Assembly (NCBI GenBank): GCA_021324885.1
Contig: JAJPIF010000009.1
Span: 1 to 64,000, forward strand
Reading direction: 5' to 3'
DNA length: 64,000 nt
Origin: Pseudomonadota bacterium
GTDB lineage: Bacteria; Desulfobacterota; Binatia; Binatales; Binataceae
The notes below the pieces were generated by a model. The model was not told the DNA's origin, did no database searches, and worked only from the letters and a program-made list of their open reading frames with translations. Below are positions 1 to 64,000 of this stretch, one piece after another (the stretch's first letter is position 1; every line of letters starts with the position of its first letter). The position numbers and the translations under genes were made by a program.

Positions 1-324
1 AACTGCTCATGGGCGCCGTGGCTGCTGGCGCGTCTCGACGACCATTACGAGGAATATATCGGGCGCTTCGAAGTAAAACTGACCAAGCTGCCGTCTGAGC
101 ATTTTCGCGACAACTGCTACGTTTCGGTTGAAGCCGATGAAAAGCCGGCCCGCTTGCTGGTGGACTGGATGGGTGACAACAACGTGGTTTTTTCCACCGA
201 CTATCCGCATCCGGACAGCAAATTCCCGCATGCGGTGGAAAAATTCCTGTCCATGCCGCTGCCCAACCAGGTGCGGCGGAAATTTTTGTGGGACAACTGC
301 GCCCGGCTGTACGCGCTTGCGTGA
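1..324 (+). CDS. Amidohydrolase family protein (PF04909-like), C-terminal part
   Basis: The frame is open from base 1 to the TGA at 322-324, so only the last 107 residues are present. The visible stretch has the end of a metal-dependent amidohydrolase of the decarboxylase-like TIM-barrel group: a HFRDNCYVSVE strand, then NNVVFSTDYPHPDSKFP, where the Asp before Tyr-Pro-His is the usual catalytic/metal Asp, and a closing KFLWDNCARLYAL helix. The complete homologue at 21840-22946 has the matching MWSSDYPHTDTTWP and RENAAKLYRIG segments, which supports the assignment. The substrate cannot be told from this part. It converges with the tonB gene on the other strand, with about 40 bases between. Confidence 0.85.
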   Translation, partial: NCSWAPWLLARLDDHYEEYIGRFEVKLTKLPSEHFRDNCYVSVEADEKPARLLVDWMGDNNVVFSTDYPHPDSKFPHAVEKFLSMPLPNQVRRKFLWDNCARLYALA

Positions 325-364
325 CAATGGACAGTAAGTGGCGCCATCGGCGCCCGATTGTGGA

Positions 365-1150
365 TTACTGCACCGTGATCGGGATACGGACCTCGAACTC
401 GGAGTCGATGGCGACGCCGTTTTTCATCGCGGGAAAGAACTTCCACTGCTTGAGCGTGTCGAGCAGGATTTGATTGAGGCGTGGATTCGGCGTCGGTCTG
501 ATCAGGGTCACCTTGACATCGCCCTCGGGTGAGACCCTGAAGTGGGCGATCGCGACAGCCGAGAAGGCGTTCTCGCGCATGTCGTCAGGAATGGTTGGCG
601 TCGGCGCGTACATCGCGCGGGCGCCGGAACTGTCGCTGCCCAGCCCCGCGCCGCCGCCCGATCCGCTCCCGCCGGCAATACCCCCGGTGGCGGTGCCGGC
701 TGAGCCGCTGTGCGCACTGGCGCCTGTGGCGGAACCTTTCGCAGCGACCGGCGGCGCCACGCGTTCGGGATGCTCAACGCGTTTCGTTGTGCCAAAAGGG
801 GAGGGCGGGGCGACTACAGCGGGATGCGTCCTTCTGACATGATGGCGCGGCGGAGGCAGCTTCGGTTTGACCACCGGCGCGGGCCTGGGTCGCGCCGGCG
901 CCCGATGGGCAATCGCTCCCGCAGTGGCAGCCGTTCCTCCTCCCTGTAAACCTGCGGTCGGCGGCAGCTCCACGATCCGCGCCTCAATCGTCGTAGGCGG
1001 CGTTTGCGGCGCGGCGTGCTGTTCGAGCAGACGCGCGAAGGCGCCAAGCAGAACAATCCAGCCGATCAGCGCGCCGAGGATTATCCATGGCAGGCGGCGC
1101 CAGGGTTGGTCGAAGTCCTCGCGCCAATGCAGTTGAACGCCGCCGTTCAT
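365..1150 (-). CDS. tonB: TonB-family energy transducer
   Basis: This 261-residue protein has the TonB layout. A short cytoplasmic start is followed by one membrane anchor (about residues 20-40) and a Pro/Arg/Lys-rich periplasmic linker (about 47-130). A Gly/Ser-rich stretch (140-175) leads to a C-terminal TonB domain (about 180-261) with FRVSPEGDVKVTLIRPTPNP and a final EFEVRIPITVQ strand. It would pass proton-motive-force energy from ExbB/ExbD to the TonB box of an outer-membrane receptor. Its ATG overlaps the exbD stop by four bases (1147-1150), so it is the last gene of a receptor-exbB-exbD-tonB operon. It is one of the few window genes with extensive low-complexity sequence. Confidence 0.88.
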   Translation of the reverse strand: MNGGVQLHWREDFDQPWRRLPWIILGALIGWIVLLGAFARLLEQHAAPQTPPTTIEARIVELPPTAGLQGGGTAATAGAIAHRAPARPRPAPVVKPKLPPPRHHVRRTHPAVVAPPSPFGTTKRVEHPERVAPPVAAKGSATGASAHSGSAGTATGGIAGGSGSGGGAGLGSDSSGARAMYAPTPTIPDDMRENAFSAVAIAHFRVSPEGDVKVTLIRPTPNPRLNQILLDTLKQWKFFPAMKNGVAIDSEFEVRIPITVQ

Positions 1151-1548
1151 TCGCGTTTGACCGCGATCTGGAAATGTTCGACGCCCGCGCGCCGCGCCGC
1201 CAGCATCGCCTGTACCACCGCCCCTTCAGGCGCCGCGGTGTCGGCCGCCACCACCAATCCCTGATCCTGTCCCTGCAACATTCCCTTTAACGTGACGGCG
1301 AGGGTGTCGATCGTGACCGGCGTTTTGTCCAAAAACAGCTTCTTGTCCTGGGTGATAGTCAGCGTCACCGGCTCCTTGTGCTTGAGCGCCTCCGCCTGGC
1401 CTTTGGGCAGATTGACCGTAAACGAGTTCAGGCTTTGCATCGCCAGCGATGCCAGCATGAAGGTAACCAGGAGGAAAAACATCACGTCGATCATCGGGAT
1501 GATCTCGATGCGCCCGCGCCGGTAATCGCGTCCCCGTTTGAGCTTCAT
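1147..1548 (-). CDS. exbD: Biopolymer transporter ExbD
   Basis: The 133-residue protein is an ExbD/TolR family member. After a basic N-terminus (KLKRGRDYRRGR) comes the single membrane helix containing IPMIDVMFFLLVTFMLAS; its Asp is the conserved proton-carrying residue of the family. A periplasmic domain of about 85 residues follows. ExbD works in a ring with ExbB to energise TonB. It overlaps exbB by four bases (1545-1548) and tonB by four bases (1147-1150), the tightest form of translational coupling, so the three proteins are surely made together. Length is normal for the family. Confidence 0.93.
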   Translation of the reverse strand: MKLKRGRDYRRGRIEIIPMIDVMFFLLVTFMLASLAMQSLNSFTVNLPKGQAEALKHKEPVTLTITQDKKLFLDKTPVTIDTLAVTLKGMLQGQDQGLVVAADTAAPEGAVVQAMLAARRAGVEHFQIAVKRE

Positions 1549-2237
1549 CGCGGGCTCCTCGCTTCCTCTGGCGCCAGGCGGCTCACCGCTCCGCCGGCAT
1601 GCGCCTCGCCGTTTTCCTGATCGAGGCGGATATGATCGACCAGGCGCGAGCCGAGCCGCTCCATCCGATCCAGCGCGTGAGACTGCATCCGGGAGAAAAA
1701 GTTGAACCCGAACAAGGCGATGAGCGCGATAAACAGGCCCAGCGCCGTAGCAATCAGGGCCTGCGCCACACCCGCCGTGACTTCATGCGGTGCGACCAGT
1801 CCGGAACTGCCGATTACATCGAAGGCCGCCATCATGCCCGTGATCGTACCGAGCAGACCCATCAGCGGGGCCGCCGTGACGATCGTTTCGAGCAGCCACA
1901 GTCCGCGGTTGAGCACCTTTTCGATCAGTCCGGCCTCATCGCCCGCGCGCGACTCAACCCACCACGCCGGCTCGCTGCGGTTGTCGGCGATCACTTTCAA
2001 AAAGCGCCCGTATGCGTTGGTTGGACCAAGCCGCTCGAGTTGATCTTCCAGTTCCTCCCAGGAAAAGCCGTAAGTCTCAACCAGGTTTGCGAGCCGACCA
2101 GGCAGCCGCAGACAGCGAAAGTAAGCGACTGCGCGATCCAGAATTATCGCGAGCGCTATCACCCCCAGGACCACCAGCGGATAGACCATCGCGCCGCCGT
2201 AGCGGAGCGAATCCCAGGCCGTAGTTATTATGTGCAT
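1545..2237 (-). CDS. exbB: MotA/TolQ/ExbB proton channel protein
   Basis: This 230-residue inner-membrane protein has three hydrophobic helices at about residues 14-40, 117-143 and 157-181. Between helix 1 and 2 lies a cytoplasmic loop of about 75 residues. The segment TAAPLMGLLGTITGMMAAF is the ExbB/TolQ signature in helix 2, and helix 3 carries GVAQALIATALGLFIALIAL. It forms the proton channel with ExbD. The gene follows the TonB-dependent receptor by about 35 bases, which suggests this channel is dedicated to that receptor rather than being a housekeeping TolQ. No tolA, tolB or pal is nearby. Confidence 0.92.
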   Translation of the reverse strand: MHIITTAWDSLRYGGAMVYPLVVLGVIALAIILDRAVAYFRCLRLPGRLANLVETYGFSWEELEDQLERLGPTNAYGRFLKVIADNRSEPAWWVESRAGDEAGLIEKVLNRGLWLLETIVTAAPLMGLLGTITGMMAAFDVIGSSGLVAPHEVTAGVAQALIATALGLFIALIALFGFNFFSRMQSHALDRMERLGSRLVDHIRLDQENGEAHAGGAVSRLAPEEARSPR

Positions 2238-2272
2238 ATCAGTTCACCGTGGATTGTGTTCATTTTCAAACA

Positions 2273-4681
2273 TTACTGTGTAGCTGGCGGCGTGTAAGGC
2301 GGTGCCTTCAGAAAAGGTATTTCCCATTTCAGTCCCGCATACAACGCGCGCCGCGGTCCGTATTGCGGCGCGAACACGCCGATTCCACTGCCGCTGCGGA
2401 TTTGGTAGGTCCGATCGAACAGGTTGAGAATCGAAACCCGCGCCTGCATATTTCCCACCTTGGGGAGCTCGAATTCTCTCGTGACGCCGATATTTACCTG
2501 GATATAGTAGGGCAGATTGCCAGTGTTGGCGAAACCGTAGCGCAGACCGCTCTGGTAAACGCCGTCGAGCAGAAAATTGAATCCGTGCCATCGATAGCTG
2601 CCGCCCGCCGACGAAGTGAAGGTCTGGTCATGATCAAGGAAGACGTAATGGTTGGCAATGTAGGCCAGCTCGGCGGGCGAAAAGTTGAACTGCCCTGATT
2701 CAACCCCGATGCCCTGCGCCACCGAGTACGCGAAATTGCCGTACAAATTCAGATTTTTACGGACGTACGAGGATGTGAACTCGACCCCGTAAACGCGTCC
2801 GCGATGATAATTGAAAGTGGAGAAGATGATCGCCGGTCCGAACTGGCCCTCGTCGATCAGGTCCTTCGACAGCTTGAGGTAGCTGTCGATTCCCACGTTC
2901 AAACCCGGAAGCAGGTCGTGCAGTATGCCGAGATCAAAATAGTTTGAGCGCTCGGGGACAGGATTGCTGGCGAAAGGCGAGGCCGGCGCGCCCGTTGTAT
3001 GCGCGAATTTTGCGACGGATTCTGAAGTTATCAGTTCAGTCGGCGGTGGCGCAAAATAGCGCGCGTAACCGGCGTGAATTTTGGTCTTGCGGGAGAGATC
3101 GTACACCAGGCCGAACCGCGGACTGGCCTGGTCGGCGCGGACGATTCCGTCGTAAAGGTCGAAGCGAGCGCCGAAATTCAAAGTCAGACCCTCGACCGGA
3201 TGCCATTCGTCCTGAACATAGACACCGTAAAGCCATGCCGTAATGGCCCGATCGTCCACGATGGCCGGCAGTGGTACATCGCTGAGCTGATTACCCATTG
3301 CGTTGCAGCAAGGGAAAACCAATTCGTGATTGTCGATTTCCGCCCGTTCCCCGCTGAAATAAAAACCGGCGTGCACCGTGTTGGTATCAGTCAGATGATA
3401 GCTGCTGTCGCCCTGCATACCGCTGGCCCAACTGCTGCGAAAAATTCGCGAGGCCGCGCCGTTGTATATCAAATCTCCCGCGTCATCGGGGTAAAACGAA
3501 AGTGTCGAATAGCGGCTGAAGCCGGCCAGTTGATAGTCGAACTTCCCAATCGTTCCCTGCCACGCCAGCACGCCGTAATAATTCTGCTCAAGCTGATTTT
3601 CCGTCAGGTTGGCCGAGGGATAATAGGGCACCCCAAACAACTGGTAGACCTGCGGCTGATTGGGATTGTTGGGGATCTGAAAATTATTGACGGAAGTCCC
3701 GGCTATAAGGCTGACCCTCTGCGTAGGGGTCAGAAAATACGAAAGATAACCGAAACCTTGCCCCTGGTAGGTCTGGTCATGGTAGGCGCTGGGACCCGGG
3801 GTCGGCGGCTCGACTCCCAATTGACTCTGCAGGTACTGGCCCGTTACGTAGTAATCCAAATTGCCCTTGGAGCCGCCGACCTGGAAGCTGGGCTCAAGCG
3901 TGGTGTGCTGGCCCCCGTACATATCGATATCGCCGCCGCTTAAGCTGAGTCCGCTCTTGGTGTGGATATCGACCACGCCTGCGGTCTGGTAGCCGTATTG
4001 GGCAGGTAAGGCGCCGGTCAGGAAGTTGATGCTCTGGGCCAGCCGCGGGTTGTAAATCTGACCGAAGTCGCTGCTGATTCCCTGCGGCAACTGGATGCCG
4101 TTCAGGCGGTACTGAAGGTCGCCGTGCTCTCCGCGTACATGGATCTGACCATAAGAATCCTGTGCGACACCGGGCGCCTGGAGCAGCACCTGGTTGAGGG
4201 GAGTGTTATCGCCCGCCGGCAGATCCTGGAGCGTTTGACGGGTGAAGGTATATACGCTTCCGCCGGTCTGCGGTGAGAGTCCGATGCGTGCCTGATTGAG
4301 GCGCCTGGCTACGACAGACAGGCTCAGCGCCTGTTGGGATTGCATTGCGATCGTGACTTCAGCGGATTTTCCCGGCGTCAGCGAAACGATTTTGATCGCC
4401 TGACGGAAATTCTGTCTTTTGGCGACAAGAGCATAAGTTCCTGGCGCGACGTGAGTTAAAGAAAATTTGCCTTGCGCATCGGTTTTCGCCCGGGCGACGA
4501 TTTTGCCGTTTGCCGCCTGCAGCTCAAGTTCGGCACCGAAGACGGGCCGGCCCAATGAATCCTGAACGGTACCCGCCAATTTCGGACTGCTGCTCCTGAT
4601 GCTTGTTTCATTCGTAACGCCAACAGACGGAAACGTGACTATACATAAACCTGCCACAAGGATGATGATGTTCCTGCGCAT
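2273..4681 (-). CDS. TonB-dependent receptor with N-terminal carboxypeptidase-like domain
   Basis: The 802-residue protein begins with a signal peptide (about residues 1-24). A carboxypeptidase regulatory-like fold follows (about 35-115; GTVQDSLGRPVFGAELEL ... PGTYALVAKRQNF), then a plug domain (about 145-245) with LNQVLLQAPGVAQDSYGQ, IHVRGEHGDLQYRLNGIQLP and AGVVDIHTKSG. The rest is Tyr/Gly-rich beta-barrel. It should sit in the outer membrane and import a TonB-driven ligand. Neighbouring copC/copD, a Fur-family gene and Cys/His-rich small proteins make a metal or metal chelate the likely cargo, but the barrel itself does not show which. The C-terminus is Pro-rich and does not end in the usual aromatic residue. 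A GAGGA ribosome binding site precedes the ATG. Confidence 0.9.
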   Translation of the reverse strand: MRRNIIILVAGLCIVTFPSVGVTNETSIRSSSPKLAGTVQDSLGRPVFGAELELQAANGKIVARAKTDAQGKFSLTHVAPGTYALVAKRQNFRQAIKIVSLTPGKSAEVTIAMQSQQALSLSVVARRLNQARIGLSPQTGGSVYTFTRQTLQDLPAGDNTPLNQVLLQAPGVAQDSYGQIHVRGEHGDLQYRLNGIQLPQGISSDFGQIYNPRLAQSINFLTGALPAQYGYQTAGVVDIHTKSGLSLSGGDIDMYGGQHTTLEPSFQVGGSKGNLDYYVTGQYLQSQLGVEPPTPGPSAYHDQTYQGQGFGYLSYFLTPTQRVSLIAGTSVNNFQIPNNPNQPQVYQLFGVPYYPSANLTENQLEQNYYGVLAWQGTIGKFDYQLAGFSRYSTLSFYPDDAGDLIYNGAASRIFRSSWASGMQGDSSYHLTDTNTVHAGFYFSGERAEIDNHELVFPCCNAMGNQLSDVPLPAIVDDRAITAWLYGVYVQDEWHPVEGLTLNFGARFDLYDGIVRADQASPRFGLVYDLSRKTKIHAGYARYFAPPPTELITSESVAKFAHTTGAPASPFASNPVPERSNYFDLGILHDLLPGLNVGIDSYLKLSKDLIDEGQFGPAIIFSTFNYHRGRVYGVEFTSSYVRKNLNLYGNFAYSVAQGIGVESGQFNFSPAELAYIANHYVFLDHDQTFTSSAGGSYRWHGFNFLLDGVYQSGLRYGFANTGNLPYYIQVNIGVTREFELPKVGNMQARVSILNLFDRTYQIRSGSGIGVFAPQYGPRRALYAGLKWEIPFLKAPPYTPPATQ

Positions 4682-4815
4682 TTCGCGTTCCTCAGCATCT
4701 GCAACCCTCTTTTGCGCATGGAGATTGCGCCATTACCGCTGCGAAATGGACTGTATGCCAGCGCATCGCGGCGCAGCTCTTTGCACAGACAATATGGAAA
4801 AAAGGAAGAGAGAGA

Positions 4816-5118
4816 TCAGATCGACGCGGGAGGAGCGCGTCCAAAAAGCTGCAGTCTGCGTTCGGCGATCGGCGGCAACCCTGCCTGTTGCGCGAAAAAT
4901 CCTTCGCTGCGCAGCGGCCGTGCCAGTATCGGGAGCCCGCTCGCACAAACCGGCGCGTGAGCATGCAGGACACAAACCGAACACACCGCTTCGCTGGTCC
5001 TTGCATGTGCGGCGCTGGAGAAAGCGTCAACGTAGGCCCACGGATGGACGTGCGCGGTGGCGATCAGCTGGGCGGCCAGCACGCACAGGGCCGCCAAACC
5101 CGCCAAACCGCGGCGCAT
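4816..5118 (-). CDS. Small secreted Cys/His-rich protein (DUF2946-like)
   Basis: The proposed protein has 100 residues and starts at MRRGLAGLAALCVLAAQL, a clear signal peptide with possible cleavage after about residue 22. The mature part has a compact Cys/His set (C46, C49, H52, H54, C58 in CSVCVLHAHAPVC) and ends with FGRAPPASI. Short secreted proteins with this ending are found in DUF2946-type families next to copper genes; that link is from memory and loose. The frame stays open upstream to 5310, but the extra 64 residues look non-coding. It lies 134 bases upstream of the receptor on the same strand and could be the first gene of that operon. A metal-binding role is inference. Confidence 0.6.
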   Translation of the reverse strand: MRRGLAGLAALCVLAAQLIATAHVHPWAYVDAFSSAAHARTSEAVCSVCVLHAHAPVCASGLPILARPLRSEGFFAQQAGLPPIAERRLQLFGRAPPASI

Positions 5119-5129
5119 CCCAGGCCGAA

Positions 5130-5242
5130 GCAAATAATACGCAAAGGGAAGGCGAGTTGTTGGACCGCAAACATGCTGCGGGCGTGGCCGCCAGTGGTCA
5201 CGTACCGATCGAGTTGATGATCGCCCGGCGGGCATTATTTGC
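5130..5242. promoter_or_regulatory. Inverted AT-rich words in the receptor/Fur divergent region
   Basis: GCAAATAAT at 5130-5138 recurs inverted in GCATTATTTGC at 5232-5242, about 100 bases apart, in an otherwise GC-rich stretch between the small secreted protein gene (minus strand) and the Fur-family gene (plus strand). AT-rich repeated words of this kind are typical of Fur-family operators. No exact Fur or Zur consensus is present, so this is only a candidate. Confidence 0.25.
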
Positions 5243-5285
5243 TCCAACAGGTGAGTCGACCCCTCGTCCTTGCATGGACGCAACT

Positions 5286-5297
5286 GATAATGGTAAT
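5286..5297. promoter_or_regulatory. Candidate Fur-type operator half (GATAATGGTAAT)
   Basis: The twelve bases match two of the three GATAAT-like hexamers that make up a classic Fur box, with one mismatch in the second. The third hexamer is not recognisable. The site lies about 50 bases upstream of the chosen Fur-family start, where autoregulation would be expected. Confidence 0.3.
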
Positions 5298-5348
5298 TCA
5301 ACATCGACAAGTCAAGAGCGGCGTAATGACCACGAGCCGAATGGCTTC

Positions 5349-5807
5349 ATGATGCGGATCGACAAGCAAACCGCGCCCGACAAAACGTTGCGCCGCGACA
5401 CGCAGCAGCGGCGCGAGATTCGCCAGGTTTTCCAGTCCAACGATCGTCCTCTGGCGGCCGACGAGGTGCTCCGTCTGGCGCACCGGCGGGTTGCAGGGCT
5501 TGGAATGGCCACGGTCTACCGGACGATCAAGGCATTGACAGCGCAGGGCTGGCTGGTGCCGGTAGAGGTGCCGGGCGCGCCGCCGCGTTACGAGGTGAAC
5601 GGCAAGGCCCATCACCATCACTTCCGCTGCCTCAAATGCGGCAAATTATACGAACTTCGGGCGTGCCGTGAGCGTCCGGGCAAATTGGTCCCCCCGGCGT
5701 TTCGACTGGTCAATCACGTTGTGATCATCGACGGCTTCTGCGCCGCCTGCGAAGGAAAAAAGAAGTCAACCCGCAGGCGCGCCCTGCCCATGTCCGCGAA
5801 TCCCTAA
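5349..5807 (+). CDS. Fur-family metal-responsive transcriptional regulator
   Basis: The 152-residue protein has the Fur fold. A winged-helix DNA-binding domain (about residues 15-90) carries QRREIRQVF and GMATVYRTIKAL, the latter being the family's recognition helix. The metal/dimerisation domain carries HHHHFRCLKCGKLYEL (His cluster plus CxxC) and a second CAAC near the C-terminus, so a structural zinc site is expected. The frame is open far upstream (from 4599), but that part has no homology sense. I chose the ATG pair at 5349; an ATG at 5274 is the alternative. Which metal it senses (Fe, Zn, Mn or Cu-linked) cannot be read from sequence. Its position between the receptor operon and copCD suggests it controls both. 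Confidence 0.85.
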   Translation: MMRIDKQTAPDKTLRRDTQQRREIRQVFQSNDRPLAADEVLRLAHRRVAGLGMATVYRTIKALTAQGWLVPVEVPGAPPRYEVNGKAHHHHFRCLKCGKLYELRACRERPGKLVPPAFRLVNHVVIIDGFCAACEGKKKSTRRRALPMSANP

Positions 5808-6023
5808 CCTCTGAACACATCCAATCGATCGGACCGGCGTAACGGTGTCGTGATCGTCGCAATGGCCCTGATGCAGATGGTGGAGGTGACTTTTGCGACA
5901 GTCGCGGGGCTTGCGTGAATCGCCTCAAGGTTTTAAATCGCGCTATTACGCTGGCGTTTGGCTGGAAGCCACGGTGCGATGCGGAGGGACTGCAACGCTG
6001 TGGCGAAAAGGGATCGCTTGCAG

Positions 6024-6932
6024 CTAATGGGCGGGCGGCGTATTGGCAAGCAATACCGCAAGGCCAAGGACAGCCAGTAGCAACAAACACTCCACGCAGA
6101 CCGAGCGTACCAGGAGGCTGCGAACTGAAGGGACATCGACGTCGGGAAGGAGCCTGTAACGATTGTACCCGCCCAGCAAAAGCACGATCCCGAAGACGCC
6201 GACCTTCCCAATGAGGATTCGTCCGTAGGGGGAAAACAGTAGATGGTCCAGATTCAATCCTAGAGTGCGATAGGCGATGTAGATGCCCGTCGCTATCAGC
6301 AGCGCAACGCACCATCCAGCGAGCTGGGATGTCCGGCATACAACCAGGCGCGCATCCGCCAGGTCGATAGCGCGGCACCGCGCGGTCACGATCAGACCCA
6401 GCAGAGCACCGGCGAACAATCCGGCGGCCGACTCATGGATGAAATAACAGGCTATCGCGGCGACGCCGAAATCGATCGCGTGAGTCACTAACGAATGGAG
6501 AGCCAACAGCGCGGCGGCAAGCAACGCGATCAGACCGGCGTACCGGCGTGAACCTGCGGCCCACCAGGGGGTGACGGCCAATCCGATGAGCAACGGGAGT
6601 GCGGCAAGCCACACGTGGCCAAAATTGGTTCGCTGCAACGCTTGCGGCGTTAGCGCGAAAGCTTGCGCCAAGCCGGTGCCCGCCATCGAGGCCACTGCGG
6701 TCAGCAGTTGAAACGGTGCCAGGATCAGGGCGGTCAGAGAGCAGAGGCGAACAAGTGACCAGAATCGATCCGGACTCAATTGCGGCGTCGATTCGCGGTG
6801 GGGCAGGGCTACGGCAAAGGCGGACAGACCGAAGGTCAGCAGCAGCGCGGTCAGCATCACTAACTGGCACCAAGTCCCGATCGTGAATGGATCGGCAGCG
6901 CCGGCGTGGACCATTGTGCCCATCCCGCCCAT
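6024..6932 (-). CDS. copD: CopD-like copper resistance/uptake membrane protein
   Basis: This 302-residue protein is almost entirely membrane helices (about eight). The arrangement is that of the CopD/PcoD domain: an N-terminal TWCQLVMLTALLLTFGLSAF helix, scattered His in the membrane (LLALHSLVTHAIDFG, YFIHESAAGLFAGALLG) and a C-terminal four-helix part containing LIGKVGVFGIVLLLGGYNRYR. CopD proteins are thought to move copper across the inner membrane with periplasmic CopC. Its start codon overlaps the copC stop in a TGATG junction (6930-6934), which shows translational coupling. The name is given on fold and context. Confidence 0.82.
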   Translation of the reverse strand: MGGMGTMVHAGAADPFTIGTWCQLVMLTALLLTFGLSAFAVALPHRESTPQLSPDRFWSLVRLCSLTALILAPFQLLTAVASMAGTGLAQAFALTPQALQRTNFGHVWLAALPLLIGLAVTPWWAAGSRRYAGLIALLAAALLALHSLVTHAIDFGVAAIACYFIHESAAGLFAGALLGLIVTARCRAIDLADARLVVCRTSQLAGWCVALLIATGIYIAYRTLGLNLDHLLFSPYGRILIGKVGVFGIVLLLGGYNRYRLLPDVDVPSVRSLLVRSVCVECLLLLAVLGLAVLLANTPPAH

Positions 6933-7309
6933 CAGCCGTTCCCGGAAATTGTGAAGGTGTACGATCCCTCAGTACGATGAGTATCCACACAGACCACCGC
7001 CCACTTGACCGTGTACGTACCCGGTTTCAGCGGCGGCAGCTTAACCGATAGCGTGTCGCCCTCGGGTCCGTAAATCAGTGCGCCCAGCGCCTCGTTCCTG
7101 CCACTTGAATCAAGCACCTCCAATGTGGCGAACACTTTTTCGATCGGTGCGTCGTATTTGATTGTCACCTCGGGTGGGGACGAGGTCAGGGTCTGGCCCG
7201 CGGCCGGACTTTCATGCTCGGGAAAAGAGTGCGCGAAAGCGGGAAGCGAGCAGTTCACAACCAGGCCCACCGCCGCGATTCGCAACAGAGTTGGTTTTCG
7301 GGCTGTCAT
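6932..7309 (-). CDS. copC: CopC-like periplasmic copper-binding protein
   Basis: The 125-residue protein has a signal peptide ending in PAFA-H, which leaves His as the first mature residue, as in Cu(II)-binding CopC proteins. The mature chain shows the family opening HSFPEHESPAAGQTL and the closing D-x-H element VDTHRTEGSYTF. The mature His plus this Asp/His pair are the known Cu(II) ligands of the family; the methionine-rich Cu(I) site is missing. It would hand copper to CopD, with which it is coupled. It overlaps the upstream 308-residue protein gene by four bases (7306-7309). Confidence 0.88.
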   Translation of the reverse strand: MTARKPTLLRIAAVGLVVNCSLPAFAHSFPEHESPAAGQTLTSSPPEVTIKYDAPIEKVFATLEVLDSSGRNEALGALIYGPEGDTLSVKLPPLKPGTYTVKWAVVCVDTHRTEGSYTFTISGNG

Positions 7310-8232
7310 CTGGCCAGTCCTTTGTTAATCGTCCAGTTACCGAACTTCGGTATTATTGAATCGTAAAAAACGTCCACCAGTCCGAGCACCGCAGCATGAT
7401 TTTCCGGAACCGTCGCGTTGTTGAGCGCCAGTTGCGTGGCTATAGCCAGTTCAAAATGGTAACCGACGTACGCGATGCCAGGCGTTGCAAGCAGATGCGG
7501 AAAGGTCTGGCGCGAAGGTCCGGTGATTAGCTGATCGTAGTTGATTTCATTGAAAAGAAACATGTTTCGAAACGGCCACTTCAGACCGATATCCTGGACG
7601 TTATTGCTGAGATAGGGGAGCGAATATTCGATTACGCCATCGGCAAACATATAATGGCTGGTATGGCCACCCAGTGCGGGTACGTAACCGAAATCGCTTT
7701 GAATGCCGAGTGGGCGCAGATACTTCAGGATAGCAGTGCTGGGTAAATCGCCGAAACCTTTCTCCCACAGGAACAGCGGGCCGAGGCTGGTATGGGTCTG
7801 GGCTTCGATATCGCTGTTGCCGGTGGGCAGCTGCAGTTGTGCACCGGTTGACATCAGGAACTCATGGTCGACCGAATAGTAAAACGCGTATTTGGCGAAC
7901 AGCGTAAGATCGTCAAATCCTTCCAGGCTCGGGCCGTGATAAGGAGATAAATGACTCCAGTTGGTGCCGCCACCGATACTGAGCCGGGGCATATCGTTGC
8001 CGTCCAACCAGAGCACCTTTTCCATCGAGAACGCGATCGAGTAATTGTTGGCGTCGGCGGTCTTTGCCCACGACGGTTGAAGAATATCGAGTTCGTTGGC
8101 CGGCGTGGGGTCCTGCGTCACGATCGGTTCCAGGAATACATAATCGCCGACCACTCCGTGACTCCACGCGAGATCCTGGTGAAAGGTGGTCGCCGCCAGG
8201 AGCGCTGCGGTCAGCACAACTGATTTGAGCAT
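7306..8232 (-). CDS. Uncharacterised secreted, probably outer-membrane protein
   Basis: The 308-residue protein has a signal peptide (about residues 1-24, ending LAWSHG) and then a chain rich in alternating hydrophobic/polar strands with many Tyr, Phe and Trp. This is the look of a transmembrane beta-barrel or 'transporter'-type outer-membrane protein. Recurrent features are LEPIVTQDPTPANELDI near the mature start and glycine-rich turns (SIGGGTNWSH, TGAQLQLPTGNSD). I cannot place it in a named family. Its four-base overlap with copC and position ahead of copCD make it part of the copper operon, possibly the outer-membrane component. Confidence 0.75.
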   Translation of the reverse strand: MLKSVVLTAALLAATTFHQDLAWSHGVVGDYVFLEPIVTQDPTPANELDILQPSWAKTADANNYSIAFSMEKVLWLDGNDMPRLSIGGGTNWSHLSPYHGPSLEGFDDLTLFAKYAFYYSVDHEFLMSTGAQLQLPTGNSDIEAQTHTSLGPLFLWEKGFGDLPSTAILKYLRPLGIQSDFGYVPALGGHTSHYMFADGVIEYSLPYLSNNVQDIGLKWPFRNMFLFNEINYDQLITGPSRQTFPHLLATPGIAYVGYHFELAIATQLALNNATVPENHAAVLGLVDVFYDSIIPKFGNWTINKGLAR

Positions 8233-8337
8233 ACCAATACCGTTCGGCTCTTCCCGGCAGCATTGGGTGTCCGCGCGCCAACGGGGCGCCGGGCAGAGCT
8301 ATTCAGCCGCGAATTCTCAAAAATGGGGTGGAACGCG

Positions 8338-8667
8338 TCAGGAGCGCGGTTTCGGCGGCGGGGGAGGGGGAGCCAAATCCGGCTGCTTAAACCATGATTG
8401 TACGAATTCGTAGCTGAACCGGGCGGATTGCGGGGCCGGTGCAACACAGGACGCGGGAATCAGCGGCGCCAGGCCGGCGTCAAGATTATATGACGCTCCG
8501 GGCACTGGATGGCAGATGTCGAGCGTGAACGCGGGCTTCGAATCACCGATTACGACGACGCCCGTAAGCATCGGGAGCCCACCAGTCGCAAGCGCGATTA
8601 CAACCACCCATGCGACAAGAGGCGTTCTAGCGCCGTTGGCATGAATGCCGCTGGTTGGGAACTCCAC
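8338..8667 (-). CDS. Small membrane-anchored hypothetical protein
   Basis: The 109-residue protein has one hydrophobic segment (about residues 17-41, LVAWVVVIALATGGLPMLTG) that could be an uncleaved anchor or a late signal peptide. An extracytoplasmic part with two Cys (near 52 and 74) follows, and a run of six prolines lies near the end. The motif VIGDSKPAFTLDICHPVPG precedes APLIPAS and APAPQ. It is not recognised. It is the first gene of the copper operon and, like the small protein at 4816-5118, it is short, exported, Cys-containing and Pro-ended. This may mean a related accessory role in metal handling. Confidence 0.55.
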   Translation of the reverse strand: MEFPTSGIHANGARTPLVAWVVVIALATGGLPMLTGVVVIGDSKPAFTLDICHPVPGASYNLDAGLAPLIPASCVAPAPQSARFSYEFVQSWFKQPDLAPPPPPPKPRS

Positions 8668-8869
8668 AATGCCTATGAGTATATTGCGTATCGGGCTGAT
8701 TCAAGAGGATCTCCCGCGCAATGATGAGGAAGCATCAACAATCTTGGGGCGAATCGAAGGCGCCTTTAACTGGCATTTCATTTTCAATGCGGATACAAGA
8801 AATACGCGCAACCTCGACAGCTTCGGAGAATATCGCCGCAGAAGATGTAAAAAGGAGGTAATCGAAGCG

Positions 8870-9364
8870 ATGGCTGACGATATCATCACGCCAATTCCCG
8901 GCTTCCATCAGGTGGCATACGTGACCAATGATTTTGACCGGGCGCTGAAAGTTTTCGCCGACGTCCATCGGGCGAAGAAGTTCATGGAGTTGCGCGACAT
9001 GCGTTATCCGACAGGACCTGGCCGGGTGGCGCACTGCAATATCGGACTGGCCTATGTCGGCGCAACGGAATTGGAATTGATCCAGCCGCTGGGCGAAGAC
9101 GTGCGCATCTACCGCGATTACCTGCCCCAGGAGTTTGCCATCAGGTTCCATCATCTTTCCAGGTTTCTGAAGACCAGGCAGGATTACGACGAGCAGTTCG
9201 CGATTTTTGAAAAAATGGGTAAGGAGTTCCCCGTGATCGGCGAGTTCGCCGGACGGGCCAGTTACTTTTACGCCGATTTCCGCGCCGAACTTGGCCATTA
9301 CATCGAATGCATCACGTTTACCGCCGAAGGCTGGGAATGGGTGAAGGAAATCCCGCGTAACTGA
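8870..9364 (+). CDS. VOC (glyoxalase/dioxygenase) superfamily protein
   Basis: The start is set by a strong AAGGAGG site (8852-8858) ahead of the ATG at 8870, giving 164 residues. The longer frame upstream is not supported. The sequence PIPGFHQVAYVTNDFDRALKVFADVH is the standard opening of a vicinal-oxygen-chelate domain with its first metal His, and ATELELIQPLGEDVRIYRDYL gives the Glu-bearing second strand. HYIECITFTAEGWEW closes a second half, with the metal Glu in IECI. Proteins of this type include isomerases, lyases and ring-cleavage-like enzymes; the substrate is unknown. It stands alone between the copper operon and the permease gene. Confidence 0.82.
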   Translation: MADDIITPIPGFHQVAYVTNDFDRALKVFADVHRAKKFMELRDMRYPTGPGRVAHCNIGLAYVGATELELIQPLGEDVRIYRDYLPQEFAIRFHHLSRFLKTRQDYDEQFAIFEKMGKEFPVIGEFAGRASYFYADFRAELGHYIECITFTAEGWEWVKEIPRN

Positions 9365-9494
9365 GGGAAGCCTGGGGTCGGGAGCATTGGCGGACGGACC
9401 AAACTTCGGCCAAGCGTATCGGATTTAGCCGTAAGAAGCTGCATAATAGGTACTGGCGTTGGCGGCGGAGGAACGACAATGACACAGGTCGTCG

Positions 9495-10700
9495 TTGCGG
9501 TCTCGCCGCCGGTGGTTAACAGCCGCTGAGGTCGTGAAGTTGCAGCCGTTCGAAAAACAGGCGTTGCGCCGCTCGCGCGGCGCGGGACCGGTCCAGGTTT
9601 GGGCTTTGGGGACGGCCGTCGCGCTGCTGCTGCTGGGATGTATCCTGATTCTCCGTCCGTTCATTTCCGCGGGGTTATGGGCGGCGATTTTGTGTTTCAC
9701 CACCTGGCCCGTGTTCACGCGGCTGGACCAGATGGTCGGGGGACGTCGATGGCTGGCAGCTTCGATTGCTACTCTCCTGTTGGCCGCTACCATTGCGGCG
9801 CCCTTCGCGATCCTGGGATCCACACTGACCAGCAACCTGGCGGATTTGGCTGCGGCAACCAGTAAGCTGTACGAGGCCGGACCCCCGGCCCCGCCCGCCT
9901 GGGTGGCAAGTATCCCGGTGGTCGGCAGCCGGCTGAGCAATTATTGGATGGCACTGACGCAAAGCAGCGCCGTGCGTCTTCAGGAGCTGGCCAAGCTTCT
10001 GCCGACCGTCAAAACCATCGTGGTCGACGGCGGCAAGCTGCTGGGCAGCGGCATCCTCCAGATTCTGTTAAGCCTGTTCATCGCGTTTTTCTTTTACCGC
10101 GATGGCACTACCCTGGCGGCCCAGCTTAACGCCGCGCTCTACCGGATCGGCGGCGAGCGCGGCAACGCATTATTGGAACTGGCCGGCGCAACTGTGCGCG
10201 CGGTAGTTTACGGCATCATTGGAACCGCACTGGTTCAGGGCGCTCTTGCCGCGTTCGGCTTCCTGATCGCCGGCGTTCCCGGGGCTGCGTTTCTGGGCTT
10301 CATGACCTTTCTGCTGGCCATGATTCCCGGCGGGCCGCTGCTGGTCGCGTTGCCCGCGGCCTATTGGCTTCATCTTCAGGGTTCCAGCGCCTGGGCAATC
10401 TTCATGATCATCTGGGGCATAATGGATTCCAGCATCGACAACGTAATCAAACCGGTGCTGATTAGTCGCGGCGTTTCCACCCCAATTATCCTGGTGATGC
10501 TTGGGATGTTCGGCGGTGTGATGGCTTTCGGATTGATCGGGTTGTTCATCGGCCCCACCGTACTGGCGCTGGGCCAGACGCTCTTGATGGAATGGACCTC
10601 GGTCGTGGCGGCGGCATCGCCGGAGTCCGAACCCGGCCAAACGCAGACGGCAGTGAGGGCAGTCAGCGCGCCGCGCGACGCCCACGAGGGCGCCGTGTGA
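9495..10700 (+). CDS. AI-2E/PerM family transporter
   Basis: The protein of up to 401 residues has the AI-2E transporter (PerM) pattern. There are two N-terminal helices (WALGTAVALLLLGCILIL; AAILCFTTWPVF), a third helix, a soluble central part and a cluster of C-terminal helices. The signature reads PGAAFLGFMTFLLAMIPGGP, then IIWGIMDSSIDNVIKPVLIS and GGVMAFGLIGLFIGPTVLAL. This family moves small solutes or acts in sodium/proton exchange; a role in AI-2 export is not implied. The start is uncertain: TTG at 9495 is the longest, and GTG at 9534, preceded by GAGG, is a reasonable alternative. Confidence 0.9.
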   Translation: MRSRRRWLTAAEVVKLQPFEKQALRRSRGAGPVQVWALGTAVALLLLGCILILRPFISAGLWAAILCFTTWPVFTRLDQMVGGRRWLAASIATLLLAATIAAPFAILGSTLTSNLADLAAATSKLYEAGPPAPPAWVASIPVVGSRLSNYWMALTQSSAVRLQELAKLLPTVKTIVVDGGKLLGSGILQILLSLFIAFFFYRDGTTLAAQLNAALYRIGGERGNALLELAGATVRAVVYGIIGTALVQGALAAFGFLIAGVPGAAFLGFMTFLLAMIPGGPLLVALPAAYWLHLQGSSAWAIFMIIWGIMDSSIDNVIKPVLISRGVSTPIILVMLGMFGGVMAFGLIGLFIGPTVLALGQTLLMEWTSVVAAASPESEPGQTQTAVRAVSAPRDAHEGAV

Positions 10701-10835
10701 ATGAGACGCAAGAGGGATGGGCAGTCGGAAATACGGAGCTGCCACCAGGCGCGGCTACTTGCTCGCGCCGGGTTCCTCCTTTTTCAAGATGAAAGGCGGC
10801 GCTGCGCGCGTCTATGACAGGCAGGGACGCCGATC

Positions 10836-12548
10836 CTACGGTTGGGCGGCGAGACGGTTGCGCAGCAGCTTGCCGGGCAGCGCGCCGGTATGCTCGCCGT
10901 TGCGCATCAGCACCTGGCCGTTGACGACGGTGGCCAGGATGCCGGTGGATTTCTGTTTAAGCCGCCGCGCCCCGGCTGGCAGATCGTAGGCCAGTTCCGG
11001 CAATTGCGGCATGATCCGATCGGCATCGAAAATCACCAGATCAGCGGCCCATCCCTCCCGCAACAGGCCGCGCTGGCCTAATCCCCAATGTAACGAGGGC
11101 ACGAAGGTCATCATGCGGACCGCTTCTTCCAGAGTGAACGCCTGGCGCTCGCGCACCCAGTAACTGAGCACGAAGGACTGCATCGACGCGTCCATCAGCT
11201 GCGAAACGTGTGCGCCCGAATCGGTGAAAGTCGGTACGGCGCGCGGCTCGCGCATCATTTCCAAAACCATGTCGAGATCGTCGTTGCCGATGGTCTGGAA
11301 GAAGAACTGCTTCAGATGCTTTTCGAGCGCGGCATCGATGATGACCTCGACCGGATCCTTGCCCTGCTCCTGGGCGATTTCCGCGATCGTGCGGAACGGC
11401 GGCAGCGTCCGATCCATCAGGTAGGTATGGCGGTAGCTCATGATGCGGGCTTCGGGGCCGACCGGGCGGCGATCTTCAGGCGGCGTCTCGTGCGCTGCGG
11501 CGACCAGCTTACGGCGCATCTCGGGATTGCGCAGCGCCGCTTCCTGTTCGGCCAGCGGCAGCTTACGGAATTCGCGCCACACGGGCAGCCGATCGAAGGG
11601 CAGGTGGGTTTCAAACGACAGCACCACTCCGGCGATTTTGGCCAGCATCTGCACGAACATCCGCCCTCCGGCCGCGGCAGTCTCGTCGGCCAGCCGGTAG
11701 AATTGCCGCCAGTAGTCGGGCGCTTTGCGGTTGCCGAACATTCCGAACGTCACGGGCGCGCCGGTATCGATGGCCAGCGCCTTGAGGCGGGCCAGATAAT
11801 CGTTGATGCGCTCGGGATTGAGCCCGGTGTCCTCGCCGGCGATTTCAAAGACACCCGCATTCAGTTCGCCGAGGACGCTGACCAGTTGCCGAACTTCCTC
11901 CCAATTTGCCAGACGACTGGCGACCGGCTTGTGGTCGGGCGTTTGATGGTTGCGGGTGCGCGAGGTGGTAAAGCCGATCGCGCCGGCGCGAATCGCGTCG
12001 CGCAACTCGCGTTTCATCGCTTCGAGGTCGGCGGGAGTCGCTTCGTCGGTGAAGGCGCGTTCGCCCATCACGTAAGTGCGCAGGGCGGAATGGCCTATCT
12101 GCGATGCGTAATTGATCCCCTTGGGCGCACGCTCCACGGCGTCGAGGTACTGTGCGAAGGTTTCCCACGACCACTTGATTCCGGCTTCCATCGCCTCGGG
12201 CGCAATATCCTCGGCGCGCTCGAGATTGCGCATCACCAGCAGCTTGTCTTTTTCCGCACAGGGAGCGAGGGTGAAACCGCAGTTCCCCATCACCACCGAA
12301 GTCACGCCGTGCCAGCAGGAGCAGGTGCCGATCGGATCCCAAAAGATTTGGGCGTCCATGTGGGTATGGGCGTCGATGAAGCCGGGCGCTACGATGTGTC
12401 CCTCGGCGTCTATCATCTGGGGCGCCGCGTCGCGGATTTTGCCGATGGTCGCGATACGGCCGCCCGTAATTCCGACGTCGGCGCGATAGCGCGCCATCCC
12501 CGAACCATCCACGATCATTCCGTTGCGAATAATGAGATCGTATTGCAT
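10836..12548 (-). CDS. N-acyl-D-amino-acid deacylase-like amidohydrolase
   Basis: The 570-residue protein belongs to the D-aminoacylase branch of the amidohydrolase superfamily. It has MQYDLIIRNGMIVDGSGM, the metal-binding VAPGFIDAHTHMD (HxH), the Cys-containing VVMGNCGFTLAPC typical of D-aminoacylases, GAIGFTTSRTRNHQTPDH, and a C-terminal beta-sandwich part (GLLREGWAADLVIFDADRI, VVNGQVLMRNGEHTG). Enzymes of this group hydrolyse N-acyl-D-amino acids or related N-acyl compounds with one or two metal ions. The true substrate in environmental members is mostly unknown. It is monocistronic and convergent with the permease gene. Confidence 0.88.
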   Translation of the reverse strand: MQYDLIIRNGMIVDGSGMARYRADVGITGGRIATIGKIRDAAPQMIDAEGHIVAPGFIDAHTHMDAQIFWDPIGTCSCWHGVTSVVMGNCGFTLAPCAEKDKLLVMRNLERAEDIAPEAMEAGIKWSWETFAQYLDAVERAPKGINYASQIGHSALRTYVMGERAFTDEATPADLEAMKRELRDAIRAGAIGFTTSRTRNHQTPDHKPVASRLANWEEVRQLVSVLGELNAGVFEIAGEDTGLNPERINDYLARLKALAIDTGAPVTFGMFGNRKAPDYWRQFYRLADETAAAGGRMFVQMLAKIAGVVLSFETHLPFDRLPVWREFRKLPLAEQEAALRNPEMRRKLVAAAHETPPEDRRPVGPEARIMSYRHTYLMDRTLPPFRTIAEIAQEQGKDPVEVIIDAALEKHLKQFFFQTIGNDDLDMVLEMMREPRAVPTFTDSGAHVSQLMDASMQSFVLSYWVRERQAFTLEEAVRMMTFVPSLHWGLGQRGLLREGWAADLVIFDADRIMPQLPELAYDLPAGARRLKQKSTGILATVVNGQVLMRNGEHTGALPGKLLRNRLAAQP

Positions 12549-13026
12549 TAGAGCCTCCGATCGCGAGGACGTCGCGCGTTTCGCTGTTTAAGTATTCGAC
12601 ACCGGAATTTTCCTGTCTCACTTATTTCAGAACGCCCGTTTAGGCGCAAGCCATAGCGATGCCCGAGCGGCACCCTGAAGCTCGCCTATTGACATCTCCA
12701 GCTAATTGCGCCGGTAAACTTGCTCAATTAAACCATCAAATACTGCCGGTTGACTCTTTAAGGAGGAGATGCGACTAAAAGCAGGGTGAGAGAAATCCCT
12801 ACCGCTAAATTAATCCAACACTTTAAGATTTGTGGAATTGTGGCGCCATCTTCTCGAATCTGGTCATGCCACCGCGGCGTTCGGCCCGATTCAAAATCCG
12901 AAACGTCAGCTAGAATTGGCTCTTTTCTCATGGCATTTTCTAAGCGGTTGATAAATTGTGGTAATTGGATTCAATTGGAGTTATCTTGCTTCGATAATAA
13001 GACAATTTGCCGGGAGACAACAAAGG
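12549..13026. other. Intergenic region upstream of the lipoprotein propeller gene
   Basis: This 478-base stretch is noticeably more AT-rich than its flanks and holds no gene I can support. A TTGACA at about 12690 has no convincing -10 partner. A strong ribosome-binding word (AAGGAGG, 12760-12766) precedes a six-codon ORF (ATG 12769 to TGA 12787-12789). Its stop overlaps the GTG of a longer but homology-free frame. The region probably carries the divergent promoters for the deacylase and propeller genes. Confidence 0.35.
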
Positions 13027-14229
13027 ATGCTTTCATCTTCGCGGTTGCCGCGGTTTACGCGAATTGGGCTACTGGCAGCGCTGATTGCACTGATCGGGCT
13101 GGGCTCCGGCTGCGGCCCTACGAACAACCTGCCTGAGTTGACCGGCGAATACGCGTACGTCGCCAATGCCGGTGACGGCTCGATCTCCGTGTTCTCGATC
13201 GATACAACCACGGGCGCGCTGACGTTGATCCAAAACGTGCCGGTCATGCCCGGCTACCGGGTCTTTGGCCTGGCGCTGCACTGGTCCAATGAATTCCTCT
13301 ATTCGACCATCGACGATGCCAGCGAGGTCGAGGAGTTCGATATCGGGGACGGCAGCTACTCCGGCCAGATTTTCCTGCACAATGGTCCCTATCCGGCCGA
13401 CAACGGTCCGCGCGCGGTGGCGCTTAATCCCAAGGGAACTTACCTGTTCGCAACCAATTACGGTGGTATCGCGCAAACCGTATCGCAGTACACGGTCAAT
13501 CAGTCCACCGGCGTGTTGACCGCCAACGGCACCGCGCCCACCGGCGTCAGGCCGTTCGGTATCGCAGTCGATCCTGCCGGCAATTGCGCCTATGTCGCCA
13601 ACACGGGCGATCCAAGCGTGTACGAGTATGGCATCACGAGCACGGGAACCCTGTCCTTCGGGACCAAGGTAAGCGTGGGCAGTCCCAGCGAAGGACCGGG
13701 GCCGGAATTGGTCGCGGTTCAGGACAATCCAAGTAAAACCACTGCCTTCAACGGCGAGACGGTGTATGTGACCGACGATAACCTTGGCGTGGTCCACCAA
13801 CTACCCGTAATTGAGAGGTTCATCGGAATCAGCTGCGAAACCGGCGACGTTCTGGACGTTTCCGCGAAAGGCAAGGCGTTTGGAATAGCGCTTCATCCCA
13901 AGGGCACATTCCTTTTTACCGGCAACAGTTCCTCGAATTCGATCTCGGTCTTTTTGGTGGCTTCGACCGGGGAGTTGACGCTGATCGGGCAGACGACCAC
14001 CAATGCGCGGGGCGTCCTCAGCCTCGCTGTCGATCTTCAAGGCAAATTCCTCTATGCGGCTAACTACGATAACGGAACGATCGCCCAATACCTGATTAAT
14101 CCAATCACCGGTGGGTTGACGCCGATTGGAACGGGAACCGTAAACACCGAAAATCCGGCCAACAGCGGAAGCGGTCCGATAACGATCGTCACCACGCGCT
14201 CTTCAACCACCATCATACACAAGCTCTAA
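13027..14229 (+). CDS. Lipoprotein beta-propeller (lactonase/YVTN-like repeats)
   Basis: The 400-residue product starts at MLSSSRLPRFTR; an export signal ends in a lipobox (LGSGC), so the mature protein is a lipoprotein. The rest is built of repeated blades reading YAYVANAGDGSISVFSIDTTTGALTLI, YLFATNYG...VSQYTVNQSTGVLTA and FLYAANYDNGTIAQYLINPITGGLTPI, the pattern of the 6-phosphogluconolactonase/YncE-like seven-bladed propellers. Membrane-anchored members are generally thought to bind or scaffold rather than to hydrolyse sugar lactones. An upstream extension to 12958 exists but would bury the signal peptide, so it was rejected. Confidence 0.85.
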   Translation: MLSSSRLPRFTRIGLLAALIALIGLGSGCGPTNNLPELTGEYAYVANAGDGSISVFSIDTTTGALTLIQNVPVMPGYRVFGLALHWSNEFLYSTIDDASEVEEFDIGDGSYSGQIFLHNGPYPADNGPRAVALNPKGTYLFATNYGGIAQTVSQYTVNQSTGVLTANGTAPTGVRPFGIAVDPAGNCAYVANTGDPSVYEYGITSTGTLSFGTKVSVGSPSEGPGPELVAVQDNPSKTTAFNGETVYVTDDNLGVVHQLPVIERFIGISCETGDVLDVSAKGKAFGIALHPKGTFLFTGNSSSNSISVFLVASTGELTLIGQTTTNARGVLSLAVDLQGKFLYAANYDNGTIAQYLINPITGGLTPIGTGTVNTENPANSGSGPITIVTTRSSTTIIHKL

Positions 14230-14305
14230 GTCCGGATGAGCAACCAGGCTTGACACATATCGCGAGTCCTCCTTAACGTGCGCGCAGAAGGCAGGAGGAC
14301 TTACG

Positions 14306-15247
14306 ATGGCTAAGCAGCGTTTGACCGGCAAGGTCGCGATCGTAACTGGCGCGGGCCAAGGAATCGGGCGCGAGGAGGCATTGCTGCTGGCGCAGCAGGG
14401 CGCCGCGGTGGTAGTCAACGATATCGCCCATCAGCACGGAACTCGCGAACCGACCGCCAAACGCACCGTGGCCGAAATCCAGGCGGCAGGCGGCAAGGCC
14501 GTCGCTGACACCTCCAATGGATCGACGGAGGAGGGTGCCAGGCACATCATCAACACTGCCGTCAGCGAATTTGGCGGCCTCGATATCCTGGTCAACAATG
14601 CCGGCCTGGCGCGGCCCGAGGAACTGGACAAGATGACTGAGCAGCAATGGGACTTCGTCCAGGCCAACAATCTGAAGAACACCTTTTTCATGATCAAGCA
14701 CGCGATTCCACATTTCAAACGCCGGCATGCGGGCGCGATCGTCAATACCAGTTCCGAATCCGGCCTCGGCCATCCGACGATGGCAAATTATTCTGCGGCC
14801 AAGGAAGGAGTGGCGGGACTGACGCGCGCTGCGGCGCGCGAGTTGGGCCGCTTCGGTATCCGCGTCAACGCGATTCGGCCGCGCGCTTCTTCGGTCGGGG
14901 CGCAGCGCTTTTCCGGCGCCGTCTCGAAATGGCAGCCGCTGATGGACGCGCTGGGCCGTTACTGGCTGGGCGACCGCGGCCATATCAAATCGCTGGCGGG
15001 TCCCGAGCGCATCGCTCCGCTGGTCGTATGGCTTTGTACCGATGCGGCGGCCAACGTCAACGGCCGCATCTTCTGGGTCGGCAACGACGACGTCGGGCTA
15101 TTTTCAGATCCCGAGGTGATTCGGACCCTGACGCGTCCTGGCGGATGGGATCTCGACTCGCTCGATGAACTCGCGCCCGAACGCCTGACCTTTGACCTTA
15201 CCAATCTCTTCCTGCTCAAGGATTCCATCGGCGACAAGGAGTTGTGA
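14306..15247 (+). CDS. Short-chain dehydrogenase/reductase
   Basis: The 313-residue protein has the classical SDR Rossmann fold: VAIVTGAGQGIGREEALLLA (TGxxxGxG cofactor site), ILVNNAG, the catalytic Ser in IVNTSSESG and YSAAK. The C-terminal 60 residues (GGWDLDSLDELAPERLTFDL) go beyond the usual 250-residue core; they resemble the tails of SDRs that act on CoA-linked or hydroxyacyl substrates. The product is likely NAD(P)-dependent, with an unknown alcohol or ketone substrate. An AGGAGG-type site (CAGGAGGA) lies 8 bases ahead of the ATG. It is not obviously tied to the pgm gene downstream. Confidence 0.9.
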   Translation: MAKQRLTGKVAIVTGAGQGIGREEALLLAQQGAAVVVNDIAHQHGTREPTAKRTVAEIQAAGGKAVADTSNGSTEEGARHIINTAVSEFGGLDILVNNAGLARPEELDKMTEQQWDFVQANNLKNTFFMIKHAIPHFKRRHAGAIVNTSSESGLGHPTMANYSAAKEGVAGLTRAAARELGRFGIRVNAIRPRASSVGAQRFSGAVSKWQPLMDALGRYWLGDRGHIKSLAGPERIAPLVVWLCTDAAANVNGRIFWVGNDDVGLFSDPEVIRTLTRPGGWDLDSLDELAPERLTFDLTNLFLLKDSIGDKEL

Positions 15248-15279
15248 CCGAACCGGTAGCGCCGAAACCTCCGAACCTC

Positions 15280-15321
15280 GCCGGATGTTTGAGACATTTC
15301 AATGAAATGTCAGCATCCGGC
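15280..15321. other. 42-base two-part palindrome (stem-loop)
   Basis: Two nested perfect stems form here. The outer stem is GCCGGATG (15280-15287) with CATCCGGC (15314-15321). The inner stem is GACATTTC (15293-15300) with GAAATGTC (15304-15311) around an AAT loop. There is no T-run on either side, so it is not a standard intrinsic terminator. It sits between the SDR and pgm genes and could be a transcript-stabilising hairpin or a repeat element. Confidence 0.6.
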
Positions 15322-15401
15322 GCTCGATGCCTTGGACCATCGTAGGCGAGGCCGCTATTCTAAAGGCTGCGTCTCAAATTTCTACCCGGTGGTCCTGGAG
15401 C

Positions 15402-17060
15402 ATGAATGTTTCCCCTTTGGCTGGCACCTTCGCCACTGCTGCGATGTTGGTCAATGTTGCGCGGTTGGTGACGGCTTACTATGCGGAGCGGCCTGACCCG
15501 TCGATTCCCCAGCAGCGCGTTGCGTTCGGCACCTCGGGGCATCGCGGCTCCGCCTTTGACTGTGCATTCAACGAAGCGCACATCCTTGCGATCACCCAGG
15601 CGATTTGCGCCTACAGGGCGGGGCAGGGGATCGACGGCCCGCTGTTTCTCGGTATGGACACTCACGCGCTGTCCGAACCCGCGTTCGCCAGCGCGATGGA
15701 GGTGCTGGCGGCCAACGGCGTCGAGACCATGATCGACCGCGAGCGCGGCTACACGCCGACTCCCGCCATATCGCACGAAATCATCAATTACAATCGCGGC
15801 CGCAAGCGGGGACTGGCCGATGGAATCGTGATCACCCCCTCGCACAACCCACCTCGCGATGGCGGCTTCAAATACAATCCGCCTCACGGAGGACCGGCCG
15901 ATACCCAGGTGACTGCCTGGATCGAGCGGGAAGCAAATCGTCTGATCGCCGACAATCTGCGCGGGGTAAAGCGTATCGCTTTGGCTCGCGCGCTGAAGTC
16001 CTCGACCACGCACGACTACGATTACATCGACGCCTACGCCACAGACCTCGATCAGGTCATAGATATGCAGGCGATCCGCGACGCCGGAATCAGGATCGGA
16101 GTCGATCCGCTGGGCGGCGCGGGTGTGCATTACTGGGGTGCGATCGCGGATCGTTACCGGCTCGCGATGGAAGTGGTGAACAATTGCGTCGATCCCACCT
16201 TCCGCTTCATGACCCTGGATTGGGACGGCAAAATCCGGATGGATTGCAGCTCGCCGTATGCAATGGCGAATCTGGTTCGGATGCGCGATCGCTTCGATAT
16301 CGCCTTTGCCAATGACACCGATCACGATCGGCATGGAATCGTCAGTCCTACAGCCGGTTTGATGAATCCCAACCATTACCTCGCGGTCGCAATCAATTAC
16401 CTGTTCGCCAATCGCAGCGGATGGAACAGGAACGCCGCGGTCGGCAAGACATTGGTGAGCAGCAGCATTATCGATCGCGTCGCGGGCAGGCTCGGACGCA
16501 GGCTGGTGGAAGTTCCGGTCGGCTTCAAATGGTTTGTCGAGGGCCTGCGCAGCGGCGAGTTAGGGTTCGGCGGCGAAGAAAGCGCGGGAGCCTCTTTCTT
16601 GCGGCGCGACGGCACGGTGTGGACTACTGACAAGGACGGCATGATCATGGGGCTGCTGGCGGCGGAGATGACCGCGCGCACCGGCCGCGACCCCGGAGCG
16701 CATTACCAGGAATTGACGCAGGAATTCGGCGCGCCGCTCTACGAGCGCATCGACGCCCCCTGCACGCCCGAGCAAAAGGCGATTCTCAGCAGGCTGTCCC
16801 CGGATCAACTGCGCGCCGACCAACTTGCCGGCGAGAAGATTCGCGCCACGCTCACAACTGCGCCGGGAAACAACGCTGGCATTGGTGGACTGAAGGTCGT
16901 CACGGATAACGGATGGTTCGCAGCCCGTCCTTCCGGAACCGAGGATGTCTATAAAATCTACGCCGAGAGTTTCCGCGGACCGGACCACCTAAGGCGTATC
17001 CAGGACGAGGCACAGGCGCTAATCGCGCAAGTGTTTAAATCGGCGGCCAACAAAGCGTGA
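15402..17060 (+). CDS. pgm: Phosphoglucomutase (alpha-D-glucose phosphate-specific)
   Basis: The ATG at 15402 is preceded by CTGGAG and gives 552 residues, close to E. coli Pgm, with which it aligns from the N-terminus ([15 protein letters not shown]). Active-site elements are all present: the substrate-binding [10 protein letters not shown], phosphoserine loop ITPSHNPP, magnesium loop DTDHDRHG, sugar-binding GGEESAGAS and phosphate-binding [15 protein letters not shown]. It interconverts glucose-1-phosphate and glucose-6-phosphate. The glucan phosphorylase encoded about 100 bases downstream releases glucose-1-phosphate, so the two form a glycogen-use pair. Confidence 0.95.
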
Positions 17061-17158
17061 ACGAACGACAGGAAAATAGCTTGGCGCCGCGACCACGAAG
17101 TCGTTAAGATCGAATCGATCATCTTCCGGACATCGTTCAGTAGAAATGTTCCGGTGGA

Positions 17159-19705
17159 ATGGTCGAAATGAGTACACAATTAATGCCGCACTTCGATTAC
17201 GAATTACTGCCGCAAAACGTCGAAGGCGTCGAGTACCTCGCCGAGCTGGCACTGGATCTGCGCAATTCCTGGGACCATGGCGCCGACCAGATCTGGAAGG
17301 CACTGGATGCTGAGTTGTGGGCATTGACCCACAACCCCTGGCTCGTTTTGCAAACCGTCTCACGCACCAAGCTCAAGAAACTGGCTGAGGACAGCCGTCT
17401 GCGTGCCGAGGTCGCCAATCTGATTGATGAGCGCCGCAGGCGCCAGGAAGTGCCGCTGTGGTTCACGCAATCCTATCCCGACACTGCCCTGTCCTGCGTT
17501 GCCTATTTCAGCATGGAATTCGGCCTAAGCGAGGCGCTGCCAATTTACTCCGGCGGCTTGGGCAATGTGGCAGGCGATCAGCTCAAGGCCGCCAACGACC
17601 TGGGCGTGCCGGTGGTCGGAGTCGGCCTGCTTTATCAGCAAGGCTATTTTCGGCAGTTCATTGATGCTGACGGGAATCAGACCGCGCTCTATCCTTACAA
17701 CGATCCGGGCCAGTTGCCGATAACCGCCGTCCGCGACGCCGAGGGCGAATGGTTCCGGCTCGGCGTCAATATTCCCGGAGGCAAATTGTGGCTGCGCGCA
17801 TGGCAGGCGCAAGTTGGACGCCTGAGGCTTTATCTGCTCGACAGCAACGATCCGGCCAATTCCCCGGTCGACCGCGGCATAACCAGCGAACTGTACGGCG
17901 GCGGTCCGGAGTTGCGCCTGCGCCAGGAGCTGATCCTGGGAATTGGTGGATGGCGCCTGTTGCGCGGATTGGGGATCAACCCCGAGGTATGCCACCTGAA
18001 CGAAGGACATGCGGCGTTCGCCGTGCTGGAACGGGCGCGCGATTTCATGGCCGACAGCCGCCAGTCCTTTGCCGTCGCGCTGGCCGTGACTCGCGCGGGG
18101 AACCTGTTTACCACGCATACTCCGGTTCCTGCCGGCTTCGACGCCTTCGCCCCGGCGCTTATGCGTCGTTATCTCGGAGCGTACGCCGAGCAAGCTCTGC
18201 GGATCGGATTTGACGATCTGATGGCGTTGGGGCGCAAAAACCCCGCCGACCACGACGAATCTTTCAATATGGCCTATCTAGCCATCCGCGGCAGCGGCGC
18301 CGTCAACGGCGTCAGCCGGCTGCATGGTGAGGTCAGCCGTGGCATTTTCCAGGACTTGTTTCCGCGCTGGCCGCGGATCGAGGTTCCGATCGGTCATGTC
18401 ACCAACGGTGTGCATACGCCGTCCTGGGACTCGGTGGATGCCGATCGCCTGTGGACCGAAGCATGCGGTGCCGATCGATGGCGCGGCACGATGGAATGCG
18501 TTGAGGCCAGCATGCGCAAGGTTTCCGACTCCGAACTGTGGAAGATGCGCTGCACCAATCGCGCTGAACTGGTTGAGTATGTGCGTCGCCGCTTATCCCG
18601 CGACCTGGCCGCGCGCGGTACTCTCAACCCAACCTCGGTCGACAACATCTTCGATCCCAACCGCCTGACCATCGGCTTCGCCCGCCGTTTCGCGACTTAC
18701 AAGCGGCCCAACCTGCTGTTGCACGATGCGGACCGTCTGATCCGCATCCTGACCAATCCGCATCGCCCGGTTCAGATCGTCGTCGCCGGCAAGGCCCATC
18801 CTGAGGATCTTGCGGGACAGGCGATGGTGCGGGAATGGATGCGGTTTGTGCAGCGTCCGCAGGCGCGTCCGCACACGGTTTTTCTCGCCGATTACGACCT
18901 GCGGATGGCGGAGCGTCTGGTCCAGGGCGTCGATTTGTGGATCAACAATCCGCGCCGGCCTTGGGAAGCATGCGGCACCAGCGGGATGAAGGTGCTGGTC
19001 AACGGCGGGCTCAATCTCTCGGAACTTGACGGATGGTGGGCTGAGGCGTACGCGGCTGAAGTCGGTTGGGCGCTCGGCGACGGTCAAACCCACGACAGCG
19101 ACCCCGCCTGGGATGCCCATGAAGCGGATCAACTGTACTCATTATTGGAAAATGAAATAGTTCCCGCGTTTTATGATCGCGACCCAAGTGGCGTTCCCCG
19201 CGGCTGGGTGGCGCGGATGCGCGAAAGCATGGCCCGCTTGACCCCGCAGTTCTCGGCAAATCGAAGCGTGCGGGAATATACGGAAAACTACTACATCCCA
19301 GCCGCCAAAGCCTTTCTCCGGCGCGCGGGCGAACAGGGCGCGATCGGCAGAGAACTTGTGCAGTGGGAGGACCAGCTCCGGCGCCATTGGCCCCAGTTAC
19401 GCTTCGGTACCGTGCAGGTTGAGACCGCCAACGGCGTGCATCATTTTCGCGTGCAGGTGTATACGGACGATCTCGACCCCGAAATGGTCGATGTTCAGCT
19501 TTACGCTGAACCGCTCAACGGCGCCAGCGGGCCCCATCCGAGGTTCACGCGCGGCGAGGCGCTGGTCGGGGCGGTCAGGGGATGGACATTTACCTGCGAG
19601 GTGAAAGCCGACCGGCCGGCGAATGACTATACAGCGCGAATGATTCCTCGCCATAGCGAAGCCGCGATTCCCCTCGAAGCACCGCAGATTCTATGGCAAA
19701 GATAG
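17159..19705 (+). CDS. glgP: Alpha-glucan phosphorylase (DUF3417-containing type)
   Basis: The 848-residue protein opens with a DUF3417-type segment (LPQNVEGVEYLAELALDLRNSW) that marks the short alpha-glucan phosphorylase subfamily. Conserved blocks include AYFSMEFGLSEALPIYSGGLG, CHLNEGHAAF, TTHTPVPAGFD, VTNGVHTPSW and GFARRFATYKRP. The pyridoxal-phosphate site is WEACGTSGMKVLVNGG, whose Lys binds the cofactor. It cleaves terminal alpha-1,4-glucose with phosphate to give glucose-1-phosphate. It follows pgm in the same direction. No glycogen synthase is in the window. Confidence 0.94.
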   Translation: MVEMSTQLMPHFDYELLPQNVEGVEYLAELALDLRNSWDHGADQIWKALDAELWALTHNPWLVLQTVSRTKLKKLAEDSRLRAEVANLIDERRRRQEVPLWFTQSYPDTALSCVAYFSMEFGLSEALPIYSGGLGNVAGDQLKAANDLGVPVVGVGLLYQQGYFRQFIDADGNQTALYPYNDPGQLPITAVRDAEGEWFRLGVNIPGGKLWLRAWQAQVGRLRLYLLDSNDPANSPVDRGITSELYGGGPELRLRQELILGIGGWRLLRGLGINPEVCHLNEGHAAFAVLERARDFMADSRQSFAVALAVTRAGNLFTTHTPVPAGFDAFAPALMRRYLGAYAEQALRIGFDDLMALGRKNPADHDESFNMAYLAIRGSGAVNGVSRLHGEVSRGIFQDLFPRWPRIEVPIGHVTNGVHTPSWDSVDADRLWTEACGADRWRGTMECVEASMRKVSDSELWKMRCTNRAELVEYVRRRLSRDLAARGTLNPTSVDNIFDPNRLTIGFARRFATYKRPNLLLHDADRLIRILTNPHRPVQIVVAGKAHPEDLAGQAMVREWMRFVQRPQARPHTVFLADYDLRMAERLVQGVDLWINNPRRPWEACGTSGMKVLVNGGLNLSELDGWWAEAYAAEVGWALGDGQTHDSDPAWDAHEADQLYSLLENEIVPAFYDRDPSGVPRGWVARMRESMARLTPQFSANRSVREYTENYYIPAAKAFLRRAGEQGAIGRELVQWEDQLRRHWPQLRFGTVQVETANGVHHFRVQVYTDDLDPEMVDVQLYAEPLNGASGPHPRFTRGEALVGAVRGWTFTCEVKADRPANDYTARMIPRHSEAAIPLEAPQILWQR

Positions 19706-19840
19706 AAATAGAGAGAAAAGAGAAATGAGAAGTGAGAAAAGAGAGCCGACAGAGAAAATGCCGGAAGCCGGCTGATTCGACCACTCTTCGTCCTGCTCTC
19801 TATTTTCTTTTTTCAATTCTCTTTCCTCTGTTCACGCCAA
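19688..19840. repeat. Purine-rich then pyrimidine-rich tract (element A)
   Basis: The first part of this stretch (about 19688-19755) is nearly all A and G on the plus strand and contains AATGAGAAGTGAG and ACAGAGAAAATGCCGG. The second part (about 19790-19835) is nearly all C and T. The two halves can pair imperfectly. Similar wording occurs on both strands at 49230-49440, so this looks like one copy of a degenerate dispersed repeat. The pyrimidine part is translated as the signal peptide of the next gene. Confidence 0.45.
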
Positions 19841-21123
19841 CCGCGCTCGCCTCAAATTCATCGAATAGTCAGTTCGCACAACGTCCGGTGTGCAATGAGA
19901 TCATCGGCACGGGTCAGAGTCTTTCGACCGGGTTGTTCGCCAATCCTCCCGTCTCGACCGTTCCCGTATGGCCGAGGCTGGCGCTGATGACCAATCTTGG
20001 CGTCCGCCAGGTGATCGACCGCGGCGTGGCGCGCGTTCTGAATCCAGCGTTGATCACCGCCCTGGTGCCGTTAATCGAAGCGCAGACTTCCGACCATGAC
20101 GGGGAAACCATCGGCTCCGGGATGGCGTACCAGGTAAACGAGCTCGCATTGGAGGATGGACAGCCGCCGTGGCCGATCGTCTTTTCGGCCAACGGTGTGA
20201 CGGGAGCACCTTACGCGATGCTGAAGCGGGGAACGATTCCTTACCGCAATGCGCTCGAGACGGTAAAGCGGGTCGCGGCAATCCTGCGCCGATTGGGCAA
20301 GCGCGACGTGGTGCGCGCAGTCACCGTGACGCATGGCGAAACCGATTCAATAATCGGCACCGGCGCCGCCCAATACGAGCGCGACCTGGCGCAATGGCGG
20401 AGCGATTACGATAACGATGTTCGCGCGATCACCGGGCAGAGCGAGCATGTGATCCTGTTCACCGATCAGATGAATACCTACTCCAGCAAAGCGCTGGGAA
20501 AGCGCGCCGCTTCCACTTCGCCGATTCCATTGGCGCAGTTGGATGCCGCACTGGATAATCCCGATTCTATCGTCCTTGTATGTCCGAAGTACTGGCTGAC
20601 CTACAGCCCCAGAGATGGAGCGCATCTGACGGGCGCTTCCGAAGAACTGCTGGGGGAGAAGTACGGGGAAGCAATGGCGCGCACGTTTTTGGACGGCAAC
20701 ATCTGGAAGCCGCTGTATATCAAATCGGCAAATCTCGCCGGCGATACAATCACTCTTTCTTACAATATTCCAGACCCTCCGCTGGTTCTGGATACCACGC
20801 TGGTCAGCGATCCGGGCAATTACGGATTCGTCTACACGGACGATTCCGGCGCTCCGCCGGCAATCCTTGCTGTCGAACTATCCCCGGATGCAAGCGCGGT
20901 GAAAATCCGGCTCAGCGCGATGCCCCGGGCGGCGCCCGGCCATCGCCATATCCAGTACGCATATGTCGGCGCCCTGCGATGCGGCAGTGGTGGATGCCCG
21001 GCGGGACCAGTTACCGGACCGCGCGGCAATCTGCGCGATTCGGACCCGCTGATTAGCCGTCTGGACGGCGGCGATTCAATCCATTTGTACAACTGGGCGG
21101 TGACCCAGGAGTTTACATTTTGA
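19732..21123 (+). CDS. Secreted SGNH-type hydrolase (sialate O-acetylesterase-like)
   Basis: The protein of up to 463 residues starts at a GTG. It has a signal peptide with a hydrophobic core YFLFSILFPLFTPTALA. The catalytic layout fits the SGNH/GDSL esterases of the carbohydrate-acetylesterase type: GTGQSLSTG as block I with the nucleophile Ser, VTVTHGETDSI as block III, and the Asp/His pair in RDGAHLTG as block V. A C-terminal beta-rich part (about 340-463) may bind substrate. Deacetylation of a glycan in the periplasm or outside the cell is the likely job. The N-terminal codons lie in a purine-rich tract, so the exact start is uncertain. Confidence 0.75.
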   Translation: MRKESRQRKCRKPADSTTLRPALYFLFSILFPLFTPTALASNSSNSQFAQRPVCNEIIGTGQSLSTGLFANPPVSTVPVWPRLALMTNLGVRQVIDRGVARVLNPALITALVPLIEAQTSDHDGETIGSGMAYQVNELALEDGQPPWPIVFSANGVTGAPYAMLKRGTIPYRNALETVKRVAAILRRLGKRDVVRAVTVTHGETDSIIGTGAAQYERDLAQWRSDYDNDVRAITGQSEHVILFTDQMNTYSSKALGKRAASTSPIPLAQLDAALDNPDSIVLVCPKYWLTYSPRDGAHLTGASEELLGEKYGEAMARTFLDGNIWKPLYIKSANLAGDTITLSYNIPDPPLVLDTTLVSDPGNYGFVYTDDSGAPPAILAVELSPDASAVKIRLSAMPRAAPGHRHIQYAYVGALRCGSGGCPAGPVTGPRGNLRDSDPLISRLDGGDSIHLYNWAVTQEFTF

Positions 21124-21253
21124 CGCCGCGGTCGATTACCGCAAGGCGATCAGGCTTCATCACCTCGCCCTCTTCAACGAAAAGATGCGCAGGGTTTATG
21201 CGGTCGCAGAGCACAGGGTGGGTGAATACTCCCTCAACGCCGAATACGCCGCA

Positions 21254-21661
21254 TCACGGTTCCAGGGGGCTGCGATACTTGGAGCCGAGCTGGCGATCCA
21301 GTTCCGGCAGTGACGCGTACAGGCGTTGCGCCTCGTCCAGTTTCCGCTTCAGATCGGTCAACGCCTCGATATACTCGTCGATCCGCGCCCATTGCTTGCG
21401 AGTGATTATGTGTTTTTCAGGCGGCGTTGCGGGCTGCGCCCATGGCGGCCCGGCTGGCGGCGGATTTACCGTGACCGTGCCCGTACCCGTCACCTCGATA
21501 TAGTCAAGGCGCGTCTTCAGTTCGACGGGGATGTCATTGAATGCCGCCACCATCGCGTTGAACTTCCGCTCGGCTTCTTTGTATGCCTTGCGCGCGGCCA
21601 CGTAACGCTCATGCAGTTCGTCCATTGTCCGCCTTTGCGCAATTTCCATCCGATTCGTCAC
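21254..21661 (-). CDS. Coiled-coil hypothetical protein
   Basis: The 135-residue soluble protein is mostly charged helix: residues 5-45 (RRTMDELHERYVAARKAYKEAERKFNA region) and 85-125 (WARIDEYIEALTDLKRKLDEAQRLY region) should form coiled coils. They are joined by a loop with TGTGTVTVNPPPAGPPWAQP. No signal peptide or membrane segment is seen, and I recognise no family. The amino-acid composition is that of a real protein, unlike the overlapping plus-strand frames, which are Arg/Ala/Pro-rich. It may be the last gene of the minus-strand set that starts with the FAD oxidoreductase. Confidence 0.6.
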   Translation of the reverse strand: MTNRMEIAQRRTMDELHERYVAARKAYKEAERKFNAMVAAFNDIPVELKTRLDYIEVTGTGTVTVNPPPAGPPWAQPATPPEKHIITRKQWARIDEYIEALTDLKRKLDEAQRLYASLPELDRQLGSKYRSPLEP

Positions 21662-21839
21662 CTTGCGCTTTTAACCTGGCTCGAAGCACAAGACGTGCCC
21701 GCGAAAGGAGCGCTGCGATCGCGGGGCCATGTCGCTATAAGCGCCATCGAGCGACGCGGAAAAGGGTGCAGGTGTATCAAGCGGGCGCACACGGATGAAC
21801 CAGTGCGCAACCGGAGTTCGGGTTTTCAGGCCGCAAACT

Positions 21840-22946
21840 CTACCCGATTCGATACAGTTTCGCGGCGTTCTCCCGCGCCATCCGGCGCCGCTCATCCTCC
21901 GGCACGCCCGCCATCGTATCCTCGATATATTCCCGCGAACGCGGCCAGGTCGTGTCAGTGTGCGGGTAATCCGAGGACCACATGAGATTATCTACGCCGA
22001 TCACGTCGCGCAGGCGCATCCCAATCTTGTCCTCGATAAAGGTCGCGTAGCACTGGCGATGGAAATACTCGCTGGGCGGACGAGACAGTTCGAGCCGGGT
22101 CCAGTATCGATGGCGTTTGTAGATGCGGTCGGCGCGTTCCAGGAAATATCCGAGCCAGCCGACGTTGCCTTCGACCGAAACGAACTTGAGGCGCGGGAAC
22201 AATTCCAGCACGCCGCCAAAAAGCACCGTGGTCAGCGCCTCGAAATTGCCCATCGAGTTTTTCATGACCAGGGCCGGCAGCGTGCCGCGCAGATGCGCCC
22301 CGGTATAAAATTGCTTCGCCCGCGGGTCGCCGAGTCCCAGATGGATATGGACAGGCAGTTCCAAATCCTGGGCGGTGGCCCAAAGCCGGTCGTAGGTGTT
22401 GCTGTTGAGCGGCTCGCCGCGCGGGAAGGTCGGCAGCAGCACTCCGCGCAGACCCAGCTTCGCGATCCGCCTGGTCTCGCTGAGTGCTTCGTCCACATCG
22501 TCGGTGGGAACAAGGCCGATCCCGATCAGGCGGCGCGGATCGACGCTGCAAAACTCGCTCAGGAAATCGTTGTAGGCCCGTATACAGGCGAACTGCAGTT
22601 CGAGATCGTCGATCGCAAACACCCAGAAACCGCTGTTGGGATAGAGGACCTGGGCTTCCATCCCGTCGATGTCCATGTCCTTGAGCCGCTCATGCGGATC
22701 ATAGGATCCCGCTCGGATGGTATCGTAAGTCTCGCCTTCAAGCTTGTAGTCTTCGAATCTCTTGCCGGCCTGGACCTGCAGCCCCATCTTCGTGACCACC
22801 TTGCCGTCCACCGTCCAGGCATCCCCGCCGCCCTCGATCCGCTCCACTTTGGGTGCGCGGGCGCGCAGATTGGCGGGAACCCGTGATTGCCATGTGTCGC
22901 GCGGCTCCTCGACGTGATCGTCGGCGGAAATAATTTTGAATTCCAT
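21840..22946 (-). CDS. Amidohydrolase family protein (PF04909)
   Basis: The ATG at 22946 overlaps the stop of the DUF35 gene (TAATG) and gives 368 residues. It has the decarboxylase-like amidohydrolase pattern: ISADDHVEEPRDTW (metal-binding DxH), VHIHLGLGDP, FVSVEGNVGWLGYFLERAD and MWSSDYPHTDTTWP with the catalytic Asp. Members act on carboxylated or ring-opened compounds, or as hydrolases, using one divalent metal. Being coupled to a DUF35 protein and near a thiolase, it likely works on a CoA-thioester breakdown route. It is a paralogue of the truncated gene at 1-324. Confidence 0.87.
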   Translation of the reverse strand: MEFKIISADDHVEEPRDTWQSRVPANLRARAPKVERIEGGGDAWTVDGKVVTKMGLQVQAGKRFEDYKLEGETYDTIRAGSYDPHERLKDMDIDGMEAQVLYPNSGFWVFAIDDLELQFACIRAYNDFLSEFCSVDPRRLIGIGLVPTDDVDEALSETRRIAKLGLRGVLLPTFPRGEPLNSNTYDRLWATAQDLELPVHIHLGLGDPRAKQFYTGAHLRGTLPALVMKNSMGNFEALTTVLFGGVLELFPRLKFVSVEGNVGWLGYFLERADRIYKRHRYWTRLELSRPPSEYFHRQCYATFIEDKIGMRLRDVIGVDNLMWSSDYPHTDTTWPRSREYIEDTMAGVPEDERRRMARENAAKLYRIG

Positions 22947-23413
22947 TAACCCTTTCTCCGCTCTCCTTGGATTAACTTCCACTGCACCAGGGTAAAGCCC
23001 TTATCGGGATGGTCTTCGAAGACGGCCTCCACTTCGCTGTCGAAGGGAAAATCCTGCATCGGATCGCCCAGCAGATTGCCGACCATGCGTACGCCGCCGG
23101 CCTGGGGCAATTCGATCACGGCGACAATGTAGGGGCAGGCATTTTTCAGCGCGGGATGGACCGGATTCCAGACCCGGATCCAGCTATACAGCCGGCCGCG
23201 CCCCGGGATCTTTTGCCATTGCAGCTCAGTGGACTGGCATTTATGACAAATCAACTCCGGCGCGAACTGGAAAGTGCCGCACTTTGTGCATCGCTGCACC
23301 GTCAGCTCATGCCGTTTGAGCGCATCATAGAATCCCTGGTCAACGCCATCAGGAGAAGGCACCGGCATAGCCAGTCCCGGCGGCAGATATGATTGAGTAG
23401 TGCTTTCAGCCAT
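22946..23413 (-). CDS. Zn-ribbon/OB-fold protein (DUF35 family), thiolase partner
   Basis: I chose the ATG at 23413, 12 bases inside the longest frame, giving 155 residues. The N-terminal half carries the rubredoxin-like zinc ribbon CTKCGTFQFAPELICHKC, and the C-terminal half is the OB-fold (RGRLYSWIRVWNPVHP ... YIVAVIELPQAGGVRMVGNL). DUF35 proteins bind acyl-CoA and pair with thiolase-like enzymes, as in ChsH2 with the Ltp2 aldolase of steroid side-chain degradation. The thiolase encoded just upstream is the expected partner; complex formation is inference. Confidence 0.88.
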   Translation of the reverse strand: MAESTTQSYLPPGLAMPVPSPDGVDQGFYDALKRHELTVQRCTKCGTFQFAPELICHKCQSTELQWQKIPGRGRLYSWIRVWNPVHPALKNACPYIVAVIELPQAGGVRMVGNLLGDPMQDFPFDSEVEAVFEDHPDKGFTLVQWKLIQGERRKG

Positions 23414-23476
23414 GTGATTCCCCAAGGTGTTTTGTCTTTTCCGACCGACCGCAACGACGGCGTTTTAGTTTCGTTA

Positions 23477-24670
23477 TCACCCGTGCACCAGAAGGTTGCT
23501 GACGCCTCTGGGGACCAGCGGTCCTGATACGACCAGCGCTATCTGCGCGTCAGGCACCTGGCAGGTGGACTCGCCGCGTACCTGTCGGACCGCCTCGTTG
23601 ACCAGTTCCATCCCATGTACGTAACACTCCGCGAGGTTGCCGCCGCTGGTATTGATCGGCAGCCGGCCCCCGGGAGCAATCAGGTTGTCGAAGGTGCAGA
23701 ATTCGTTGACCTCGTCAGGATGGCAGAACCCGTGCTCGACGATACTCATCAACGGACCGCCGCTGAAGTGTTCATAGAACTGCGCCACATCGACGTCTTT
23801 CGCCGTGATCCCCGCCATCTGATAAAGCCGTGGCGCAACCGTCTTGTAATTCGCCGAAGGATAATCGATCGAGTTCTCAGCGGCGACATCCGTGCGATAG
23901 CCCGAGCCCTGCGCTGCCGCCATGACGTAAGCTGGCTTGTGCTTCAAATCCCGCGCACGTTCGGCGGTGGTCACAATCACGGCAGCGGCTCCGTCATTCT
24001 CCATGCAGCAGTCGAACAGGTGAAACGGTTCGACGATCCAGCGCGAATTGTCGTAAGCCTCGCGCGTGAGCGGACGCCCGTACATCACGGCGCGCGGATT
24101 GAACTGCGCATGATGATAGGAGGCCATCGCAATGGCCGCCAGGGCGTCCTGTTTGACCTTGTGCTCGTACATGAAACGGCGGGTGCGCAGCGCAATCCAA
24201 TGGGCCGGGGCCAGCAACCCATAGGGAGCGGAATAGGCGGAAAAATTCGAATAACCGGGCGCCACTCCCGCAATAGTCGCGGCTGGCGAACTCTGGCCGA
24301 ACCGCCCATACTGCCCCTGTGCCAAAGCCCTGAACACCACCACGTAATTGGCATAGCCGGCTGCGACCGCCGCCGCCGCGTTGCCGACCGCCGCCGCCAC
24401 ACCGCCACCGCCGCCGCCCCAGACCATCATGGACAGCTTGACCTCAGGCAGGTCCAGCGCTGCCGCCAGCCGCGTAGCCTCATTGCGGTCATTGGAATAC
24501 GAGGAAAATCCGTCGATGTCCTTGACCCTGATCCCCGCGTCCTGCGCCGCCTTCGTAATCGCTTCGCAGGCAAGCAAGAACTCGGGCACAGGCGCCTGCC
24601 CGCGCTTGTAGTATTTGGTCTCGCCGATTCCGACGATAGCGACTTTGTCCTTCACCGTATATTCGCTCAT
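23477..24670 (-). CDS. Thiolase-family protein (SCP-x/Ltp2-like)
   Basis: Starting at MSEYTVKDKVAIVGIGETKYYKRG, the protein has 397 residues and the non-biosynthetic thiolase fold: AVGNAAAAVAAGYANYVVVFRAL, LFDCCMENDGAAAVIVTTAERA, YEHFSGGPLMSIVEHGFC and the C-terminal INTSGGNLAECYVHGMELVNEAVRQVRGE. The usual nucleophilic Cys region is weak, as in DUF35-dependent thiolase-like aldolases, so retro-aldol cleavage of a CoA ester is as likely as thiolysis. It lies between the DUF35 gene and the KstD-like gene on the same strand, spaced by about 60 and 20 bases. Confidence 0.85.
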   Translation of the reverse strand: MSEYTVKDKVAIVGIGETKYYKRGQAPVPEFLLACEAITKAAQDAGIRVKDIDGFSSYSNDRNEATRLAAALDLPEVKLSMMVWGGGGGGVAAAVGNAAAAVAAGYANYVVVFRALAQGQYGRFGQSSPAATIAGVAPGYSNFSAYSAPYGLLAPAHWIALRTRRFMYEHKVKQDALAAIAMASYHHAQFNPRAVMYGRPLTREAYDNSRWIVEPFHLFDCCMENDGAAAVIVTTAERARDLKHKPAYVMAAAQGSGYRTDVAAENSIDYPSANYKTVAPRLYQMAGITAKDVDVAQFYEHFSGGPLMSIVEHGFCHPDEVNEFCTFDNLIAPGGRLPINTSGGNLAECYVHGMELVNEAVRQVRGESTCQVPDAQIALVVSGPLVPRGVSNLLVHG

Positions 24671-24692
24671 AAAAACACACCTCGCCCATCCT

Positions 24693-26363
24693 TCACTCGA
24701 AGGACTTCGCGACCTTGTTCGATGCCGCGTGTCTGCCCGCATGATGGCCGAACACGACGGCTGGCCCGATGGTCGCGCCGCCCGCCGGATACATCGAGCC
24801 GAAGATGTTAGCGGTGGTATTGCCCGCCGCGTACAGGCCTTCGATTATGCCTCCACGCAGGCTGCGTACACGGCCATTGATGTCGATGCGCAAGCCGCCG
24901 TTGGTGCCCAGCGTGCCGAGATAAATCGGTAGCGCATAAAAGGGTGGGGTGGTGATGGGCGCCAGATTGGCGGCGACCGAGGGCCCTCCGCCGAGGAAGT
25001 TTTCCCAATATACCGTGGCGCGATGGAAATCCGGATCGACCCCCTTCGCAGCATTGACATTGAAGCGCTCCAGCGTTTGCGCCAGCGCGTCGGGAGGCAC
25101 GCCGATCCGCTCGGCCAGCGCGCGAATCGAGTCGGCGCGGACTACCCACTCCGGAGCGGGCAGCCCCGGCATCATATTGAGCAATATTTGCGTGTCCTTG
25201 GTGTGCTGGTCAAAAATCATCCAGACCGGCGATTCATTAGGGTAATCCACCGTGACCGGATCGTAGGCCATCAGCGATTTGGGATAGTCCTGGTACGTCG
25301 TGCCCTCATTGGCGAAGCGCCGTCCGTGCTTGTTGACAACGATCGTTCCGGCGACGTTGCGGCCGGCCCCCAGATGGTAAAGCGGTTTGCCCTCGTAAGT
25401 CATGGTCGGATCGCGCATGGCCGGAAACCACCACGCCGAGTTCATGTTGGCCACCGCGGCGCCAGCCTCCAGCGCCATGATCAGGGCGTCGCCCTCATTA
25501 AAGGGAGGGCTGAGCGGCGCAATCGCGGGCACCGCGAGGAAGGCTTTGACCAGTTCGGGATTCCATTCGTAGCCGCCCGCGGCCAGCACGACGCCGCGCC
25601 GCGCGCCGATTAGGATCGATCCGTCGGGGCTCTCCGCGCGCACGCCGATTATGCGGCCTTCGTCGTCGGCGACCAGTTCGCGTCCGGGCGTTTTGGTCAG
25701 CACCGTGGCGCCGCGAACCAGACATCCCTTGAGCAGCATCGAGATGAACGCGCCGCCAATCACGGCCGCCCCCGAGCGCGCGCGCTCCGCGCAGACTTCT
25801 TCGACCGATCGCCCCTCGCGCAGCGCTCCGCTCAGACCGAGCGAGAATTTCTCTTCCATGGTGAGCAGCGGCTCGTACGGACTGGTGCGCACGCGCGCCG
25901 CCCAGTCGCCCAGATTGGTCCGCGCCTCGAACACACACGGTTCGATCGAGCGGCCCTCGCGCTTCCCGCCGGGCAGGTCAGCATAATAATCGGCGAACCA
26001 TTTGGTGGCGAACATCTTTACCGGCGTGTGGTCCTCCAGCCATTGCACCGTATCGGCGCCGGTGGCGACGAAATCATCAATCAGAGCGGGGTCCGGCTCG
26101 CGGCCCATCGTGAGGCGTCGGATGTAACGCAGCGCTTCCTCCGGCGAGTCCTCGACCTCGACTTCCTTCATGTGATGATTGGCGGGAATCCACAACACGC
26201 CCCCCGAAACTCCGGTGGTCCCACCGATCTTGTCGCTCTTCTCCAGCACCGTAACCTGAGCTCCGCCGGCCGCCGCCGTGACTGCCGCCGTCAGCGCCGC
26301 GCCACCCGATCCGACCACGACCACGTCCGCAATCCGATCCCATTTGCCGATCTTCCGCAACAT
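24693..26363 (-). CDS. FAD-binding dehydrogenase (3-ketosteroid-1-dehydrogenase-like)
   Basis: The 556-residue flavoprotein starts with the FAD dinucleotide fold (VVVVGSGGAALTAAVTAAAGG ... VLEKSDKIGGTTGVSGG) and has the substrate-domain entry GVLWIPANHHM. The C-terminal FAD signature is GLYAAGNTTANIFGSMYPAGGATIGPA, all typical of KstD/fumarate-reductase-type flavoproteins. Members oxidise steroid A-rings or other cyclic ketones with an electron acceptor. It would be the first gene of the minus-strand set KstD-thiolase-DUF35-amidohydrolase. Steroid specificity is not proven: many soil paralogues act on other rings. Confidence 0.85.
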   Translation of the reverse strand: MLRKIGKWDRIADVVVVGSGGAALTAAVTAAAGGAQVTVLEKSDKIGGTTGVSGGVLWIPANHHMKEVEVEDSPEEALRYIRRLTMGREPDPALIDDFVATGADTVQWLEDHTPVKMFATKWFADYYADLPGGKREGRSIEPCVFEARTNLGDWAARVRTSPYEPLLTMEEKFSLGLSGALREGRSVEEVCAERARSGAAVIGGAFISMLLKGCLVRGATVLTKTPGRELVADDEGRIIGVRAESPDGSILIGARRGVVLAAGGYEWNPELVKAFLAVPAIAPLSPPFNEGDALIMALEAGAAVANMNSAWWFPAMRDPTMTYEGKPLYHLGAGRNVAGTIVVNKHGRRFANEGTTYQDYPKSLMAYDPVTVDYPNESPVWMIFDQHTKDTQILLNMMPGLPAPEWVVRADSIRALAERIGVPPDALAQTLERFNVNAAKGVDPDFHRATVYWENFLGGGPSVAANLAPITTPPFYALPIYLGTLGTNGGLRIDINGRVRSLRGGIIEGLYAAGNTTANIFGSMYPAGGATIGPAVVFGHHAGRHAASNKVAKSFE

Positions 26364-26483
26364 CGTTTGCCTCCAGAATGGGGACCGCGGCCGGAAAATT
26401 CCGGTTGCGATCCTGCGCTTGTCTTAGCACGATAGCTGAGCGCCTTTGCAAACGCCGAGGCTGGCAAAAGAGGAGGGTACGCA

Positions 26484-27278
26484 ATGGCTGACGCGGACCG
26501 CGATATCCTGCTGGAGAAGTCCGAGGGTATCGCCACGATTACGCTCAACCGCCCCCAGCGCCTTAACGCGTTGACCCCCGCGATGTGGCGCGAGGATTTG
26601 CCCGCGATGTGGCAGGCGGCGGAGGACGATCCGTCGGTGCGCGCGATTGTGTTCACCGGCGCCGGTGATCGCGCATTCTGTTCAGGCGCCGACGTGCAGG
26701 CGCTATCTATGCTGGCCCAGTCCGATCAGCAAAACGCGGCGCGCGACCAGGTGCTGCTGATCTCCGCGCGCCACAACCGGGTGAGCAAGCCGGTAATCAC
26801 CGCGGTCAACGGGATGTGCGCCGGCGGCGGCTTGATGTTCGTGGCCGACAGCGATATTGCGATCGCCGCAGAACACGCGACGTTTTTCAACCCCGCCGTT
26901 TCGATCGGGCAGCTCGCCTTTGTCGCGCCTGCAACCTGGAGCCGATGGGTGCCGTTTCCCGCGCTGATGCGGATGACGCTGATGGGCTCCAGGGAACGGC
27001 TCGATGCGCGCCGCGCGCTGGAATTGGGAATCGTCACCGAGGTTGTTCCCGGCGCAACTTTGCGTGAACGCGCCCGCGAGATTGCGCTGCTGATCGCGTC
27101 CAACTCGCCCGCCGCGGTCAGGGCCAGCAAGCGCATCCTGTGGGAATCGCTGGAGCACAATCTGAGCGGCGCGCACGCCCTGGCGGAGAAAATCGGCGCG
27201 CAGTACCGGGGCCATCCGGACAGCCTCGAGGGACCCAGGGCCTTCATGGAAAAACGGCCGCCGCGGTGGAAAGATTAA
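26484..27278 (+). CDS. Enoyl-CoA hydratase/isomerase family protein
   Basis: A strong GAGGAGGG precedes the ATG. The 264-residue protein is a crotonase: the N-terminal EGIATITLNRPQRLNALTPAM, the oxyanion-hole segment FTGAGDRAFCSGADVQAL and NGMCAGGGLMFVADSDIAIA, then RALELGIVTEVVP. The usual catalytic Glu near the second oxyanion segment is not in its common setting (ISIGQLAFVAPATW here), so it may be an isomerase or act on unusual CoA esters. It is divergent from the KstD-like gene and starts a plus-strand set of three genes. Confidence 0.9.
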   Translation: MADADRDILLEKSEGIATITLNRPQRLNALTPAMWREDLPAMWQAAEDDPSVRAIVFTGAGDRAFCSGADVQALSMLAQSDQQNAARDQVLLISARHNRVSKPVITAVNGMCAGGGLMFVADSDIAIAAEHATFFNPAVSIGQLAFVAPATWSRWVPFPALMRMTLMGSRERLDARRALELGIVTEVVPGATLRERAREIALLIASNSPAAVRASKRILWESLEHNLSGAHALAEKIGAQYRGHPDSLEGPRAFMEKRPPRWKD

Positions 27279-27314
27279 GCCAGCCCGCGCCGCCGCGCCG
27301 GCAGGGAGATTTCG

Positions 27315-28118
27315 ATGAAAGTCAGAAAACCATCCTTCGACTACAGCTCCTCGCTGCCGCGATGGTGCCGGACCTATCCCGAGTATTCGCAGGTGGTCAA
27401 CGTCGCCTCGCTGAGCCTGCCTTACCTGGAGCCGTACCTGAACACGGTGATGCGCCGGGCGCAGGGCAAACTCGGCCCGGACCATCCGCTGAACGCCGAC
27501 ATCGCCCTGTTCTGCAAGCAGGAGGCCGCACATTATCTTCAGCACGACGCTTACAACGAGGCGCTGCGCAAAGCCGGTTACGCGCGTCTGCCGCAATTCG
27601 AGGAGCGGTTCCGCGCCCATTTCGAGCGCCTGCTCAATGAAAAGTCGCTGAAATTCAACTGCGCGTACTCGCTGGGTTTCGAAAGCATCGGTCCGATCTA
27701 CGCCGAATGGTGGTTCGAGCAGACCGACGACGTGATGGCGGGGGCGGATCCGTCGGTGGTCAGCCTGTGGAAATGGCATCTGGCGGAGGAGTTCGAGCAT
27801 CGCACGGTGGCCTTCGACGTGTACCAGGCGCTGTTCGGAAGCTACGCGTATCGGATCAAAGGCCTGCTCGCCTTCCTGCGCGATTTGCGCGAGATCAACG
27901 GCGGTGCCGTCAAGTATTTGCTGAGCGAGGACTCGAAAAAGATGAGCGCCGAAGAGCAGGCCGCCTCGCGCAAACGCTTTGCCGAAATCCGCCAGCGCGA
28001 ATCGGCTTTTGTCAGGTCGCGTCTGGTCCGGATCATGTCGCCCTTTTACTCGCCCCATAAGTCGCGCGAACCCAAAGGAGTAGCGGAGCTTTTGGGCAAG
28101 ATTGATGCCGCGGCCTGA
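27315..28118 (+). CDS. PF10118-type predicted metal-dependent hydrolase
   Basis: The 267-residue, all-helical protein has the PF10118 pattern of clustered carboxylates and histidines. These are DIALFCKQEAAHYLQHDAYNEAL (E..AH..H), YAEWWFEQTDD, and WKWHLAEEFEHRTVAFDVY (H..EE.EH). The spacing resembles ferritin-like di-iron proteins and suggests a dinuclear metal centre, possibly an oxygenase or hydrolase. The biochemical role of the family is unknown. It lies between two crotonase genes; its stop overlaps the upstream part of the next frame but not its chosen start. A role in the same CoA-linked route is inferred. Confidence 0.82.
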   Translation: MKVRKPSFDYSSSLPRWCRTYPEYSQVVNVASLSLPYLEPYLNTVMRRAQGKLGPDHPLNADIALFCKQEAAHYLQHDAYNEALRKAGYARLPQFEERFRAHFERLLNEKSLKFNCAYSLGFESIGPIYAEWWFEQTDDVMAGADPSVVSLWKWHLAEEFEHRTVAFDVYQALFGSYAYRIKGLLAFLRDLREINGGAVKYLLSEDSKKMSAEEQAASRKRFAEIRQRESAFVRSRLVRIMSPFYSPHKSREPKGVAELLGKIDAAA

Positions 28119-28200
28119 TTCCACACAACGCGTTCGACTCCTGCCGCAGGATCGGATACTCACCGATTCGGGGTGCTTTTGCCCCGGGCAGGAGCCTTGG

Positions 28201-28998
28201 ATGGATTACCGCGACATAATGTTCGAGGCGGCCGACGGTGTTGCGCTGATCACGCTCAACCGGCCCCATCGCCTCAATGCCTTCACCCTGGAAACGAGCG
28301 ACGAAATCTTCGACGCGCTGCATCGCGCCGAGACCGACGACAGCGTCCGTGCGGTCATCATCACCGGGGCGGGACGGGCGTTTTCCGCCGGCGCCGACAT
28401 CGCAATCCTGGCGGAATTCGGCGGACGCGCCGACGCATCGAGCGCCGAGGAAATCCGCGAGCGCCGAAAAAGCCATTCCTTCAGCAATCTGCTCGCGCTG
28501 CGCAAGCCGGTGATCGCCGCGATCAACGGGCCGTGCGTCGGGATGGCTTTCACACTCGCGGTTTACTGCGACATCCGGATCGCCGCGCAAAGCGCGCGGA
28601 TGGGCCTGGCGTTCGTGCGCCGCGGCCTTACGCCCGAGGACGGCGTCAACTGGGTGCTGCCGCGCCTGGTGGGGCAGGGGAGGGCGCTCGAACTGCAGAT
28701 CACCGGCAGGCTTATCGACGCGCGCGAGGCCCTCGCCATCGGACTGGTCAACCATCTGGTGCCCGACGGGCAGGCGCTGCCCAAAGCGCGCGAGATCGCA
28801 GCCGACATCGCGCGCAACTGCGCGCCGTTCGCCGTAAGCGAAGGCAAACGCCTGGCCTATGAAGGCTTGAGCTGCGACCTCGAGACCGCGCTGGAGCATT
28901 GCAGCGAGACCACCAGCCGGATGCATATGCGCGAGGACTTCAAGGAAGGCGTGCAGGCATTCGCCGAACACCGGCCGCCGCGCTTTACCGGGCGCTAA
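28201..28998 (+). CDS. Enoyl-CoA hydratase/isomerase family protein
   Basis: The ATG at 28201 has AGGAG about 6 bases upstream and gives 265 residues; the longer frame from 28102 adds no homology. Crotonase elements are GVALITLNRPHRLNAF, ITGAGRAFSAGADIAILAEF (first oxyanion loop), NGPCVGMAFTLAVYCDIRIA (second) and ALAIGLVNHLVPDG. FVRRGLTPEDGVNWVLPRLVG follows, where an acidic residue stands in the catalytic position. It is related to, but clearly distinct from, the crotonase at 26484-27278. It is the third gene of a plus-strand degradation set. Confidence 0.9.
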   Translation: MDYRDIMFEAADGVALITLNRPHRLNAFTLETSDEIFDALHRAETDDSVRAVIITGAGRAFSAGADIAILAEFGGRADASSAEEIRERRKSHSFSNLLALRKPVIAAINGPCVGMAFTLAVYCDIRIAAQSARMGLAFVRRGLTPEDGVNWVLPRLVGQGRALELQITGRLIDAREALAIGLVNHLVPDGQALPKAREIAADIARNCAPFAVSEGKRLAYEGLSCDLETALEHCSETTSRMHMREDFKEGVQAFAEHRPPRFTGR

Positions 28999-29054
28999 CG
29001 CCAGCCTTCAGGTCCGGCGCGCCTATCCAGATTGAATCGGAGGAAGATCAATCA

Positions 29055-29696
29055 ATGACACCGCACGACCATCATTCAAGCGAGTCGCACGGACATCATC
29101 ATGGCGGCGGCCGGCACGGCGCTCGCCAACCCGAAGCGTTCAATCCGGCGCGCGCCGCGCTGCTTGACGATCCGGCACGTTTCGAGCATCTGCCACCCGA
29201 CAAAATCCTCGAGCTTCTGGACGCGCCCGCCGGCGCCCTTGTGATCGACTTCGGAACGGGAACCGGCACCTTCGCGATCGAATTGGCAAGACGCAGACCG
29301 GATTTGCGAATCGTCGCGCTTGATAACCAGCCGGCGATGCTCGAGCTGCTCCGGGCGAAGCCGGAAGCGAAGTCGTTGCGCAACCTCGAGCCGCTGCTCA
29401 CGGCAGAAGTCGGCCGCCTCGCGGCGAGCGCGGATCGGATCCTCGCCATCAATGTTTTGCATGAATTGGACGACGAAGCGCTCGGCCAACTCAAGAGTTT
29501 GCTCAAGCCCGGGGGTGTGGTGTTGTTTATCGATTGGGATTCCGCAATCGAGCGGCCGATCGGACCGCCAAAGGATCACACTTACACCGCGGCCGAGGCG
29601 CGCGCACGGCTTGAGAGCTTGGCTCTGCGGGTCGAGGAGTTGCCGGCGATGAAATATCACTTCGTCCTGCGCGCGCGCCGCGCGGAGCGCGCCTAG
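29055..29696 (+). CDS. Class I SAM-dependent methyltransferase with His-rich N-terminus
   Basis: The 213-residue protein starts with an unusual His-rich tract (MTPHDHHSSESHGHHHGGG; seven His in the first 17), which may bind metal. A Rossmann methyltransferase fold follows: VIDFGTGTGTFAIELARR is motif I, RIVALDNQPAMLELL motif II, ADRILAINVLHELDDEAL motif III and LLKPGGVVLFIDWD motif IV. The substrate is unknown. The start has an upstream GGAGGAAGA site. The gene is directly upstream of an insertion-sequence remnant, so part of its 3' context is new. Confidence 0.85.
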   Translation: MTPHDHHSSESHGHHHGGGRHGARQPEAFNPARAALLDDPARFEHLPPDKILELLDAPAGALVIDFGTGTGTFAIELARRRPDLRIVALDNQPAMLELLRAKPEAKSLRNLEPLLTAEVGRLAASADRILAINVLHELDDEALGQLKSLLKPGGVVLFIDWDSAIERPIGPPKDHTYTAAEARARLESLALRVEELPAMKYHFVLRARRAERA

Positions 29697-29710
29697 CGGG
29701 GCGTACGGGG

Positions 29711-29848
29711 GGCGAGGTCCATACCAATTCCATCGAATCGTTCTGGTCCCCGCTTAAGCGCGGCATCATCGGCTTTTATCACGACGTCAGCAAAACCTAT
29801 TTGCCGCTCTACCTGAACGAATTTTCCTTGCGGTTCAAACAACCGTAA
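29711..29848 (+). mobile_element. IS1595-family transposase remnant (C-terminal 45 residues)
   Basis: The frame from 29711 to the TAA at 29846-29848 encodes EVHTNSIESFWSPLKRGIIG, then FYHDVSKTYLPLYLNEFSLR and an RF-x-QP end. This is the C-terminal end of IS1595/ISXO2-type DDE transposases, including the conserved N-x-x-E-x-x-W-x-x-x-K-R-G core with the catalytic Glu. The rest of the transposase is absent, and the methyltransferase gene ends 15 bases upstream. The element is therefore a decayed scar and cannot move. No terminal inverted repeats were recognised. Confidence 0.8.
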
Positions 29849-29918
29849 GAATCTTGATACGTTCGCCGCGATGGTAACGGTAGTGGCAAATTGGTGGTTG
29901 AAGCGCTAAAATACATAA

Positions 29919-30082
29919 ATGCTCCGAAAGGAAAGAAGACCCCGGCCCATCAGCGAGAAAGCGCGCCAGGAAGACGAGCGGCTGCGCGAGGAACTCGCTA
30001 CGCCGACCTGAATAAGTTCGACAGGGCGAAGGACGCCATCATGAAAGGCGAGCGGGTCGAGGGCGGTCGGAACGGAGGATGA
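29919..30082 (+). pseudogene. Small hypothetical gene, apparently frameshifted
   Basis: An ATG at 29919 opens 30 codons (RKERRPRPISEKARQEDERL in the middle) and stops at 30009-30011. The next frame continues with ADLNKFDRAKDAIMKGERVE to a TGA at 30080-30082. Read together across a one-frame slip near 29998-30003, the two halves make one helical, charged protein of about 55 residues. A single indel would account for this. It lies just after the transposase remnant. Confidence 0.35.
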
Positions 30083-30085
30083 GCA

Positions 30086-30133
30086 ATGGGCTGGCGGAAG
30101 GATTTTCTTAAATCCGTTGTAGATGCGGACTAG
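30086..30133 (+). CDS. Tiny 15-codon ORF with strong ribosome binding site
   Basis: GGAGG lies about 7 bases before an ATG at 30086, which opens MGWRKDFLKSVVDAD and stops at 30131-30133. The stop is inside the start region of the next gene, so it may be a leader peptide or an upstream translation-coupling ORF. Nothing else supports expression. Confidence 0.2.
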   Translation: MGWRKDFLKSVVDAD

Positions 30134-30566
30134 GGGGATGAGCGCCCCACTATCGCCGGGCGAAAAAGCCGCTCGGACCCGCAAGCGCCGCGCCGCTGCC
30201 GCAAAGGCGGCAACAACAAGAAAACGGATGAATGCCTGGGTTCGCGCCCACGCCGCCGAAGCCGCCAGCAAAGCGGCATTGCAAGCGCACTGTAAGGAGT
30301 ACGGCTGGCGAATCGCTTTTTTCGAAGGTGCGACTGGCGCTCCACGAACCGGCATCATCGACGCGATAGCGTTTCGACTCGGTCGAAAGGACTCCGACCT
30401 GCTGGATGTTCGCCTGATCCAGTTGAAGGGCGGACAGGCCGGCATCAGCGGCCGCGAGGTCGCGCGTCTGAAAAGGGCCGCCGACCACGCTGCGGTTAAT
30501 TGGTTGGTGGCTGTATTTGATGGAGAAACGTTACACCTGCTGCCTGACGATCCGATGCGTCAATAA
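30123..30566 (+). CDS. Hypothetical protein with possible PD-(D/E)XK-type core
   Basis: The 147-residue protein has a basic, Ala-rich helical N-terminus (KAARTRKRRAAAAKAATTRK, about 14-34), which should bind nucleic acid. A compact domain follows, with GAPRTGIIDAIAFRLG and DVRLIQLKGG. The order Gly-x-x-Arg...Asp-Ala, then Asp-x-x-x-x-Gln-Leu-Lys resembles the D...(E/Q)xK metal site of restriction-endonuclease-like folds. This resemblance is by eye. No partner methyltransferase or repair gene adjoins it. The start may instead be the ATG at 30138. Confidence 0.6.
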   Translation: MRTRGMSAPLSPGEKAARTRKRRAAAAKAATTRKRMNAWVRAHAAEAASKAALQAHCKEYGWRIAFFEGATGAPRTGIIDAIAFRLGRKDSDLLDVRLIQLKGGQAGISGREVARLKRAADHAAVNWLVAVFDGETLHLLPDDPMRQ

Positions 30567-30707
30567 GACCCTTACGAGCCGAACAGAAGATTCCACCGTG
30601 AGGGAATCGTCGCCCTGATCTCCATATTGATGTTAAAAATCCCCAGCTGACTGGCCACTGTTCATTTGCCCTTTGGAGCCCTCAAAAATATTTGGTCCTT
30701 CGCGAAC

Positions 30708-31994
30708 TCATTGCCGGCTTCCGATAACGCCGGTATTTGTCTGCGCCGAATTGGCCATCGGTCGCGCCGTTGCGCGCCGGGCCATCTCGACCATGCTCTT
30801 ATGGACCGTTGCGCCGCTGAATTCGCCCGCGGTCCACACCGCGCCCGGACCAATCGCGACTCCGTTCAAGGCGTTGCTGCACGCACAGTCGCCGGCTTTC
30901 TGAGTCGGCACGATTACCCATCGCGCGCCGTCCAATCGCTCTGCGAGCCCGCCTCCGCCGATGCCGTCATGGCGTCCGACTGCCCATACTGCCCGGCCGC
31001 GCGCTGCGATCGAATAGAGTTGACTGTCCTGGCCGGGCACGCTCGGAGCTCGAATGCTCAGCCACTTCCGCCCGTTCCAGTGCTCGATCAGCGTGCGGTA
31101 GGCCCCATCGGCTGCGGGGTGATATGTTCCGGGCGCCCATACGTCACGAGGGGCCGAAATTGCGACGCCATAGAGAACATTTTCTGCCGCGCTTGAATTC
31201 GGCGACGGTATCCGCGTCCAACGCTTCCCGTCCCAATGCAGGGTGAGGGTGCGGTTGGCTCTGCCGTCCCAGTAATGGCCAACGCTCCAGATGTCGCGTG
31301 GTCCTGCCGCCGCCACGCCCGACAACGCGTTTACAGTGGTGAGCGGATGAGAGGGTCCGCACGGCTGCGCAAAAGATGGTGCTCTTCCGGGGTCAGGGCT
31401 GGGCACCACGCTCCAGGTACGGCCGTTCCAGTGCTCGATAAGGGTATGGGCAGTGTGCTCGCATTGCAGGTTCTGGAAGGAAATTTTCGAGTTGTAGTAA
31501 CCGCCCACCGCCCAGGCGTTGCCCGGCGCGATCACAGTCACGGCGAACAGGACATCGGCACTTCCGCGGTTGGGGGTGGGGACCACGCTCCAGCGGTCGC
31601 CGTTCCAATGCTCAGCGAGCGTGCGAAACGGCAAATTGGGCCATCCGGCGTTGCTGGGTGCATAGGTGCCCACGGCCCATACGTCGGCGCGCCCTCTGCC
31701 CGAAACGCCGAAGAGGTGCGCCCATCCGGATGACGGGTTTGGCGAGGGCACCACTGTGCGATACCACCCCTGGAGACGCACGGTCAGGGTGAGGTCAGAA
31801 TTAGCGGTTTGGTAGGCCCCGACCGCCCATAATTCACCCGGCCCCACCATCGCAATGGCGTCAAGGCCGCTGCGCGCTCCAGGTTCCGGAATCGGCACGA
31901 CGTGCAGCATCGGTTGCGCAACGGTTGGACGGGGGAAACCGGAGTGGGGTGGGTTCGGAAGTTTGTAGGATTGCGACCGCGCCTGGATGCCCAC
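30708..31994 (-). CDS. Beta-propeller protein with WAVG/EHWNG repeats
   Basis: The 428-residue frame consists of about seven similar units. Each has a DVWAVG-Y or ELWAVGAY strand, then a TLIEHWNGR-WSVVPSP-type strand, then a variable L-GVA-P turn. This predicts a seven-bladed propeller found in extracytoplasmic proteins. The start used is GTG at 31994. The frame is open upstream and encodes RWPRFAAAAAIWLTLIVGIQ, a good signal-peptide core, but no ATG, GTG or TTG lies in frame before a stop near 32110. So the true N-terminus is not settled. The function is unknown; the product may be a surface or periplasmic binding protein. Confidence 0.7.
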   Translation of the reverse strand: MGIQARSQSYKLPNPPHSGFPRPTVAQPMLHVVPIPEPGARSGLDAIAMVGPGELWAVGAYQTANSDLTLTVRLQGWYRTVVPSPNPSSGWAHLFGVSGRGRADVWAVGTYAPSNAGWPNLPFRTLAEHWNGDRWSVVPTPNRGSADVLFAVTVIAPGNAWAVGGYYNSKISFQNLQCEHTAHTLIEHWNGRTWSVVPSPDPGRAPSFAQPCGPSHPLTTVNALSGVAAAGPRDIWSVGHYWDGRANRTLTLHWDGKRWTRIPSPNSSAAENVLYGVAISAPRDVWAPGTYHPAADGAYRTLIEHWNGRKWLSIRAPSVPGQDSQLYSIAARGRAVWAVGRHDGIGGGGLAERLDGARWVIVPTQKAGDCACSNALNGVAIGPGAVWTAGEFSGATVHKSMVEMARRATARPMANSAQTNTGVIGSRQ

Positions 31995-32219
31995 TATAAG
32001 GGTGAGCCAAATCGCTGCGGCCGCTGCAAAGCGCGGCCACCTCTGCGGACACCAACTCCTGCACTTTCCCGACTGTTTGGTACTTATCGGATCCGAGATT
32101 CCATATCAGAGGCGAAGAGGCCATTGTATGTAAGTTGACATAATATTTCTTATGCGAAGTTAAGGCGGGTTCGTGGGGCGGGCGTGGCAAGACCCCGGAG
32201 ACTGGAGGTCGCGCGGCGG

Positions 32220-32495
32220 CTATTGGGTGACCCATTTTTCGCTGTGCCGCCTGGCGTACCAGCACGGGGCGCAGCCCCCATGGGGAAACATCGAATGGAC
32301 ACAGGTCTCGTTCTCGATGCCGGCGTCACCGTACTCGGTTTTGCCGCCTTTAAGAGGCATCGCGTAGTAAAGCCGGACCTGCACCGTGCCGAACGGTTGA
32401 TTTTCCGCGCGCAGGATGAACGCGTCGGCCAAATAAATGATGCACAACGCGGCGCCGGTTATCAGCGCCGCTCGCGCGGTCCGAGCGGCGTTCAC
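32220..32495 (-). CDS. Small exported hypothetical protein (Cys-containing)
   Basis: The 91-residue protein has one N-terminal hydrophobic helix (about residues 10-28, ALITGAALCIIYLADAFIL). Its conserved-looking tail has LYYAMPLKGGKTEYG, ETCVHSMFPH and CAPCWYARRHSE. The Cys pattern (C-V-H-S-x-F-P-H ... C-x-x-C-W-Y) suggests disulfides or a metal site outside the cytoplasm. I believe similar short proteins exist in several soil phyla but know no function. It stands alone between the propeller gene and the esterase pair. Confidence 0.65.
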   Translation of the reverse strand: MNAARTARAALITGAALCIIYLADAFILRAENQPFGTVQVRLYYAMPLKGGKTEYGDAGIENETCVHSMFPHGGCAPCWYARRHSEKWVTQ

Positions 32496-32517
32496 GGCGA
32501 CTGCTCCTTCTCAAAAT

Positions 32518-33399
32518 TCAGGTACGCTCGCGGATGTACTCCCCGATCGCATCAACCGCCTGCTGCCCTTCGGGCAGGAAGCTTGCAAACAACTGCCAGA
32601 CATGGATCATTTCCGGCCAAATCTCAAGCTTTACTTGAACTCCCGCGGCGCGCGCCCGGGCTGCCAGGCGGGTCGAGTCGTCCAGCAGCACCTCGGCGTC
32701 GCCCACCTGGATCAGCAGCGGCGGCAGGCCCTTTAAGTCGGCGTGGAGCGGCGAAGCCAGCGGCGCGCGCGGATCCTTGCCGCCCAGATACGCCTGCGCC
32801 ATCCCGACCAGACCCTCGCGCTGCACGACCGGGTCGGCCTGGGCGCGGGTGGTCATCGACTCGCCCTTCCCTTCCAGGTCGGTCCAGGGCGACAGGCAGA
32901 CGCCGGCAGCAGGCATGGGCAGGCGCGCGTCGCGGATCGCCACCAGCGTGGCGATCGTTAAACCACCGCCGGCGGAATCGCCCGCGACCACGATCCGGCC
33001 CGGATTAAACTTGTTCTCGATCAGATAGCGGTATCCCGCCACGGCGTCGTCAACTGCGGCGGGAAACGGATGTTCGGGGGCCAGCCGATAGTTCAAGGCC
33101 AGCACGCGCGCCTGGGCGGCGCGCGAGATGCGGCCGATCAGGTCGCGATGGGTTTTGACCGAACCCAGCACGTAGCCGCCACCATGCAGGTAGAGCACGG
33201 CGCGATCGGCGGCGGCGGCGGGTGCCGCGACCCATTCCCCCTCGACGCCGCTGGCGGTGATCGGTTCGGATTTCACGTCCGGCTGACAAGGGACAGCGTT
33301 CTGCTCGAACGCGGCGCGCATCTCCATCAGGGTCGGCGGCGGCGACTTCGCCAGCGCCTTCATCGCATCGATCGCCATCTGCAGTTGCGGACTCGCCAT
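32518..33399 (-). CDS. Alpha/beta hydrolase, hormone-sensitive-lipase type (copy 1)
   Basis: The 293-residue enzyme shows the HSL family set: LYLHGGGYVLGS (oxyanion-hole HGGG), LNYRLAPEHPFPAAVDDAVAGYRYL, VAGDSAGGGLT with the nucleophile Ser, GDAEVLLDDS with the catalytic Asp, and IHVWQLF with the catalytic His. It should hydrolyse short-chain esters in the cytoplasm. The next gene, 45 bases upstream, is a close tandem copy, roughly two-thirds identical by eye, so the pair comes from duplication. Overlapping frames on the other strand are shadows. Confidence 0.92.
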   Translation of the reverse strand: MASPQLQMAIDAMKALAKSPPPTLMEMRAAFEQNAVPCQPDVKSEPITASGVEGEWVAAPAAAADRAVLYLHGGGYVLGSVKTHRDLIGRISRAAQARVLALNYRLAPEHPFPAAVDDAVAGYRYLIENKFNPGRIVVAGDSAGGGLTIATLVAIRDARLPMPAAGVCLSPWTDLEGKGESMTTRAQADPVVQREGLVGMAQAYLGGKDPRAPLASPLHADLKGLPPLLIQVGDAEVLLDDSTRLAARARAAGVQVKLEIWPEMIHVWQLFASFLPEGQQAVDAIGEYIRERT

Positions 33400-33443
33400 C
33401 GGGGTTCCTCCTGGTTTTGTATCGGGGCCGGTAATTAACGTCC

Positions 33444-34328
33444 TCAGGCCGTGTGTTCGCGGATAAAGGCGCCGATACCTTCAATCGCCTGCCGCCCTTC
33501 GGGCAGGAAACTGGCAAACAGTTGCCAGACGTGGACCATCTCGGGCCATATTTCAAGTTTTACTTTAATCCCTGCGGCGCGCGCGCGTTCCGCGATTCGC
33601 GTCGAATCGTCAAGCAACACCTCATGATCGCCGACCTGTATCAACAGCGGCGGCAAACCCCGCAGATCGGCGTAAAGCGGTGAGGCGAGCGGGGTGCGCC
33701 GGCTGCGGTTTCCCAGATAAGCCTGTGCGAGCAGATTCGTGCCCTGGGGCGAGGCTATTGGATCCAAATGCAGGCGCGTCTTCATCGACTCACCGGTTCC
33801 TTCCAGGTCGACCCAGGGCGACAGACACACGGCGGCCGCGGGCAGTGCAAGACCGGCGTCGCGCGCCGCCAACATGGTCGCGATTGTCAGACCGCCGCCG
33901 GCGGAGTCGCCGGCAACAGCCAAATGGGCGGCTTGGAAGCCCTGGCTCAGGAGGAAGCGGTAGCCCGCCAGCGCGTCATCGACGGCGGCGGGAAACGGAT
34001 GTTCGGGGGCGAGGCGATAATCCAGGCCGAGCACGCGGGCCTGGGCGGCGCGCGAGATGCGGCCCATCAGGTCCTGATGCGACTTCAGCGAGCCCATGAC
34101 GTAGCCGCCACCGTGCAGGTAGAGGACGGCGCGGCGGGGGTCGGCGCCGGGCGCGTCGATCCATTGCGCAGCCACCCCACCCACGCTCAGCGGTTGGCAT
34201 TTCACGTCGGGCTGAGGCGGCGTCGCCATCTCGTCCATCGCGGCGCGCATCTCAGGCACCGAGGCGCCGACCTTGCTCGCCATCGCCTTCATCGCATCGA
34301 TTGCCTGCTGCAACTGCGGACTTGCCAT
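33444..34328 (-). CDS. Alpha/beta hydrolase, hormone-sensitive-lipase type (copy 2)
   Basis: The 294-residue enzyme has the same catalytic set as its neighbour: LYLHGGGYVMGS, LDYRLAPEHPFPAAVDDALAGY, VAGDSAGGGLTIAT, GDHEVLLDDS and VHVWQLFASFLPEG. Differences concentrate in the N-terminal cap (residues 15-60) and after LSPWVDLEGTGES (about 175-215), the parts that shape the substrate pocket. The copies may therefore act on different esters. It is the upstream gene of the pair and probably shares its transcript. A purine-rich spacer separates it from the reductase gene upstream. Confidence 0.92.
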   Translation of the reverse strand: MASPQLQQAIDAMKAMASKVGASVPEMRAAMDEMATPPQPDVKCQPLSVGGVAAQWIDAPGADPRRAVLYLHGGGYVMGSLKSHQDLMGRISRAAQARVLGLDYRLAPEHPFPAAVDDALAGYRFLLSQGFQAAHLAVAGDSAGGGLTIATMLAARDAGLALPAAAVCLSPWVDLEGTGESMKTRLHLDPIASPQGTNLLAQAYLGNRSRRTPLASPLYADLRGLPPLLIQVGDHEVLLDDSTRIAERARAAGIKVKLEIWPEMVHVWQLFASFLPEGRQAIEGIGAFIREHTA

Positions 34329-34577
34329 TGAATCAGTCCTCCGGCGGTTCGTGTTAACCCTGATCCGCGAATGGAAGAAGTTAGCTCAACACGCAAGCAA
34401 GCGCCAGATTGCGCAAGATAGGACCGGTTATCCATGAGTCAGCGGAGCGAAGGTAACAGGCTCGCGGCAAACGGCAGGCAAAGCTCTGAGCGCGACCCTC
34501 AACTGTCCCGCCTTTTCTCCGCTGCTTCGTTGGCGATGACAGCGCCTCTGTTGTCTCTGCGTCCTCTCCGCCCTTCC

Positions 34578-35933
34578 TTACCGGTGCTGCCTGTTGCGCA
34601 TGGTTACGAATTCCTCCGCGGCCGTCGGGTGGATCGCGATAGTCTGGTCGAAGTCTGCCTTTTTCGCACCGCATCGCAGCGCCACCGCAAAGCCCTGGAT
34701 AATTTCGCCTGCGTCGGCGCCAATCATGTGGCATCCGGCGACCCGGTCGCTTTTGCGCTCGACCACCAGTTTCATGAAGGCGCGCTCGTCGCGTCCGCTG
34801 AGCGTATGGCGCAGCGGGCGGAAATGGGATTGGTAGACGTCGATTTCACCCAGGCGCTGGCGCGCCTGGGTTTCACTCAGGCCCACTGTCGCCAGACTTG
34901 GCTGGCTGAAGACAGCGGTTGGGATTAGGGAATAATCGACTGCGGTCGGATTGCGGTTGAACAGGGTTTCGGCGACCGCCTGTCCTTCGGCGATTGCGAC
35001 CGGGGTGAGCATAGCGCGGTTGGTGCAGTCGCCCACGGCGTAGATATTGGACTGCGAGGTTTGCGAATAGCGATCCACAACCACGGCGTCGGCTGAATCC
35101 AGGGTTACACGGGCACGATCGAGCCCGATGCCGAGCGTATTGGGCACGCGTCCGGTGGCATACATGATCAGGCCTGCTTCCAGGATTGAGCCGTCGTTCA
35201 AGGTTGCGCGCAGGGATTTTCCGCATCGATCGATTCTGCGCACGTCGGCGTTGAAGCGCAGATCGATTCCCCGTTTGCGCATCTCTTCGGCGAGCTTTAC
35301 CCGCAGGTCGTCGTCGAAGCCGCGCATGAAGAGGCCTCCGCGATAAAGCTGGGCCACGCGAACACCCAGGCCATGGAAAATTCCGGCGAACTCCGCTGCA
35401 ATATAGCCGCCTCCGATCAGGATCACCGATTGCGGCAATTCCTCCAGGTAAAACGCCTCATTGGAAGTGATGGCATGTTCCGCTCCGGGAATTTTCGGCA
35501 ACAGCGGCCGGCTTCCGGTGGCGATCAGGACATAGTCGGAAGTCAGCCGCCGCTGGCCGACCTGCACGGTGTGCGGGTCGAGCAGCGTGGCCCGGCCTTC
35601 GACAATGGTCGCGCCAGCCGCGGTCAGCAGATCGCCATAGATGCCATTGAGTCTGAGTATTTCGCGATTCTTGTTGGCGATGAGCCGCTTCCAGTCAAAG
35701 CGGGCCGAACCAATGGTCCAGCCGAAACCGGCGGCCTCTTCAGTCGCCGGACCGTATTCGGACGCATACATCAGGAGCTTCTTCGGGATACATCCGACAT
35801 TGACGCAGGTTCCGCCCAGATAGCGTTCCTCGATCACTGCGACGCGCGCACCGTAGCCGGCGGCCATCCGGCTGGCCCGCACGCCGCCCGAACCGGCGCC
35901 GATCGTGATCAGGTCATAGTCGTAATGCGGCAT
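34578..35933 (-). CDS. gor: Glutathione-disulfide reductase-like flavoprotein
   Basis: The 451-residue pyridine-nucleotide disulfide oxidoreductase has the FAD fold DLITIGAGSGGVRASRMAA, the redox pair in GGTCVNVGCIPKK, the NAD(P) fold ILIGGGYIAAEFAGIFHGLG, YAVGDCTNRAMLTPVAIAEG, and the interface block IHPTAAEEFVTMR. RGGLFMRGFDDDLR and the TAAEEFVTM ending fit glutathione reductase better than dihydrolipoamide dehydrogenase. It would keep glutathione or a related thiol reduced. It is monocistronic and has no lipoyl enzyme genes nearby, which also argues against Lpd. Confidence 0.85.
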   Translation of the reverse strand: MPHYDYDLITIGAGSGGVRASRMAAGYGARVAVIEERYLGGTCVNVGCIPKKLLMYASEYGPATEEAAGFGWTIGSARFDWKRLIANKNREILRLNGIYGDLLTAAGATIVEGRATLLDPHTVQVGQRRLTSDYVLIATGSRPLLPKIPGAEHAITSNEAFYLEELPQSVILIGGGYIAAEFAGIFHGLGVRVAQLYRGGLFMRGFDDDLRVKLAEEMRKRGIDLRFNADVRRIDRCGKSLRATLNDGSILEAGLIMYATGRVPNTLGIGLDRARVTLDSADAVVVDRYSQTSQSNIYAVGDCTNRAMLTPVAIAEGQAVAETLFNRNPTAVDYSLIPTAVFSQPSLATVGLSETQARQRLGEIDVYQSHFRPLRHTLSGRDERAFMKLVVERKSDRVAGCHMIGADAGEIIQGFAVALRCGAKKADFDQTIAIHPTAAEEFVTMRNRQHR

Positions 35934-35996
35934 GGCAGACTCCGTGTTCGGGGGTCGTTCCTGAAATCTTCCAGGGCTCCCGCACCGAATCGGCCA

Positions 35997-37238
35997 TCAT
36001 CTGTAGTGCGGCATAATTTTTTCGCCAAACAGCCGCACCTGGGCTTTCACCTCTTCGATCGGCATCAGGCCCAAATCGCCGCCGTTGTTGAGGTTGATGA
36101 ACTCGGGATTGACGTGCTCGACCAGTTCGTCCAGCTTGCGCCGGACATCCGACTCGGTGCCCGCATAAATGTTATCGCTGCGGTAGAGCCGTTCGACGTT
36201 CCATTCGCTGCGTGGCAGCGGCACCTTGCCGGCCGGCCATTTGGCCTCGTCTTCCGGAAAACGAAAAGCCTCCCAAAACCCGAAATAACCGCCGAATTCG
36301 TTGTACCAGACCCCCGAAAGGCCGCGCCGCGCGATGTCGAGCGCCTCGTTGACATCGCGGCCCATGTAAACCGACTTGGTCGGGCAGATGCTCTCGCCCA
36401 ACTTCAGCGCGCGCCCAACCGACGCCGCTTCCTTCTGGTACAGTTCCGCCAGATGGCGCACGTCCTTGAGCCCGGGAATCAGGATTACCGGAATCACGCC
36501 CTCGCGCGCGCACCACAGGATGGTCGATTCGCTGATTGAAAAGGCCTGAAACAGCGGTGGATGGGGCCGCTGATAAGGCTTGGGCACCACCGAAATCTTG
36601 CGTACACGCCCGTCCTTAACTTCACCCGGCATACCGTACTTCTCGGTCCACGGCGCCGCGGGCCACGGCGTGCCTTCATTGTAGGGATAAGGGTACTCCC
36701 AGAAATCGCCTTTGAACGTAAATCCCTCATCGCTCCAGGCGAGCTTGAGGATGCGGAAATGCTCCTCGAAGGCGCGGCGGTTGGCCTTGTCAATCTCGCC
36801 CTGATCGCTGCTGGTACCCTGGATGTGCAGCTTTTGACCCATCTGGTTGAGCCAGCGGGTCTGGTAACCTCGCGCCATCCCCACGATCGTTCGTCCCTGC
36901 GTCAGTTGATCCAACCAGCCAATTTCCACCGCCAGCCGCAGCGGGTTCCATCCGGGCAGGACGTATCCGACCGGTCCGACCTTGATGTTCTTCGTGTGCA
37001 TCGCGATGTAGAGATAAAGCGACGGAACGCTGCCGACCTCCAACCCTTCTGTGCAGAGATGGTGTTCCGCGCAGTGAATCGCATAAAAGCCGAGGTCATC
37101 GGCGATGCGCGCCAGCTCGACAATCTCCTTGAACATCTGCTGCCATCGTTCGGTGCGATGGGAGATCGGACGGAGCTTTTCGCGCTCCTCCAGGGTTGCG
37201 GGAAGGGCCGGAAGAAGTGGTCCAATGGTAAATTTCAT
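35997..37238 (-). CDS. LLM-class flavin-dependent oxidoreductase
   Basis: The 413-residue protein is a bacterial-luciferase-like TIM barrel: YAIHCAEHHLCTEGLEVGSVPSLYL, VGPVGYVLPGWNPLRLAVEIGWLDQLTQGRTIVGMARGY and the C-terminal YAGTESDVRRKLDELVEH. Enzymes of this class use reduced FMN or F420 to oxidise varied substrates. No reductase partner is adjacent. It is distantly related to the second LLM protein at 58215-59498. The substrate is unknown; both could take part in degrading environmental organic compounds. Confidence 0.9.
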   Translation of the reverse strand: MKFTIGPLLPALPATLEEREKLRPISHRTERWQQMFKEIVELARIADDLGFYAIHCAEHHLCTEGLEVGSVPSLYLYIAMHTKNIKVGPVGYVLPGWNPLRLAVEIGWLDQLTQGRTIVGMARGYQTRWLNQMGQKLHIQGTSSDQGEIDKANRRAFEEHFRILKLAWSDEGFTFKGDFWEYPYPYNEGTPWPAAPWTEKYGMPGEVKDGRVRKISVVPKPYQRPHPPLFQAFSISESTILWCAREGVIPVILIPGLKDVRHLAELYQKEAASVGRALKLGESICPTKSVYMGRDVNEALDIARRGLSGVWYNEFGGYFGFWEAFRFPEDEAKWPAGKVPLPRSEWNVERLYRSDNIYAGTESDVRRKLDELVEHVNPEFINLNNGGDLGLMPIEEVKAQVRLFGEKIMPHYR

Positions 37239-37351
37239 CGCTTACTCCTCAATGACGCCGGGCCCGGCTCAAACTGCCGCCGTGCCCTTGGCAAGTTACA
37301 AAGATCGGATGCGGATGGCCAGAAGCGCGTGACAATCTTAATCAGCCTTAA

Positions 37352-38272
37352 TCAGCAAGCTCCGGCCGGGCGTTCAGGGTGATTTGGAAGGCTCCGAACT
37401 GGTGGTGCGAATGTGCGCCCTGGCTTAAAGCCGCTGATAGCCTGCGGATCGATGTGGTTGCGCGGCGACAGCAGATTGAAGACGATTACAGCGCCGGGGA
37501 TCAGAAAAAACAGGGAGCCGGGAACCCACATGATCACTCCCGCGACAATCTGGTCGCTCAGTGGCGCGGTCCCGGCGATGCGCGGCACCGTCTCGTAATA
37601 GGGGTAGATGACCCGGCCGCAAAAGGTGAACAACGCCGAAAGCGCCGTATTTTGCACATCCGCCAGCAACAGGTACGGCACCATCGTCCAGCGCGGCCAA
37701 CGCTCCCTGCTCGGCCATGGCTGCACCACCGGCCACCAGAACAGCAGTGCCGACATCAGGAAGCACCAATGTTCCACCTTGTGCCATGTCTCGGATCGCA
37801 ACGCGACTTGATATGGTCCGGGCGCATGCCATCCCCAGGTGGCGGCGCAGAGCGCAATCCAGCCGACGGCCGGATTTGCGAGCAGGTCCACAATCCGGGC
37901 CAATTTGCGGGAGGTGAGCAGCGGACGGATTAGCGGCTTGACGGCGGCCAGCGGTAATCCGCGCAACATCGGGATCTGCGGCGCCCCCAGCAGGATTAGC
38001 GGCGGCGCGACGAACATCAGCAGCATGTGCTGCACCATATGAACTTGCAGCAGCAAATCGTCAAAAGCCGCCAACGGCGATGAGATCGCAATCAGCAGCG
38101 CGGTCAACCCACCCATAAAGGTGCCGAGCCGGCGCAATGGGAAGCGCTGAGGCATCTGCGTATGGAGCCGGCGAAAGCCGCGACCGTAGATCACGGCGGA
38201 CAGGATCACCGTCGCGGTGAAGTATGGCGGGATGGTCCACGACGCCAGCGCCAGCTGCGCAACGGAAGTCAA
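37352..38272 (-). CDS. ctaG: CtaG-type cytochrome c oxidase assembly protein
   Basis: The longest frame starts inside the cytochrome b gene, so I chose the TTG at 38272, 11 bases after the upstream stop and with GAGG ahead of it, giving 306 residues. It is a polytopic protein of the caa3_CtaG family. QVHMVQHMLLMFVAPPLILLGAP carries the conserved membrane His, and WGWHAPGPYQVALRSETWHKVEHWCFLMSALLFWWPV is the central signature. It is thought to help copper delivery to the oxidase. It is the last gene of the respiratory operon. Confidence 0.88.
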   Translation of the reverse strand: MTSVAQLALASWTIPPYFTATVILSAVIYGRGFRRLHTQMPQRFPLRRLGTFMGGLTALLIAISSPLAAFDDLLLQVHMVQHMLLMFVAPPLILLGAPQIPMLRGLPLAAVKPLIRPLLTSRKLARIVDLLANPAVGWIALCAATWGWHAPGPYQVALRSETWHKVEHWCFLMSALLFWWPVVQPWPSRERWPRWTMVPYLLLADVQNTALSALFTFCGRVIYPYYETVPRIAGTAPLSDQIVAGVIMWVPGSLFFLIPGAVIVFNLLSPRNHIDPQAISGFKPGRTFAPPVRSLPNHPERPAGAC

Positions 38273-38282
38273 TCCGCAAACC

Positions 38283-39773
38283 TCAGTACGATGGCGCGAC
38301 TGCCGGGTTGATCGAACTGCGGGCCGGCGGCTCGTCCCCTGGATGCATCGTCTCCAGGAACGCAACCAGGGCGTTGACCTCGGCCGGGCTCAAATTTTTG
38401 CCGTAGGCCGGCATGTTGCCGCCGCCCTCCAGAATCTGACGCACGATCTGATTGGGCGTCAACCGGGTAGCGGTATCGTCCAGCGCCGGACCCCGCATCC
38501 CGCCACGGCCGCCCAGCGAATGGCAATTGCGGCACTGCTTGGCCTGAATCAGGATCGCGCCCTGCAACTCAAGTGGAGTGCGGCCCCTTACATAATCAAC
38601 CGGGGTCGGCGTCCCGCTCCATGCTTCCATGTGCGGGGACCATGGCGAATAGGTTCCGAGATAGATCAAGATGCCGATGGTCATGAAGGTCATGACCAGG
38701 AGGACCACGGACATCGGACGGCGGCGGAAACTCTTTTCTCCGGTCCCAGAGATGAAAGGGATAGCAAAGAGCAAAGCAATCGCGACCACCGGGCCGGTCA
38801 GCATCAGGAAGGTCTCGGTCCACGGCGGCAGCAGGGCAAACGCGGAAAACAGCCAGAGGAAGAAAAAGTCGGGGCGCGGGACGGTCTGGATAATCGCGGG
38901 GTCGGGCTCGCCGTTGGGACCGATCGGGCCCATGATCGCGGCCGTCACCACCAACGCCGCGATCACCAATCCAATCGCGACCAGGTCCTTTTGCGCGGCG
39001 TAGGGAAAGAACGGCTCGCCGTCCTCGGTGACCATCTTGTGGTATTCGGCGAGATAGGTCTCACGCCTGACGATCCGGCCCGGCATCGGCCATTCATTGA
39101 TTCCGAGTTTCAGCACCAGGAAAAGATGCAGGACGACGAAAGCGATCAGCACGGCGGGGATCACGAACACATGCAGGGTAAAGAATCGCGATAGCGTGTC
39201 GCCCGCTATAATCGGTCCACCCAGGATGATCTTAACGACTCTGCCACCGATAAGGGGCGTGCGTCCTGCGATTGCGGCCGCGATTCCTAAGCCCCAGTAC
39301 GCGTCCTGGTCGAAGCGCAGCACCTGGCCGGTAAACGCCATTCCCAACGTGCACAGCAGCAGCACCACCCCCGCCGTCCACGTCAGTTCGCGCGGATACT
39401 TGTACGCGCCAAACAGAAATACCTGCGCCAGATGGATACAGACCAGGGCGATCATGAAATTAGAGCCCCATCCATGCAACGCGCGAATAAACCAACCAAG
39501 CGGCTGGTTGTAATTGAGATAGAGCAAACTCTGCCAAGCCCGATCGGCAGTCGGCGCGTACACTGTCGCCAGACACATGCCGGTGATGAATTGGAGGACC
39601 ATCACAGCGAAGGTGCAGCTGCCAAAGACGTACCACCAGCTTGCGGAACTACGCGGGACCGGATGCCTGGCGGCTTCTCTGATGGAAGCGCCCACCCCCA
39701 ACCGGTGATCCAGCCAGGCGCCGGCCTCAACCAGCATTCGCTTTATCGAAAATGCCACGCTTTCCCGCGCCAC
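38283..39773 (-). CDS. Cytochrome b fused to a C-terminal cytochrome c domain
   Basis: The 496-residue protein has an N-terminal b6-type domain. Its two haem-ligand helices carry RALHGWGSNFMIALVCIHLAQ and FFTLHVFVIPAVLIAFVVLHLFLV, with the PEWY-like quinone loop in a modified form (RPDFFFLWLF). A subunit-IV-like part follows, then a cytochrome c domain (about 405-480) with CRNCH and a Met ligand in NMPAYG. It would oxidise quinol and pass electrons to the Rieske protein and the c haems. Its place between the Rieske and ctaG genes, in one operon with the oxidase, suggests a bc-oxidase supercomplex. Confidence 0.92.
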   Translation of the reverse strand: MARESVAFSIKRMLVEAGAWLDHRLGVGASIREAARHPVPRSSASWWYVFGSCTFAVMVLQFITGMCLATVYAPTADRAWQSLLYLNYNQPLGWFIRALHGWGSNFMIALVCIHLAQVFLFGAYKYPRELTWTAGVVLLLCTLGMAFTGQVLRFDQDAYWGLGIAAAIAGRTPLIGGRVVKIILGGPIIAGDTLSRFFTLHVFVIPAVLIAFVVLHLFLVLKLGINEWPMPGRIVRRETYLAEYHKMVTEDGEPFFPYAAQKDLVAIGLVIAALVVTAAIMGPIGPNGEPDPAIIQTVPRPDFFFLWLFSAFALLPPWTETFLMLTGPVVAIALLFAIPFISGTGEKSFRRRPMSVVLLVMTFMTIGILIYLGTYSPWSPHMEAWSGTPTPVDYVRGRTPLELQGAILIQAKQCRNCHSLGGRGGMRGPALDDTATRLTPNQIVRQILEGGGNMPAYGKNLSPAEVNALVAFLETMHPGDEPPARSSINPAVAPSY

Positions 39774-39782
39774 CGCGAACGC

Positions 39783-40316
39783 TCAGGCCAGCGGCTCCCC
39801 CAACGTCGGGAGCTGGCCTGCCTTGATCCACAATTGACCGTTTTCAAGCTTATGGCTGTATTGATACAGACCACGCGGCGGCGGACCTGAGGCGCGCGCG
39901 CCGTCGGAGTAGAACACGCCGCCATGGCACGGGCACATGAACAGCCCGGACTCCTGGAACCATCGCACCGGACATCCCAGATGCGTGCAGTTGATCGCAA
40001 AGACGCGGAAAATCGCGCCGGACTCCCGCCGCACCCAGCAGGGAATGTTGGCGGTCTTGCCATCCCACGGCTTGGTGTAGGGATTGCGATAGATCGCCAG
40101 GCGCGTCTGATGCTCAGGAAAGTCCTCGATCTTCCCCAACGAGATCCAGGACACCCAGGCATACCGGCGCATCGGGGACATGAGATAACCGAGCACCGGA
40201 ATCGCGAAAAGGATCGCGGCAATTGCGTTGAACAACAGCCCGAGACGCAGCAGAAAGGCGCGCCGCGACGGCTGCGCCAGAGCAGGACGGGATAAGGGTT
40301 TCGCGGCCTCATTCAT
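39783..40316 (-). CDS. Rieske iron-sulfur protein
   Basis: Starting at the ATG at 40316 the protein has 177 residues; a TTG six bases upstream is possible and better spaced from GAGGGTGAAG. A basic N-terminus and one membrane helix (LLFNAIAAILFAIPVLGYL) lead to the Rieske domain. The [2Fe-2S] ligands lie in NCTHLGCPVRW and MCPCHGGVFY, and the PPP hinge in SGPPPRGL. It takes one electron from quinol at the Qo site and passes it to a cytochrome c haem. It lies ten bases ahead of the cytochrome b gene. Confidence 0.93.
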   Translation of the reverse strand: MNEAAKPLSRPALAQPSRRAFLLRLGLLFNAIAAILFAIPVLGYLMSPMRRYAWVSWISLGKIEDFPEHQTRLAIYRNPYTKPWDGKTANIPCWVRRESGAIFRVFAINCTHLGCPVRWFQESGLFMCPCHGGVFYSDGARASGPPPRGLYQYSHKLENGQLWIKAGQLPTLGEPLA

Positions 40317-40331
40317 GAACAATCTTCACCC

Positions 40332-41036
40332 TCACCGATTACGCGCATAGACTGCGCCTTGAAAGTGCTGACGCCGAGCCGCCAGCCACGCGACCACGTC
40401 CGCAACCTGCTCAGCACTCAGCGGCTGGCCCGGCGGATAGCCCCGCCAGTCGGGATGGCCCAGGTCCGAGCGTCCCGCAATAATCAGGGTGCGCAGCGAT
40501 TGATCGCTGACCAGCGCAAGGTAGGAAGGATCGGTTATCGAACCAGGGGCCTTCTCCCCGCCCTCCCCTTTCGGCCCGTGACATGGCGCGCAGGATTGAG
40601 CGAAGGTTCGGGCACCGCGGCCGGGGTCGCCGTCCGGCCCGGCATATGGCGGCGCATCCACCAACGGCCGACCGGTCTTCCAGCGCTGGCGCATTCCATC
40701 CACCAGAATCGCGATTTGCGCTGTGGTCAGATAGCCGCCGGCCGTTTGCGCGAATGCCGGCATCGCTGTACCCGCTATTCCATTACTGATAATCCGCTTG
40801 AGCGTGGCGTCATCGACCAGCGCCTGATAAGTCGCATCGGCAAGTTCATAGGCGGCTCCAAACCGGCCGTGGGCGCCGTGACATCCCGCGCAATTCTCGT
40901 CGTAAAGCCTGGCGAAGCTTTTCACCTGTGACGGACTGATCGGACGATCCGATTCCCTGGGCCTGCCGGGCAGCGAGTCGCAACCCGCAACCAGGCTGAC
41001 AACCAGCACCGCCGCGATCCCAACCCGCCACGCCAC
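40332..41036 (-). CDS. Di-haem cytochrome c lipoprotein
   Basis: The GTG at 41036, two bases after the upstream TAA, gives 234 residues and a proper lipoprotein signal (VAWRVGIAAVLVVSLVAGC). Two class I cytochrome c domains follow. The first has NCAGCHG with the axial Met in TAMPAF; the second has SCAPCHGPKGEGG, where a distal Met is not obvious. It probably carries electrons from the bc complex to the oxidase, as QcrC does in actinobacterial supercomplexes. The longer frame upstream overlaps the previous gene and lacks homology. Confidence 0.9.
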   Translation of the reverse strand: MAWRVGIAAVLVVSLVAGCDSLPGRPRESDRPISPSQVKSFARLYDENCAGCHGAHGRFGAAYELADATYQALVDDATLKRIISNGIAGTAMPAFAQTAGGYLTTAQIAILVDGMRQRWKTGRPLVDAPPYAGPDGDPGRGARTFAQSCAPCHGPKGEGGEKAPGSITDPSYLALVSDQSLRTLIIAGRSDLGHPDWRGYPPGQPLSAEQVADVVAWLAARRQHFQGAVYARNR

Positions 41037-41038
41037 GA

Positions 41039-41884
41039 TTAGCGTTCCCCGGTCGGCCGGATGCCGGGAGCCTCGATTCCCATGCGCATCGCGAACGGAA
41101 GATGCTGAAAGGTGTGGATGCGCTCCGAACGGGAGACTACCAGCCCGGCCGTCACACCAAACCCGATCTGACACGAAATGAACCAGCCCCATTCGATCCG
41201 GGCGTCCAGCAGCGGATTGATTACTTTAAGCGTGGCAAAAAGGAGTCCGGACCACAGCAAGGGGGCAACGAGTCCGCCAAAAAAGATCGGATTGCGCGGC
41301 ACGATCGGCAGCAGGACGCCGTACAGCAGTCCGACCAGCACCGACACCACCGCGTGAATCATCAATGCGACCACAAACGCTTGAGCGTTGAACGCACATA
41401 GTGCCGCGGTGCTGGCGTGCGCCAGTCCGGGCATCGCGGTGCCAGCCAGGATATTGATCGTGTACCAGGGGCTGTGATGCACGAGCAGACCCTCGGCAAC
41501 CGCCAGAGCAGCCATTGCAAAGCCCCCCGCGATTCCACCCTTCACGCCCGCCCAATATGGATAGATTTCCAGCGGCAGCACTGCGCGATTACCCTGTTCG
41601 GCGGACGCCAACTGGGCCACAGGCAGGCGCGTCGGGGCAATCTCCACCGCCTCGGTTTGCACCTCGGCCCGTTCGACTCGCGGCTGCGGAAAGACCTCGC
41701 CAAACCATCCGGCGCCACCGGCGATTATCAAGGCGAATCCTACCACGCTGACCGCGGCGCTTGTGAGTAATCCCGCGAACAGCAGCGTTATACCCAGTGC
41801 GGTGATCATCGGCCACGGCGTCGGTGCGGGCACCTCGATATGCCTGGGCGCCCCGGGGTCTTGCGATGAACCCTCTCCACTCAT
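41039..41884 (-). CDS. Uncharacterised membrane protein of the respiratory operon
   Basis: The 281-residue protein has an N-terminal pair of helices preceded by a Pro-rich lead (APTPWPMITALGITLLFAGLL), reminiscent of short oxidase subunit IV proteins. After a soluble stretch it has four or five more helices (AGVKGGIAGGFAMAALAVAEGLL; HAVVSVLVGLLYGVLLPI; LLWSGLLFATLKVINPLL). I know no named family for the full length. Its stop/start junction overlaps coxC by four bases (41881-41884) and the cytochrome c gene by almost nothing, so it is surely co-translated and may be an extra oxidase subunit or assembly factor. Confidence 0.75.
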   Translation of the reverse strand: MSGEGSSQDPGAPRHIEVPAPTPWPMITALGITLLFAGLLTSAAVSVVGFALIIAGGAGWFGEVFPQPRVERAEVQTEAVEIAPTRLPVAQLASAEQGNRAVLPLEIYPYWAGVKGGIAGGFAMAALAVAEGLLVHHSPWYTINILAGTAMPGLAHASTAALCAFNAQAFVVALMIHAVVSVLVGLLYGVLLPIVPRNPIFFGGLVAPLLWSGLLFATLKVINPLLDARIEWGWFISCQIGFGVTAGLVVSRSERIHTFQHLPFAMRMGIEAPGIRPTGER

Positions 41885-42483
41885 CGTCCAATCACGTAGA
41901 CGGTGGTGAAAACCACCACCCAGACCGCGTCAACGAAGTGCCAGTACCATGAAAGGATTTCCGTGTGCTCGGCATACCGCGAATTCACATGTCCACCGAC
42001 GGTCAGCAGCATGACTATGATCAGCATCAGCAAGCCTGCGGTGACATGCAGCGCATGAAGTCCAACCAGCGAGTAAAAAGTGGTCCCGAACAGATTGGTG
42101 CTGATGGTGAAATGGTCATGGTAAATCAGCCGGTGCCATTCAACCGCGGTACCGATTAGAAACTCCAGTCCCAGAGCTATAGTAGTCAACCAATAAACGG
42201 CGAAAACAAAAGTATTTCCCTTGCGCAGAGCGCGAACCGCAAACATCACCGTCAAACTGCTGGAAAGCAGGCATATCGTGTTGACCACGGGCGGCGTCAG
42301 AACGTCGCGCGGATATGGCGGCGTGAGACTTTTGCCGATGTAGAATATGTAGGCGATCACGAATATCGAGAAGAACGCCGTCTCGGTCAGGATCAGAGCC
42401 GCAATGCCGACTCGGCCGCGAGCCGGCAGTTCCCATTTCTCAGCAACGGGTGGGGCAATCGTCGAGAGCGCAGCGGACGCCAT
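41881..42483 (-). CDS. Cytochrome c oxidase subunit III
   Basis: The 200-residue protein has five to six helices and subunit III features: RVGIAALILTETAFFSIFVIAYIFY with the conserved Glu-Thr, FGTTFYSLVGLHALHVTAGLLMLIIVM with paired His, and the final EILSWYWHFVDAVWVVVFTTVYV. It lacks catalytic metal and stabilises subunits I and II. It is nine bases downstream of the subunit I gene and overlaps the next gene by four bases. Length fits the short, five-helix bacterial type. Confidence 0.92.
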   Translation of the reverse strand: MASAALSTIAPPVAEKWELPARGRVGIAALILTETAFFSIFVIAYIFYIGKSLTPPYPRDVLTPPVVNTICLLSSSLTVMFAVRALRKGNTFVFAVYWLTTIALGLEFLIGTAVEWHRLIYHDHFTISTNLFGTTFYSLVGLHALHVTAGLLMLIIVMLLTVGGHVNSRYAEHTEILSWYWHFVDAVWVVVFTTVYVIGR

Positions 42484-42492
42484 TGCAGCCTC

Positions 42493-44166
42493 TTACTCGT
42501 ATAGCCAGTCGGGATCTTCTGGATGCTTCAAATCCCACAGCGGGCGGCGGCTATGCACTTCGGGTTCCTTCGCGTAGTTGTACTCAGGCGGCGGCGAGGT
42601 CGTGGACCATTCCAGCGTCCATGCGTCCCATGGATCGGGCCCCGCCTCCTCGCCGCCCGCCAATGAATAACCCACGTTGACGACGAAGATCAACACGGCC
42701 AGGGCTTGAACCAATGCGCCGATTGAAGCAATCAGATTGATTCCTTCAAGTCCGCGTCCGGGCTGATAAGTATAGATCCGACGAGGCATTCCGTGCAGCC
42801 CGGCGAAATGCAGCGGGTCAAAGGTAAGATGGAAGCCGACCAGGAACAGCCAGAAGTGCCATTGTCCCAGCCGCTCGTTCAACATCCGTCCGGTAGCCTT
42901 GGGGAACCAGTAATAAATCGCCGCGAAAATCATGAAAACGATCGCGCCGACCAGAACGTAGTGAAAATGCGCGACCACGAAATATGTATCGGTCAGTTGC
43001 CAATCGAACGGGGCCACCCCGAGCATGATGCCGGTCAGTCCGGCAACCAGGAATTGAAACAGAAATCCCAGGCTGAACAGCATCGGCACCCGGAACCGGA
43101 GTTTGCCGCCCCACATCGTACCAATCCAATTAAAAATTTTGATTCCGGTCGGAACCGCAACCAGCATCGTCGAGGTGGCGAAGAACGCGTTACCCGCCGG
43201 CGTCAACCCGACCGCGAACATGTGATGCGCCCACACGCCCATGCTGATGAACGCGATCGCGCAGGACGCTGCAACCATCACCTGGTAGCCGAAGATCACC
43301 TTGCGTGAAAATACCGGGATAATCTCCGAGGCGAATGCAAACACCGGGATCACCAGGATGTAAACTTCCGGATGGCCGAAAATCCAGAAAAAATGCTGCC
43401 ATAGGATCGCCGAACCGCCCGCCTGCGTGTCGAAAAAATGCGCGCCCAGGTAACGGTCGAGCAGCAGCATTACCTGCGCCGCTGACAGCGGCGGCAGCGC
43501 GAGCAGCATCATGAACGCCACCACCACAGCGAGCCAGACCAGCACCGGCATCTTGCCCAGCGTCATCCCCCTGCATCGGAGGGAAAATGTCGTCGCGATA
43601 ATGTTGATCGCCGTCGCCGTTGAGCCGACGCTGGTCAAAAGAATGCTCAGGATCCAGTAGTCCGTGCTGTTGCCGCGCGAGAAGGCGCGCTCCGTCAGCG
43701 GCGCGTACGCAAACCATCCCACGTCGGGCGCGCTGCCAGCGCCGTAAAGGCCGTCACCGCCGATATAGCTGAAGTACAACAACAGCGCGCCAAAAAACCA
43801 TAGCCAGAAGCCGAAGGAATTCAGGCGCGGGAAAGCAAGGTCGCGCGCGCCGATCATCAGCGGCACAAGGTAATTGAAAAACCCCGTGAGGATCGGCATC
43901 CCGACCAGAAACACCATCGCCGTGCCATGCATCGTCATCAGGCGATTGAACACCTGCGGCGACACCACGTGATTGTCCGGAACGGCGAGCTGAAGACGCA
44001 TGGTCAAAGCCTGCAGACCGGCGATGACGAAGAACAGCAATCCGCCGCCGATGTACATCAGGCCCAGCCGCTTGTGATCGACCGTGATTACCCATTCATG
44101 CAGGCGCCCAAGCATCGGCAGCGGCGCGGTGCTTTGCAATTCTCCCAGTGCTATTTCAGTTGCCAT
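42493..44166 (-). CDS. Cytochrome c oxidase subunit I (A1-type haem-copper oxidase)
   Basis: The 557-residue protein is the catalytic subunit. Visible are TMHGTAMVFLVGMPILTGFFNYLVPLMIGARD (haem-a His), FFWIFGHPEVYILVIPVFAFASEI (Cu-B His with the A1-type Glu and the cross-linked Tyr), MGVWAHHMFAVGL (two Cu-B His), and YFVVAHFHYVLVGAIVFMIFAAIYYWFPKATGRML (haem ligands). The GHPEV form and conserved residues place it with A1 oxidases, which pump protons through D and K channels. It follows subunit II directly with no gap. Confidence 0.95.
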   Translation of the reverse strand: MATEIALGELQSTAPLPMLGRLHEWVITVDHKRLGLMYIGGGLLFFVIAGLQALTMRLQLAVPDNHVVSPQVFNRLMTMHGTAMVFLVGMPILTGFFNYLVPLMIGARDLAFPRLNSFGFWLWFFGALLLYFSYIGGDGLYGAGSAPDVGWFAYAPLTERAFSRGNSTDYWILSILLTSVGSTATAINIIATTFSLRCRGMTLGKMPVLVWLAVVVAFMMLLALPPLSAAQVMLLLDRYLGAHFFDTQAGGSAILWQHFFWIFGHPEVYILVIPVFAFASEIIPVFSRKVIFGYQVMVAASCAIAFISMGVWAHHMFAVGLTPAGNAFFATSTMLVAVPTGIKIFNWIGTMWGGKLRFRVPMLFSLGFLFQFLVAGLTGIMLGVAPFDWQLTDTYFVVAHFHYVLVGAIVFMIFAAIYYWFPKATGRMLNERLGQWHFWLFLVGFHLTFDPLHFAGLHGMPRRIYTYQPGRGLEGINLIASIGALVQALAVLIFVVNVGYSLAGGEEAGPDPWDAWTLEWSTTSPPPEYNYAKEPEVHSRRPLWDLKHPEDPDWLYE

Positions 44167-45237
44167 CTAGCGCAGGCTCTCCAGGTAACTGGTGATAGCG
44201 TCAATATCTGCCGCGCTCAGATTCATCGCCGGCATCAGCACGCCGGGTTTGATCTGATCGGGATCCTTGATCCAGATGTGCAGGTTTTCCGGCGTATTCA
44301 TCGCCGCACCCGCCGCAAGTGTTTCGCGGCTCATCAGATGGGTCAGATCGGGGCCGAAATGGCCATTGGCGATTGTTCCGCGCACCATGTGACAATTCAC
44401 GCATGCCGTTGACTCAAAAATCCGCCTCCCGCGCGAAGCCGCCAGCGACTCCTCGGCAGGTTTTTGCTGCATCGCGACCCATCGCTCCCAGTCCGCGCGG
44501 GACTGGACCACAACGCGCAGCAGCATCAAGGCGTGTTCGGTGCCGCAGAACTCGGCGCACTGGCCCAGGTAGGTTCCGCTCTGATGCGGCGCGATCCACA
44601 TCGTGTTTTTTCGGTTCGGAATCAGGTCGGTTTTGCCGGCCAGACGCGGCACCCAGAAGCTGTGGGCGACGTCGGCCGATTCCAGTTCCAGAAAAGTCGG
44701 AGCCGGATTGTCGCCGTCACTTACCGGAACGTGGATCTCGTTGGCGGTCACGATGCCGAGGCCCGGGTAACGCACCTCCCACCACCATTGATGGCCGATC
44801 ACTCGCACCTTGAGCGCACCAGGTGGCGGTGTCGCGGCCTGCACCGTGTAAATGGTTCGGGCGGTGGTTAAAATCAGGACAAAGACGATGAGTACCGGAA
44901 CCGCCGTCCACGCCAGTTCCATCGGATTGCTGCCGTAAACCTGTGGCGGTTCGCTTCCATCGTCGCCCTCACGCGCGCGGAATCGAACGATGCTGTAGGC
45001 GATGAGACTCCCGACTACCAGGGCGATGCCGGCGCAGATCGAAATCACGAACCACGCCAGGGTATCGATCGCGTAAGCCGGCGTGGAAACCGGCGCAAAT
45101 ACGTAGGGCTGCGACAGCCTGGAGTTGGACGCCCCCATCCCCCAATCCGAAGCGAACACGCGGACTGGAATGAACGCAGCAATCAGCACCAGAAAGCGGA
45201 GGCCGAATTCAAGCTGCTTTTTGGCGAGACTTCGCAT
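44167..45237 (-). CDS. Cytochrome c oxidase subunit II with fused cytochrome c
   Basis: I chose the ATG at 45237 (preceded by GAGGGCAATTG), which gives 356 residues with a signal peptide (FGLRFLVLIAAFIPVRVFA); the longer frame has no homology. Two membrane helices precede the cupredoxin domain with the Cu-A ligands in VAHSFWVPRL and GQCAEFCGTEHALM. A C-terminal cytochrome c with CVNCHM and a MPAMNL axial Met follows, as in caa3 oxidases. It accepts electrons from the di-haem cytochrome. It is the first gene of the eight-gene operon; its promoter should lie in 45238-45395. Confidence 0.93.
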   Translation of the reverse strand: MRSLAKKQLEFGLRFLVLIAAFIPVRVFASDWGMGASNSRLSQPYVFAPVSTPAYAIDTLAWFVISICAGIALVVGSLIAYSIVRFRAREGDDGSEPPQVYGSNPMELAWTAVPVLIVFVLILTTARTIYTVQAATPPPGALKVRVIGHQWWWEVRYPGLGIVTANEIHVPVSDGDNPAPTFLELESADVAHSFWVPRLAGKTDLIPNRKNTMWIAPHQSGTYLGQCAEFCGTEHALMLLRVVVQSRADWERWVAMQQKPAEESLAASRGRRIFESTACVNCHMVRGTIANGHFGPDLTHLMSRETLAAGAAMNTPENLHIWIKDPDQIKPGVLMPAMNLSAADIDAITSYLESLR

Positions 45238-45395
45238 CAATTGCCCTCGATCCTGGATTGCGCGGCGTCGATCGCGCACGATACGCTTCAGATTGGCTGT
45301 GTTCCAGACCTGGTCGCGCCCCAGGCGCAAATGTGGACCCCTGATTTCACCAACCCAATCCATCGTTAGCGCTGGGGCGAAAAAAGAACAATCCT

Positions 45396-47453
45396 TTACA
45401 ATTCGCGCGTCAGCAAAAGCACGTCGAAGCGGCCGCGCTCGACGCTCCATCCGGGAGGCACTGTGATCGTCGTATCCGGTTCCTCGATTATCATCGGTCC
45501 TCGCTGCCGCTGCGTGATCTCATCGCGGCCCAGCACCGGCGTATCGACGAGGCCGTGTTGGCGGCCGAAATAGGCCTGGCGGGTGACTGCGCGCTGCGCG
45601 CGCGACCGCATCGCCGATGGAGCTGCGGCGCCGACCGCCTCGGCGAAGGACAGATGGCCCGACGCGCTTTTCGCGCGCAGGCGCAGATTAACCAGGTGCA
45701 GATCGCCCTCGCCTTCAAAGCCGAACTCGTGCCGATGCGCTTCGCGGAACTCGCGCTCCAAAGCGCTCAGATCTTTATCCGCCTCGGGCGGAAAGGGCAG
45801 CGTCAACTCGTCGCGCATAAAGCCGACGCGCAGGTCCGCCGAACGCTCGAAGATCATGTCCGTGGAAGGAATGCCCTGCTCGGCGAATTCGCGACGCGCC
45901 TGCGCCTGCAGTTCACGGTAGATTTGCACGACTTCGGGCGCAGTCACTCTGACAATCTGGCGCTCGACGCTGCGGATATAATCCAGCCGCGAATTGGCCA
46001 GCAGCAAGCCCAATGCGCTGAACAAACCCGGATAAGGCGGGATCGCAACCCGCTCGATGCCGACGCTCTCGCACAACGCCGCGGCGTGAATCGGTCCGGC
46101 GCCGCCGAAGGCCACCAGCGTCATCGCGCGGATATCGTGTCCGCGCTCGGTGGAGACGGCGCGCAACGCCCGCATCATTGAAGCATTTGCCACCTCGACG
46201 ATTCCGAATGCCGCGGTCATCAGGTCGAGACCGAGCGGTCCCGCAACATGCCTTTGAATCGAATCGATTGCGGCCTGCCGGTTGATACGCAAGGTGCCGT
46301 CAGCGATGCGGTCCGGATTCATGTAACCAAGCACGACGTTGGCGTCGGTCACGGTCGGCTGCGTTCCGCCGCGTCCGTAGCAGGCCGGACCGGGCTCGGC
46401 GCCGGCGCTGATCGGCCCGGCCCGCAGGGCACCGGCATTATCGATCCAGGCAAGACTGCCGCCGCCGGCGCCAACTTCCACGATATCCAAAGTCGGCGCG
46501 CGCAGCGCGTGACCGGTGCCGCGCACCGCCACGGCCGCGACGCCCCCGCCCACCTCGCCGCCAGCTTTTTCCAGCGGTTGGCCATTGCGGATCAGGCAGG
46601 CCTTGGCCGTGGTCCCGCCCATGTCGAAGGACAACACGCTTTCAAGTCCCATTTCAGCGGCCAGACGCGCCGCTGCCAGCACTCCGGCCGCCGGTCCCGA
46701 TTCGACCATGAACATCGGGCGCTGGCGCGCCATTTCCGATGTCATCGTTCCGCCGTTGGACTGCATGATCAGCAATCGGCGGCTGAACGGCGCCAGGTGC
46801 TTTTCGAGCTGATCGAGATAACGATTCACCACCGGCACCAGCGAGGCATTGATCACGGTCGTGCTGGTGCGCTCGTACTCGCGGCATTCGGGATGCACCT
46901 GCGACGACAAACAGACCACCGTGTGCGGCATGGCGCTGCGCACGATGGCGCCCAGTTCCTGTTCGTGCGCCGGATTGATGTACGAGTTGATCAGACAGAT
47001 CGCGATCGCTTCGACCTTCGCCGCAATCAAGGCGTCAATCACCTGCCGGGCCTCGCGATGGTCCAGGCGCTGTTCGACGCTGCCGTCGGCCAGGATACGC
47101 TCGGCTACCTCAAAACGCAGCCGGCGCGGAACCAAAGGCGGCAGCCGCTCCCAGTTTATGTCTTCGAGCGACGGCGCCTTTTGATTCATCATTTCGAGCA
47201 CGTCGCGAAAGCCTCGCGTGGTGATCAGCGCGGTGGGCGCCGTCTTGCGCTCGATCACGGCGTTGGAGGCGGTGGTGGTGGCGTGGACGAAATTCTCCAC
47301 AGCCTCGCCCGCGCCCAAACCTTTGATGCAGGCGACGATATCCTCGCCTACCCGATCCAGCAGCGACAGCACTTTGGCAGTGTGGATCCGCTTGTCTTGT
47401 CCCAGCGCGATGACGTCGGTGAAAGTGCCACCAATATCAAATGCAACGCGCAT
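45396..47453 (-). CDS. hyuA: Hydantoinase/oxoprolinase family protein, A subunit
   Basis: A strong GGGAGGG precedes the ATG at 47453. The 685-residue protein is a HyuA-type ATPase: MRVAFDIGGTFTDVIAL (phosphate loop of the actin/hexokinase fold), NAVIERKTAPTALITTRGFRDVLEM, VLSFDMGGTTAKACLI, and TLVAFGGAGPIHAAALCE. Such proteins are the ATP-binding half of N-methylhydantoinase, 5-oxoprolinase or acetone/acetophenone carboxylases, so the substrate is open. It lies downstream of hyuB in the same direction with about 40 bases between. Confidence 0.92.
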   Translation of the reverse strand: MRVAFDIGGTFTDVIALGQDKRIHTAKVLSLLDRVGEDIVACIKGLGAGEAVENFVHATTTASNAVIERKTAPTALITTRGFRDVLEMMNQKAPSLEDINWERLPPLVPRRLRFEVAERILADGSVEQRLDHREARQVIDALIAAKVEAIAICLINSYINPAHEQELGAIVRSAMPHTVVCLSSQVHPECREYERTSTTVINASLVPVVNRYLDQLEKHLAPFSRRLLIMQSNGGTMTSEMARQRPMFMVESGPAAGVLAAARLAAEMGLESVLSFDMGGTTAKACLIRNGQPLEKAGGEVGGGVAAVAVRGTGHALRAPTLDIVEVGAGGGSLAWIDNAGALRAGPISAGAEPGPACYGRGGTQPTVTDANVVLGYMNPDRIADGTLRINRQAAIDSIQRHVAGPLGLDLMTAAFGIVEVANASMMRALRAVSTERGHDIRAMTLVAFGGAGPIHAAALCESVGIERVAIPPYPGLFSALGLLLANSRLDYIRSVERQIVRVTAPEVVQIYRELQAQARREFAEQGIPSTDMIFERSADLRVGFMRDELTLPFPPEADKDLSALEREFREAHRHEFGFEGEGDLHLVNLRLRAKSASGHLSFAEAVGAAAPSAMRSRAQRAVTRQAYFGRQHGLVDTPVLGRDEITQRQRGPMIIEEPDTTITVPPGWSVERGRFDVLLLTREL

Positions 47454-47496
47454 CACAACCCTCCCACCGGAAGACCGTATCAGCCGCGACGATGGG

Positions 47497-49221
47497 TCAG
47501 GCGGCGTGCGCGCGTCGGCGCAATTCTTTGGTGGCGCTGGTATCGACCGACATCGTGACCGGATCGATCACGACGCCATACTGGTCGCGCGCGGTTTGGA
47601 TCGACAGCTTGTCCTCGCGCACGTCCTCCAGCACGGCGGCCGGATCCCGCGTCATCGGATCGCCATGTCCCGCAGCGCCGCACACCTGATGGTAGAGGCG
47701 GTCGCCCGCCTTGACCTCCAGATGCATATGCGATTTGCGCGGCAGTTCCATCTGCTCGCCGTCAAGCGGAGTGAACAGGTTGCACGACGGCGCCCCCTGC
47801 GCCCCGCCCGCCATCCCGACCGCGCTCTGAAACGGCCGGTTTGTGCGCACCATGATTTTGGCCGGATGCAGAAAGCGGTAGCTTTTGAAAATGCCAAGGG
47901 ATCCGCGATGGCGTCCGGCGCCGGCCGTATCCGGCACCAGTCCGAATCCTTCCACCACCACCGGGACCTCGCGTTCGACCAGCTCGGCAGGTACAGAGAT
48001 GTACGACATGCCGGCGCCGTCGATCCCGTCCCTGGCCGGCCGCCCGCCCCATCCGCCCCACACCAGGTCCATCGTGGTGTATTCGCTGCCGTCAGGGCGG
48101 TAGCCCGACATGTGCACGATGTCGCCACCTTCCTGCGGCACCGAGACGCGATCGGGAATCGCTTCAGCCAGCGCCAGATGGATCAGTTCGGTGATCAGAA
48201 AGAAGAGCGGCGCGCGTCCGCCGACGGCGGCGGGGAATCTGGGATTGGCCAGCGTGCCTGGCGGCGCGATCACCTCGATCGGCTTGACGAAGCCGGCGTT
48301 GAACACCACGTCGGGTGCCAGGATTTTATGGATCGTGCTGAACACCTGTCCCAGCGTGTTGCTGTAGGGCATGTTGATCGCGCCCTTTGCCTGCGGCGCG
48401 GTACCGGTAAAGTCAACGATCAATTTGTCAGGCCGAAAACGCAGCGCTGCTCGAATCGGCATTTCGACACCGTCGCTGCCGAAACCGTCGTCGCGCAGGA
48501 TGACCTCGCGCGCGTAATCGCCGGGCGGCACTTCGGCAATCGCGCGCCGCGCGGCCTGCTCGCCGTACTCGACCAGGTAATCGAAACAGGCGTTGACGTT
48601 CTCCACCCCATATTTTTCCAGCACGGCCTTGAACTCCCGGATCCCGCGATGACACCCGGCAAGCTTCGCGTCGATATCGCCCATCCATTCGTCGGCGGCG
48701 CGGACGTTGGCTTTGAGCAACTGCACCAGGGCCTCATTGCGCACGCCGCCGTCATATAATTTGAGATTGGGCAGGCGGATGCCTTCTTCGTATGTCTCGG
48801 TGCACTGGCTGGAGAATCCGCCCGGAAAGCGGCCTCCGATATCGGTCTGATGCGAGTAGATAATGACGAAGCCCGAGACTTCCCCGCGATGGAACACCGG
48901 CATGATCAGGATCACGTCGGGCATGTGCGAGGCGCCGGCGTAAGGGTCGTTGGCGATAATCACATCGCCTTCCTTGAAGCTGCCGGCAAACTTGGCAGTT
49001 ACGAACGGCATCAGATGCATAAACACCGACGTCGCCATCGAATGCGACTGGCCCAGCCCGACAATGCGGCCCTGGTAATCGGCCAGCGAGGTCGCGAAAT
49101 CGCCCACCCGCAACATCGAGGAGCGCGCCGTCTTATACACCGCGATCGCCATCTCCTCGGTGATCGCCGCCATTTCGTTGCGCAGGACTTCGATCAGGAT
49201 TGGATCTGCCGTGCGGGTCAT
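47497..49221 (-). CDS. hyuB: Hydantoinase B/oxoprolinase family protein, B subunit
   Basis: The 574-residue protein is the HyuB partner: RNEMAAITEEMAIAVYKTARSSML, YQGRIVGLGQSHSMATSVFMHLMPF, DVIIANDPYAGASHMPDVILIMPVF, and DFTGTAPQAKGAINMPYSNTLGQVFSTIH. The acidic/His cluster in NDPYAGASHMPD binds metal in solved relatives. With HyuA it would use ATP to open or carboxylate its substrate. No third (gamma) subunit gene is present, which speaks against an acetone carboxylase. A purine/pyrimidine-rich repeat lies upstream (49230-49440). Confidence 0.92.
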   Translation of the reverse strand: MTRTADPILIEVLRNEMAAITEEMAIAVYKTARSSMLRVGDFATSLADYQGRIVGLGQSHSMATSVFMHLMPFVTAKFAGSFKEGDVIIANDPYAGASHMPDVILIMPVFHRGEVSGFVIIYSHQTDIGGRFPGGFSSQCTETYEEGIRLPNLKLYDGGVRNEALVQLLKANVRAADEWMGDIDAKLAGCHRGIREFKAVLEKYGVENVNACFDYLVEYGEQAARRAIAEVPPGDYAREVILRDDGFGSDGVEMPIRAALRFRPDKLIVDFTGTAPQAKGAINMPYSNTLGQVFSTIHKILAPDVVFNAGFVKPIEVIAPPGTLANPRFPAAVGGRAPLFFLITELIHLALAEAIPDRVSVPQEGGDIVHMSGYRPDGSEYTTMDLVWGGWGGRPARDGIDGAGMSYISVPAELVEREVPVVVEGFGLVPDTAGAGRHRGSLGIFKSYRFLHPAKIMVRTNRPFQSAVGMAGGAQGAPSCNLFTPLDGEQMELPRKSHMHLEVKAGDRLYHQVCGAAGHGDPMTRDPAAVLEDVREDKLSIQTARDQYGVVIDPVTMSVDTSATKELRRRAHAA

Positions 49222-49227
49222 ATCGTA

Positions 49228-49440
49228 CCTCAGTTAGGAGTGAGGAAGAGAAGCAAGCAATGAGAGTGTAAAGAGAAAGGAAAAGCAACAAAAGAAAAAA
49301 GAAAGACGGAATTGTCTGCCGCTCGCTTTCGAAATGTTCTTTTCGGCATTCTGTTTTTTGGCACTCTCATTTCTGTTTTCCTTTTCTATTCTCCGATCCT
49401 CCTCTCACTTGCTCATTGCCCTTCTCTCAACTTCTGTTGC
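49228..49440. repeat. Purine-rich then pyrimidine-rich tract (element B)
   Basis: From about 49231 to 49310 the plus strand is nearly all A/G and contains AATGAGAGTG. From about 49355 to 49440 it is nearly all C/T and contains CACTCTCATT, the exact reverse complement of that word. It also holds GGCATTCTG, the complement of CAGAATGCC. The related words AATGAGAAGTG and AAATGCCGG occur in element A at 19688-19840. This looks like two converging copies of a degenerate repeat filling the spacer between hyuB and the SDR gene. Confidence 0.5.
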
Positions 49441-50189
49441 TAGGCCAGCGAGCCCCCGTCGATTGGAAACGCGGCGCCGGTAATAAACGACGATTCGTCG
49501 GAGGCCAGGAACAGGGCCAGGTTCGCGATCTCCTCCACCCGTCCGGTGCGTCTGAGAGGCGCGAAGTTGGTTGCGTTATCGACGGCGGCGCCCATCCGGC
49601 GGCGGGCCTCGGCGAGCATTGGCGTTTCGATTGCGCCGGGGCAAATCGCGTTGACGCGCACCCTGGACGGTCCGTATTCGACTGCGGCCACCTGGGTCAT
49701 CGCGATCACGGCGGCTTTGGACGCGCAGTAGGCAATCCCGCCCGGCATCGCCTTGAAGGCCACTACGGAGGAGGTGTTGACAATCGAGCCGCCGCGCCCT
49801 GCCATATGCGGGATCGCGAACTTCATCCCGAGGAAGACGCCGCGCAGGTTGATTGCGATAATCCGATCGAAGCGTTGCAGCGAGTAGTCGGCGGTCGGCG
49901 CTTGTTCGATATCCACACCGGCGTTGTTGTACAGGATATCCAGTTTGCCGAACTGCTTGACCGTCGCTTCGACCGCGTCCTTGACGTCGTTGGCGTCGGA
50001 AACATCGGCATGGATCGCAACGGCCTTACCGCCGGCATCGATGATGCGGCGGGCGGTGGCTTGCGCGCCCTCCAGGTTGACATCGACGACCGCTACCGCC
50101 GCGCCTTCGGCGGCAAACAGCCGGGCCGCGCCCTCCCCCATTCCCATCGCGGCACCGGTAATCAGCGCCACTTTGTTTGCGAGTCTCAT
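49440..50189 (-). CDS. Short-chain dehydrogenase/reductase (glucose dehydrogenase-like)
   Basis: The ATG at 50189 gives the classical length of 249 residues; the longer frame adds 12 that do not fit. Features are VALITGAAMGMGEGAARLFAAEG (cofactor site), VVDVN (Asp at the NAD-binding position, so NAD rather than NADP), ILYNNAGVD, IVNTSSVVAFKAMPGGIAYCASKAAV (Ser, Tyr and Lys of the catalytic set) and the end ITGAAFPIDGGSLA. It oxidises an unknown alcohol or reduces a ketone. It is upstream of hyuB across the repeat-rich spacer, so co-transcription is uncertain. Confidence 0.92.
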   Translation of the reverse strand: MRLANKVALITGAAMGMGEGAARLFAAEGAAVAVVDVNLEGAQATARRIIDAGGKAVAIHADVSDANDVKDAVEATVKQFGKLDILYNNAGVDIEQAPTADYSLQRFDRIIAINLRGVFLGMKFAIPHMAGRGGSIVNTSSVVAFKAMPGGIAYCASKAAVIAMTQVAAVEYGPSRVRVNAICPGAIETPMLAEARRRMGAAVDNATNFAPLRRTGRVEEIANLALFLASDESSFITGAAFPIDGGSLA

Positions 50190-50297
50190 GCGAGGGTTCT
50201 TCGCACAAAGGCTGCGGGATCGCAAGGCTGCCTGCTTTAGCCCACCGGAGTTGGCGGTCGTGCAGCAAGCAGCAGCCGAGTCAGGATGACAAGCGGT

Positions 50298-51485
50298 TTA
50301 TTCGCGCATTTTGCGGTCTATAATTGCTTCGCAATCAGCGATTATCGCGCGACTCGCCTCGCGCCTGGCAAACCGGTTAAGCGCTTGCGACAGCGACCTC
50401 CAGCCTATTTCATCGTGCAATAGCCGATTCATTTCGCCAAACAGCGCGTCTGGCGCCCATTCGGTTTGCCAATTAACGCCGGTGACCTGCGCGAAGGCGG
50501 CCAGGTTGGAAGCCTGATGGTTATTCGCGGCAGTTGGTAGCGGGACCAGGAGCACCGGAAGACCTAATACAGCTACTTCTGACATAGTCGAAGCGCCTGA
50601 GCAGGCGATCGCGAAGTCAGCCCAGCTGTAGGCCTCCGCCATGTCATCAATGAAAGGCGTAACGACCGCTTTCAGGCCCGCCTTACGGTACGCCTCACTC
50701 ACGCTTTGGCAATCCTCGGATCCACTCTGATGGAGAACTTCCAAGTCAACGCCGATAGCGGCCAGACGCTTCAGGAACGGGGGAGTCCGCCGGTTGAGAA
50801 AGGACGATCCCTGCGAACCGCCAGTCACCAGGATACGCAACGGATGGCCGGGGGCCGGAAACGGGCGGGGCCGTCCGGCCAAAGCGGCCACATCAGGCCT
50901 CACTGGATTGCCAGTGACGACCACCCGTCGACGATCGAATTGGGTGGCGGCGGCCTCGAAGCCCAGGTAAATACGATCGACGAAGCGGCCCAGCAACCGG
51001 TTGGCAAGCCCCGCAACCGCGTTACATTCATGAATCGCCGTGGGCAGGCCGAGGCTGCGCGCCGCCAGGATCGTGGGCACGGATGCATAACCGCCGAAAC
51101 CAATCACCAGATCGGCTTTGGCTGCCGTCAACTTTTGACGTGCCGCCAGGACCGCACCGCCCAAACCTGCGATCGTGCGTACTTTTCCCAGCAGATTTTC
51201 GCCGAAGATCGGTCGGCTGCGCACCAACTCCAGCGGGTACCCATAGCGGGGCACCAGCGTTGCCTCAAAACCTTCCGGCGTGCCAAAGAACAGCAACTGG
51301 ACCGACGGCACCTGTTCTTTGTACGCGTCAGCAACCGCCAGGGCTGGATACACGTGTCCCGCCGTTCCCCCGGCAACCAGCACGACCCGGCGCAAAGGTT
51401 TGGCAAGGCCGTGGGAATACGGTACGGCCCGTAAAGAAGCCGGCGCTATGGCCTGACCGCTGCGCAGCAGCTCGGTTGACGGCAT
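50298..51485 (-). CDS. MurG-like GT28 glycosyltransferase (divergent paralogue)
   Basis: The 395-residue protein has the two Rossmann domains of MurG: VLVAGGTAGHVYPALA (residues 36-50), FGGYASVPTILAA, VVVTGNPVRPDVAAL, ILVTGGSQGSSFLN (219-231), HQSG and FIDDMAEAYSWAD. At key MurG positions it differs. GGTGGH has become GGTAGH, the HEQN motif is HECN (152-155), the RxGA motif is CSGAST (295-300), and the D-D-H-Q motif is N-N-H-Q. There is a 30-residue N-terminal lead and no cell-division or peptidoglycan genes. It lies head-to-head with ALG1- and ALG2-like genes. Transfer of GlcNAc to a lipid-linked sugar, the step done by the MurG-fold ALG13/ALG14 pair in eukaryotes, is a reasonable inference. 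An orphan true MurG is the alternative. Confidence 0.8.
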   Translation of the reverse strand: MPSTELLRSGQAIAPASLRAVPYSHGLAKPLRRVVLVAGGTAGHVYPALAVADAYKEQVPSVQLLFFGTPEGFEATLVPRYGYPLELVRSRPIFGENLLGKVRTIAGLGGAVLAARQKLTAAKADLVIGFGGYASVPTILAARSLGLPTAIHECNAVAGLANRLLGRFVDRIYLGFEAAATQFDRRRVVVTGNPVRPDVAALAGRPRPFPAPGHPLRILVTGGSQGSSFLNRRTPPFLKRLAAIGVDLEVLHQSGSEDCQSVSEAYRKAGLKAVVTPFIDDMAEAYSWADFAIACSGASTMSEVAVLGLPVLLVPLPTAANNHQASNLAAFAQVTGVNWQTEWAPDALFGEMNRLLHDEIGWRSLSQALNRFARREASRAIIADCEAIIDRKMRE

Positions 51486-51682
51486 GGCGGCAAATAGCTA
51501 TCAAAGTGTCTGGCTTTAATCAATCCTTAACTGTTTTAGACTGGTTTATAAAATGGCATCCTCGACTAGCGGCGTTTGCGGCCTCCGGCATGCTCCAGCC
51601 TCAATCGCCGGGGGCAATGTAGACGCTCGCGCCGGCTGTCAACGGGATCGACGGTAGCTTTTGTCGGCGAGCAATAGCTTGA
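51486..51682. promoter_or_regulatory. Divergent promoter region between the GT28 and ALG1-like genes
   Basis: The 197-base spacer has an AT-rich core (about 51495-51560) in a GC-rich neighbourhood. It contains TTAACT and, further on, TTTATAAAAT on the plus strand; the spacing (about 14-15 bases) is short for a good -35/-10 pair. Divergent control of both glycosyltransferase units from here is likely, but no exact promoter is claimed. Confidence 0.3.
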
Positions 51683-52960
51683 ATGAACCCTGAGCACAAG
51701 AGCAGGCGAGTGGCGGTGGTGGTGCTGGGCGACCTCGGCCGCAGTCCACGGATGCAATATCACGCGCTGGCCCTTGCCGACAGCGGGATGGAAGTTGATG
51801 TCGTCGCTTACGCGGGCAGCCCTCCTCTGCCGGAACTTTGCGCCAATCCGCGCATTCATCTCGACCTTTTTGACGCCCCCGGCACGGGACTTGTTCCCGG
51901 GAACGCGCACGCCGCGACGCTGGCCCGGATGGCCTGGCGGCTGTTTCGGCAATTCTCGCACCTGTTGTGGACATTGGGTTGGCGCCTGCCCAAACCGGAC
52001 TTCGTCCTGGTCCAAAACCCGCCGGCCATTCCAACTTTGCTGGCGGCCCTGGTTGCGTCCCGTCTGCGCGCGGCGCGGCTGGTGATCGATTGGCATAATT
52101 TCGGCTGCTCGATGCTCACTCTGAAGCTGGCTGCGCAAAGTCCGCTGGTCCGCCTGGCGCGATGGTATGAACGGGGCGTGGGCCGGCGCGCCGACCGCCA
52201 TCTATGTGTTTCGCAGGCCATGCGCGCCGAATTGGCCGAGCATTGGGGAATCCCCGGAGCGATCGTGCTGTATGACCGCCCAGCCGCCCGGTTTGTCCCG
52301 GCGCCGGCTGCGGTGCGGACCGACTTTTGCCGCCGCATCAGTGCCGAACTGGGCCTGCGCTGCGACGGCGATCAGCGTCCGGCCCTGGTAGTTTACCCGA
52401 CGAGCTGGACCCCGGATGAAGACTATCCACTGCTGTTGGAGGCGGCTCGCAAGTGCGAGCAGATGATCAACCGCGACCACCAAAGCGGCGCGCAACGTCC
52501 ATTTCCGGACCTGCTGATCGCGATCACCGGCCGGGGACCGCTGCGCGATCTATACCAGCAGGAAATCGCGCGCCTGGGACTGAAGAAGCTGCACCTGCGA
52601 ACGCTGTGGCTCTCGCCGCAGGATTATCCGCTGATGCTGGGCGCCGCTGATCTGGGTCTGTGCTGCCATCGATCGTCCTCCGGTGTTGATCTGCCGATGA
52701 AGATTGCCGATATGATGGGCGCGGGCTTGCCGGTGCTGGCGCTGAATTATAGCGCGTGTCTGGCCGAGCAGGTGCGCGACGGCGAGACCGGTTTGCTGTT
52801 TGCCGACGCGGACCAACTGGCCAGTCAACTCTATGAACTGTTGCGGGAGTTTCCGGCCGCGCCACGGCTAAAGCGGCTGCGTGACAACGTCCAAAGCTTG
52901 CGGCCGCTGCACTGGGAGGAGGGATGGAAGCTGGAGGCCGCGCCGATTTTCGCGGTTTGA
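51683..52960 (+). CDS. ALG1-like beta-1,4-mannosyltransferase (eukaryote-type)
   Basis: The 425-residue glycosyltransferase matches eukaryotic ALG1 nearly end to end. It has VVVLGDLGRSPRMQYHALAL (about 13-31), VQNPPAIPTL (110-119), LVIDWHNFGCS (133-143), LARWYERGVGRRADRHLCVS (158-177), a YDRPAARF segment, TSWTPDEDYPLLLEA (240-254), ITGRGPLRDLY (281-291), CHRSSSGVDLPMKIADMMG (328-346) and GETGLLF (367-373). In yeast and humans these same blocks define GT33, which adds the first mannose to GlcNAc2-PP-dolichol on the cytosolic face. The N-terminal membrane anchor of the eukaryotic enzyme is absent. Downstream is an ALG2-like gene. The donor and acceptor here are inferred by homology only. Confidence 0.88.
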   Translation: MNPEHKSRRVAVVVLGDLGRSPRMQYHALALADSGMEVDVVAYAGSPPLPELCANPRIHLDLFDAPGTGLVPGNAHAATLARMAWRLFRQFSHLLWTLGWRLPKPDFVLVQNPPAIPTLLAALVASRLRAARLVIDWHNFGCSMLTLKLAAQSPLVRLARWYERGVGRRADRHLCVSQAMRAELAEHWGIPGAIVLYDRPAARFVPAPAAVRTDFCRRISAELGLRCDGDQRPALVVYPTSWTPDEDYPLLLEAARKCEQMINRDHQSGAQRPFPDLLIAITGRGPLRDLYQQEIARLGLKKLHLRTLWLSPQDYPLMLGAADLGLCCHRSSSGVDLPMKIADMMGAGLPVLALNYSACLAEQVRDGETGLLFADADQLASQLYELLREFPAAPRLKRLRDNVQSLRPLHWEEGWKLEAAPIFAV

Positions 52961-54195
52961 TTATGGGTTCCCACTACCGCGTCGCCTTCATCCATCCCGA
53001 CCTCGGTATCGGGGGCGCCGAGCGTTTGGTGGTCGACGCTGCGATGCATTTGCGCGGGGCCGGACACCGCGTGGCCGTGTTTACCGCGTCCCACGACCGC
53101 AATCGCTGCTTCGACGAAACCACCGACGGCAGCCTCGACGTGCACGTGTGCGGACAATTCCTTCCGATGCAGATCGGCCAGCACCTGCGGGTTCCTTGCG
53201 CGATCACTCGAATGGGCTACGTGGCGGGACGGATAGCAGCCGGCACGGATCGATTCGACGTTGTTTTCTGCGATTTGGTGCCACATATAATTCCGATTTT
53301 GCGGTTTTTTACCGGATCCAAAATTCTATATTACTGCCATTACCCCGATCAGCTCGTAGCGCCCCAACGCGCGGGATGGTATCGCTGGTATCGCGCACCA
53401 ATCGATCGCCTGGAGGAGATCACCACGGGGATGGCCCATCGGATTGTGGTCAACAGCGAGTATACCGCAGCCGCGTTTCGCCGCATCTTTCCGCGGCTTA
53501 AGGGACACGCCCTGGAAGTTGTATATCCCGGCGTCAATGTGGACCTTTACGATCAGGCCGCGCAAACCGACTGCGAACCCACCGCTCAAATCACCATCCT
53601 GTCACTTGGCCGTTATGAACCCGCCAAGAATGCCGCTTTGGCGATCGCAGCGCTTGCGCAATTGCGCACCTGCCTGGCGGCTGAATTGTTTGACCGTATC
53701 CAACTGGTGATAGCGGGCGGATTCGATGAGCGTCTGGCAGAATGCCGCCGCACGATTGCCGATTTGCAGGCGGCGGCCCGTTGCCACGGGCTGGAGCGCC
53801 AGGTCAAGCTCCTGAAATCGTTGTCCAAAGAGGAAATCCTGGTGCTGCTCTCGCGCAGTTTGTGCGTCGTTCACACCGCGCCGCATGAACATTTTGGTTA
53901 CGTGCCGCTCGAAGCGATGGCGGCCGGGCGTGCGGTGGTGGTGGCCAACACCGGCGGCCCCGCCGAAACCGTGGTGGACGGCGTGACCGGCTTCGTGCGT
54001 CCGCCTACGCCCCAGGACTTCGCCGGCGCCCTTGCGCAACTGATACGCGACCCGGCCGCGGCGCGGCGGATGGGCCAGGCCGGACGCGATCATGTGCGCG
54101 CGCGTTTCTCCCGCGCCAGCTTCGGGGCCGGATTGGAGCGCGTCATCGATCAGGAAATGCGCGGCGAAACCTCCGGCTCATGGAGGCAGGCGTGA
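52924..54195 (+). CDS. ALG2-like GT4 mannosyltransferase (eukaryote-type)
   Basis: The product aligns by eye along its length with eukaryotic ALG2: FIHPDLGIGGAERLVVDAAM, FDVVFCDLVPHIIPILRF, KILYYCHYPDQLV, YRAPIDRLEEITTGMAHRIV then VNSEYTAAAF, LSLGRYEPAKNAALAI, VIAGGFDERLAE and EHFGYVPLEAMAAG (the E-x7-E donor site). ALG2 adds the second and third mannoses in dolichol-linked oligosaccharide assembly. Two starts are possible. ATG 52924 has GGAGG 4 bases upstream and overlaps the ALG1-like gene by 37 bases; ATG 52963 follows that stop by two bases and starts right at the homology. Either way the two genes are coupled. The gene overlaps the flippase gene by four bases. Confidence 0.87.
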   Translation: MEAGGRADFRGLIMGSHYRVAFIHPDLGIGGAERLVVDAAMHLRGAGHRVAVFTASHDRNRCFDETTDGSLDVHVCGQFLPMQIGQHLRVPCAITRMGYVAGRIAAGTDRFDVVFCDLVPHIIPILRFFTGSKILYYCHYPDQLVAPQRAGWYRWYRAPIDRLEEITTGMAHRIVVNSEYTAAAFRRIFPRLKGHALEVVYPGVNVDLYDQAAQTDCEPTAQITILSLGRYEPAKNAALAIAALAQLRTCLAAELFDRIQLVIAGGFDERLAECRRTIADLQAAARCHGLERQVKLLKSLSKEEILVLLSRSLCVVHTAPHEHFGYVPLEAMAAGRAVVVANTGGPAETVVDGVTGFVRPPTPQDFAGALAQLIRDPAAARRMGQAGRDHVRARFSRASFGAGLERVIDQEMRGETSGSWRQA

Positions 54196-56039
54196 CCGGA
54201 GCGCTGCATAAAGCGCGCAGCTCGATCTTTGCGACCTTGCGTCAATGCGTGGCGATGTTGCCGGCGTCGATGCGTTGGAAATGGGCGGCACTGATTCCGC
54301 TCTCGCTGCTGACCGGAATCGTCGAGGCCGGCGCCGCCGCCGGCGTCTTTGCCTTAATCAAGATCATCGACAGCCCGGCCCAGATCGCCCATTCGCGCCT
54401 GGCGGCCACTATCGCGGCCGTTCTGCCCGGCCTCACCGCGCGCGGGCAGTTGCTGTTGTTTACCGTTCTGCTGGCGCTCTATTACGTGGTCAAGAATCTG
54501 CTGGTGATCGGCACCCAGTACCTTCGCCATAAAATCGCCGGTGAATCGACCGCGCAGCTCAAGTCCACCATGCTGAGGGGCTATTTGTTCGCCCCTTATC
54601 CATTTCACCTGGGCCGCAACTCCGCCGATCTGATTTCGAACACCAACTTCTGCGTCGAGATGGCGTGCACCGAGGCGATGGAGGCGGCGGTGGCCGCCGG
54701 CTCTGAACTGCTTACCGCCGCTGCAATCACGGTGGTGCTGCTGGTGATGGCCCCCAAGGTAACACTGTTAGCAAGCGGTTTTCTGCTGGCATTGATCCTT
54801 CTGCTGCTGCGGCTGACGCGGCGGATGGCCGAATACTACGGAACCCAACGCCATCAGCTTGAACGAACCGCCCTGCAGACCCTCCAGGAGGCGCTGGGCG
54901 CGATCAAAGAAGTCAAAACTTTGGGCCGCGAGAACTTCTTCTATACCAGGTTCCGTGCGCAGCAGTTCGGGTTGGTGAAGCTCGGTTACATTGGCAGGAT
55001 GCTGGAAACCATGGTGCCACCGGTGACAGAAACCATTTTTATTTGCAGCGCGCTGCTGGTAGTCGCGCTGATTACCGGAACTGCGAAGACCGCCGCGCAA
55101 GGCGCGCCGCTGTTGGGGCTGTTTGCCTATGCGGCTTTTCGGGTCGTACCCGCCGCCAATCGCGTCGGATGGCGAATCAACCAGGTGCGCGCCGCCGCGC
55201 CGTCGGTACACCGCCTTTACCAGGATTACATGCTGGTCGCCGCCGCGCCGGCCAGGCCCGTCGAGCCGCGCGCGCCCCGTCCGCGCTTTCATCAGAGCAT
55301 CGCGCTCGACCACGTCTCATATACGTTCGCGGGTGCCAAGACCGCGGCTGTGCAGGACGTCAGCCTGGCCATCGAATTCGGCGAATCGGTTGGGATCGTG
55401 GGCCCAACCGGTGCCGGCAAAACGACGCTGGTGGATCTCGTGGCGGGGCTGCTGCAACCGACATCCGGCCGTATTCTGATCGATAGCGAGGATTTGAGCG
55501 GCCGGCTCGCCGCCTGGAGGGCTGACATCGGCTACGTTCCGCAGTCGATTTTCCTGCTCGACGACACCTTGCGGCGCAATATCACGCTAGGAATCGACCA
55601 GGCCGAGATCGACGAGGCTCGGGTGCGCACCGCCGTTCGTATCGCGCAACTGGAGCGGCTGATCGCCGAACTGCCCCAGGGCCTTGACACCCCCGTGGGC
55701 GAGCGCGGGATGCGGTTGTCGGGCGGCGAACGCCAGCGCATCGGTATCGCGCGCGCGCTTTATCACGATCCGGGCCTGCTGATCTTCGACGAAGCGACTT
55801 CGGCGCTGGATAATGCCACCGAGGCCGCGATCAATGAAGCGATCGAAGCGTTGCATGGGAAAAAGACTCTGCTGGTCGTGGCCCACCGCCTGAGCAGCGT
55901 GCGGCGCTGCGATCGGCTGGTACTCATGGCGGAGGGACAGGTCAGGGCCTGCGGTTCGTATGATGCGCTCCTGCGCGATTTCCCGGAGTTCCAACGCATG
56001 GTGCGCGCCCAGGATCGCGTCGATCCGCTATCAAATTAA
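54192..56039 (+). CDS. PglK-type ABC transporter (lipid-linked oligosaccharide flippase)
   Basis: I chose GTG 54192: GGAGG (54182-54186) stands five bases ahead, and the GTGA overlaps the previous stop. The product has 615 residues: a six-helix membrane domain (about 28-345) and an ATPase domain with [17 protein letters not shown] (Walker A, about 403-419), the Q-loop in [27 protein letters not shown] (signature) and [14 protein letters not shown] (Walker B). The segment [19 protein letters not shown], just before the ATPase, resembles the R-x-x-P-x-x-N-R segment of Campylobacter PglK, which flips lipid-linked glycans. It most likely moves the glycolipid made by the adjacent transferases to the periplasmic side. 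Confidence 0.88.
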
Positions 56040-56050
56040 AACCGCAGACT

Positions 56051-57316
56051 TCAGTAACCGATCCGTTCCGCGATTACCTGAATACCGTAGCGCGGGCGCA
56101 GCGTGATCAGCGGATACATCTGAACCGGATGATCGGGGACCAGCCTCAGGCGCCAGCGCTGCGCGATCGTACACAGAATAATTACAGCTTCGGTCAACGC
56201 GAATTGACTGCCGATACACGCACGCGGCCCGCCGCCGAATGGAAAATACGTGTATTTCGGCCGCGCTGCGCTCCGCTGCGGGGTGAAACGCTCGGGATCG
56301 AACCGCTCGGGGTCGGGCCAGAAATCGGGATGGCGATGGGTCACGTACTGGCTGATGTAGAGGAGCGAGCCGCGCTTGATCCTGTAACCCGCCAATTCAT
56401 CTTCCTCGATATTGGATCGTGAAAACGCCCAGGCCGGTGGATAAAGCCGCATCGACTCCTCGATCACCATCATCGCGTATTTCAGCCGCGGCACATCCTC
56501 GACCTGCGGCGGACGGCCATTGAGCACTGCGGCCACTTCCGCCTGCAGCCTGGCCTCAGCGTCGGGATTTTGCCCGAGCAAATACCAGGTCCAGGCCAGG
56601 GCATTGGCAGTGGTTTCATGTCCGGCCAGAAGGAAGGTCGCAATTTCGTCGCGCACCTGGAGGTCGGACAGTGGTTTTCCGCTCTGCTGATCACGCGCGG
56701 ACAACAGTAACGACAGCAGATCGTCGGGCCAGTCCGCGGATGCGCGGCGAGCCGCGATAATCTTCCAGATCACCGAATCAAGCGTTCGCGACGCCCTACG
56801 AGTTCGGCGATTGGATCGCGACGGAATAAACGCAAACAGCGCCGAAAGCCCCGCCTGCGCCATCGACTCGTTCATCGTCGTCAGCGCCTCGCCGATGAGT
56901 CTGGCGTATTGGGTGATATCGACGCTGAACAGCGCGCGCGCCACAATCGCCAGCGTCACGCGCGTCATCTCCGCGGCGACGTCGAACGGCTCCCGATCCC
57001 TGCCGCAGCGCTCCCATTGGCACGCCAGCCTCTGCGCCTCCTGAGTCACAATCGCGCCCGCCTGTACTATGCGTTCGCGCACAAAGATCGGCTGGATCAG
57101 CCGGCGCTGGCGCGTCCAGTAGGAGCCGTCGCTGGTCAGCAGACCGTTGCCGAGGCCGCGCCTTAACAGCCGATAATCGATGTTTTCCTTGGTGTAGTTG
57201 TCGTGGTTGTCCTGAACGACGTGTTTGATGTCGTCGGGATGCGCGACCAGGTAGGCGCGCACCAACGGCATCCTGAGCCGGACGATGTCGCCGTACTCCT
57301 GGCGCGCGCGAACCAC
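56051..57316 (-). CDS. Cytochrome P450 (N-terminus not fully resolved)
   Basis: The 421 residues from the GTG at 57316 contain the P450 core: I-helix [12 protein letters not shown] (231-242), ExxR in [15 protein letters not shown] (286-300), PERFDPERF, and the haem loop [12 protein letters not shown] with the Cys at 367. The I-helix and C-terminal pattern are of the CYP102/CYP4-like, fatty-acid or alkane-acting type. The same frame continues upstream and encodes EPPSPPRHFLLGN and [10 protein letters not shown], a normal P450 N-terminus, but has no ATG, GTG or TTG until a stop near 57556. The gene therefore probably starts at a rare codon (CTG at 57404-57406 is one option) or inside the hydrolase gene. 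No ferredoxin gene is nearby. Confidence 0.87.
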
Positions 57317-57435
57317 GAACTCAAGCGGACTGCGGCCCAGTTCCGGAGCGTTTCCCAGCAGAAAGTGGCGCGGCGGCGACGGCGGTTCGCGGCGCGCGCT
57401 CCACAGACGCCGCCAGACCCGCGCCGGCGCGTTGT

Positions 57436-58218
57436 TTACTGCTTTAGAAATCGTTTCACCGCATCGCAGAATTTTTGCGTCTGCTCGTGAACTACGGCGT
57501 GCCCGGCCTGGGGAATAATCACCTCGCTGCAGTTGCGGATGTGACGCTTGAATTCACCGGCGTACACCGGCGGCACCAGCCGATCCGACGCGCCCCAAAT
57601 CAGCAACGTGGGCGCCGCGATACGGTATGCGCGCTTCTTCAACCCCCGATCGGGGATAGCCCACAAAAACTTGCCCGCCATTGTCATCCGCTTGACCCTT
57701 TCCACGTACATTGCCGCCATCTGCTCCCGATCCTCAGGCATCTTCATCATCATCTGCGCCAGGGGCGAGTTGGGATCGTGAAAGATGAGGCCGGGCAGCT
57801 CCTTGGGATCGGCCGCGAAGAAATCGGGTATCGGATGCTCCTCCAGCCAGAATCCGGCCGGCGCGACCAGGACCAGCTTGCGCGCGCGATGCACGTCGAG
57901 GGCGGCGAGTTCGGCAGCGAGCATCCCACCCATCGAATGGCCCACGATGTAGGCGCTGTCCAGATGCAGGTCGTCCATCAACTGATGGTAGAACAGCGCA
58001 GCATCGATCACGTCGTCGATCAGTTCCCCACCCGTGGATTCGCCAAAGCCGGGCAGGTGCGGCGCGATCACCTTGAAATCTCGGCCCAGTTCCTCCAGTG
58101 CAGGATCGGGTTCGAACAGTCCGCCCGCGCCGTGCAAAAACAGCAACGGCTCGCCGCTGCCGAAGGTGAAAAGTTCAACCGAAAACCGTCCGCCGCCAAT
58201 ACTTTGCTGTGTCTTCAC
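57436..58218 (-). CDS. Alpha/beta hydrolase
   Basis: The 260-residue protein is a classic alpha/beta hydrolase: LLFLHGAGGLFE (oxyanion region), VIAPHLPGFGEST, YIVGHSMGGMLAAELAALD with the nucleophile Ser, LLIWGASDRLVPP with the catalytic Asp and PQAGHAVVHEQ with the catalytic His. It should hydrolyse an ester, lactone or ring-cleavage product. The start overlaps the stop of the LLM gene by four bases, and its 3' end runs into the frame of the P450, so the three genes form one unit. Confidence 0.9.
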   Translation of the reverse strand: MKTQQSIGGGRFSVELFTFGSGEPLLFLHGAGGLFEPDPALEELGRDFKVIAPHLPGFGESTGGELIDDVIDAALFYHQLMDDLHLDSAYIVGHSMGGMLAAELAALDVHRARKLVLVAPAGFWLEEHPIPDFFAADPKELPGLIFHDPNSPLAQMMMKMPEDREQMAAMYVERVKRMTMAGKFLWAIPDRGLKKRAYRIAAPTLLIWGASDRLVPPVYAGEFKRHIRNCSEVIIPQAGHAVVHEQTQKFCDAVKRFLKQ

Positions 58219-59498
58219 TTGGCAACCTCGCTGGAGACGTAGCTTTCGCCCGGCACGCGCGACGCGCTCGCCCCCGCGCCATCCACGGGAGCGGGCCTGG
58301 CGCGGTCGGCCTGCGGCAGCGGATGCGGCGACCAGCGATCCTGGTAGTCACTCCATAAGCCGCGCAGATGCGGCATCACCTCCCGCGCAAACAATTCGGT
58401 GCTCATGCGCGTCACCTCCGAGGGCATCGAGCCGAACTGCAGCAGCGCCATCAGATGGCCGCAGCGCAGCGTCTTGAGCGCCTCGGTCAGCCGTTCGCGC
58501 ACGGTCTTCGGCGAGCCCGCGATGATATAACCGCCGTCGAGAAATTCCTTCCAGCTGAGCCCGCTCATATTCGGCCGCCCGTACTGCGCCAGCAGACCGT
58601 ACTTGATTGTGTCGAGCGTGCGATAGCCGGGGGCGTCGGCAAAGCCGCTATAGATATGCAGGCAGCGATTGTAGAAGTAATCCATGTGCGGAGCAAAGAT
58701 GCGTTCGGCTTCCTCGTCGGTCGGCGCCACCGCCATCGTCTGGACGAATCCAAGGCTATAGGGATTGGCTTCCTTGTTGAGCCGGTTCATCGTCTCCCAA
58801 TAGCCGTCGGTGATGCGTTTGCCGTGCATATGGCCGATGAAGGAGAGGAACGAATACTGGTAGTCGTGTCGGGCGCAGAACTCCCACGTCTCGATCGAAC
58901 CGCCGCCGGGAATCCATATCGGCGGATGCGGCTTTTGCAGCGGACGCGGCCACAGGTTCACGTAGCGCAGTTGGGTGAATTTGCCGTTGAAACTGAAGAT
59001 GTCCTCCGCCGTCCAGGCTTTGAGGATCAAATCATGGGCTTCGTAGTATTTCTCGCGCAGCAGCGCCGGCGTCTGCCCATAGCAGAAATTGGTATCCATC
59101 GAGGTGCCGACGGGAAAGCCGGCGACCAGACGCCCGCCGCTTAGCACGTCGAGCATCGCGAATTCCTCGGCCACGCGAATCGGCGGGTTGTACAGAGCGA
59201 TCGAATTGCCGAGCACGACCAGGTTGGCGCGCGAGGTGCGCCGCGCCAGCGCCGCCGCCATGATGTTGGGCGAGGGCATCATGCCGTAGCCGTTTTGATG
59301 GTGTTCGTTGCAGCCCAGTCCGTCGAAACCAACCTGGTCGGCGAATTCCAGCGAGTCGAGATACTCGTTGTAAAGCTGATGGCCGATCTTCGGGTCGTAC
59401 AGGGTGCGCGGAATGTCCACCCAGACGCTATGGTACTTCTGCTTGAAGTCGTCGGGCAAAAAGCGATACGGCATCAAGTGAAACCATGTGAATTTCAT
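58215..59498 (-). CDS. LLM-class flavin-dependent oxidoreductase
   Basis: The 427-residue luciferase-like enzyme has the family opening MKFTWFHLMPYRFLPDDFK, then DGLGCNEHHQNGYGMMPSPNIMAAALARRTSRANLVVLGNSIALYNPPIRVAEEFAMLDVLSGGR in pieces that match the FMN-binding barrel, IWIPGGGSIETWEFC, and GSPKTVRERLTEALKTLRCGHL. It is the first gene of an LLM-hydrolase-P450 set. Sequence features alone do not tell whether it uses FMNH2 or F420. It is a distant paralogue of the protein at 35997-37238, with which it shares the EHH motif. Confidence 0.9.
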   Translation of the reverse strand: MKFTWFHLMPYRFLPDDFKQKYHSVWVDIPRTLYDPKIGHQLYNEYLDSLEFADQVGFDGLGCNEHHQNGYGMMPSPNIMAAALARRTSRANLVVLGNSIALYNPPIRVAEEFAMLDVLSGGRLVAGFPVGTSMDTNFCYGQTPALLREKYYEAHDLILKAWTAEDIFSFNGKFTQLRYVNLWPRPLQKPHPPIWIPGGGSIETWEFCARHDYQYSFLSFIGHMHGKRITDGYWETMNRLNKEANPYSLGFVQTMAVAPTDEEAERIFAPHMDYFYNRCLHIYSGFADAPGYRTLDTIKYGLLAQYGRPNMSGLSWKEFLDGGYIIAGSPKTVRERLTEALKTLRCGHLMALLQFGSMPSEVTRMSTELFAREVMPHLRGLWSDYQDRWSPHPLPQADRARPAPVDGAGASASRVPGESYVSSEVAK

Positions 59499-59722
59499 GA
59501 GTATTTTTCCTTCCCAGATTTTTTGTTTTTCCCCGGTCCACAGCCGCTAAAATGCGGCAAACCTATGCACCAAAACGCCTCCGGACGTGATCTTTTTATC
59601 GCATCGCGGCCTAATAGCAATAGTCGCACCTACCCATTTCACGGCAAGCCAGGTTTCGTGTTACAACGCAAGCCATCGGCGAGCGCACACTGGGCCGCCG
59701 AAGTGAACGAAGGATACAGCTT

Positions 59723-60976
59723 ATGGCCAGTCGCACTCGGCGGGGATGGACGATTGTCGCCGTGTTCTTTTTCGCCCAGTTCTTTATCGTAGGCGGGGCC
59801 TACGACACCGCCGGAGTGTTCTTCACCCCGCTGGTCAAGCACTTCGGATGGAGCCGCACTCAGGTCTCGATGCTGACTTCAGCAATCAGCCTGGCCGCCG
59901 CGATAGTCGGCCCCGGCATCGGCTGGATGCTGGATCGTTTCGAGGCCAAATGGATGACCACGATCGCCGCGGTGCTGTGCGGCCTCGCGTTCCTGATGGC
60001 CAGCACGGTCCACACTCTGGTCTGGATGGTGACGGCGTACGCGCTGCTGGGCGCCGGCGCCGCGGCCTCGACGATGATCCCAACCTACTTCGTTATCAGC
60101 AACTGGTTTGTGGAACGCCGGGCCCTGGCGATGACCCTGGCCATCACCGGAATCGAAGTCGGCGGCACCGTAACTGCCATGACCGTGGCCTTTGTGATCG
60201 CGCACGCCGGATGGCGCACCGCGTACCTGGTGCTCGCGGCCCCGGTTTTCATCGTGGTCGTGCCAACGCTGTTGATGTTCGTCCGCAGCCGCCCGGCCAC
60301 CGTTTCAGCCTCGGCGGTTCATGTGCCGGAGGGACATCACGGTTCGAGCGATCCGAGCCAGCCGGGGCTGGAAGTGAGAACGGCGCTGCGCGAGCGTTCA
60401 TTCTGGCTCATCGCAATTTCATACCTGGTTTATGCGATCGTCGGCACCGCGCTGGTCGTCCATCTGGTTCCATACTTGATCGGTCTGGGACTTACGCCGC
60501 AGCGCGCGGCGGCAGTGCTGAGCATCACCTTGGCGCTTAACGCGATCGGCAAGCCCAGCTTCGGCGCGCTGGCCGACCGTTTCGGCATCCGCCTGATGTA
60601 CAGCCTGAATCTGTTTATGGTGGGATGCGGAGTGGTGTTGCTGCTGTACGCGCGCCATTTCGCGATGCTGGCGGGGTTTACGCTGGTGTATGGGCTGTCG
60701 GTGGGAGCGCCGATTGCCCTGATGCCGACGATTCTGGCCGACTCGGTGGGTCTGCGCCGCTACGGCTCGCTGTCGGGCATGCTGGTCACGCTGGGCGTAA
60801 TCGGCAGCGCGTCGGGCCCGATTCTGGCCGGCGCCATGTTCGATCGGACCTCCAGCTATATCGTGATTTTCGAACTGTTCGCCATCGGCCTGCTCATCGC
60901 AGGTTTTCTCCCGATGGCCTGCGTCTCATACCGCGAACGTCAGACCGCTTCGCAACCGGCCGCCCAAACGGCCTGA
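59723..60976 (+). CDS. MFS transporter
   Basis: The 417-residue protein has twelve predicted helices with the MFS central loop between helices 6 and 7 (residues about 190-215). The helix 1-4 block shows TIVAVFFFAQFFIVGGAYDTAGVFF and GPGIGWMLDRFEAKWM (motif A-like D-R), and helix 8-9 ALADRFGIRLMYSLNL (second motif A). It is in the monocarboxylate/OFA-like group of MFS proteins that take up organic acids. AAGGA precedes the ATG by about ten bases. It is divergent from the LLM-hydrolase-P450 set and may import their substrate; this is a guess. Confidence 0.9.
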   Translation: MASRTRRGWTIVAVFFFAQFFIVGGAYDTAGVFFTPLVKHFGWSRTQVSMLTSAISLAAAIVGPGIGWMLDRFEAKWMTTIAAVLCGLAFLMASTVHTLVWMVTAYALLGAGAAASTMIPTYFVISNWFVERRALAMTLAITGIEVGGTVTAMTVAFVIAHAGWRTAYLVLAAPVFIVVVPTLLMFVRSRPATVSASAVHVPEGHHGSSDPSQPGLEVRTALRERSFWLIAISYLVYAIVGTALVVHLVPYLIGLGLTPQRAAAVLSITLALNAIGKPSFGALADRFGIRLMYSLNLFMVGCGVVLLLYARHFAMLAGFTLVYGLSVGAPIALMPTILADSVGLRRYGSLSGMLVTLGVIGSASGPILAGAMFDRTSSYIVIFELFAIGLLIAGFLPMACVSYRERQTASQPAAQTA

Positions 60977-61037
60977 GGCTGTGCAGCCTGCGCAAGCCGC
61001 AGTGAGAGTGGCCGCCGATTGAGGCGGATTTGGCGGC

Positions 61038-61409
61038 TCAAGCGCGCGTCAGCAGTTCGAGGATGTGACCGTCGAGGTCGCGGAAATAGACACCGCGGCC
61101 GCCCCGCCAATGGTTGATTTGCCCATCCTCCAGCGACCACGGCGCGCTGCCGTACTTGATGCCCGCAGCTTTGATTCGTTCGAAAATCGCGTCGAATTCC
61201 TCATCGCTCACGTGAAAGGCATAATGGTGCCGGGCGATATGATCGCGATCGCGGTCGTCGAAATCGAACGTGAGCGTGTCGTTGATGCGCACCTGCGCAA
61301 AGGGCCCCATCTGGCCCTCGTACTTGAGCCCCATCAGATGCGCGAAATGTTTTGCCGACGCTTCTTTGTCGCGCGCCGGCACGATCGTGTGATTCAACGT
61401 AATGCTCAT
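61038..61409 (-). CDS. VOC/glyoxalase-family protein
   Basis: The ATG at 61409 with AGGAG nearby gives 123 residues, one full VOC domain: SITLNHTIVPARDKEASAKHFAHLMGL, then LTFDFDDRDRDHIARHHYAFHVSDEEFDAIFERI, and a close with GVYFRDLDGHILELLTRA. Metal ligands are His in LNHTIVP, His in HHYAFHV and Glu in ILELL. The last block is typical of bleomycin-resistance/glyoxalase I-like proteins. The substrate is unknown. It converges with the MFS gene. Confidence 0.85.
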   Translation of the reverse strand: MSITLNHTIVPARDKEASAKHFAHLMGLKYEGQMGPFAQVRINDTLTFDFDDRDRDHIARHHYAFHVSDEEFDAIFERIKAAGIKYGSAPWSLEDGQINHWRGGRGVYFRDLDGHILELLTRA

Positions 61410-61676
61410 GGAATTAGCTCCTGCACGCGCCACGGGGGCAAATCCGTCCTGTGTGTGTTCGAAATTGCCCCAAACAGTTCACTGCGAATCTCTGAAAGCG
61501 CCGCCGTTACAGTATCTTTAAATTCTCGACCCCGGCATTGCTCAACCCGCGCTGGCGCGGAATACTCTACTGGGTCCGCCAAGGCCCACTTCGATCGAAA
61601 ACGAAGAGCGGGCGACAACCTTTTATTATAGTCTCCTTAAACAGGAATACCGATGGGGGCTCGCGCGGGAGCGGTC

Positions 61677-61853
61677 ATGGGCAAATACGACGAAGACGAC
61701 GCGATGATTTCGGTGAGCGATTTTGAAGCGATGCTGGCCCAGCACGCCGATGCAATCTGTTACAGGTGCAAGGTGCGGCTCAAGGACCATGGCGGCGCCG
61801 ACCATTTGTTCTTCGAAGAACCGGACGAAGCTCCGGATGAGGAATCCAATTAA
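61677..61853 (+). CDS. Small acidic protein with a CxxC motif
   Basis: The ATG at 61677 follows GGGAGC and gives 58 residues; the frame extends 8 codons further up. The protein is acidic (KYDEDD start, EEPDEAPDEES end) and has CYRCKVRLKDHGG near the middle, possibly half of a zinc site. I recognise no family. It lies in a spacer of small genes and converges with the TPR gene. Confidence 0.5.
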   Translation: MGKYDEDDAMISVSDFEAMLAQHADAICYRCKVRLKDHGGADHLFFEEPDEAPDEESN

Positions 61854-61891
61854 ATCGCCGCCCCTCGTCGGCGCGTTGCTCTTCAAATCAC

Positions 61892-62230
61892 CTACTTTTT
61901 TCCCTCCTTGAGCTGGCGTTTCCAGTCCAGGCGCCGCGCCTCCGCGCCGGCCTTCTCCGCTTCCGGGATCATGCCTTTCTTCTGGTAGAACATGCTGAGA
62001 TTGGTCCAGGCCAGAATGTCCTCGGGGTCGCGCTCGATGTGCTTGCGGGTCAGCTCGATCGCCGAATCAAGATCACCTTTGGCCTGGTAGCACATGGTTA
62101 ACCCGTGGATTGCATCGATGTAATCCGGATCCTCGTCCAGGGCCTTTTTGTACACTTCGATGGCCTCGTCGTACTTTTCGTCGGCGTAAAGATCGACGGC
62201 CTCGTCGTAAAGTTCCTCTTTATCAGGCAT
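61892..62230 (-). CDS. Tetratricopeptide-repeat protein
   Basis: Starting from the ATG at 62230 (GGAG about 8 bases upstream) the protein has 112 residues and about three TPR units. They read YDEAVDLYADEKYDEAIEVY, AIHGLTMCYQAKGDLDSAIE and AWTNLSMFYQKKGMIPEAEK, each with the Ala/Gly/Pro pattern of the repeat. A basic tail (RRLDWKRQLKEGKK) follows. It has no signal peptide and would act as a small cytoplasmic scaffold. Binding partners are unknown. The iron-sulfur assembly gene upstream is divergent. Confidence 0.85.
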   Translation of the reverse strand: MPDKEELYDEAVDLYADEKYDEAIEVYKKALDEDPDYIDAIHGLTMCYQAKGDLDSAIELTRKHIERDPEDILAWTNLSMFYQKKGMIPEAEKAGAEARRLDWKRQLKEGKK

Positions 62231-62389
62231 CGGCAATTCTCCATCCCATTGGCGTCCGCGTCCTGCAAGGCGTTTGATCCTCGCCTGTCTTGCTGATTAA
62301 AGCATCAAGAGCGAGTTCATTCGACGCGTGGATATCCGCCGTGAGCGGGCGCTGCCCACAGGATTTGCCCGATGTGCGCGGCACCGCTT

Positions 62390-62400
62390 TGCTATATAAT
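62390..62400 (+). promoter_or_regulatory. Candidate -10 promoter element of the SufT-like gene
   Basis: TGCTATATAAT combines an extended -10 (TGC ahead of TATATA) with a perfect TATAAT at 62395-62400, 30 bases ahead of the ATG at 62430. No good -35 is present at standard spacing, as expected for an extended -10 promoter. It is among the clearest promoter-like sequences in the window. Confidence 0.45.
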
Positions 62401-62429
62401 AGCGCACCAGCCGGAGACGGTTTATTTCC

Positions 62430-62732
62430 ATGGTAACAGAAGAACAGGTCTATGAAGTTTTGCGCGAGTGCTACGACCCTGAAATTCCGGTCAATATCGT
62501 CGACCTCGGCCTGGTTTACGGGGTCAGCATCGAGGACGACATCGTGCTGGTCACGATGACGCTGACGGCGCCGGGATGCTCGATGGGCGGCATGATCTCG
62601 CGTGATATCGAGGACAAACTGCTCGGTATCCCCGGATGCCGCGAGGCCAGCGTCGAAATCGTGTGGGACCCGCCGTGGACGCCCCATAAGATGAGCGAAG
62701 AAGCGCGCAAGCGGCTCAATATCGATCCATAG
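62430..62732 (+). CDS. SufT/MIP18-family iron-sulfur assembly factor (DUF59)
   Basis: The 100-residue protein belongs to the DUF59 family: EVLRECYDPEIPVNIVDLGLVYGVSI (the P-E-I-P-V-N-I-x-D-L-G-L signature), then TLTAPGCSMGGMI with the conserved Cys and VEIVWDPPWTPHKMS. Relatives are SufT, PaaD and eukaryotic MIP18, which help place iron-sulfur clusters. As a stand-alone gene without suf or paa neighbours it is likely a general assembly factor. The start has GGAGA upstream and a candidate extended -10 promoter. Confidence 0.92.
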   Translation: MVTEEQVYEVLRECYDPEIPVNIVDLGLVYGVSIEDDIVLVTMTLTAPGCSMGGMISRDIEDKLLGIPGCREASVEIVWDPPWTPHKMSEEARKRLNIDP

Positions 62733-63040
62733 CCCAAATTTCATCCCACGTTTAACCACCATCCGATGTAATGCCTGTTCCATCGGGCCGGGCGAAACCC
62801 GCCCGGATGCAAAAACGCAGCGCCAATGCTTGCGGCATTGGGAAGCGCCGATAAAACGCCCCCGCCAGTGAACAATTCCATTAGCACTGCCGCCCCCGTG
62901 TCCCGAGAACATAGAAGGTTTAATCCGGGGATGGCTTGTCGCTTTCGTGGATCTGATTTACTGTGCTGACGGGCCCCTGCGGGTTTTTGCCCCCAATCGC
63001 CCGACCAGTTCGCGTTTAACGCCCAGGGAGACTGACCGTA
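62733..63040. other. Structured intergenic region ahead of the acyl-CoA dehydrogenase
   Basis: The 308-base spacer has no gene I can support. It has two adjacent hairpins. One has CCGGGCG (62788-62794) with CGCCCGG (62800-62806). The other has CCAATGC (62823-62829) with GCATTGG (62835-62841), extended by GCG/CGC. Further on, about 62970, a short GC pair ahead of TTTTT looks terminator- or attenuator-like. These may end the SufT transcript or form a leader for the next gene. Confidence 0.4.
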
Positions 63041-64000
63041 ATGGATTTGAATCTGACTCCGGCCGAAGAAGCTTTCCGCCAGGAAATTCGGAGTTGGTTT
63101 GCCCGCAACTTGCCCCATGAATGGAAAATGGCCGAGATACGCAAGCTTTCCGAAGACGCCGCCGCCGCAGCCTTGCGCAAATGGCAGCTGCGGCTGGGCG
63201 AAGCCGGATGGCTAGGGCTGTCGTGGCCCAAAGAATACGGCGGCCGCGGCGGCACTTTGATGGAGCAGGCAATCTATCTCACCGAGGGCCACTACGCTGA
63301 CGCTCCCCTGCCGCTGGATTGGGTCGGATTGCGCCTGCTCGGGCCAACTTTGATGGACGTAGGGACGCCTGAACTGCGGGCGCGCTATCTCAACCGTATC
63401 GTGAGCGGGCAGATGGTCTGGTGCCAGGGATTTTCCGAACCCAATGCCGGCTCCGATCTGGCGGCCTTGCAGACCCGCGCCGTACTCGACGGCGATCATT
63501 ACGTGGTCAACGGCCACAAGATTTGGTCCACTACCGCTCAGTACGCCGACTGGTGCATGCTTCTGGCGCGCACCAATCCTGATGTGCCCAAGCACAAGGG
63601 CATCACGATGTTCGCCGTCGATATGAAATCGCAAGGCGTGACGGTGCGGCCGATCAAACAGATCGGAGCGACCTCGGAATTCAGTGAGATTTTTTTCGAT
63701 AACGTCAGGATCCCGCGCAACAACATTATCGGCGGCCTCGATAACGGCTGGGGCGTCGCGATGCGCGCCCTGACCTACGAACGCGGACTGTACACGATGA
63801 TCAATCAGGCCAAGTACCGCACGAGCTGGGAAGAGATGGTCGCCTATGCGCGCCAGGCCCGCAGAAACGGCCGCCCGATGATCGAAGACCCGCGCGTGCG
63901 CGAACTGCTGGCGCAGTCCTATGCGGACATCGAGTTGATGCGCCTGACCAACCTGCGCTCGCTTACGCGCTATCAGCGCGGCATCCCGCCCGCCGAGGAA
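63041..64000 (+). CDS. Acyl-CoA dehydrogenase, N-terminal part (runs off the window)
   Basis: The frame from ATG 63041 (GGGAG at 63025-63029) is open to the last base: 320 residues of a protein that should be about 390. It has the N-terminal helical domain (LTPAEEAFRQEIRSWFARNLP), GWLGLSWPKEYGGRGGT, the flavin/substrate region QGFSEPNAGSDLAALQTRAV and GHKIWSTTAQYADWCMLLART, and the C-terminal start NVRIPRNNIIGGLDNGWGVAMRALTYERG. It oxidises an acyl-CoA to the enoyl form. The catalytic Glu region is beyond the window. It is typical of the small acyl-CoA dehydrogenases of steroid and aromatic degraders. Confidence 0.93.
   Translation, partial: MDLNLTPAEEAFRQEIRSWFARNLPHEWKMAEIRKLSEDAAAAALRKWQLRLGEAGWLGLSWPKEYGGRGGTLMEQAIYLTEGHYADAPLPLDWVGLRLLGPTLMDVGTPELRARYLNRIVSGQMVWCQGFSEPNAGSDLAALQTRAVLDGDHYVVNGHKIWSTTAQYADWCMLLARTNPDVPKHKGITMFAVDMKSQGVTVRPIKQIGATSEFSEIFFDNVRIPRNNIIGGLDNGWGVAMRALTYERGLYTMINQAKYRTSWEEMVAYARQARRNGRPMIEDPRVRELLAQSYADIELMRLTNLRSLTRYQRGIPPAEE

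Follow-up and report, generated by a model that had tools for sequence, protein, structure and literature searches.

In MurG, the HEQN motif is described as the loop for lipid I, the acceptor (PMC8256705; PMC8993221), the GGS motif forms part of the UDP-GlcNAc site (PMC8256705), and the histidine of GGxGGH is essential both in MurG and in Agl24 (PMC8993221). In the eukaryotic pathway, Alg7, Alg13 and Alg14 make GlcNAc2-PP-dolichol, to which Alg1, Alg2 and Alg11 then add mannoses while discriminating between acceptors (PMC6472349), and Alg1 is described as acting on the chitobiose-PP-lipid (PMC6472349; PMC8458739). With regard to origins, a murG duplication has been raised as a possible source of the split EpsE/EpsF enzymes and, through them, of Alg13/Alg14; the same study could not establish which prokaryotic proteins are closest to Alg1 (Lombard 2016, PMC4973528).

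Here we describe MurG2, a MurG-clade gene in a window of 64,000 nucleotides (the whole stretch of DNA that was analysed; contig JAJPIF010000009.1 of assembly GCA_021324885.1, GTDB family Binataceae). We consider MurG2 to be, probably, a copy of MurG that was recruited to lipid-linked-oligosaccharide assembly for STT3-type protein N-glycosylation. A literature search by titles and starts of abstracts, with bioRxiv and most subscription papers outside its scope, yielded no description of an STT3 cluster with a MurG paralogue or of a bacterial ALG1.

The MurG2 protein and its signature motifs

The original prediction described a MurG paralogue at positions 50298-51485 with altered motifs (GGTAGH, HECN, CSGA and NNHQ) and a retained GGSQG. 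This description was confirmed. The product, 395 amino acids long and encoded by an intact ORF in the ORF list of the window, matches both the N-terminal and the C-terminal GT28 domains of Pfam and scores 264.4 bits with the NCBIfam murG model TIGR01133 (cut-off 250.25). Among five MurG2 proteins scored with this model, those of L003 (261.1 bits) and L207 (255.0 bits) also lie above the cut-off, and those of L161 (250.0 bits) and L162 (240.4 bits) lie below it. The MurG-type fold, which the same prediction had taken to be retained, is supported by an AlphaFold model (mean pLDDT 88.7) whose first PDB matches are the MurG structures 1f0k, 1nlm, 7d1i and 3s2u. The input alignment of this model consisted of 22 rows, mostly canonical MurG (the window protein and 21 of 24 candidate rows, with L025, L058 and L019 left out because of stops). 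The gene and the positions considered below are as follows.

50298..51485, minus strand: MurG2, a MurG-clade GT28 glycosyltransferase, proposed to be a UDP-GlcNAc:GlcNAc-PP-polyprenol GlcNAc transferase
51354..51371, minus strand: GGTAGH loop, residues 39-44; canonical GGTGGH, loop His retained
51210..51212, minus strand: Pro92, common to MurG2; mostly Gly in canonical MurG
51021..51032, minus strand: HECN loop, residues 152-155; canonical HEQN, acceptor-side loop
50805..50822, minus strand: GGSQGS, donor GGS loop, residues 222-227
50592..50603, minus strand: CSGA, residues 295-298; canonical RxGA
50514..50525, minus strand: NNHQ, residues 321-324; canonical mostly DDHQ

We compared alignment columns of nine MurG2 proteins with those of 123 canonical MurG rows. 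The glutamine of HEQN (residue 154), present in 116 canonical rows, is replaced by A, C or S in all nine MurG2 proteins, and residue 92, which is G in 105 canonical rows, is P in all nine. Residue 227 is S in 8/9 MurG2 proteins and A in 123/123 canonical rows; residue 42 is A in 7/9 and G in 120/123, and two MurG2 proteins have an unchanged GGTGGH. The arginine at residue 295 occurs in every canonical row, and MurG2 has C (five proteins), T (one), S (one) or a gap (one) at this position, with R retained only by G439. The diagnostic changes in the window protein are accordingly G42->A, G92->P, Q154->C, A227->S and R295->C, and it retains H44, E153, N155, G226, E303, Q324 and N327. Across the nine MurG2 proteins, H44, E153, G226, E303 and N327 are identical in 9/9, and S224, Q324 and N155 in 8/9. 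We assume that E303, Q324 and N155 touch UDP-GlcNAc.

The expectation that a housekeeping MurG would keep all of these motifs held in part. The second-to-last G of GGTGGH, the Q of HEQN and the R of RxGA largely distinguish canonical MurG from MurG2. The His of HEQN, the DDHQ motif and the Gln of GGSQG were dropped as diagnostics because they vary among canonical MurGs: H occurs at residue 152 in 76/123 rows, Q at residue 225 in 36/123, and the DDHQ positions read D in 110, D in 82, H in 91 and Q in 123 rows. For example, the canonical MurG of the window's own genome reads MEQN and DRQQ at the HEQN and DDHQ positions. In MurG2, residue 321 is variable and residue 322 is D in 5/9.

As judged from the alignment, MurG2 retains the predicted catalytic loop and the GGS motif and changes an acceptor-side residue. 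The changes are not restricted to the acceptor side, since A227, beside the donor GGS, is altered in 8/9 proteins. Decay into a pseudogene is ruled out by the intact ORF, the retained loop His and donor GGS, and the fact that the changes are common to relatives.

A separate canonical murG and the MurG2 clade

MurG2 was noted to lie away from peptidoglycan genes, and the suggested look for a second, canonical murG in the same genome revealed a housekeeping copy on a different contig (G000:C27:41710-42777). Because this copy sits flanked by ftsW and murC, the window gene is an extra copy, and MurG2 as the only murG of the genome is ruled out. In 8/8 typical class genomes, the dcw context (ftsW-murG-murC) is held by the other copy and not by MurG2. 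In the order (41 genomes), a single MurG match was found in 37 genomes and none in two (G036 and G038), and only the window's genome had two full matches; G008 had two partial matches, located on different contigs and covering different parts of the query.

With a MurG2 profile over 148 genomes of the class, eight matches stood out (367-708 bits). The next match (G440, 319 bits) was a canonical murG by context. Three MurG2 genes stood out in a phylum sample of 395 genomes. We confirmed 83 relatives and kept 80 loci, 79 of which contain an ftsW or murC match; the sole locus without one (L003, from a Terriglobia MAG of the Acidobacteriota) was also the sole locus with GT4a, the ALG1-like gene described below. 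Canonical context was verified for these 79 loci, as well as for L002 and L212-L220.

A tree was computed from 58 of 133 rows, including 48 of the 123 canonical rows; the short rows L019, L061, L065 and L079 had been left out of the alignment. The nine MurG2 proteins together with a divergent protein of G058 were separated from all 48 canonical rows with a branch support of 100/99, and the nine typical MurG2 proteins without G058 received only 79/16. In this sequence tree MurG2 forms one clade apart from canonical MurG, the G058 relative included. Its members come from 9/148 class genomes (eight typical and the divergent G058) and from the Acidobacteriota MAG.

Neighbourhood of MurG2 and co-occurrence with STT3

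MurG2 was also predicted to lie head-to-head with ALG-like genes, and GT4a indeed diverges from it across 197 bp. The genes beyond MurG2 are as follows.

51486..51682, no strand: divergent intergenic region between MurG2 and GT4a, 197 bp, from the window ORFs
51683..52960, plus strand: GT4a, an ALG1-like glycosyltransferase by similarity to a provisional ALG1 reference; proposed first mannosyltransferase
52924..54195, plus strand: GT4b, an ALG2-like glycosyltransferase by similarity to a provisional yeast Alg2 reference
54180..56039, plus strand: ABC exporter half-transporter of MsbA/PglK type by model scores and PglK alignment; candidate flippase

GT4a and GT4b overlap by 37 bp, and GT4b and the ABC exporter gene by 16 bp. 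We compared nine loci (the window, L161, L162, L207-L211 and L003). The divergent MurG2-GT4a pair was found in 8/9, that is, in 8/8 loci in which both genes are readable; in the ninth (L211, G458), the contig stops about 200 bp beyond MurG2. STT3 lies within the MurG2 locus in 8/9, with the window's own locus as the exception, an ABC exporter lies near MurG2 in 7/9, GT4c in 5/9, GT4b in 4/9, and a WecA-like PNPT in 4/9 (G132, G462, G501 and G515). In G462, for example, the consecutive order is GT4c, ABC, GT4a, MurG2, STT3, PNPT. The linkage with STT3 and an ALG1-like GT4 that would be expected of a MurG-derived GlcNAc transferase of lipid-linked-oligosaccharide assembly was thus found across loci. 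The four genes from MurG2 to the ABC exporter have a GC content of 61.1-64.6% (window, 61.0%), and the GC3 of MurG2 (65.9%) is lower than that of seven other measured window genes (70.5-79.0%). Foreign or eukaryotic contamination is unsupported, because the GC content fits the window, the overlaps are operon-like and several bacterial genomes share the gene set.

Several further features of these loci were observed. A tandem pair of STT3 genes stands beside MurG2 in G515 (L210:10810-16403), and the G132 cluster contains an FkbM-type methyltransferase gene (L162:14953-15834), possibly acting on the glycan. Elsewhere in the window, a phosphoglucomutase/phosphomannomutase gene is followed by a carbohydrate phosphorylase gene with DUF3417 (15327-19705), and genes for cytochrome oxidase subunits 1 and 2, the latter with a cytochrome c domain, adjoin hydantoinase A/B genes (42493-49221).

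The references used here for human and yeast ALG1 and, in part, for yeast Alg2 are provisional sequences rather than database entries, and the comparisons made with them serve as partially checked leads. The human ALG1 reference matches PMC8458739 in its length (427+37=464) and in five residues reported there. Against these provisional references, the window GT4a was 39% identical to human ALG1 over 444 columns (303 bits) and 34% identical to yeast Alg1 (225 bits), and nine GT4a proteins were 32-44% identical to human ALG1. As controls, 19 GT4 proteins from genomes of the order reached at best 42.7 bits with the human ALG1 reference and 52.0 bits with the yeast Alg1 reference; 200 shuffles in the ALG1 comparison reached at most 27.7 bits. 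The window GT4b was 34% identical to the partial yeast Alg2 reference over 439 columns (216 bits), and three GT4b proteins were 34-35% identical to it; the same reference gave at most 39 bits with GT4c and at most 33 bits with control GT4s.

In a tree, 13 GT4a proteins and the two ALG1 references were split from nine control GT4s (92/99, not starred). GT4a alone was recovered as a group in 0% of the 200 bootstrap trees, in which inner support was low and two rows were eukaryotic; with the same two eukaryotic rows, GT4a alone as a group was not rejected by the AU test (p 0.238). Neither GT4a nor GT4c matched a PDB chain at E<=0.01, and no NCBIfam model exceeded 35 bits with GT4a. Assignment of GT4c as ALG11 is unsupported: the ALG11 model of Pfam does not appear among the listed Pfam matches (E<=0.001), and the similarity to the Alg2 reference is weak. 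The best models for the ABC exporter were MsbA (271 bits) and others including PglK (248 bits), all far below their cut-offs. Its residues 92-589 align with PglK (5c73, E 7e-65), and ABCB-type exporters score higher; by these comparisons it is not closest to PglK.

The window's genome has an STT3 gene on contig C13 (84.7 bits with the Pfam model), unlinked to MurG2. Its product retains the WWDYG and acidic motifs, which we take to be the catalytic motifs of STT3, and WWD is found in 11/11 STT3 proteins aligned. On the PglB equivalog model it scores 22 bits (cut-off 1300). Directly after this gene, about the first 56 residues of GT4c are encoded, followed by a stop (L113:10517-10681), which resembles a leftover of this cluster, as if the cluster had broken up. 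The Terriglobia STT3 has a different C-terminal core domain and barely aligns with that of the window's genome; used as a query, it found no match in this genome, in which the Pfam model did. Because these two proteins differ, the link with MurG2 appears with two kinds of STT3.

We found STT3 (PF02516, E<=1e-8) in 21/148 class genomes, including 8/8 typical MurG2 genomes (hypergeometric 4e-8, relatedness ignored). In the phylum sample, STT3 (E<=1e-12) was found in 53/395 genomes, including 3/3 MurG2 genomes (hypergeometric 0.002). In thirteen class genomes STT3 occurs but MurG2 does not; one STT3 place was examined in each, G452, G453 and G487 having more than one. In three genomes of family f109 (G450, G451 and G453; loci L249, L256 and L247), STT3 occurs with GT4a and a PNPT, to which an ABC gene is added in G451 and G453 and GT4c in G451; the GT4a sequences of this family form their own group in the tree. 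G452 has a PNPT and STT3. In G522, pieces of GT4c, ABC, GT4b and GT4a lie beside STT3, and the contig stops at GT4a. G036, of the same family as the window's genome, has a strong solitary STT3 (105.8 bits) and, at 88% completeness, lacks a MurG match at E<=0.001. The other seven genomes (G474, G475, G476, G482, G483, G486 and G487) have a different STT3, to which the L003 query alone gave a weak match; the rest of the cluster queries matched nothing at these places. Because some STT3 clusters lack it, MurG2 is optional in clusters of this type.

One alternative is that the lipid-linked glycan ends in an exported polysaccharide or glycolipid and not in an N-linked protein glycan. It would fit G058, in which the divergent MurG2-clade gene lies in one region with ABC, GT4a, GT4b and GT4c (L259, C43) and no STT3 was found at E<=1e-8, and it would fit the unlinked STT3 of the window's genome. 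However, STT3 lies within nearly all MurG2 loci compared and WWD is kept throughout the aligned STT3 proteins, and we therefore regard this alternative as unlikely.

Proposed pathway and its alternatives

We hypothesized that MurG2 acts second in a series of steps. GlcNAc-PP-undecaprenol would be made by a WecA-like enzyme, and MurG2 would add GlcNAc from UDP-GlcNAc to give GlcNAc-GlcNAc-PP-lipid, the linkage being presumably beta-1,4 by analogy with MurG, Alg13/Alg14 and Agl24. The product would be extended by the ALG1-like GT4a and then by the ALG2-like GT4b and/or GT4c, probably with mannose, after which the ABC exporter would flip the glycan lipid and STT3 would transfer the glycan to protein. 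The acceptor, linkage, order of steps and sugars are what we infer here: GlcNAc-PP-lipid is proposed as the acceptor because an ALG1-like next step and, in 4/9 loci, a WecA-like first step neighbour MurG2. Because ALG1 works on GlcNAc2-PP-lipid, MurG2 most likely makes GlcNAc-GlcNAc-PP-polyprenol and so adds the second sugar of the protein-linked glycan. The original prediction of GlcNAc transfer to a different lipid-linked sugar is thus supported by the linkage of the clade to ALG1-like GT4, ABC and STT3 genes and by the separate canonical murG in 8/8 genomes, with the acceptor suggested by the neighbours.

Candidates for the first step were considered. The G132 PNPT scores 121 bits with the WecA model, more than with archaeal MraY (78 bits) or MraY (66 bits) and below all three cut-offs; those of G462, G501 and G515 were recognised by their similarity to it. 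In the window's genome, a PNPT outside the dcw cluster scores 95 bits with the WecA model and 91 bits with archaeal MraY, below the cut-off, and lies on another contig than MurG2. A second PNPT (C27:44211-44780) adjoins ftsW and was taken for mraY by this position. The genome also has one PF02397 transferase, which could likewise start a lipid-linked glycan.

Observations read from sequences speak for the proposed recruitment of MurG2 to N-glycosylation: the genome has another, canonical murG, the MurG2 proteins form a clade, their neighbourhood is conserved, STT3 co-occurs with them, and the catalytic loop is kept whereas the acceptor-side loop is changed. We counted against it the STT3 and extra PNPT of the window's genome on other contigs, the f109 clusters without MurG2, G058 without STT3, the two of five MurG2 proteins below the murG cut-off, the altered A227 beside the donor GGS, R295 in G439, the two proteins with GGTGGH, the ABC exporter being closer to other transporters than to PglK, and the provisional ALG1 and ALG2 references.

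MurG2 might instead belong to the STT3 pathway but carry out a different step or use a different sugar, such as adding a HexNAc branch after GT4a. Because f109 clusters hold GT4a and STT3 without MurG2, GT4a may act without MurG2, or another enzyme may do this step, and the changes at A227, next to the donor GGS, and at R295 would also fit this alternative. However, the GGS serine (8/9), E303 (9/9), and Q324 and N155 (8/9 each) are kept, and eukaryotic Alg1 is described as acting on chitobiose-PP-lipid (PMC6472349; PMC8458739); we consider this alternative improbable.

An equally improbable role is that of an alternative lipid II synthase for special conditions, like MglA of Kitasatospora and Streptomyces, a MurG homologue outside dcw, about 31% identical, that is able to substitute for murG (PMC8092295). 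The MurG fold and family match would agree with such a role. However, the window protein lacks the HEQN, RxGA and GGTGGH set that marks MurG as lipid II synthase, residue Q154 in the acceptor loop is changed in all and R295 in most MurG2 proteins, the placement is conserved with ALG1-like GT4 and STT3 genes and not with cell-wall genes, and STT3 is present in all eight typical class genomes.

If recruitment to N-glycosylation is correct, a peptidoglycan enzyme belonging to the MurG clade was drawn into the glycosylation of proteins, and close homologues of ALG1 and ALG2 occur beside MurG2 in bacteria, in a gene set that resembles the yeast and human glycosylation pathway. This set would offer a concrete bacterial candidate for the origin of ALG1, left open in PMC4973528, and a chitobiose-core pathway would become testable in E. 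coli. We are close to evenly divided, leaning slightly against, on a wider proposal: that a bacterial ALG-type pathway (WecA-like enzyme, MurG-derived transferase, true ALG1 and ALG2 homologues, ABC flippase and STT3) makes a chitobiose-core glycan, and that eukaryotic ALG1 has a common ancestor with this bacterial line or is derived from it.

Comparison with known systems

A 'MurG-like' Desulfovibrio gene (Ddes_0408), listed in a transcriptome table (PMC5701242), was found to have no bearing on MurG2. MglA resembles MurG2 in being a second, non-dcw MurG homologue beside the canonical MurG; it differs in that MglA replaces MurG in peptidoglycan synthesis (PMC8092295), whereas MurG2 belongs to an STT3-linked cluster. 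With the Campylobacter pgl locus (PglB, PglK), the MurG2 clusters share GT4 enzymes, an ABC half-transporter alignable with PglK and an STT3-type transferase. They differ from it in containing ALG1/ALG2-like and MurG-type enzymes, and in the low score of the STT3 of the window's genome on the PglB model. GT4a and GT4b are similar to eukaryotic ALG1 and ALG2 to the extent given above for the provisional references, and differ from them in being bacterial and in lying in gene clusters.

Alg13/Alg14 and archaeal Agl24 (GT115) would, by analogy, share with MurG2 the proposed reaction, the addition of the second GlcNAc of an N-glycan lipid precursor, and the place in the pathway; the GGH loop and the Glu are also common to them (PMC8993221). 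They differ in that they are reported apart from the bacterial MurG clade (PMC8993221; Lombard 2016), whereas MurG2 scores with MurG. Because both studies set bacterial MurG apart from Alg14-13/Agl24, MurG2 would represent a separate recruitment from within MurG. MurG itself (TIGR01133, CAZy GT28) shares with MurG2 the fold, the two GT28 domains, the loop His, the Glu of HExN and the GGS loop. MurG2 differs from it in its position outside dcw, the loss of the HEQN Q in 9/9, the RxGA R kept in 1/9, Pro92 and the linkage to ALG-like and STT3 genes.
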